22,804 nt of DNA from the IMG/VR virus record IMGVR_UViG_3300030085_000736, positions 1 to 22,804 of that record, one strand, 5' to 3'. Below the pieces are notes generated by a model. That model was not told the origin of the DNA. It was given only the letters and a program-made list of their open reading frames with translations, and did no database searches. Source of the DNA: a virus. The position numbers and the translations under genes are program-made. Below, one piece after another: positions 1-22,804 of the stretch. Each line of letters opens with the position of its first letter. Within the stretch, counting starts at the first letter, position 1.

Positions 1-146
1 AGAACTGAGTCGCTAAACTCATCAGAATACCTTATCCCCTTCTCCAAGGGATTGTTCAGTCACAATGCGATTTCGCTCGTCAGCGAAAACTTTAAAACTG
101 GTGATGATGTTTCTGTTTCCAAGTACACCATCAAAACTCAGTTTAA

Positions 147-191
147 TTAGGCCGCAAGGGCGTAATCAACAGGCGCAAAGTTATCGTTTGC
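147..191 (-). other. tmRNA proteolysis-tag reading frame, ANDNFAPVDYALAA
   Basis: Resume codon GCA lies at 191-189 and stop TAA at 149-147. The frame encodes 14 residues, ANDNFAPVDYALAA. The AND(N) start and hydrophobic ALAA end are typical of tmRNA tags recognised by ClpXP-type proteases. The bases before the resume codon, ACTGTAAAT, resemble the usual upstream positioning element. The D-Y insertion between APV and ALAA makes the tag a little longer than tags such as ANDNxAPVALAA that I recall from alphaproteobacteria. Confidence 0.93.
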
Positions 192-275
192 ATTTACAGT
201 TTTTGACCTATTACGCAGTCATCCGACAATTCTACTCGCCTCTATCTCCGTCAGTCGAACCTAGTTCGCCCCCAT

Positions 276-325
276 CATAACTACTCTCACGCAGTGATTC
301 ACTATCTCATCTAAGAGTAGTTATG
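276..325 (-). repeat. Inverted repeat in the tmRNA intervening segment
   Basis: The arms CATAACTACTCT and AGAGTAGTTATG (plus-strand positions 276-287 and 314-325) pair perfectly over 12 bp, with a 26-base loop. They lie between the CCA end of the acceptor piece and the 5' end of the coding piece. The folded hairpin would stack on the acceptor stem and hold the two pieces together in the precursor, as expected for a permuted pre-tmRNA that is later cut out. Confidence 0.85.
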
Positions 326-394
326 GTGGAGGCGATGGGTACTGCCCCCATGTCCTGCCCGTTCTTCGATTTGTATCAACAAATTGTGATTCTA

Positions 395-423
395 TTTATA
401 CCAGATTACTCTTCTATTGTCAA
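395..423 (-). promoter_or_regulatory. Sigma70-type promoter for tmRNA, overlapping a T4-late-like TATAAATAG
   Basis: Minus strand: TTGACA (423-418), 17-bp spacer ending CTGG, then TATAAA (400-395). The -35 is a perfect match and the TGG before the -10 gives an extended -10. The -10 lies within TATAAATAG, which also matches the T4 late promoter element. The predicted start near 388 lies just before the acceptor piece. The promoter overlaps the last codons of the thermonuclease-like gene. Confidence 0.75.
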
Positions 424-816
424 GTTTAATTTAGCCCTATTTGCAAGATGTTCTTCTGCAATATCTTCTTTGGACTGTCCATGATATCGAACTGCATGGT
501 GATTATCTACCAAGAGTTGGTTGATGTTATGTTCACCACCATACCAGAGTTCACCCAGAATACGACCAAATTTACCTTTACCATCTTTGAAAGTTTTAAG
601 TGTTAGGTCACCAGCATTAGTCCACTTAGTTAAAAACTCAGTTGCAGCTTTTCCATACACCTTTTCTACTTTGTCAGATGTTCTTGATTCTGGTGTATCA
701 ATACCATACATTCGGATACGTTGTTTTCGCATCCAGACACCAAAACCTAAGTCGATATCCACATCAACTGTGTCTCCATCAACTATTCTAACTATTTTAC
801 ATTTATACTCGTACAT
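406..816 (-). CDS. Staphylococcal-nuclease-like (thermonuclease) protein
   Basis: This 136-residue protein is a single SNase-like domain, a calcium-dependent phosphodiesterase fold acting on DNA or RNA. Visible hallmarks are DGDT at residues 13-16, R35, D40-T41-P42-E43 and R85 in GRILGEL, which match the catalytic Arg/Glu/Arg set and metal-binding Asp of the family. No signal peptide is seen, so it is probably cytoplasmic and may act in host DNA breakdown or nucleotide salvage. Its ATG directly follows the TAA of the upstream exported-protein gene, so the two are probably co-translated. The tmRNA promoter overlaps its 3' end. Confidence 0.85.
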   Translation of the reverse strand: MYEYKCKIVRIVDGDTVDVDIDLGFGVWMRKQRIRMYGIDTPESRTSDKVEKVYGKAATEFLTKWTNAGDLTLKTFKDGKGKFGRILGELWYGGEHNINQLLVDNHHAVRYHGQSKEDIAEEHLANRAKLNLTIEE

Positions 817-1182
817 TTAATGCTCCCATGTGATACTAGTTTTTGTTTTTGGTGGTTCATTAAATCCAAAGTTATTACCACCACCAATAATGCATACTAT
901 CTCTGGACTAATAACTTCCACGACACTAAAGGTTTTAGTTTCAAGATTTACTGCGACAATTACTTGAGTCTTGATAAAGGTTCTGCCATCTGTTGCAGCC
1001 GAAATACCCTCTCCAGTAAACCAAGGTTTTTCATTGAACTTACCGTTAACAATTGTCAACATTTGTTCCATGTTCATACAAGACACTGGTTTCTGTGAAT
1101 TGTAGTTTTGTTTTTCGTGTTCTGCATATGCACTTGTTGTTAGAACAAGTGATAAAACCAATGTGCTAAATAAGTTCCTCAT
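817..1182 (-). CDS. Small exported protein, two-cysteine type, unknown function
   Basis: A 121-residue protein with a clear signal peptide: MRN, a hydrophobic stretch to about residue 18, then SAYA-EH, a good signal peptidase I site. The mature part carries CMNMEQ near residue 35 and a second Cys in the EIVCIIGGG segment, which could form a periplasmic disulfide. I recall similar short exported proteins in marine T4-like phages, without known function. It overlaps the 3' end of the preceding gene and ends directly before the thermonuclease start, so it is part of the operon from the 2.1-kb promoter. Confidence 0.75.
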   Translation of the reverse strand: MRNLFSTLVLSLVLTTSAYAEHEKQNYNSQKPVSCMNMEQMLTIVNGKFNEKPWFTGEGISAATDGRTFIKTQVIVAVNLETKTFSVVEVISPEIVCIIGGGNNFGFNEPPKTKTSITWEH

Positions 1183-1429
1183 TGTTGTTCTTTCTGTGTA
1201 TCTTACCTAATTCATTCATTAGGTTTTGGTCAATGCATTTAAGATTTGTCGGCAGAATAGAACCTTGATACGCTTCTATAGACTTCCCAAAAAGTTTTAG
1301 TTGATTATTCCTTGCAAAAGTCATGCAATCTTCTTTTGTATCAAAAACTAATTCTGGTATCCACAATGGTGTTTCTGGTTGACCAAGACTAAGCTGCTGT
1401 GTCATTACTACTACTATGAACCATTTCAT
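1166..1429 (-). CDS. Small exported or membrane-anchored two-cysteine protein
   Basis: From ATG at 1429 this gives 87 residues beginning MKWFIVVVMTQ, a short hydrophobic leader. The body has FDTKEDCMTFARNN and later NLKCID, the two-cysteine pattern shared with small proteins at 11586, 17856, 18117 and 22306. An earlier start near 1462 would add residues inside the upstream exonuclease frame and put charged residues before the hydrophobic stretch, so 1429 is preferred. It overlaps the exonuclease gene by 41 bases. Function unknown; probably periplasmic. Confidence 0.65.
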   Translation of the reverse strand: MKWFIVVVMTQQLSLGQPETPLWIPELVFDTKEDCMTFARNNQLKLFGKSIEAYQGSILPTNLKCIDQNLMNELGKIHRKNNNEELI

Positions 1430-2096
1430 TTTCTTTTTCCCAATGCTCTGTGAAATCGTCAATGGTTTCTACTAGTAGTGGTAAGTAGTCATGTTTAGTC
1501 TTTACAAATTCTTGAACGATTCCGTCTTCTGTTACAACTAGAATTACAATCTGATTGATTTCAATTCCAGTTCGTTCTTCAAACATTTCTGCGTATGCAG
1601 ATGCCTGAATATAGTAAGACTCATTCCATTCATCATTGCGTTCTTTTGTAGAAGTTTTAAAATCAATGATAGAAGGCACTCCATTGTATTCACCAATGCA
1701 GTCAACTCGCCCTGCTACTTTATATTTATCAGAGTATAGACCACACTCTTGTGCATAGATGTTATCTACTTTTTCTTTGAGTACTGGTCTGATTTGACCA
1801 AAGAGAACATAAGGAAGAAAGTTCTTCTTATGTGTTTCTTCATCAAAATTATTGTTCAGAAAATCCTCACACATATGGTGAACCTTAGTTCCTCTGTGTG
1901 CGGCTGTTCTTGCAACATAATTTGCAACATCATCACCTACTCGTTTTCTCCATTCCATAAGACCTTCCATCTTACGTCTTTGTAAAACTGTAGTGATAGA
2001 GGGGTAAAGTTTCCCCTCTGGAGTTACATAGAATCTTTTGCGATTGACGTTCTTAGTAGAGAGTTCTGGTATCTCTACTGGTTTGTGTGTAAACAT
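1389..2096 (-). CDS. PD-(D/E)XK exonuclease (RecB/Cas4/MGME1-like)
   Basis: This 235-residue protein has the order of motifs of the RecB-family nuclease fold: RGTKVHHMCE around 68-77 (His and Glu), GRVDCIGEY around 129-137 (Asp132), IIDFKTS at 143-149 (Asp145, Lys147) and YYIQASAYA at 161-169 (motif IV Gln and Tyr). Such single-domain exonucleases are common in marine T4-like phages and act on single-stranded or branched DNA in recombination or host DNA degradation. The start is supported by a GAGGA ribosome site and a consensus promoter 28-56 bases upstream. It is first in a four-gene operon with two exported proteins and the thermonuclease-like gene. Confidence 0.85.
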   Translation of the reverse strand: MFTHKPVEIPELSTKNVNRKRFYVTPEGKLYPSITTVLQRRKMEGLMEWRKRVGDDVANYVARTAAHRGTKVHHMCEDFLNNNFDEETHKKNFLPYVLFGQIRPVLKEKVDNIYAQECGLYSDKYKVAGRVDCIGEYNGVPSIIDFKTSTKERNDEWNESYYIQASAYAEMFEERTGIEINQIVILVVTEDGIVQEFVKTKHDYLPLLVETIDDFTEHWEKENEMVHSSSNDTAA

Positions 2097-2123
2097 AATA
2101 TATCCTCACGATTTAATTAATCC

Positions 2124-2152
2124 ATAATACCATAACTCAACACACTTGTCAA
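2124..2152 (-). promoter_or_regulatory. Sigma70-type promoter for the exonuclease operon
   Basis: Minus strand: TTGACA (2152-2147), a 17-bp spacer ending ATGG, and TATTAT (2129-2124). It matches the consensus -35 exactly and has an extended -10 (TGG). It overlaps the stop codon of the endolysin gene, starting a new unit without a visible terminator before it. Confidence 0.8.
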
Positions 2153-2676
2153 GTCAGTTTTAGTGCAGCTTCTGTAGTTTCGTTAACTCTTCTTGTCCAA
2201 CCACGACCAAAAGTTTTGAAGTGTTTTAACTTCTCATAATACTTTTGTCTATCGGCTTGATAAAGTATAACTGTTTTATCAATACCATGTTTCTCAACAT
2301 ATGCATCAATTTTTTTAAGTGAGTTCGGGCCAATGCCACCGTCAACTGCTGTACCAACAATCTTTTGAATCATCTTCGCAGCTCTTCCAGTTCCAGCGTT
2401 CACGCCAAAATCGAAAATGCAAAGTGCAAGCGCTGGGTGAAGGTCATCACCTTTTACTCTATCCCAATATTCAGTTTTGTAGATAGGTGCAACATCTAAG
2501 ACTTCTAAATCTCTCATAGATTTTGGTCTTAGACCGTTTTTCTTACAGTATGCATCATAAACTTTCTTAGTCACGCCTAAGTTAGTTTCGCCGCCTGGGT
2601 CATCTGGATGATTCACATAGCCGCCTTCGTGATGAAGAATCATCTCTAAACAATTTTGATATTCTTTGTTTATCAT
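2149..2676 (-). CDS. Endolysin, GH108-type N-acetylmuramidase with PG-binding C-terminus
   Basis: A 175-residue lysozyme-like protein. The N-terminus carries HHEGGYVNHPDDPGG (residues 15-29); the EGGY Glu17 is the predicted catalytic acid of glycoside hydrolase family 108. ETNLGVTKK and the FDFGVNAG segment are also typical. The C-terminal half (DGGIGPNSL, then QADRQKYYEKL) matches the putative peptidoglycan-binding domain normally joined to GH108. It has no signal sequence, so release would need a holin. Start ATG overlaps the stop of the small basic gene upstream (ATGA). It lies far from the spanin block, an arrangement seen in other T4-like phages. Confidence 0.9.
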   Translation of the reverse strand: MINKEYQNCLEMILHHEGGYVNHPDDPGGETNLGVTKKVYDAYCKKNGLRPKSMRDLEVLDVAPIYKTEYWDRVKGDDLHPALALCIFDFGVNAGTGRAAKMIQKIVGTAVDGGIGPNSLKKIDAYVEKHGIDKTVILYQADRQKYYEKLKHFKTFGRGWTRRVNETTEAALKLT

Positions 2677-2810
2677 TTACCTTGTCCTCTATATTTTTTA
2701 TAACTTCTACGTTTATGTTTATTCATAGTAGAAGTAATAGGTTTCTTTCCCAATGAAGTTCCCTTCTTAGTGGGTTCATGAGTTGAACCAGATGAAAACA
2801 TTTTTGCCAT
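2673..2810 (-). CDS. Small basic protein, 45 residues
   Basis: ATG at 2810 gives a 45-residue, strongly basic protein (MAKMFSSGSTHEP start, MNKHKRRSYKKYRGQGK end). Its start overlaps the PhoH stop (TAATG) and its stop overlaps the endolysin start (ATGA), so it fits exactly into the operon. The Lys/Arg/Tyr-rich tail suggests nucleic acid binding. I recall similar short basic proteins near phoH in marine phages, but no function is known. Confidence 0.75.
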   Translation of the reverse strand: MAKMFSSGSTHEPTKKGTSLGKKPITSTMNKHKRRSYKKYRGQGK

Positions 2811-3514
2811 TATACTTCAACTCCTTTTTTTGTCTTACTGATTAGATAACTTCTTACCAAACCAGACCGAACAATGTCGCCGATATTAAATTCAACAGAT
2901 GCAAACTCTTCCATCTCTGCAATGATATCCATAAATCTAGGCATACCATCTTTGTCTGAATTTTTTACTAAATCCGATTGGAAGAAATCACCAGAGAAAA
3001 TAATCTTACTATCTTGACCTACACGAGTCATGATTGTATCTAACTCATGAAAGTTAAGGTTCTGACACTCATCAACTATAATGATAGAGTTGTCCAACGT
3101 AATACCTCGCAAATATGATGTTGTTAAAAACATGACAGAGCCTTGTGCTTTTAGTCTATCATACAACATTGTAAATGCTTGGTCACTAGGTTGTTCAAAC
3201 ATAAACTGCACCATGTTCTGATATGGAATCTGATACAATGCAGTTTTGTCTTCTTCATCGCCTGGCAAGAAACCGATTTCTCTTGTGGGTACTGCACTAC
3301 GAATTAGATACACGCAATGATATGGTGTACTTGGGTCTAATACTTTCTCAAGTGCAAGGTACAAGGAAATAAAAGTCTTTCCAGTTCCAGCGGCTCCATG
3401 AAGGAATAATTCTTTGTTATCTTTTTTAAATGCCTCAAAGGCAACCTTTTGATTGTCTGTGATTGGTTTAATAGTTACCAAATCATCAATTTTTACATCT
3501 TGTTTTTTCGCCAT
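2810..3514 (-). CDS. phoH: PhoH-like ATPase
   Basis: A 234-residue P-loop ATPase with the PhoH-family layout: Walker A GAAGTGKT at residues 40-47, then IRSAVPTREIGFLPG around 71-85, and Walker B IIIVDECQN at 144-152 followed by a SGDFFQ-type sensor. PhoH is one of the most frequent genes of marine phages; an RNA or DNA helicase-related role has been proposed but its job in infection is not settled. It lies in an operon between an FmdB-like small protein and a small basic protein, linked by TAATG overlaps on both sides. A TATAAATA element sits about 45 bases upstream inside the previous gene. Confidence 0.93.
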   Translation of the reverse strand: MAKKQDVKIDDLVTIKPITDNQKVAFEAFKKDNKELFLHGAAGTGKTFISLYLALEKVLDPSTPYHCVYLIRSAVPTREIGFLPGDEEDKTALYQIPYQNMVQFMFEQPSDQAFTMLYDRLKAQGSVMFLTTSYLRGITLDNSIIIVDECQNLNFHELDTIMTRVGQDSKIIFSGDFFQSDLVKNSDKDGMPRFMDIIAEMEEFASVEFNIGDIVRSGLVRSYLISKTKKGVEV

Positions 3515-3813
3515 TACACATCCTTCAAAATCTTATGTTTTTTCAATACTTGTCTAGTATTTATATCCTTTGTAGACTTCTTACCGTAACGTCTTGCGAA
3601 TGGAGAGCCAGGGTGTGCTTCTGCAATCCTTGACATATTATCTTTCCAACCACCATCATTTCTAATACCACCAACATCACTTACAATAGATACAAGTGAC
3701 GGCAGTTGTACAATATGGTCATTCTCTTTTAAGAACTCCTCTTTACCAGAGATAGAAAAAAACTCTTCCCATTCTTCTCCAGTGTCATTATTTTTAAAAC
3801 TATAAGTTGGCAT
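3514..3813 (-). CDS. FmdB-like small protein, unknown function
   Basis: From ATG at 3813 this gives 99 residues starting MPTYSFKNNDTGEEWEE. The MPTYxFKN-xTGExW opening resembles phage proteins often labelled FmdB/regulatory-like, but the paired cysteines of a true FmdB zinc ribbon are absent. The later part, HIVQLPSLVSIVSDVGG and the C-terminal GSPFARRYGKKS, recurs in marine phages as far as I recall. A TTG start 6 bases upstream is possible but the MPTY start fits the family better. TAATG overlap with phoH follows. Confidence 0.7.
   Translation of the reverse strand: MPTYSFKNNDTGEEWEEFFSISGKEEFLKENDHIVQLPSLVSIVSDVGGIRNDGGWKDNMSRIAEAHPGSPFARRYGKKSTKDINTRQVLKKHKILKDV
3557..3565 (-). promoter_or_regulatory. 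T4-late-like element TATAAATAC upstream of phoH
   Basis: Minus strand TATAAATAC (3565-3557) matches the T4 late promoter core TATAAATA and lies 43 bases before the phoH start, inside the preceding gene. There is no good -35 box. In an AT-rich genome a chance match is possible. Confidence 0.3.
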
Positions 3814-4081
3814 TTTCAATTTTCTCTTTTAATTTTTGTATCTCTTCAGCCTGTTCTTTGATACGAATCATAAGTTGATGATTTTGTTTTTGCATCTCTG
3901 CAACTTCTCTCATCCACATATCTGCTGGAGATATGTATGGTTTTTCTGTCCATGCACTTAATTGACCATCTTTGGTGATATCGTCCATAGGGTCATCTTG
4001 TTCTTCCATTTTTATCTGCCTTAGTTTCCAGAGCATCCAATCATAGTATCGTTCTGGTTCTGGGTCATGTTCTTGTACCAT
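3800..4081 (-). CDS. Small coiled-coil protein, unknown function
   Basis: From ATG at 4081 this gives 93 residues, MVQEHDPEPERYYDWMLWK at the start, followed by a charged middle and a long C-terminal helix (EVAEMQKQNHQLMIRIKEQ onwards) with heptad spacing typical of a coiled coil. An AGAGG site about 10 bases upstream supports this start; the alternative TTG at 4105 has none. It overlaps the end of the upstream gene by 61 bases and the next gene by 14. It is probably a dimerising phage accessory protein; no family function is recognised. Confidence 0.7.
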   Translation of the reverse strand: MVQEHDPEPERYYDWMLWKLRQIKMEEQDDPMDDITKDGQLSAWTEKPYISPADMWMREVAEMQKQNHQLMIRIKEQAEEIQKLKEKIENANL

Positions 4082-4614
4082 ATTGGTGTACCTCTTTCCT
4101 TCCAAGTTGCAAAACTTCTTTTTGCAGTTACATAAAAATTACGATACGCTTGTACTGAATCACCTTTTACCATACACTCTGGATATTGTTTCATGGCCTG
4201 TGGAACTGGTGTTGTCTTTCCAAGAGTAGGAATATTCTTAGGTGGTTCTCGTAACAACCACCAATAATCTTTTGCACCATGTTCTTTACCATACCTATAT
4301 GTATATTCGTCACAAATCAGTCTATAATATGTATACATTAACATATAGTTCTCACGACACTCACGCAACCAAATATTAGTTGGGTGATTGACATGACCAG
4401 CAAGATACAGATGTTTGTTCATCTTTCGGTCTGGATGTTTCCACCGTTTAATTCTTGCACCACTTTTGGTTCTATCAATATACATTTCACCATCAAGAAT
4501 TCTGTGTGCAGTACATAACATCTGTTTGTACTCTGTAGGCATCTTGACTATATGTTTGTCACAATGATACTCAATAGATTGCCATGGGTCTTCATCTAAG
4601 TAGAAAAAGTTCAT
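4021..4614 (-). CDS. Conserved phage protein of about 200 residues, possible Pyr_excise-like family
   Basis: A 197-residue protein starting MNFFYLDEDPWQSIEYHCDK, with CDKHIVKMPTEYKQMLCTAHR, HVNHPTNIWLRE, and RLICDEYTYRYGKEHG. This pattern (KHxxKM, then NHPxxIWxRE, then EYTxRYGK) recurs in many T4-like marine phages and is normally left unnamed. The early-His and conserved Trp/Arg pattern brings to mind pyrimidine-dimer glycosylase-related (Pyr_excise) proteins, but I cannot confirm this by eye. Start ATG overlaps the stop of the upstream gene (4 bases). Confidence 0.75.
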   Translation of the reverse strand: MNFFYLDEDPWQSIEYHCDKHIVKMPTEYKQMLCTAHRILDGEMYIDRTKSGARIKRWKHPDRKMNKHLYLAGHVNHPTNIWLRECRENYMLMYTYYRLICDEYTYRYGKEHGAKDYWWLLREPPKNIPTLGKTTPVPQAMKQYPECMVKGDSVQAYRNFYVTAKRSFATWKERGTPIWYKNMTQNQNDTMIGCSGN

Positions 4615-4862
4615 AATGATTTTATCCTATCTAAAGTTTCATATACTGTTTGTACGCCTGCATAGCCGACTACATCATCAGTAATAGGAGTATCGTAACA
4701 CAAATCTCCCTTGGAGTCAAGTACTGCAATCTCATACAATCCTCTATCGCCCCCATAAGATACATCATGAGAAACTACAGATGCACCATACCCATTTTCA
4801 AATTCATATACATATCCAACTCCATTGTGAATATGGTATTTTCTTTTATAACCTTCTAACAT
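4611..4862 (-). CDS. Small hypothetical protein
   Basis: Start ATG at 4862 overlaps the stop of the SleB-like gene (TAATG), giving 83 residues beginning MLEGYKRKYHIHNG. A start 12 bases upstream is possible but lies in the previous gene. The sequence is Gly/Tyr rich (GYVYEFENGYGASVVSHD) with probable beta strands and a short C-terminal helix, resembling small phage proteins that I recall but cannot name. No cysteine pair, signal peptide or membrane segment. Function unknown. Confidence 0.7.
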   Translation of the reverse strand: MLEGYKRKYHIHNGVGYVYEFENGYGASVVSHDVSYGGDRGLYEIAVLDSKGDLCYDTPITDDVVGYAGVQTVYETLDRIKSL

Positions 4863-5407
4863 TATTTTTCCCATCTATAAAATATGTGGTCTTCAATTTC
4901 AATTGTCCTTGTCTTGGTTTTTCTCCAAGAAGGATAAACATAATCTGCATGATAATGTGTTGCACCTTCAGTTATATCAACAACTGTAATATCACCATAA
5001 ACCAAATCAAGTGCCATGTCATACAATGCACCATATGTTGTTGGTTCTTTAGGTTCATCACTTTTACCATCACAGTACCAACTGAATTGGCATTGATGTC
5101 TGATTGGATAATATTTCCTTGCACTTTCTGGTACATTCTTACCTCTAGTTTTCCATGATTCTCTAACAGGCCCTTGATGTACAACCTCACAGATTGTATT
5201 AGGATACCTATTGTCTTTAACACGATTTAACACGACTAGACTTACTGCAAGTTGACCAGCAAGTCCTTGACTACGAGCTTCATAATACATATTCTTTGCA
5301 AGACAAGTCGCTTGTTTGTCTAGATATTGTGTTGCATCATGTGGAGTTACCTCTACACCAGCCGCTGATGCAGAGACAACAAAAGTAGTTAATAGTTCTT
5401 TAAGCAC
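4862..5407 (-). CDS. SleB-like cell wall hydrolase (Hydrolase_2)
   Basis: This 181-residue protein has an N-terminal hydrophobic leader (LLTTFVVSASAAG) and then a SleB/CwlJ-type domain: CLAKNMYYEARSQGLAGQLA (Glu43 is the expected catalytic acid), VVLNRVKDNRYPNTICEVVHQ, CQFSWYCDG and ATHYHADYVYPSW. The family cuts cortex or cell-wall peptidoglycan as a lytic transglycosylase or amidase-like enzyme. In phages it may help lysis or be a virion-associated wall hydrolase. With the GH108 endolysin 2.2 kb away, this is the second peptidoglycan enzyme in the same operon. The start overlaps the previous gene by 8 bases. Confidence 0.88.
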   Translation of the reverse strand: MLKELLTTFVVSASAAGVEVTPHDATQYLDKQATCLAKNMYYEARSQGLAGQLAVSLVVLNRVKDNRYPNTICEVVHQGPVRESWKTRGKNVPESARKYYPIRHQCQFSWYCDGKSDEPKEPTTYGALYDMALDLVYGDITVVDITEGATHYHADYVYPSWRKTKTRTIEIEDHIFYRWEK

Positions 5408-5672
5408 TTTTTTCTACCATAAACGCATCCAGATATTCTGGATTAGAAGTTTGAAGTGTATACACACTACCGAAATACTTTTCAAAAGTTCTCAGTAAGT
5501 TTATATAGTCACCAGATTTCATCTCATTCAAGATTCTATCTTTTGTCTCTTTGTCGAAACCACTCTTCTTCATGGTTTCGTTTGCATATCCCAAGAGAAC
5601 GAAAGCGTTCCCTTGAGAACCATCTAAGTCTATAACTGTAGTAGATGGTCTACCTTTAGCTTTGACTGTCAT
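5400..5672 (-). CDS. Conserved small phage protein, unknown function
   Basis: A 90-residue protein: basic start MTVKAKGRPSTTVIDLDG, then a helical region with GNAFVLLGYANETMKKSGF and LLRTFEKYFGSVYTLQT. I recall this type as a frequent hypothetical of marine T4-like phages. ATG overlaps the upstream gene (ATGA). No motif gives a function. Confidence 0.75.
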   Translation of the reverse strand: MTVKAKGRPSTTVIDLDGSQGNAFVLLGYANETMKKSGFDKETKDRILNEMKSGDYINLLRTFEKYFGSVYTLQTSNPEYLDAFMVEKSA

Positions 5673-6016
5673 ACTGGTTCTCCTTCCAATGTTTCAAATC
5701 CCATCATAGCAACAACATACTTTTTGTTACCAACTAACATTTGGTCACCCATTGAGGTTGACCTATGACCCCACTCTTTACCACTATCATCTTTTTCAAG
5801 TGGTTTCATAACAGTGACATTAGGGTTAAAATCACCATTTGGTTCACCGTCTTCAAAAAACTCTTTCTTGATAGACCATGAACCCATTACGTTGTTAGTC
5901 CAACGATAAGCGTATTCCAAAGTCTCATTTAATGATGGCAACTCTGGTACATCTACAAATGCTACCGTATGTGGTGTATCACCAAAGGCAGCATGAATTA
6001 CAGCAACTTGTGTCAT
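5669..6016 (-). CDS. Conserved phage hypothetical protein
   Basis: A 115-residue protein beginning MTQVAVIHAAFGDTPHTVAF, with LNETLEYAYRWTNNVMGSW, HRSTSMGDQMLV and a C-terminal GFETLEG. The segment RSTSMGDxxxV is characteristic of a small family I recall from cyanophages and other marine phages, function unknown. Its ATG overlaps the stop of the 58-residue gene upstream (TAATG), and its stop overlaps the next start. Confidence 0.75.
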   Translation of the reverse strand: MTQVAVIHAAFGDTPHTVAFVDVPELPSLNETLEYAYRWTNNVMGSWSIKKEFFEDGEPNGDFNPNVTVMKPLEKDDSGKEWGHRSTSMGDQMLVGNKKYVVAMMGFETLEGEPV

Positions 6017-6192
6017 TATATAACTCCCATTTCTTTTTCCATTTCTGTTTCAAACTTCTCAACGACTGCTTTCTTTTCAGCAATCATACTCTCTAACGAA
6101 TGAATAGCCATTCGTTTTTCATCACTTGCACCTTCAGTTAAACAAATAACTGCACTTTCAAGTCTTTCAATATCTGTCAGTAAATCTACCAT
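6016..6192 (-). CDS. Small helical protein, 58 residues
   Basis: ATG at 6192 gives 58 residues, MVDLLTDIERLESAVICLTE at the start and AEKKAVVEKFETEMEKEMGVI at the end, probably a two-helix coiled coil. A GTGAGGG ribosome site lies 4-10 bases upstream and a consensus promoter 30-58 bases upstream. The stop overlaps the next ATG (TAATG). It is the first gene of the operon that runs to the endolysin. Confidence 0.75.
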   Translation of the reverse strand: MVDLLTDIERLESAVICLTEGASDEKRMAIHSLESMIAEKKAVVEKFETEMEKEMGVI

Positions 6193-6221
6193 ATTACCCT
6201 CACTTTTCTCATTTACGAATC

Positions 6222-6250
6222 ATAGTACCATGTTTTGATAACAAAGTCAA
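6222..6250 (-). promoter_or_regulatory. Sigma70-type promoter with the TATCAAAACA spacer
   Basis: Minus strand: TTGACT (6250-6245), a 17-bp spacer TTGTTATCAAAACATGG, and TACTAT (6227-6222). The extended -10 (TGG) is present. The spacer is almost identical to those of the promoters at 9887 and 10163. It overlaps the end of the SprT-like gene region and drives the 6.2-2.1 kb operon. Confidence 0.8.
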
Positions 6251-6253
6251 GTA

Positions 6254-6691
6254 CTAAATTTCTCCACTTTTCCAAACTTTTAATGCAAGACTATCTTGCA
6301 ACTTGTATGCTTCTTTTTCCCAAGGTAAATCATAGTATCCAGTTTTAGGATGTATCTTTCTACCTTTCCAGACAGCATGACCACTTTCAATCAATTCATC
6401 TGTCATCTCATTTCGTGCATACTGTTTGACATGAACCATCTCATGACACACCGTGGTTACCAACTCAGTGATACCAATATCTTTGTTGATTTCAATAACG
6501 AAAGTACGATTGTCATCTTCCATCAGACACCAGCCAATCGCATCTCTGTCACTCTTAGGAAACTTTTTCAGTTTCACTTCAATATCCAAAGTTCTAAACC
6601 TTGGAAGTAATTCTGTAATCATTTGGTGAGTAGTAATCTCAGCGACTTTTCTCTGAGTTTTATTACCACCAGTAACCGTCACAAAATTCAT
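6254..6691 (-). CDS. SprT-like zinc metallopeptidase
   Basis: From ATG at 6691 this gives 145 residues. HEMVHVKQ at 83-90 is the HExxH zinc site, with a further His/Glu in ESGHAVWKG and a final KIHPKTGYYDLPWEKEAYKLQ region, as in SprT/phage metallopeptidases. The family includes SPRTN-type proteases that remove DNA-bound proteins; the phage members are uncharacterised. An upstream ATG at 6712 lies only about 3 bases from the predicted transcription start, whereas 6691 has a GAGAG ribosome site and fits a 24-base leader. It is a single-gene unit between two promoters. Confidence 0.8.
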   Translation of the reverse strand: MNFVTVTGGNKTQRKVAEITTHQMITELLPRFRTLDIEVKLKKFPKSDRDAIGWCLMEDDNRTFVIEINKDIGITELVTTVCHEMVHVKQYARNEMTDELIESGHAVWKGRKIHPKTGYYDLPWEKEAYKLQDSLALKVWKSGEI

Positions 6692-6721
6692 CTTTTTCTC
6701 TCTTTTTTTCATTATATTAAT

Positions 6722-6750
6722 ATGCTACATTAAAAAGGGGGCAATGTCAA
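6722..6750 (-). promoter_or_regulatory. Sigma70-type promoter for the SprT-like gene
   Basis: Minus strand: TTGACA (6750-6745), 17-bp spacer TTGCCCCCTTTTTAATG, then TAGCAT (6727-6722). The -35 is perfect and the -10 is weaker (4 of 6). The predicted start near 6715 supports translation from ATG 6691. Confidence 0.65.
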
Positions 6751-6790
6751 GTGTTTTTATTATCCTTATAAATCAAGGGTTTAGAACAAT

Positions 6791-6820
6791 AAAAATAGGG
6801 GGTAGACTGAGCTACCCCCC
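6791..6820 (-). terminator. Intrinsic terminator of the candidate small RNA
   Basis: Minus strand GGGGGTAG-CTCAGT-CTACCCCC forms an 8-bp GC-rich stem (plus 6798-6805 with 6812-6819), followed by the U-rich tail TATTTTTATT. It separates the RNase H operon and the small RNA from the SprT-like gene. Confidence 0.85.
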
Positions 6821-6885
6821 AAGGGTGATTCGCTAATATGGTTGAGAGAGAGAGTGAGAGGTTTTTACCATATTATGAATCATTG
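6791..6885 (-). ncRNA. Candidate phage small RNA, about 95 nt, with CU-rich loop
   Basis: Between its own promoter (start predicted near 6885) and a terminator ending near 6791 lies a structured non-coding stretch. The 5' stem pairs GATTC with GAATC, then TAATATGGT with ACCATATTA (plus positions 6867-6881 and 6827-6842, with a 1-by-2 internal loop), enclosing a 24-base loop AAAAACCTCTCACTCTCTCT and on. The 3' part is the terminator hairpin. The predicted start falls only about 4 bases before the stem, as expected for a stand-alone small RNA. The loop is complementary to purine-rich ribosome sites. No reading frame is present. The identification is from structure only. Confidence 0.6.
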
Positions 6886-6891
6886 ACTATA

Positions 6892-6920
6892 TTTGTATCA
6901 TAATCAAGATGCAAAGTCAA
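6892..6920 (-). promoter_or_regulatory. Sigma70-type promoter of the candidate small RNA
   Basis: Minus strand: TTGACT (6920-6915), 17-bp spacer ending ATGA, then TACAAA (6897-6892), with an extended -10 TG. It begins just inside the gap after the stop of the 157-residue gene. There is no gene downstream before the terminator. Confidence 0.65.
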
Positions 6921-6921
6921 G

Positions 6922-7395
6922 TCAAATAATGTTACCGTTAGGCATCCAATAATCGTCTGTCCAACCAAATGCAGATTTTACTACTGCATCAGAAAGACCT
7001 TTATATTTTTGATGTAGAATTTTATCTTTTGCATAACAGACAACTTCTGCTTCTGATTTATGCAAACCTTCTAACATCTGAATGAACATAGTTTCCTTTC
7101 TCATTCTAGGTGTTTGATTATCTGCACCTTCAATGTAGTGCCAGAACTTTCTTACTTCTTGAGAAAGAAGTGTGTGTTCTGTTCCTTCAGGCGCTTCATT
7201 GGGTTTGTAAGGTACTTGACCTTCAGGCATGACCCATTTAATTTTTGGGTCAAAAGAAGATTTGATTAACATCCTAAGAGGCTCACTATCGTGTTCCTTT
7301 AGAACTGCAATCTTTTTATCTTTAGTCTTTGCATTGTTCACCTTTGTCAATACTTCTGACATTAGTGGTGTATAAGTTTTCACTGGTTTATTCAT
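6922..7395 (-). CDS. Conserved T4-like marine phage protein (possibly DUF6433)
   Basis: A 157-residue protein. The start region has NNAKTKDKKIAVLKEHDSEP LRMLIKSSFDP (spaced here), the middle KWVMPEGQVPYKPNEAPEG, and RMRKETMFIQMLEGLHKSEAE towards the end. This layout (KKxxLxxxDSxxLRxxLxxxFD, then WxxPxGxxPYxPN, then RExxFIxxLEGLHxxEAE) recurs downstream of RNase H in T4-like marine phages; from memory it is filed as DUF6433. Function unknown. Start overlaps the rnh stop (TAATG). Confidence 0.8.
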   Translation of the reverse strand: MNKPVKTYTPLMSEVLTKVNNAKTKDKKIAVLKEHDSEPLRMLIKSSFDPKIKWVMPEGQVPYKPNEAPEGTEHTLLSQEVRKFWHYIEGADNQTPRMRKETMFIQMLEGLHKSEAEVVCYAKDKILHQKYKGLSDAVVKSAFGWTDDYWMPNGNII

Positions 7396-8249
7396 TAGAA
7401 GTCTCCAATATTCTCCATTAGGTTTCTTAATCTATACTTCACAAAATAATTTAGTAGTTGTTTTCTATCCTTATCTGGTGTTTCCAAATAGGTCTGAATA
7501 CACTTACTTACTAGTTCTTTTGGAATATAGTTGAGGTCTATTAGAGTTCTGTTTCTATGAAAGTTTCTCATCATCTCTTCATTACAGAAATCTTCAGGCT
7601 CAAGTTCAATCCAAGTTTCAAGTTTTCTTTTGGAAATGGGTCTTTGTCTCAACTCATCTACAAAAGTATTATCTGGTGATAAGAAGTTTGGAACTCCGTC
7701 ACTTCTATCACCTTGAAGTATATGCGTCTTAATATATGTAGTAGGGTCTACACCGTTCATAAATTTCTTTTGTGTCGGACTATACTGCGATACAAAGTTA
7801 TGTTGTTGCAGTTGTATAAAATCCTTGTCACCAGAAAGTATTAACACCTTCTCGTAATTCTTTGGTTCTTTTGCAACATGAAATACAACAGACGCAATGA
7901 TATCATCAGCCTCTGCATTTTCTACTTGCAATACTCTGTATGGGAAAAATTCATCTAGTTCATCACGAATTAGATGTAAGGTATCAAAGATAGCGTTCCA
8001 ATCCAACTTGGATGCTTTTCTATCTTTTCTACGACTATGTTTGTAGTTAGGAAATACTTCCCTTCTCCAATTAGTCTTGTCATCATAACAAAGTACAAGT
8101 TCACCATACTCATCAGAGAATCTACTACGATATCCTCTTAATGAATTTAGAACCATGTGTCTAACTAAGTCTGGTTCTATCTCTTTTCGTCCACCAATCT
8201 GCACCATCAAGTTAGATAGTGTCACTTGGTTCATATCAACTAATATCAT
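7395..8249 (-). CDS. rnh: RNase H / 5'-3' exonuclease (T4 Rnh, FEN-1 type)
   Basis: From ATG at 8249 this gives 284 residues starting MILVDMNQVTLSNLM, which aligns with the T4 RNase H opening LIDFSQIALST and its metal Asp. Further landmarks are VLCYDDKTNWRREVFPNYK, VENAEADDIIASVV and LSGDKDFIQLQ, the acidic metal-binding segments of FEN nucleases, then ILQGDRSDGVPNFLS, the helix-hairpin-helix region, and the T4-like tail DLNYIPKELVS. It removes RNA primers during lagging-strand synthesis. A longer TTG start at 8291 lies within the preceding gene and is not needed. Overlap with that gene is 14 bases. Confidence 0.9.
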   Translation of the reverse strand: MILVDMNQVTLSNLMVQIGGRKEIEPDLVRHMVLNSLRGYRSRFSDEYGELVLCYDDKTNWRREVFPNYKHSRRKDRKASKLDWNAIFDTLHLIRDELDEFFPYRVLQVENAEADDIIASVVFHVAKEPKNYEKVLILSGDKDFIQLQQHNFVSQYSPTQKKFMNGVDPTTYIKTHILQGDRSDGVPNFLSPDNTFVDELRQRPISKRKLETWIELEPEDFCNEEMMRNFHRNRTLIDLNYIPKELVSKCIQTYLETPDKDRKQLLNYFVKYRLRNLMENIGDF

Positions 8250-8628
8250 CTCCGTTACCACCATCATCAGATTGTGGAAGACACTTATCAATCTCGTTTA
8301 GATTTACTTTTGTAATCACTTGATTGTCATCTGTCATTTCTGTCTTCACTATCAAATCCATAAAATCTTGCATAGGATGTGTAAATCCCATTTGTCTATA
8401 AAGAGCTCCCCTAACAACTTCGTTAAGGAAACTTATGTCACCAATAAATCTATCCTTCTTAATATCAAAACCATTCTCTTGTACATTGTGTATAAGATTA
8501 ATCATCAAACCTTCTGCAAGATTATCTGCAAAGTTCAAATCCTCTTGCATTTTGACAGCATCCAAATCTACAATCTTTGGTGCATTGGGTTTAAAATTAG
8601 TTGGGAATTCTATGACATTATCGTTCAA
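8236..8628 (-). CDS. Conserved phage hypothetical protein
   Basis: A 130-residue acidic protein. The N-terminus MNDNVIEFPTNFKP carries the VIEFP motif often seen at the start of small phage accessory proteins; a helical middle (ADNLAEGLMINLIHNVQENG) and SFLNEVVRGALYRQMGF follow, and the tail is Asp/Gly rich. I recall relatives beside rnh in marine T4-like phages but no function. ATG overlaps the stop of the bS21 gene by 4 bases. Confidence 0.75.
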   Translation of the reverse strand: MNDNVIEFPTNFKPNAPKIVDLDAVKMQEDLNFADNLAEGLMINLIHNVQENGFDIKKDRFIGDISFLNEVVRGALYRQMGFTHPMQDFMDLIVKTEMTDDNQVITKVNLNEIDKCLPQSDDGGNGDDIS

Positions 8629-8924
8629 TAACCTAACTCCGCTTGTCTCTTTTCTATCTTCTTGAGATACCTACGTCTACCAGCTGCCTTTGCTTTTCTT
8701 TTCTTCTCACCTTTACTTGTAAAGTAAGTACGTTCTCTCAACTCTTGAAAGAATCCATCTTTCATTAGTTTCTTTTTGAGAACTCGCAAAGCGCCATTAA
8801 CATCAGAGGTAGTAGTACCATCTTTGTTCTTAACTTGTCGAACTGTAACAGTCATACCTTCATCTCTAGGATATTTATCCTTCTTATCACGAAAGCCTCT
8901 TTTATTAAATTTATTGTATCTCAT
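8625..8924 (-). CDS. rpsU: Ribosomal protein bS21 homologue
   Basis: This 99-residue basic protein contains the bS21 pattern: VTVRQ, then NGALRVLKKKLMKDGFFQE, LRERTYFTSKGEKKRKA and KAAGRRRYLKKIEKRQAE. This matches bacterial S21 (a helix with ALRRFKR, then REFYEKP and KRKAKA). bS21 sits near the 16S rRNA 3' end and helps choose translation starts. The phage version has about 25 extra N-terminal residues rich in Lys/Arg. A strong AAGGAG site 5-6 bases before ATG 8924 supports the long form. Phage bS21 genes are known, including in SAR11 phages. Confidence in the family is high; the role during infection is inferred. Confidence 0.88.
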   Translation of the reverse strand: MRYNKFNKRGFRDKKDKYPRDEGMTVTVRQVKNKDGTTTSDVNGALRVLKKKLMKDGFFQELRERTYFTSKGEKKRKAKAAGRRRYLKKIEKRQAELGY

Positions 8925-8932
8925 ATTTCTCC

Positions 8933-9064
8933 TTATTTGTTATTATTATATATCTGTTCACAAATACCACTATCTAGAATGAAACTAGTAGTGTGTACTG
9001 CAATCTGTGGGTAATATGATACTATCACAAAACCTACAATTATCCCTAAGATAAACTTCAACAT
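8933..9064 (-). CDS. Small single-pass membrane protein, 43 residues
   Basis: ATG at 9064 gives MLKFILGIIVGFVIVSYYPQ, an uncleaved-looking membrane helix, and a short polar tail with one Cys. AGGA lies upstream. It fits between neighbours with small gaps (9 bases before the next gene's start on the downstream side). Small proteins opening MLKFILG are common in marine T4-like phages, function unknown. Confidence 0.65.
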   Translation of the reverse strand: MLKFILGIIVGFVIVSYYPQIAVHTTSFILDSGICEQIYNNNK

Positions 9065-9073
9065 TATGTTATC

Positions 9074-9415
9074 CTACACTAATTCTTTAGTAGAGTCAAG
9101 TACTTTCTCAACACAATCTACAGCCTCACAATCGAAACCACCGATATGCCAGTTATACTCTTCTGTAGGAATGTAACCATCTTTCCAATTGTAGATAGTC
9201 GCTTTGACATAGTTGAAGTCTTCTTCTCCCCATTCATCTGTGAATGGAATAGTAAACTCTAACGACCACTGTGCATTGACCTTTTCATAAGGACTCGCAT
9301 CAGTGTATGTTGGTTCACCAAATGTCTTAACTAACTGTCCATAAGTTGTCTTAATATGTCCTTGTAAACTAGACATATTGACATTTACATATTCACTGTT
9401 TTCAAACTCTAACAT
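9074..9415 (-). CDS. Conserved phage hypothetical protein
   Basis: From ATG at 9415 this gives 113 residues beginning MLEFENSEYVNVNMSSLQG. AAGGAGAGG lies 7 bases upstream, which decides this start over ATG 9442. Features: TYGQLVKTFGEPTYTD, WSLEF, ATIYNWKDGY and WHIGGFDCEAVDCVE. This YGQLVxxFGEP ... TIYNWKDG ... WHIGG pattern is a recurring small marine-phage family with unknown function. It overlaps the upstream gene by 7 bases. Confidence 0.75.
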   Translation of the reverse strand: MLEFENSEYVNVNMSSLQGHIKTTYGQLVKTFGEPTYTDASPYEKVNAQWSLEFTIPFTDEWGEEDFNYVKATIYNWKDGYIPTEEYNWHIGGFDCEAVDCVEKVLDSTKELV

Positions 9416-9615
9416 TCTATAACCTCTCCTTTCCCAATCCATACAAGGTTTTCTTCAAACAAGACTTCCCATGTATCTTTTCTCTCTTTCAAGTAATCGA
9501 ACATATAGACGTTTTCTTTCGCCCATTTGATAGCGTCTTTTGCGTTATCAAACTCACCTTTCAAACCCAACTTATTCATTTGGGTGTAAACAATATATTT
9601 CAACTTTTTCTTCAT
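9409..9615 (-). CDS. Small hypothetical protein, 68 residues
   Basis: Basic start MKKKLKYIVYTQMNKLGL, then FDNAKDAIKWAKENVYMF and an acidic/aromatic end. The fold looks alpha/beta. ATG overlaps the previous stop by 4 bases. No recognised family; kept because of tight coupling on both sides and normal coding character. Confidence 0.65.
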   Translation of the reverse strand: MKKKLKYIVYTQMNKLGLKGEFDNAKDAIKWAKENVYMFDYLKERKDTWEVLFEENLVWIGKGEVIEC

Positions 9616-9857
9616 ACTGCGAAACCTCCTAATTCACTTGATGTATCAAGACACTTCTGAGCGTTCTCTTGTGTCATATAATCTGTGTACCTATCAAAAG
9701 GAACAATCATACCACCACAATCTGGGTCTTTACAGATTGCACCCACATACCAACCAGCAGCAGAAGCCATCACGATTGGTTCTGATACAGGCATCTCTGT
9801 ACCCCACACATTTGTGTCAACGAACTTGATTTCTTTGATATCTTTTGCGATTTGCAT
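9612..9857 (-). CDS. Small hypothetical protein, 81 residues
   Basis: First gene of its operon. It opens MQIAKDIKEIKFVDTNVWG, has a small-residue segment VMASAAGWYVGAICKDPDCG with two cysteines 5 residues apart, and YTDYMTQENAQKCLD. The leader holds GAGAGAGTGAGG 6 bases before ATG, the site complementary to the candidate small RNA loop. Promoter at 9887-9915. Function unknown. Confidence 0.7.
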   Translation of the reverse strand: MQIAKDIKEIKFVDTNVWGTEMPVSEPIVMASAAGWYVGAICKDPDCGGMIVPFDRYTDYMTQENAQKCLDTSSELGGFAV

Positions 9858-9862
9858 AATTA

Positions 9863-9874
9863 CCTCACTCTCTC
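9863..9874 (-). promoter_or_regulatory. Purine-rich ribosome site, complementary to the small RNA loop
   Basis: Minus strand GAGAGAGTGAGG lies just upstream of ATG 9857. The loop of the candidate small RNA at 6843-6866 contains CTCACTCTCTC, an 11-base perfect complement, extendable to 12 with a G-U pair. Base pairing would cover the ribosome binding site. Confidence 0.45.
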
Positions 9875-9886
9875 AATTATATTAGC

Positions 9887-9915
9887 ATTGTACCATGTTT
9901 TGATAGCAATGTCAA
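9887..9915 (-). promoter_or_regulatory. Sigma70-type promoter with the TATCAAAACA spacer
   Basis: Minus strand: TTGACA (9915-9910), 17-bp spacer TTGCTATCAAAACATGG, then TACAAT (9892-9887), with extended -10. It drives the 9.86-6.9 kb operon including bS21 and RNase H. Confidence 0.82.
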
Positions 9916-9923
9916 GGGCTATT

Positions 9924-10130
9924 TTAATAATAACCCCAAAAATCATTCCACATATCGTCTACCACACCTTCTGCGATACCGATATCGAAATGAGTAGTCA
10001 AACCTAACTTCTCTACTACCCAAGCTTTCATCTCTGCGATATGTTCACACTCACCAATCTTGGTTTCAAGACCGTCAATATCAAAGACCTTTTCTTCGAT
10101 ATCCATCATGTAGTTCTTAACTTTACCCAT
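9924..10130 (-). CDS. Small acidic hypothetical protein, 68 residues
   Basis: MGKVKNYMMDIEEKVFDIDG at the start, then ECEHIAEMKAWVVEKLGL and an acidic aromatic end (DDMWNDFWGYY). It forms its own unit: promoter at 10163-10191, GAGG ribosome site 8-10 bases upstream, and a new promoter directly after the stop. I recall short proteins with the MGKVKxYMMDIEEKV start in marine phages, function unknown. Confidence 0.75.
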   Translation of the reverse strand: MGKVKNYMMDIEEKVFDIDGLETKIGECEHIAEMKAWVVEKLGLTTHFDIGIAEGVVDDMWNDFWGYY

Positions 10131-10162
10131 AATTTACCTCTTTCTCTTTATCTTACTCTAAG

Positions 10163-10191
10163 AGTATACCTTGTTTTGATAACAGAGTCAA
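10163..10191 (-). promoter_or_regulatory. Sigma70-type promoter with the TATCAAAACA spacer
   Basis: Minus strand: TTGACT (10191-10186), 17-bp spacer CTGTTATCAAAACAAGG, then TATACT (10168-10163). Spacer nearly identical to those at 6222 and 9887. It lies just after the terminator of the pseudoazurin operon. Confidence 0.8.
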
Positions 10192-10213
10192 GTCTTTTTT
10201 GAGAAATTTAGGG

Positions 10214-10242
10214 CTAAAAAAACCCTTGAAAATCAAGGGTTT
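10214..10242 (-). terminator. Strong intrinsic terminator after the pseudoazurin gene
   Basis: Minus strand AAACCCTTGA-TTT-TCAAGGGTTT forms a perfect 10-bp stem with a 3-base loop (plus 10220-10229 with 10233-10242), followed by a run of seven U. It lies 12 bases after the gene's stop. Confidence 0.93.
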
Positions 10243-10253
10243 CTTTAACTGTT

Positions 10254-10673
10254 TTAGAGATTTTTGATTAGTTCTTTGAGTTTTCTTTTGGATTTACCCA
10301 TCATTTTCGACTTTTTGACCGAATCGAGGTTTTCCAACGAATCACCCACAACTACGAGTGCAATCATACCCATACCTTTGTGGGGGGTGCAAACATAGAG
10401 ATATACACCTTCTTTTTCAAAAGTGTAAGAAACTTCTTTGTTGTTCTTACTTTTGATTTTTTCTGCACCTTCTGGTACAGTTACAAATTGGACATTGTGT
10501 CCTTTACTAGTCGGCACCCAAGTAATTGTATCACCAACATCCACTCTGGCGATATCCTCTGAGTATACCATCTTAGCTCCATCATCTCGTTTATTCAACA
10601 TTTCAATAGTCATATCTTCTGCAAATGCAGAGGATGTAATCATAACAAATAATAGTGTAAATAATCTAATCAT
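10254..10673 (-). CDS. Pseudoazurin-like blue copper protein
   Basis: A 139-residue exported type 1 copper protein. A signal peptide ends at SSAFA-ED (about residue 18). The mature protein follows bacterial pseudoazurin closely: EMLNKRDDGAKMVYSE, VGDTITWVP, KGHNVQFV, VPEGAEKIKSK, YLYVCTPHKGMGMIALVVVG and DSLENLD. All four copper ligands are present: His59, Cys95, His98 and Met103. Pseudoazurins carry electrons in the periplasm to enzymes such as nitrite reductase, nitrous oxide reductase or cytochrome c peroxidase. It ends an operon after a 19-residue mini-gene (ATGA overlap) and is followed by a strong terminator. Family is secure; the partner in the host is unknown. Confidence 0.93.
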   Translation of the reverse strand: MIRLFTLLFVMITSSAFAEDMTIEMLNKRDDGAKMVYSEDIARVDVGDTITWVPTSKGHNVQFVTVPEGAEKIKSKNNKEVSYTFEKEGVYLYVCTPHKGMGMIALVVVGDSLENLDSVKKSKMMGKSKRKLKELIKNL

Positions 10674-10729
10674 TTTGTTTCCTTTTTTCCATTAATTAGT
10701 TCTAACTCTTCATCTGTATAGGGCCACAT
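10670..10729 (-). CDS. Micro-ORF of 19 residues between two operon genes
   Basis: MWPYTDEELELINGKKETK. The ATG overlaps the stop of the upstream gene (TAATG), the stop overlaps the pseudoazurin ATG (ATGA), and an AGGAG ribosome site lies 9 bases upstream. Three independent signals support translation. I recall similar MWPYTxEE mini-proteins in marine phages. It may act mainly to couple translation of the pseudoazurin. Confidence 0.55.
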   Translation of the reverse strand: MWPYTDEELELINGKKETK

Positions 10730-10965
10730 TATCGCAACTCCTCAATCTTCTTATCAAATTCTCGATTTGTTGCTTCGTTCATTTGTTGTAAATGAAACAT
10801 CAAATCTTTGTCTCCACGATTCCAGATATGTACTTCATTCATAATTCTTTGATTCGCACTTAACTGTCTGCCTCTTTGCATATTTAGAAATATCTTAACT
10901 ACATGGTATTTCACAACATCACACACATGACAAGTACGCTCATACACAGCGCTTGCTACTGACAT
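10729..10965 (-). CDS. Conserved small phage protein, 78 residues
   Basis: MSVASAVYERTCHVCDVVKY at the start with CHVC, then NMQRGRQLSANQRIMNEVHI and a helical end. Only one CxxC is present, so a zinc site would need a partner. AAGGAG lies about 8 bases before ATG. A TATAAATA element lies about 50 bases upstream. First gene of the pseudoazurin operon; function unknown. Confidence 0.75.
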   Translation of the reverse strand: MSVASAVYERTCHVCDVVKYHVVKIFLNMQRGRQLSANQRIMNEVHIWNRGDKDLMFHLQQMNEATNREFDKKIEELR

Positions 10966-11010
10966 CTATTGTCTCCTTTTTGAAAATATAGTTTAGATTT
11001 AAACTACACT

Positions 11011-11020
11011 ATTATTTATA
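11011..11020 (-). promoter_or_regulatory. T4-late-like element TATAAATAAT before the pseudoazurin operon
   Basis: Minus strand TATAAATAAT at 11020-11011, 46 bases before ATG 10965, with no -35 box in front. It is the only promoter-like signal I see for the three-gene operon ending with pseudoazurin, which suggests late expression. The 217 bases from 10966 to 11182 otherwise hold only a 7-bp inverted repeat around 10991 and no convincing gene. Confidence 0.45.
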
Positions 11021-11182
11021 CATGAAGACCATTTTCAAAATCGCAATTCTGTTATGCGTATTTGGAAACTGTGACATTAATACACATATTAGATTTATTT
11101 TTTTCAACAGTCGAAAAATATATACATTAGGAATAAGTAACAGTGCATATGTTCATATGCATAAATTAAGGAAATCACAAAC

Positions 11183-11560
11183 ATGAAACATTTAATCTTA
11201 ACTGCATTTCTATTTGCAGGCACTTCTGCTGTGGCCGAGGATGGACTTTCTTGGGGTGGAGAAATAGATGCAAAGTACAAAGTTGATGCAGAGACATTAA
11301 CTATGACACTAGAACCAGACGTAACATATACAGTTGGTGCATCTGCTTTAACAGTAGGTATGGACATTCCAGTATGGAACTCTACTTCTGCCGATAGTTT
11401 TGTATTATTAGACGCACTAGATGCTGGTAAACAACCAGACCTAGACATTGAAGTAACTCATCAACTACGAGATAACTTAGAGTTGTCTCTTGGAACTGCA
11501 TGGGATTTAAACCGACAAGAAAGAGAAGAAATCACACTAGGAGTTTCTTTCTCATTCTAA
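11183..11560 (+). CDS. Outer-membrane beta-barrel-like protein, only clear plus-strand gene
   Basis: A 125-residue protein with a signal peptide (MKHLILTAFLFAGTSAVA-ED). The rest alternates polar and hydrophobic residues in strand-sized blocks (DAKYKVDAETLTMTLEP, VTYTVGASALTVGMD, LELSLGTAWDL) and ends ITLGVSFSF, with a terminal Phe like the beta-signal used by the BAM machinery. It is too short for a full porin but could be a small barrel or a barrel subunit. AAGGAAA lies 10 bases upstream. No convincing plus-strand promoter is visible. Small exported proteins of this style occur in marine phages; function unknown. Confidence 0.75.
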   Translation: MKHLILTAFLFAGTSAVAEDGLSWGGEIDAKYKVDAETLTMTLEPDVTYTVGASALTVGMDIPVWNSTSADSFVLLDALDAGKQPDLDIEVTHQLRDNLELSLGTAWDLNRQEREEITLGVSFSF

Positions 11561-11567
11561 TTTAATA

Positions 11568-11593
11568 AAAGGGTGTCCGTTTAGGTCACCCTA
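11568..11593. terminator. Bidirectional terminator between converging genes
   Basis: GGGTGtCC-gttta-GGtCACCC forms a 7-bp stem with one T-T mismatch (plus 11570-11590). On the minus strand it is followed by TTTTATTAAATT, a good U-tract; on the plus strand the tail is weaker. It ends the plus-strand gene and the minus-strand nucleotide metabolism operon, overlapping the stop of the 51-residue gene. Confidence 0.7.
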
Positions 11594-11741
11594 GTTCTAT
11601 AAACTTTGGAACACAGTATACTTCACCATCTAGTTTACTTGCATACTCATTACATTCTTTGATATTCCAAAACCCCATATCCATTTCCAATACAGTTACA
11701 CCGTTACCCAGATGCACTAGTATCAAAAATAGATAGACCAT
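11586..11741 (-). CDS. Small exported two-cysteine protein, 51 residues
   Basis: ATG at 11741 follows the upstream stop by one base. MVYLFLILVHLGNGV is a hydrophobic leader; then FWNIKECNEYASKL and VYCVPKFIEL carry the two conserved cysteines of the mini-protein family also seen at 1166 and 22306. It is the last gene of its operon and the terminator hairpin overlaps its stop. Function unknown. Confidence 0.65.
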   Translation of the reverse strand: MVYLFLILVHLGNGVTVLEMDMGFWNIKECNEYASKLDGEVYCVPKFIELG

Positions 11742-11742
11742 T

Positions 11743-12081
11743 TTAGTTGAACAAGTTGTCCATCTTATTTGTTCTTGTTTTCTTGGGGGTTGTTTTCTTG
11801 GTAGTCTTGGTGTTTTCTAATTCGTGTTTCATCTCATCAGCTTTTGCTTTTTCTTTTGCCTTTACTTCTTCATCTCTTTTCTTCCACTTCACCTCTTCAC
11901 GCATACTTAACTGACTTTTGAATCTTTCCACTGCCTCTGGTGCATTACCAGTTTTGTCTATAAACATTTTAATCGCAATATATCCGTCACCACGAAATAC
12001 TAATTTACCGTTCTGGAAAAGACTTCCTTTACTATTCCATAACTCTAATATAGTATTAGTGGGTTTATGTTCATAATTCAT
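11743..12081 (-). CDS. Small protein with basic Lys/Thr-rich tail
   Basis: A 112-residue protein. The N-terminal part (MNYEHKPTNTILELWNSKGS, LVFRGDGYIAIKMFIDKTG) looks like a small folded domain; the second half is a charged helix (WKKRDEEVKAKEKAKADEM) and a TKTTKKTTPKKTRTNK tail that could bind DNA or RNA. It overlaps the upstream nuclease gene by 11 bases. No family recognised. Confidence 0.7.
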   Translation of the reverse strand: MNYEHKPTNTILELWNSKGSLFQNGKLVFRGDGYIAIKMFIDKTGNAPEAVERFKSQLSMREEVKWKKRDEEVKAKEKAKADEMKHELENTKTTKKTTPKKTRTNKMDNLFN

Positions 12082-12409
12082 CCTTGTGCAGTCCTACAAA
12101 ATATTCTGCATCAACCACGACTAATGGTTTGTGATTGTTTCTTTTAATCACTACCACTGGTTCATAGTCTTTACTATTTTCGACTGCCTGAGAATATGAC
12201 TCCCATACATTTACTTTTTCTTGATTTTTACACTCTACTGAATATGGGAACTTTTCCCTCGCAGCCCTCGCCATAATTAAATCTTCACCACCAGCACCCA
12301 TAGACCTAGATTCAACATCCTCTGGATGCACTTCTAATTTTTCTATCAGTTGGTCACGAACCCATTGTTGTAGTCTCCGACCTTTCGCTTTCGCACTTTG
12401 AGTTTTCAT
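12071..12409 (-). CDS. Small PD-(D/E)XK nuclease, Holliday-resolvase-like
   Basis: A 112-residue protein with the compact restriction-fold core: KAKGRRLQQWVRDQL (N-terminal helix), SRSMGAGGEDLIMA (Asp43), FPYSVECKNQEKVNVWE (Glu59-Cys-Lys61) and YSQAVENSKDYEPVVVIKR (motif IV Gln). The order D...ExK...Q is that of archaeal Hjc-type resolvases and related phage nucleases. It may cut branched DNA during replication or packaging. It lies in the operon with primase and ribonucleotide reductase. No database check was possible, so the substrate is open. Confidence 0.72.
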   Translation of the reverse strand: MKTQSAKAKGRRLQQWVRDQLIEKLEVHPEDVESRSMGAGGEDLIMARAAREKFPYSVECKNQEKVNVWESYSQAVENSKDYEPVVVIKRNNHKPLVVVDAEYFVGLHKDEL

Positions 12410-12410
12410 A

Positions 12411-12665
12411 CTATCTCCAAGGTAACATAGTCATCCCAAGAGTATTTAGTATGAATTCTAAAATTACAACACCTATCAATCCACCACCAATTTGCCATGC
12501 CCACCACTTCCAACCAGTGAGTGACCTTGACCATTTTGCAAGTTTACTGTTATGTGCCTTTTCGTATGCACCAGTTTTATTACCAATCTTTTCTGCCCAC
12601 CAATTTGGGTCAAGAATATTCTTTAACATTATTAAAGGCCAGAATATAATACGCAATATTCTCAT
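12411..12665 (-). CDS. Small membrane protein
   Basis: An 84-residue protein with an N-terminal hydrophobic stretch (ILRIIFWPLIMLKNIL), a Trp-rich polar middle and a C-terminal membrane helix (GGGLIGVVILEFILNTLG). The first helix may lie along the membrane. ATG is one base from the next gene's region and the upstream gene stop overlaps by 4 bases. Function unknown. Confidence 0.7.
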   Translation of the reverse strand: MRILRIIFWPLIMLKNILDPNWWAEKIGNKTGAYEKAHNSKLAKWSRSLTGWKWWAWQIGGGLIGVVILEFILNTLGMTMLPWR

Positions 12666-12871
12666 GTTCTTCCCCTAGTTACGATTGCTTCATCTGTCCA
12701 AGTGTCATCCCATGCATCTTCACAATTTGACCACCGTTTATAGTCTGTCTCACAATAGGAACAACGACAAAAGTGACACACTAAAACTTGTTTTTGTTCA
12801 CCTATGTCTTTAAATAATTTAGTATCACAATGTGATTCATGACCACAGTTTTGACATCCTCTAACAGCCAT
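12662..12871 (-). CDS. Zinc-finger-type small protein, 69 residues
   Basis: Cysteine pairs in GCQNCGHESHC and VCHFCRCSYCETD indicate one or two zinc sites (CxxC...HC and CxxCxCxxC). The tail is acidic and Trp rich (WSNCEDAWDDTWTDE). A GAGG site overlaps the end of the upstream Cys-rich gene. Probably a metal-binding adaptor; function unknown. Confidence 0.7.
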   Translation of the reverse strand: MAVRGCQNCGHESHCDTKLFKDIGEQKQVLVCHFCRCSYCETDYKRWSNCEDAWDDTWTDEAIVTRGRT

Positions 12872-12977
12872 CCTCGCTTACCTCATAACAATTACAGTCG
12901 TGACATACATCATTCACACACTCTTCACAATCTTTACCACAATGACAATCATGTTCACATTTACTACATTTAGTCAT
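12861..12977 (-). CDS. Cysteine-rich mini-protein, 38 residues, metallothionein-like
   Basis: ATG at 12977 gives MTKCSKCEHDCHCGKDCEEC then VNDVCHDCNCYEVSEDGC: ten cysteines and three histidines in 38 residues. GAGGAG lies 7 bases before ATG. It overlaps the zinc-ribbon gene upstream by 8 bases and the next gene by 11. The CxxC/CxC spacing suggests binding of several metal ions. I recall similar Cys-rich mini-proteins in marine phages, with no tested role. Confidence 0.7.
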   Translation of the reverse strand: MTKCSKCEHDCHCGKDCEECVNDVCHDCNCYEVSEDGC

Positions 12978-13140
12978 AGTCGTACTCCTCGTATTCTTCG
13001 TTTACTTCGTCTTCGTCATCAATATTTATCTCACCACCACAAAAGACACAATGACTTGCGTGGTAGTGATTTTCCGACATTCCGAACTGAACTTTAAACT
13101 CTACATCACAATCGTCACAGTAGAGAACTTTCTTCGCCAT
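12970..13140 (-). CDS. Zinc-ribbon protein with acidic tail, 56 residues
   Basis: ATG at 13140, two bases after the stop of the grx-nrdB gene. CDDC (8-11) and CVFC (31-34) form a zinc ribbon, with histidines nearby (NHYHASHC); the end is an acidic run (DDEDEVNEEYEEYDYD). Probably a small nucleic-acid- or protein-binding adaptor. Function unknown. Confidence 0.72.
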   Translation of the reverse strand: MAKKVLYCDDCDVEFKVQFGMSENHYHASHCVFCGGEINIDDEDEVNEEYEEYDYD

Positions 13141-13142
13141 AT

Positions 13143-14390
13143 TTAAGCAGCCTCGTATGCATCATCCCATGTTCCAGATAATCCAGCAACTTCATATTCT
13201 GTAACACGATTCTCAAAGAAGTTTGTATGGTCTGCACCATTCAAAACCCACTCCAACCAAGGTAATGGATTTTCTTTGACTTTAAAGTTTGGTTTCAGAC
13301 CAAGTTGTAACAATCTACGGTCTGTAATGTATCTTATATAGGTCTTTACGTCAGACGCTTCCAGACCTTCTGGAGCACCCATTTTGTAAGTCATCTGCAC
13401 GAACTTATCTTCTAGTTTTACAGATAGTCTTGCCATCTCGTAGATTGCAGCTTTGAACTCATCATCTACAATCTTAGGATATTCTGTACAGAACTGTCGG
13501 AATAGTTTTGCAATCCCCTCTACATGGATAGATTCGTCACGAATAGACCATTCTACGACCTTTCCCATACCTTTCATCTTACCGAACCTTTGGAAGTTCA
13601 ACAACATCACAAATGATGCAAACAGAGCGATACCTTCATTCATAACTGATTTAGCCATTGCAAGTGCAAGACCTTTATGAGTTGATGTATTAGAATCCAT
13701 CATGAAGTCAATCTTATCTGACATTTCTGAATACTCCAGAAACGCATGATATTCTTCTGGTGGAAGACCAAGGGTTTCATTTAGAAGTGCATATGCTCTC
13801 TGGTGGATTGCTTCTCTGTTTGCAAACGAACCTAACATATTACGAACTTCATTATTCTTGAACTTTGGAATCAACTGGTCATAGTAGTTTTGTCCAACTG
13901 CAACATCAGCCTGTGTAAACAATCTAAGAATATTAGTGATATACTCTTTCTCTGCTTCTGTAACTTTACCAGACTTCCAATCAGATACATCTTCTGCAAG
14001 GTCAAGTTCATCTTCAATCCAGTGTACCTTCTCATGTCTTGTTGTGATTTCAACTGCCCAAGGATAGTAAAATGGTTTATAAGTTTCACTAAATTTTAGA
14101 AGACTACCACCACCTCTTTTCTTAAATAGTGTTTCTGCATATTCCATCAAGTCATCATAGCCACCGATATGTTTTTCATCAACAAAAATCTGTGGTACAG
14201 AATTCACTCTACGAATTTCTGTTGGTTGTCCAATAACTTCTTTGATACCATTAATTGATTGGTAAAATGCAAGTCTTTCTTCTTCATTGTCCATGAGTAT
14301 AGTTTCATACTCAAATCCATTTTCGTCAAACCAGTTTTTTGCTTTTGTGCAAAAAGGACAATCTGATTTAGTGTATACTTTAATTTCCAT
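13143..14390 (-). CDS. nrdB: Glutaredoxin-NrdB fusion, class I ribonucleotide reductase beta subunit
   Basis: A 415-residue fusion. Residues 1 to about 92 form a glutaredoxin: CPFC active site at 11-14, SVPQIFVDEKHIGGYDDL at 64-81. Residues from about 100 to 415 are NrdB: metal ligands Asp162, Glu193, His196, Glu252, Glu286 and His289, and Tyr200, in the place of the E. coli radical Tyr122. This predicts a diiron-tyrosyl radical (class Ia-type) subunit. The fused glutaredoxin would re-reduce the NrdA cysteines directly. The start has an AAGGGAACGAGA site. It follows NrdA and a 61-residue gene in one operon. Confidence 0.95.
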   Translation of the reverse strand: MEIKVYTKSDCPFCTKAKNWFDENGFEYETILMDNEEERLAFYQSINGIKEVIGQPTEIRRVNSVPQIFVDEKHIGGYDDLMEYAETLFKKRGGGSLLKFSETYKPFYYPWAVEITTRHEKVHWIEDELDLAEDVSDWKSGKVTEAEKEYITNILRLFTQADVAVGQNYYDQLIPKFKNNEVRNMLGSFANREAIHQRAYALLNETLGLPPEEYHAFLEYSEMSDKIDFMMDSNTSTHKGLALAMAKSVMNEGIALFASFVMLLNFQRFGKMKGMGKVVEWSIRDESIHVEGIAKLFRQFCTEYPKIVDDEFKAAIYEMARLSVKLEDKFVQMTYKMGAPEGLEASDVKTYIRYITDRRLLQLGLKPNFKVKENPLPWLEWVLNGADHTNFFENRVTEYEVAGLSGTWDDAYEAA

Positions 14391-14565
14391 TCTCGTTCCC
14401 TTCCATGTAACAGTTATGAGTGGGTTTAGTTTCCATTTGGCGTACCCAATCTAACTCTTGAATAAGGCGATTGTACCATGCAACATCATGGTCATCATGT
14501 GCCTTTTTCATATCTTCGTGTAATTGTTCTTTTCTTGCCTTTACATATTGTTCTAACCTTGACAC
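14380..14565 (-). CDS. Small charged protein between nrdA and nrdB, GTG start
   Basis: GTG at 14565 gives 61 residues, MSRLEQYVKARKEQLHEDMK at the start, then HDVAWYNRLIQELDWVRQME. It is helical and probably coiled coil. An AGAGGAG site lies 8 bases before this GTG, inside the last codons of nrdA, while another GTG at 14574 would be too close. It overlaps nrdA by 13 bases and nrdB by 11. I recall relatives in marine T4-like phages next to ribonucleotide reductase genes; function unknown. Confidence 0.7.
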   Translation of the reverse strand: MSRLEQYVKARKEQLHEDMKKAHDDHDVAWYNRLIQELDWVRQMETKPTHNCYMEGNENGN

Positions 14566-16367
14566 GCTACACACTCCTCTTGAGATTGTAACTCTTGAGT
14601 TTGATAGTCTTTTAACGCATCTCTTTGTACTTTCTCTGCAACATTTTCAGCTTTCTGAGTTGTCTCTGTTCTTAGATAATAAAGTCCTTTAACACCCCTC
14701 TGCCATGCGTTGAAATGTACTTGGTGTAGATACTTACGTTCTGCACCAGCAGAGAAGAATAAGTTTACAGATTGACCTTGACACAAGAACCTTTGTCTAG
14801 TTCCAGCTTGGTCAACAATCTTCATCTGGTCAATTTCAATCGCTGTTTTGAAAACATTCTTTTCATCAACGGTTAAGAAATTTAGATGTTGTACAGAACC
14901 ACCGTTAGTAATAATATCTGTCCAGACCTTATCTGTATTCTTACCCTTCTCTTCTAATACTTCTTCAAGATACTTATTCTTGACTAAGTGTGAACCAGCT
15001 CTTGTTCTGTGTGTATATGCATTTGCTTTGAGTGGTTCGATAGATGGTGAAGTTCCACAAATAATAGAACTATTAGCGTTAGGTGCAATCGCAAGTAAAT
15101 GTGCGTTACGTCTACCAGTACCTTCCATATCTGGTGCTTCACCCCTTTGTTTACCCATAGTCAAACTTTCTTCGATTGCTTGTTTCTGAATATACTGGAA
15201 TACAACATTATTCCAAACTTGTGCAGATTCAGACTCAAAAGGAATTCTTTTCTTATGTAAGAAAGCGTGCCATCCCATTGCACCAAGACCAAGTGACCGT
15301 TCTCTTTGTGCAGAATATCTTGCACGACCAATCTCATCACCAGCGTTATCAATGAAGAACTGAAGAACATTATCCAAGAATCGAATAAGGTCACGAATCA
15401 TTGTAGTACCTCTCCACTCTTCAAACTTCTCTACGTTTACAGATGATAAACAACAAACAGCAGTTCTGTCTTCTGAAGTTGCAAGATGGATTTCGTTACA
15501 AAGATTAGAACCATGAATCTTCAGACCCAAATCTTTTTGAGTGTGTGGTAATGCACGATTGGCTGTATCAATAAAGTTAAGGTATGGTTCACCAGTTCTA
15601 TATCTTACTTCTAAGATTTGTTCCCATAACTTTCTTGCAGGCATTGTTTCTCTAACAGTCTGGTCATTAGGGTCAATCAAATCCCAAGTCTCACCTCGTT
15701 CTACTGCTCTCATAAATGCATCTGTAATATTAATCGCATTGTGTAGATTTAAGTTCTTACGGTTTACATCTCCAGTAGGAACACGCATATTTAAAAACTC
15801 AATAATATCTGGATGGTCTACATCCATATAGGCTGCATAAGAACCCTTACGAGTTTTACCTTGACGATACGCAGTCATATCTGCATCTACTGTATGAAGG
15901 AAAGGCATAGGCCCTGGCGCTTTGTCTGATACTGCACGAACATCACTCCAGTGTCCACCGACACCACCACCCTTAACTGATAACCAACGCAGTTCAGATG
16001 AGTGTGCAATCAAACCCTCTAATGAGTCTGGTACATAAGTTAGAAAACAAGAAATAGGAAGTGCCTTTGCTTTCTCATCTGGTAATGGTGCATTTGATAA
16101 TACTGGTGATGCATACATAAACCAACCTTTAGAAACATAATCATAAATTCTTTGTGCTAAATCCATGTCGCCATATGAATATGCAACAGCGGCTCTTGCG
16201 TATGCCATTTGTGGGGAAGTTTCTTTTTCTCTACAGTAGTAATCTTCTACCAGTTTTTTTGCCTGTTCAGATAACAGTTCATCTCTTTTTGTATCTATAT
16301 TAATTCCTAAGTATTTTACTGATGATTCAGAAAGTGGCATCTTGACCACTGTAGCCTGTTGCGACAT
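14553..16367 (-). CDS. nrdA: Ribonucleotide reductase alpha subunit, class I
   Basis: A 604-residue catalytic subunit that converts ribonucleoside diphosphates to deoxy forms. Visible active-site elements: Cys107 (SCFL) and Cys305 (redox pair), N288-L-C290-N-E292 (thiyl radical Cys and general base), NANSSIICGTSPSIEP, the LYYLRT tyrosine pair of the radical pathway, and a C-terminal CVAC redox shuttle. About 150 residues shorter than E. coli NrdA: the N-terminal ATP-cone is missing, so the usual dATP shut-off at that site is not expected. The operon pairs it with the glutaredoxin-NrdB fusion. Confidence 0.96.
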   Translation of the reverse strand: MSQQATVVKMPLSESSVKYLGINIDTKRDELLSEQAKKLVEDYYCREKETSPQMAYARAAVAYSYGDMDLAQRIYDYVSKGWFMYASPVLSNAPLPDEKAKALPISCFLTYVPDSLEGLIAHSSELRWLSVKGGGVGGHWSDVRAVSDKAPGPMPFLHTVDADMTAYRQGKTRKGSYAAYMDVDHPDIIEFLNMRVPTGDVNRKNLNLHNAINITDAFMRAVERGETWDLIDPNDQTVRETMPARKLWEQILEVRYRTGEPYLNFIDTANRALPHTQKDLGLKIHGSNLCNEIHLATSEDRTAVCCLSSVNVEKFEEWRGTTMIRDLIRFLDNVLQFFIDNAGDEIGRARYSAQRERSLGLGAMGWHAFLHKKRIPFESESAQVWNNVVFQYIQKQAIEESLTMGKQRGEAPDMEGTGRRNAHLLAIAPNANSSIICGTSPSIEPLKANAYTHRTRAGSHLVKNKYLEEVLEEKGKNTDKVWTDIITNGGSVQHLNFLTVDEKNVFKTAIEIDQMKIVDQAGTRQRFLCQGQSVNLFFSAGAERKYLHQVHFNAWQRGVKGLYYLRTETTQKAENVAEKVQRDALKDYQTQELQSQEECVACQG

Positions 16368-16379
16368 GGTTCTCTCCTA

Positions 16380-17396
16380 TTAAACTTTTTTCCAATGTGA
16401 TAATTGTGTTTTTGCTTCTAGACCAGAAAAGGTATTGTTATGTATAATATCAGTGATTTCAACATTTGTCAAACCAGAAATTATCATATCGTTAATATCC
16501 TTTTCCTCTATATGTGGCGGCCAGATTACCACATTGTAACCTTCGTCTACCGCCTTTTCTATATTCTTTATAATTTCCCTATTTCTAGGTTCATTATCAA
16601 ACACCAAAGTGCTTTTAGTTTTGTATTGAGGTAACCGTAAATCGCCTTGAGCCACTGCAACAGAATTGTCAATAAAGAGACTATCAATAGGGCCTTCCAC
16701 GATAATAATATTCCTACTATCGTCCACCCTATCAAGACCAAATATCTTTTGATTGTTTTTGTCAAGAACAATCGTGATATACTTCGGTTGTTCGTTTCCA
16801 AACGCTCTTCCTTGATATGCAAACACCTTACCATTTACATCACGAAAGGGAATCACCATCCGTGGATGGTCATTCGTCAAATCCTTGAACTTGTTAGGTA
16901 CTAACTCGTTAGTCCAAGCAAAAAACTTATCGACCAAATAAATATCGCAATATCTACTCTGTGGGATAAGACGGTTTCCAATAGATTTAACAGCCGGGTG
17001 GTTTTGTCCAAGTTCTCTGAATGATTTATGTTTTGATAAGATGTCTTTCTGAATGAAGACTGGCTTGGGTATATTGAACTCTGGGTTTTTAACATTTCCA
17101 CCTCTTCCATTAGCTGTCGAACCTTCCTTGTATCTTTCAACAAGGTATTCTTTATATAGGGATTCGTCAACCTCTAGAATTAAATTCGCAAGGTTTGTTC
17201 CCTTTGAGCAGTTATGACATTTATAGAACAAGTCATTCTTTGTCCTATAGACATAACCTCTCGCTTTTGATTTATTCTTTTTACTATCCCCACAAAATGG
17301 ACAACGAAAGTTCCAAAGGTAATCTCCCTTTTTAGAGAACCTTTCCAATCGGTGTGACATTAAATTGAGATATTTAATATCTACAAATGTACTCAT
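16380..17396 (-). CDS. DNA primase, T4 gp61-like
   Basis: A 338-residue primase. The N-terminal zinc site is CPFCGD (32-37) with CHNC (60-63). The TOPRIM core shows IIIVEGPIDSLF (Glu234), TLVFDNEPRNRE (Asp267) and the DINDM segment near the C-terminus. It makes RNA primers with the replicative helicase at the fork. The start MSTFVDIKYLNL fits marine T4-like relatives. The promoter -10 box lies only 7 bases upstream, so the message is probably leaderless. First gene of the primase/nrd operon. Confidence 0.92.
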   Translation of the reverse strand: MSTFVDIKYLNLMSHRLERFSKKGDYLWNFRCPFCGDSKKNKSKARGYVYRTKNDLFYKCHNCSKGTNLANLILEVDESLYKEYLVERYKEGSTANGRGGNVKNPEFNIPKPVFIQKDILSKHKSFRELGQNHPAVKSIGNRLIPQSRYCDIYLVDKFFAWTNELVPNKFKDLTNDHPRMVIPFRDVNGKVFAYQGRAFGNEQPKYITIVLDKNNQKIFGLDRVDDSRNIIIVEGPIDSLFIDNSVAVAQGDLRLPQYKTKSTLVFDNEPRNREIIKNIEKAVDEGYNVVIWPPHIEEKDINDMIISGLTNVEITDIIHNNTFSGLEAKTQLSHWKKV

Positions 17397-17403
17397 GTTG
17401 TAG

Positions 17404-17432
17404 ATAATACCTTAAACTCAACTCAGAGTCAA
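17404..17432 (-). promoter_or_regulatory. Sigma70-type promoter for the primase/nrd operon
   Basis: Minus strand: TTGACT (17432-17427), 17-bp spacer ending AAGG, then TATTAT (17409-17404). The predicted start falls at or one base before the primase ATG at 17396. Confidence 0.8.
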
Positions 17433-17433
17433 G

Positions 17434-17844
17434 TCAAATATTGATTGTGATTACTTTTTGGATGATAAAGCCTGCGACAATTGAACCCCCCACAATAACC
17501 CATTTCCACTTTTCTAACATTCCGACACGACTTGACATTTCTCTTCGTATTGTCTGGAGTTCTTCTAATAGTCTACGTTCCATCTCTGACATATGTTGAG
17601 ATGTTTCTTTTGCATTGGTGGTAATGCGAGAGTGCAGTTCTTGAACATTATCTCTAAGTTGTTTTTCACTCTCTTCCAATGTTTCTTCTTGCCTTGCGAG
17701 TTTTTCTTCATGTACAGCAATAACAGTATGCAGTGAAGAGGAAACCTCTGCTATCTTTTCAATAGCAGAATCAAGACGAACATGAATTTGTTTCATGTCA
17801 TCCACTTCCCTCTTTAACAATGCAATTTCTGTTTCCACCGACAT
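17434..17844 (-). CDS. Coiled-coil protein with C-terminal membrane anchor
   Basis: A 136-residue protein: a long coiled coil from about residue 5 to 105 (heptads through LLKREVDDMKQIHVRLDSAI and EEKLARQEETLEESEKQLRD), then a C-terminal membrane helix, WVIVGGSIVAGFIIQKV. The tail-anchored layout recalls a phage membrane tether or holin-like accessory. It lies at the end of an operon with three other membrane or exported proteins, downstream of the lysis block. Function unknown. Confidence 0.75.
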   Translation of the reverse strand: MSVETEIALLKREVDDMKQIHVRLDSAIEKIAEVSSSLHTVIAVHEEKLARQEETLEESEKQLRDNVQELHSRITTNAKETSQHMSEMERRLLEELQTIRREMSSRVGMLEKWKWVIVGGSIVAGFIIQKVITINI

Positions 17845-17855
17845 TCTTGTCTCTA

Positions 17856-18113
17856 CTAAAATGGTTTTAGTTCAGATGGTTCAACATCTACAAATTTAAT
17901 TATACTGTTACGTTCATTCACCTCAACATCTAATTTCTTACAAGCGAGTCTCATTGTTCCAGAGTACTCTTTTTGTGTAGGTGATTTTACATTACGTTCA
18001 ATTGTGCGTTTTGCTTTTAAACACTCACTCAAACCATCTCTTACTGTGTATTCTTTAAGTTCCAATGGACTACCAAAGAACATCAACAATACGATTGCTC
18101 CTTCTAATAACAT
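17856..18113 (-). CDS. Small exported protein, two-cysteine type (paralogue A)
   Basis: 85 residues with a hydrophobic start (MLLEGAIVLLMFFGSP), then LSECLKAKRTIERN and RLACKKLDVEVNE. The CLKAKRxxER...ACKKLDVEV pattern is repeated in the next gene upstream, so the two are tandem paralogues. Probably membrane-anchored or periplasmic with a disulfide. Function unknown. Confidence 0.68.
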   Translation of the reverse strand: MLLEGAIVLLMFFGSPLELKEYTVRDGLSECLKAKRTIERNVKSPTQKEYSGTMRLACKKLDVEVNERNSIIKFVDVEPSELKPF

Positions 18114-18116
18114 GAC

Positions 18117-18392
18117 TTATCCTCCAAGTTTTTCTGTAACGCTTTCAGCCTTAACTTCTGGATTTTCGTCTGTATCAAGTAATCGAACAATGTAATCGTT
18201 ACCATCTGCATCTTTACCTACTTCGACCAATCTCTTCTGACAAGTATATCTGAAGGGTTCTGTTCCCTCATGCGTTTTTTCTGCAACTCTTTTTTCTCTC
18301 AAACAATCTACCATTTTGTGATATCCAACATGGGATGCCACCTCACCATTAACATATAACAAAAGTGTAATACATACCATTTCTACTGTCAT
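18117..18392 (-). CDS. Small exported protein, two-cysteine type (paralogue B)
   Basis: 91 residues with a hydrophobic start (MTVEMVCITLLLYVNGEVA), then MVDCLREKRVAEK and YTCQKRLVEVGKD. The spacing and motifs mirror the neighbouring paralogue. The tail is acidic. Three bases separate it from the next gene. Function unknown. Confidence 0.68.
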   Translation of the reverse strand: MTVEMVCITLLLYVNGEVASHVGYHKMVDCLREKRVAEKTHEGTEPFRYTCQKRLVEVGKDADGNDYIVRLLDTDENPEVKAESVTEKLGG

Positions 18393-18393
18393 T

Positions 18394-18807
18394 TTAATTT
18401 CCGTTCTTTAATTCGAGCTGGGAGTCTTTGATTTTCTCAATTGCGGCTTCCAGACTGTTAATTCTTTTTTCGTAAAACTCAAGTGTCAATTTTTGTTGTT
18501 GGTCAAAGGGTGCTTGTCCACTTTCTATTTCACTAGTTAGTTTTTCTAGTTCCCCAGCAAGGTGTTCAATCAACATAAACTGCTCACTATCTGCTGGTAG
18601 TGAACCCATTTCACCCCTTGGCCATTTAATACGAAATTCTGTATTCATAGTCACATCATTGTTCATCATTGTCTGTTGCGTTTCTAATTGATTTAGTCGC
18701 TCGACAATACCAAAATATGCCCAAGTAGCGATAGATGCACCAGCTATCATAGAAAGTATATTTCTAAGTGGTAATGCTACTTCGGTATTTTCACTTATCT
18801 TCGCCAT
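18394..18807 (-). CDS. Membrane-anchored coiled-coil protein
   Basis: 137 residues: N-terminal membrane helix LRNILSMIAGASIATWAYFG, then coiled-coil parts (VERLNQLETQQTMMN and KRINSLEAAIEKIKDSQLEL) separated by a conserved-looking segment FRIKWPRGEMGSLPADSEQ. AAGGAG lies upstream and a TATAAATAG element 18-26 bases upstream. It resembles small envelope proteins of marine phages near lysis genes, function unknown. Confidence 0.72.
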   Translation of the reverse strand: MAKISENTEVALPLRNILSMIAGASIATWAYFGIVERLNQLETQQTMMNNDVTMNTEFRIKWPRGEMGSLPADSEQFMLIEHLAGELEKLTSEIESGQAPFDQQQKLTLEFYEKRINSLEAAIEKIKDSQLELKNGN

Positions 18808-18824
18808 AATCTTATCTCCTTATA

Positions 18825-18833
18825 CTATTTATA
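18825..18833 (-). promoter_or_regulatory. T4-late-like element TATAAATAG
   Basis: Minus strand TATAAATAG at 18833-18825 matches the T4 late promoter core. No -35 lies 17 bp away, as expected of a gp55-type late promoter. The gene start is 18 bases downstream with AAGGAG between. Confidence 0.55.
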
Positions 18834-18847
18834 TCGAGTCAAAGTTT

Positions 18848-18882
18848 TGACAAAAGTAATAATTTGACGCATTACTTTGTCA
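18848..18882. repeat. Inverted repeat over the stop of the 94-residue membrane gene
   Basis: TGACAAAAGTAAT and ATTACTTTGTCA pair over 12 bp with one bulged A and a 10-base loop. A U-tract follows only on the plus-strand reading, where no gene is transcribed, so this is not a standard terminator for the genes here. It covers the stop codon and lies just before the late-like element. Confidence 0.5.
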
Positions 18883-19156
18883 ATTTTTCAACTTCTTGCA
18901 ACCTCTGTTCCAACTCGTCAATCTTTTTAGTCACATATGGATATTTCTTTCTCCATGCGTCCTCTGGTTGTTGTAACCAAGTCCACCCCCACCTTTCAAC
19001 GAGGTAATCTAAAATCATATCGAACTTTGCATAACACCAAAGTCCAGCTCTTGTTCCTTGAAAATATGCGAGGAAGGCTGCACCAAACAATGAACCAAAG
19101 ATACCAGTGTAAATCCAAAGTCTATCGGATGCCATTCTTTCTATCATCTCTAACAT
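18872..19156 (-). CDS. Small membrane protein, 94 residues
   Basis: MLEMIERMASDRLWIYTGIF opens into a membrane helix (TGIFGSLFGAAFLAYFQG), then a Trp-rich amphipathic region (LVERWGWTWLQQPEDAW) and a C-terminal coiled coil (TKKIDELEQRLQEVEKL). It starts in the lipase stop (TAATG). The position after spanins and lipase suggests an envelope or lysis role. Function unknown. Confidence 0.75.
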   Translation of the reverse strand: MLEMIERMASDRLWIYTGIFGSLFGAAFLAYFQGTRAGLWCYAKFDMILDYLVERWGWTWLQQPEDAWRKKYPYVTKKIDELEQRLQEVEKLTK

Positions 19157-19899
19157 TATACGTCATATCCTTTTAATCTTTTAGTGTAGGTTAAAATATT
19201 ATGGTCATAAACACCATCAAAGAACTGCCATTTAGACCATGCTCTAAACCTACCACTCATACTATCTAAAAATCTTCTCCACATATTCATCTTTACAATT
19301 TCACCATTGTAACCAATGTATATATTCTTTCCATGATGTCTGTAACCCATAAACCAGAAAGGCACTTTACACACTACATCATTGTTGTTCTGAAAACGAT
19401 AGTGTGGCACTTGTAATGTACTTACCCACTTTCTATCACCAACTCTAGGTGAACCATAGGTATATAAACACTTAGGCTCTAACCCCTCTTCTTGAAACCT
19501 TTTTGCACAGATAGTTGCCATGGCTCCACCCAAAGAGTGTCCAGTAATGTAGATATTTCTATCTTGTATATCTGCGACTGTGAAGTTTAAGTCATCCCAG
19601 ACTTTGTTGATTTCACCTTGGAAACCAGCATGAACATCACCAGTATTATGTAATCCTTGTCTCTGGATTGCATTTAAGTCTGCTTTAATGTCAGACACTT
19701 CTTTTGGTTCTGTTCCCCTAAAACAAACGACTGCATCAGTATCATTCCAAATGACATAACACTGCGCTCCGTCTTTGTCTATAAATCTATGATTTTGAAA
19801 TCCATACTTCTCAAAAGTTTTGTTTGCATCTTCTGGTTCTTTATAAGCAACTCCAGATAGAACAGCCATCAAATATGGTTTATTCTTTATCTCCGTCAT
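19156..19899 (-). CDS. Class 3 lipase (alpha/beta hydrolase)
   Basis: A 247-residue Lipase_3 protein. VVCFRGTEP (57-65) gives the oxyanion region, GHSLGGAM (120-127) the nucleophile elbow with Ser122, Asp174 in NNNDVVCKVP and His233 in VYDHNILTY complete the triad. No signal peptide. It would cut membrane lipids; placed directly after the spanins it probably helps disrupt the envelope at lysis, though a role in lipid scavenging is possible. It overlaps the o-spanin gene by 20 bases. Confidence 0.9.
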   Translation of the reverse strand: MTEIKNKPYLMAVLSGVAYKEPEDANKTFEKYGFQNHRFIDKDGAQCYVIWNDTDAVVCFRGTEPKEVSDIKADLNAIQRQGLHNTGDVHAGFQGEINKVWDDLNFTVADIQDRNIYITGHSLGGAMATICAKRFQEEGLEPKCLYTYGSPRVGDRKWVSTLQVPHYRFQNNNDVVCKVPFWFMGYRHHGKNIYIGYNGEIVKMNMWRRFLDSMSGRFRAWSKWQFFDGVYDHNILTYTKRLKGYDV

Positions 19900-20284
19900 C
19901 TTCTTTCCTTTCAGTAGGTTTTACAGCCTCTTCATAGTAAAGAATGATTTGTTTCTGTTGTTCAATATATCTTCTCAGTTCTGCAAAGTTCTTTGATAAG
20001 TTTTCGTAGTCCTTCACCGATATTGCAATATACGAATCTGCACCGTTCTTTGCCTCAAACTCCTTCTTAAAATCTTCAAAGTTTTCAGACGGCGATACAA
20101 CATAAATCTTAATCTCATTCATCTGTACTGCTTTTGGGTGAGGAACAGTTGGTATCTGTCTCTCTACGAGTTTTGTTACTGTAACAATTTCTTTTTCTGG
20201 TTTATAGAAACTAGAACAACCACTAATCAGTAGTGTTGTCGCTAGTAACAGACTCAAGGTCACCCCATAGTTTATCTGTCGCAT
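19880..20284 (-). CDS. o-spanin-like lipoprotein (Rz1 analogue)
   Basis: From ATG at 20284 this gives 134 residues: MRQINYGVTLSLLLATTLLI then SGC, a lipobox with Cys23 for lipidation, followed by SSFYKPEKEIVTVTKLVERQ and IPTVPHP, and a helical C-terminal part. AGAGG lies 8 bases upstream; the earlier TTG lacks such a site. It overlaps the i-spanin frame by 62 bases in another phase, the classic Rz/Rz1 arrangement. It would sit in the outer membrane and join the i-spanin to fuse inner and outer membranes. Longer than classical Rz1. Confidence 0.82.
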   Translation of the reverse strand: MRQINYGVTLSLLLATTLLISGCSSFYKPEKEIVTVTKLVERQIPTVPHPKAVQMNEIKIYVVSPSENFEDFKKEFEAKNGADSYIAISVKDYENLSKNFAELRRYIEQQKQIILYYEEAVKPTERKEDDGDKE

Positions 20285-20612
20285 TTTGCATCCTCTTCTC
20301 AATCAACCCAGGCTTCTTATTTGCAAGATGGGTTAAATCGTGTTTATTTAGAGTATTTCGGAGTTCATCTCCGTACTCTTCTGCTTTTCTTAAATCTGCA
20401 TTTAGTTGGTCAGTCAATGCATTTAAACGAATTGCATCCTCACCCATCTTTTTAATGGTTTGTTGGTTCTCTTCGTTTGCAACTTCCAACTTTGCATTGT
20501 TTTCACGCAACTGTGCTATAGTTGCTTGTGTAGTATCGTAATAATACTTGGCGGCGTAAGCTGCACCGCCAAGTAACGCAATCACGAATATCATAGCATA
20601 TAATCTTAACAT
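20223..20612 (-). CDS. i-spanin-like protein (Rz analogue)
   Basis: 129 residues: N-terminal membrane helix MLRLYAMIFVIALLGGAAYA, then a periplasmic coiled coil (TIAQLRENNAKLEVANEENQ and DQLNADLRKAEEYGDELRN). This is the layout of Rz-type inner-membrane spanins. The o-spanin starts inside its 3' end. Two small membrane proteins lie just upstream, completing a lysis cassette. Confidence 0.82.
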   Translation of the reverse strand: MLRLYAMIFVIALLGGAAYAAKYYYDTTQATIAQLRENNAKLEVANEENQQTIKKMGEDAIRLNALTDQLNADLRKAEEYGDELRNTLNKHDLTHLANKKPGLIEKRMQNATDKLWGDLESVTSDNTTD

Positions 20613-20613
20613 T

Positions 20614-20748
20614 TTATGATAGTTTCCTTTTTATCCATAGAACTAGAGCGTAGACTGCAAGAAAATATACAGTTGCAACTCCAATATCTATTAAATGCTC
20701 TCGCATATGATAGATAAATTCTATGCCTGCTTGAACGTCACCTTCCAT
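20614..20748 (-). CDS. Tiny membrane protein, 44 residues, holin-like candidate
   Basis: ATG at 20748 overlaps the previous stop (TAATG). MEGDVQAGIEFIYHMREHLI then a membrane helix (IGVATVYFLAVYALVLW) and a basic end IKRKLS. One helix with a charged N-terminus outside and basic C-terminus inside is compatible with a class III holin or antiholin. It lies one base before the i-spanin start. Confidence 0.62.
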   Translation of the reverse strand: MEGDVQAGIEFIYHMREHLIDIGVATVYFLAVYALVLWIKRKLS

Positions 20749-20909
20749 TATTCTGACTTCCAAATTGTCCAAATACCCCATGCAATTGCAAGACCAGCTG
20801 CAATCTTAGCAAGAGGCGCCATGAATAGAATCATCAGACCTAGTGCAACACATACTGCACCATCCCATGATGTTCTTTCTTTCATTCTACCTTTAATCCA
20901 ATTAATCAT
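20748..20909 (-). CDS. Small membrane protein, 53 residues, holin-like candidate
   Basis: ATG at 20909 overlaps the stop of the PAP2 protein (ATGA). MINWIKGRMKERTSWDGAVC then two hydrophobic stretches (AVCVALGLMILFMAPLA and IAAGLAIAWGIWTIW). Two membrane segments, small size and position directly before spanins suggest a holin. I recall relatives with the MxNWIKxRMxERTSWDG start beside spanins in other marine phages. Confidence 0.68.
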   Translation of the reverse strand: MINWIKGRMKERTSWDGAVCVALGLMILFMAPLAKIAAGLAIAWGIWTIWKSE

Positions 20910-22297
20910 TTTTTTCTCCCTTGACAATGAGCCCTCTGCGAAAACCCTTTTGGATTATCACAGTCAATGCTCTTCTTGTATTTGTCACTCCATTTCTCAT
21001 AATTAATCACTTTACTAGTTGTTCTAAAATCTTTCTTTCGCATAATCGTTTTGTTTGTTACTTCAAAACTATCATCACCTTTTGTTTTAATAACAACTGG
21101 TAAATTCAAATTAGTTGACATATCCTTGAGAACTGCTTCAACGTCTGGATTGTTTCTGATATTTCTACCTTTATTTCTTTGTATCTTTTTGAAAAACTTC
21201 TGTAGTTCTGATACTTTAATCGCTGGACTATTTCGTGGGTCATTTAACCTATCTACGAAATGTCTAGTAAACTCTACATCAATACCATACTTCGCAAGTA
21301 TTCTATCTGCAAACTTCTCTAAATCGTTTACATCTTTTTGTGTAAAGTCTTCATTCTTTTGTTTAGTAATCTTCTTCATCTTTTCAATGTACTTACGATA
21401 CACTGCGGCCTCTGCCGTCTTTCCCATCACTCTCGCTCTCTGTTCCATAGCGATTGCGGCTTGTATCTTGTGTGCATGAGATTTACCAGAAGATTCTATT
21501 TTCTTCACGCTTGCCTTTGCAGTTTCAACATCTTTGAAACCAAGACCGTGAATAGTTCCCTTTGGATTTTCGTCTGTGTATAAATCTGAATGTTTGTCTG
21601 ACCCAGCTGGTTGACCTTTCTTTCTGGGTATTCTAGGTGCTTCACTTACATACTCTCTATTGATAATCATCATTAATTTTTCTGCGAGTAAGTTTCCAGC
21701 AATGTAATCTGGAATATAGTGAAACCCTGCTTTAATTCTTCCTAATCCACCCTCTTTACCTTTTTCAATAAGTTGTTTCTTATGGGTTGGATGTTTTTGT
21801 GCAGTGTACAATGCAACTAACATTGCTTGACACGCATGACCAGATGGATAACTTCTTGTTTTGTTTGTTGTACTGTCCATAGGACGAATAGAGTTATCTA
21901 CTTCATATGGTCTATCTACGTTAAACTTTCTTTTGAATGGGCCTATAATTTCGGTTGCCTCATCAACTAATGCTTTATGTTCATCATAATCGAACTCTAA
22001 ATTATTCTCTCTACAATATTGTTCTACTGCATAAAATGAATGTTCATCATGATTACGAATTGATTCTTCATCCTCTGGAGTTCTTTTCTCCATAAAAGGT
22101 TTAATCTTATCAGCTTCTTTTTGAAGGTCAAATGTTGGGAGAGGAAGTTTGATACGCTTGTGTGCGTTTCTGGGGAAAAACTTAAATTCTGGTTTTTCCT
22201 CAACCTTTTTTGTTTTCTTAACAAGTCGTTTAACCTTTGCGTTTAAATTCGCAACTGGTTTATAACTTGTATAATTTGTATAGGTTACCAAACTCAT
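20906..22297 (-). CDS. Modular protein: PAP2-type phosphatase plus two phage domains
   Basis: 463 residues. Basic N-terminus (1-50), then a PAP2/acid phosphatase core with its three motifs: KRKFNVDRP at 122-130 (K-x6-RP), SYPSGH at 149-154, and R187-x5-H193-x3-D197. The usual membrane helices are not obvious, so it may be soluble like bacterial class A phosphatases. Residues about 247-310 hold a helical domain (HGLGFKDVETAKASVKKIE, then AIAMEQRARVMGK). Residues about 325-430 hold an FTRHFVDRLNDPRN domain, and the end is SIDCDNPKGFSQRAHCQGRKK spaced as a short Cys motif. The last three modules recur in T4-like virion-linked proteins as I recall. AGGAG precedes ATG. Substrate unknown. Confidence 0.8.
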   Translation of the reverse strand: MSLVTYTNYTSYKPVANLNAKVKRLVKKTKKVEEKPEFKFFPRNAHKRIKLPLPTFDLQKEADKIKPFMEKRTPEDEESIRNHDEHSFYAVEQYCRENNLEFDYDEHKALVDEATEIIGPFKRKFNVDRPYEVDNSIRPMDSTTNKTRSYPSGHACQAMLVALYTAQKHPTHKKQLIEKGKEGGLGRIKAGFHYIPDYIAGNLLAEKLMMIINREYVSEAPRIPRKKGQPAGSDKHSDLYTDENPKGTIHGLGFKDVETAKASVKKIESSGKSHAHKIQAAIAMEQRARVMGKTAEAAVYRKYIEKMKKITKQKNEDFTQKDVNDLEKFADRILAKYGIDVEFTRHFVDRLNDPRNSPAIKVSELQKFFKKIQRNKGRNIRNNPDVEAVLKDMSTNLNLPVVIKTKGDDSFEVTNKTIMRKKDFRTTSKVINYEKWSDKYKKSIDCDNPKGFSQRAHCQGRKK

Positions 22298-22305
22298 TGT
22301 ATCTC

Positions 22306-22530
22306 CTAATGGTCATAAAGAGTGGGTGTATTACTATTTATGTATACTGGTTTACAATAAGCGGTTGCTCTGTGTTCTGGGGGAGTTAAAGAACTGTAAC
22401 GATAATTACCGTATCGTTTTACAATTTGACTTGCATACCAATTGCAAGTTTCTATACTGCGAAAATACATAGGTTGACCACCTTGTACATCACCACCTAA
22501 AAGAAACACCAAGAGAAATGCGTGTACCAT
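22306..22530 (-). CDS. Small exported two-cysteine protein, 74 residues
   Basis: Signal-like start MVHAFLLVFLLGGDVQGGQP, then YFRSIETCNWYASQIVKRYG and ATAYCKPVYINS. The F-x-S/T-x-E-x-C-x-x-Y-A-S ... Y-C-K/V-P pattern matches the 51-residue protein at 11586. Probably a periplasmic disulfide mini-protein. A CATAAATAG late-like variant lies near its 3' end. Function unknown. Confidence 0.68.
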   Translation of the reverse strand: MVHAFLLVFLLGGDVQGGQPMYFRSIETCNWYASQIVKRYGNYRYSSLTPPEHRATAYCKPVYINSNTPTLYDH

Positions 22531-22533
22531 ACA

Positions 22534-22804
22534 TCACTTGAAGACAACTCCAACAAGTTTCATGAATTGTGCTTTACCACCCTTGTTGATAATATCTTCC
22601 ATCTTTTTCTTAGTATCTGGTTTTACCTTTTCAAGAGCTTGAGTTAATGCAGATGCAGTGAACAAATCAACTCGTACTGTTCCATCTTTTAATTTAATCT
22701 TATTGTTTTGTTTGTCTTTAACAATCTTTTTAAGAACATCTACGTTTGCCTCGTTAAGATACTCCTCACCAAAGTTGTCCATCTGTTCTTTTACAGACTT
22801 TCTG
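22534..22804 (-). CDS. Conserved phage protein, 5' end beyond window
   Basis: From the internal ATG at 22782 there are 82 residues, but the frame is open to the window edge (preceded by RKSVKEQ) and no ribosome site precedes that ATG, so the real start may lie outside. It has YLNEANVDVLKKIVKDKQNN, DGTVRVDLFTASALTQALEK and a basic end (INKGGKAQFMKLVGV). The DGxxVDLFTASA motif recurs in T4-like marine phages, usually in proteins of unknown or virion-linked function. Confidence 0.7.
   Translation of the reverse strand, partial: RKSVKEQMDNFGEEYLNEANVDVLKKIVKDKQNNKIKLKDGTVRVDLFTASALTQALEKVKPDTKKKMEDIINKGGKAQFMKLVGVVFK

Follow-up and report, generated by a model that had tools for sequence, protein, structure and literature searches.

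A permuted two-piece tmRNA gene beside a manA-type regulatory RNA in a Melnitz-like marine phage contig

The window, by which we mean the whole 22,804-nucleotide stretch of virus record IMGVR_UViG_3300030085_000736 that was analyzed, carries near its left end a complete, circularly permuted, two-piece gene for tmRNA, the RNA by which bacteria free stuck ribosomes. We conclude that this gene very probably is a functional, phage-owned tmRNA of a Melnitz/pelagimyophage-type T4-like marine phage. The tmRNA is already known in kind, as SsrA is annotated at the corresponding position in the phages Melnitz and Mosig. The ribonucleotide reductase encoded in the window is 77% identical to that of Methylophilales phage Melnitz, 53% of the first 8 kb of the window aligns to the Melnitz genome at 69%, and genes for PhoH, a GH108 lysozyme, a T4-type RNase H, a PD-(D/E)XK exonuclease and an SNase lie on the same strand.

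Structure of the tmRNA gene and its place in the contig

Two Rfam covariance models and ARAGORN recognized the gene, which occupies about 102-388 of the minus strand. RF04321 (tmRNA_permuted) matched positions 147-387 with 117.5 bits (gathering score 47, E 1e-22), and RF01849 (alpha_tmRNA) matched positions 102-427 with 114 bits (gathering score 50, E 8.7e-31), scores that are far above chance; ARAGORN called a permuted tmRNA with the tag ANDNFAPVDYALAA. An earlier sequence-only reading had proposed a permuted, two-piece, alphaproteobacterial-type phage tmRNA at 1-388 and had suggested the alpha_tmRNA model and ARAGORN as the check. Both accept the gene and bear out its type, while the interval is narrowed, as positions 1-88 belong to a manA-type RNA. 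The ARAGORN 3' end at position 56 was set aside since it would extend the gene into the manA RNA, and the Rfam end at 102 was adopted. The features at this end of the window are as follows:

1-88, minus strand: manA cis-regulatory RNA of which the contig end leaves the 5' part, about 14 nt past the tmRNA 3' end (RF01745, 29.6 bits, E 2.2e-6)
102-273, minus strand: coding (mRNA-like) piece, beginning GGGGGCGAACTAGGTTCGAC (from the RF01849 match at 102-427; 3' end approximate)
147-191, minus strand: tag reading frame ANDNFAPVDYALAA followed by TAA, with resume codon GCA at 191-189 (ARAGORN; the RF04321 match ends at 147)
274-323, minus strand: intervening segment of 50 nt, predicted to be removed by tRNA-type processing (sequence; permuted form by Rfam and ARAGORN)
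324-388, minus strand: acceptor (tRNA-like 3') piece with T-arm and encoded CCA end (RF04321 and RF01849; exact 32-nt T-arm/acceptor block)
395-423, minus strand: sigma70-type promoter of the tmRNA, TTGACA (423-418), 17-nt spacer, TATAAA (400-395) (11/12 consensus match)
406-816, minus strand: SNase-family endonuclease gene just upstream of the tmRNA, its stop adjoining the tmRNA promoter (PF00565, E 5e-14; phrog_452)
1389-2096, minus strand: PD-(D/E)XK exonuclease, a syntenic upstream marker (phrog_298, E 4e-68)

All the parts named in the earlier reading, namely the acceptor piece on the CCA side, the GGGGGCG start, the 7-bp stem, the 12-bp hairpin and the tag, are present on the minus strand. 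The acceptor piece, which terminates in CGCCTCCACCA with its 3' end at +324, is located 5' of the coding piece, whose 5' end is at +273 with GGGGGCG as its first bases. The two pieces are joined by pairing of the 7-bp acceptor stem, GGGGGCG/CGCCTCC, which contains the G3:U70 wobble of alanine identity, and the CCA is encoded. In the intervening segment, 276-287 pairs with 314-325 to make the 12-bp hairpin, overlapping the encoded CCA end. The tag comprises 14 amino acids in an open frame with resume codon and stop, and has a hydrophobic (A)LAA end. Upstream, the promoter sits 92 nt ahead of the acceptor CTCCACCA; from this sigma70-like promoter at 423-395, the transcript is therefore expected to start near 388, the end given in the earlier reading. 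Matches of 11 of the 12 promoter bases were found at 78 of 117 viral tmRNA loci as against 5 of 2,340 shuffled upstream regions, and at most of these loci the best site is 90-100 nt upstream of the acceptor.

A gene so close to the contig end would fit an assembly chimera, with a bacterial fragment attached at the left end, a concern that the earlier reading had itself raised. However, contig L028, which is 98.9% identical over window positions 1-4859, extends about 3.2 kb past the left end of the window and runs from the tmRNA into a manA RNA, two small ORFs, a 2OG-Fe(II) oxygenase, the gp33 late-transcription coactivator (PF16805) and the gp59 helicase loader. Since L028 reads beyond the left end, a chimera is excluded for practical purposes. 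The synteny of the locus with the isolate genomes of Melnitz and Mosig and with at least 50 other contigs also speaks against it. Among the relatives that carry the acceptor block and have enough sequence, gp33 lies downstream in 53/55 and the exonuclease upstream in 51/52, counts that, like our other viral conservation counts, take in near-duplicates and so measure conservation within the group rather than independent events. The window gene occupies the position of a Melnitz-like ssrA locus, with the exonuclease at 1389-2096 upstream and gp33 downstream in the near-identical L028.

Conservation and descent of the viral tmRNAs

tmRNA genes are rare in isolate phage genomes, as the earlier reading had stated: 402 of 18,146 carry one, and the same survey counted 53 two-piece tmRNAs, 50 of them from marine or aquatic phages (PMC9004378). 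The SsrA of Melnitz EXVC044M (MZ577097), described as a two-piece tmRNA (PMC9004378), is like the window gene of permuted alpha type, is 82% identical in DNA over 82% of the query, and shares the 32-nt acceptor block, the promoter and the position upstream of the late-transcription coactivator. It differs in its tag, ANDNYVPVDYALAA, which is unlike the window tag at 2 positions, and in its longer intervening segment. In the Pelagibacter phages Mosig EXVC030M (MT647606), in which SsrA is annotated, and HTVC008M (KC465899), the exonuclease and the gp33 homologue flank a permuted tmRNA, as in the group of the window, but the tRNA-like cores are much more diverged and the tags are GEDNFALAA and ANFNEYALAA, respectively. 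The permuted tmRNA of HTVC008M has no annotation in its GenBank record; we located it at 1824-2165 (minus strand) of L332, with its core at about 145161-145370 of KC465899.1, with 90.6 bits and the tag ANFNEYALAA.

Structural conservation was examined in a sample of 125 viral permuted tmRNAs; such genes, of which a pattern scan gave at least 120, are more numerous than those sampled. Acceptor pairs 1-3, including G3:U70, are invariant in 125/125. Compensatory changes occur at acceptor pairs 5 and 6 and at T-stem pairs 1-4, and T-stem pairs 1 and 2 show four pair types and no mismatch in any of the 125. The acceptor stem is likewise paired and covarying across the 125. With an invariant G3:U70 and T-stem pairs 1 and 2 that vary but are always paired, the tRNA-like part is therefore under selection for structure and for alanine charging. 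The 14-aa tags found in 68 distinct viral tmRNAs have constant ends, ANDN....(Y/F)A(L/I)AA, around a variable middle, and the middle positions differ even where the tRNA-like cores of the phages share 94% identity. These observations also bear on whether the gene could be a decayed relic, that is, a passenger ssrA fragment such as imprecise prophage excision might leave behind, with its function lost. ssrA is a frequent prophage attachment site (PMC9004378), which would provide a route for such a fragment. We consider a relic very improbable, as the gene is complete with compensatory changes in its stems, an invariant G:U pair and an open tag frame, and the promoter and synteny are kept across divergent phages. 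Thus phage-encoded trans-translation genes are not the curiosity of one isolate but are fixed and syntenic in many uncultivated marine T4-like phages, where the tmRNA structure and the tag are under selection.

Odd tags were seen in the tmRNAs of L070, L208 and L144 (AMKKANANDNFAPEMRLAA, AMNKANANDNFAPEMRLAA and ANFMFASAPLRLAA), with extended or changed tag starts. Permuted tmRNAs of the ANDNFA type also occur, without the 32-nt block, in many more viral contigs outside the group of the window, such as L055, L094, L097 and L112.

The sequence-only reading had the phage taking ssrA from an alphaproteobacterial host. The alphaproteobacterial type holds; the capture from a host fits the comparisons less well. 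The exact 32-nt acceptor block is present in 94 viral contigs and absent from all 84,980 bacterial and archaeal species genomes searched, in which a looser T-arm pattern matched 118 genome contigs, chiefly of SAR11 and other alphaproteobacteria. In a tree with 44 viral rows and 71 rows of cellular alphaproteobacteria, viral and cellular tmRNAs split at 100/100 and SAR11 forms its own clade at 100/100; the tree rests on 151 columns, and its cellular sample was partly picked by the T-arm pattern. The core of the window tmRNA is 94-100% identical to its nearest viral counterparts and 81.9% identical to the nearest cellular one, from SAR11. The chromosomal ssrA of SAR11 (Pelagibacterales) is likewise of permuted alpha type with G3:U70, but it has a T-stem of GGACGTGGG/CCCAC and tags of 9 aa (ANESYALAA, ANDKFALAA, ANQKFALAA), and the 14-aa phage tag is unlike all SAR11 tags seen.

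We read this pattern to mean that the gene was acquired long ago from a source of alphaproteobacterial type and has since been inherited among viruses. A recent capture of the ssrA of the current host, SAR11 or another alphaproteobacterium, would agree with the match to the alpha_tmRNA model, with SAR11 being the nearest cellular group, and with the reported alphaproteobacterial/SAR11 affinity, for which the Melnitz paper argues on the side of SAR11 (PMC9004378). We regard it as improbable given the separate, fully supported viral and SAR11 clades, the distribution of the acceptor block and the difference in tag length. When the phage clade is constrained to group with SAR11, the cost is 66 log units with a p-AU of 0.062, a borderline rejection only; given this value and the short alignment, the origin may lie on the SAR11 side, though apparently not as a recent event. 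Of the hosts of the nearest sister phages, SAR11 is alphaproteobacterial and OM43 is not. The gene is better termed an old viral lineage than a recent capture from SAR11 or the host, which corrects the published and inferred view.

Proposed role during infection

A role in ribosome rescue and tagging, proposed earlier for Melnitz (PMC9004378), is plausible for the window gene as well. smpB (PF01668) was not found in the complete genomes of Melnitz, HTVC008M and Mosig or in seven long contigs; therefore, host SmpB is most likely used. In the proposed course of events, host sigma70 RNA polymerase would transcribe the tmRNA early from its own promoter, along with the leader of the gp33 operon, and host tRNA-processing enzymes would cut out the intervening 50 nt, leaving a two-piece RNA that host AlaRS would charge via G3:U70. 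The charged tmRNA and host SmpB would then enter ribosomes stalled on broken messages. Such messages may be abundant, as the phage would degrade host nucleic acids and nucleases would cut both host and phage messages. The tmRNA would append A-ANDNFAPVDYALAA, whose end carries a ClpXP-type LAA signal, so that host ClpXP could be used, and the outcome would be the recycling of ribosomes and the clearing of fragments during takeover.

Alternatively, the tmRNA might act mainly as a decoy or regulator that competes with host tmRNA or redirects the proteolytic fate of products through its own tag. A tag unlike those of SAR11, with a middle that varies among phages with a 94% identical tRNA-like core, is what such a role might produce; however, the ClpXP-type LAA end and the ANDN start are retained, and there is no sign of interference. 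We consider this alternative unlikely and favor rescue and tagging.

Regulatory RNAs between the tmRNA and gp33

The manA RNA that follows the tmRNA lacks its 3' part at the contig end of the window, where its 29.6 bits fall below the gathering score of 55.2 for RF01745. The complete copy in L028 (3108-3284, minus strand) reaches 60.8 bits and passes this threshold. Complete manA RNAs above the gathering score were found 3' of the tmRNA in L028, L194 (6896-7104, minus strand), L213, L204, L083, L156, L166, L181 and L211. In Melnitz, the place that manA RNA takes in the lineage of the window is held by a glutamine riboswitch (52.8 bits), and glutamine riboswitches likewise lie 3' of the tmRNA in L125, L164, L196, L199 and L202; the glutamine core motif was found at 12 loci in total, including these six. 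An Rfam search of window positions 1-450 at a relaxed threshold gave no glutamine riboswitch and found the manA RNA instead. A glutamine riboswitch after the tmRNA is not a trait of the whole Melnitz-like group.

Both classes of regulatory RNA are located after the tmRNA and before gp33, with a distance of 24 nt to the gp33 reading frame in L194. From this arrangement, the manA or glutamine RNA is more likely to control the downstream gp33 operon than the upstream ssrA, contrary to the wording of the Melnitz paper (PMC9004378). A further reading joins the two elements: an ancient, virus-only tmRNA lineage with a fast-changing tag would sit in the leader of the gp33 operon beside a ligand-sensing RNA of exchangeable type (manA or glutamine), and rescue and tagging, together with the early-to-late switch, would be tied to host metabolism. 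We put this forward tentatively, as a possibility with the odds against it.

manA RNAs are known from cyanophages (PMC9964418), and we found no report in the searchable literature of a manA RNA beside a tmRNA. The new points are the virus-only tmRNA lineage and the exchangeable regulatory RNA, with two classes in one slot before gp33. Phages of the Melnitz group have been said to use a riboswitch or a tmRNA, rarely both (PMC9004378). This statement is corrected here, as the tmRNA and a cis-regulatory RNA are often adjacent: at least 20 loci in our sample, near-duplicates among them, have the two next to each other.
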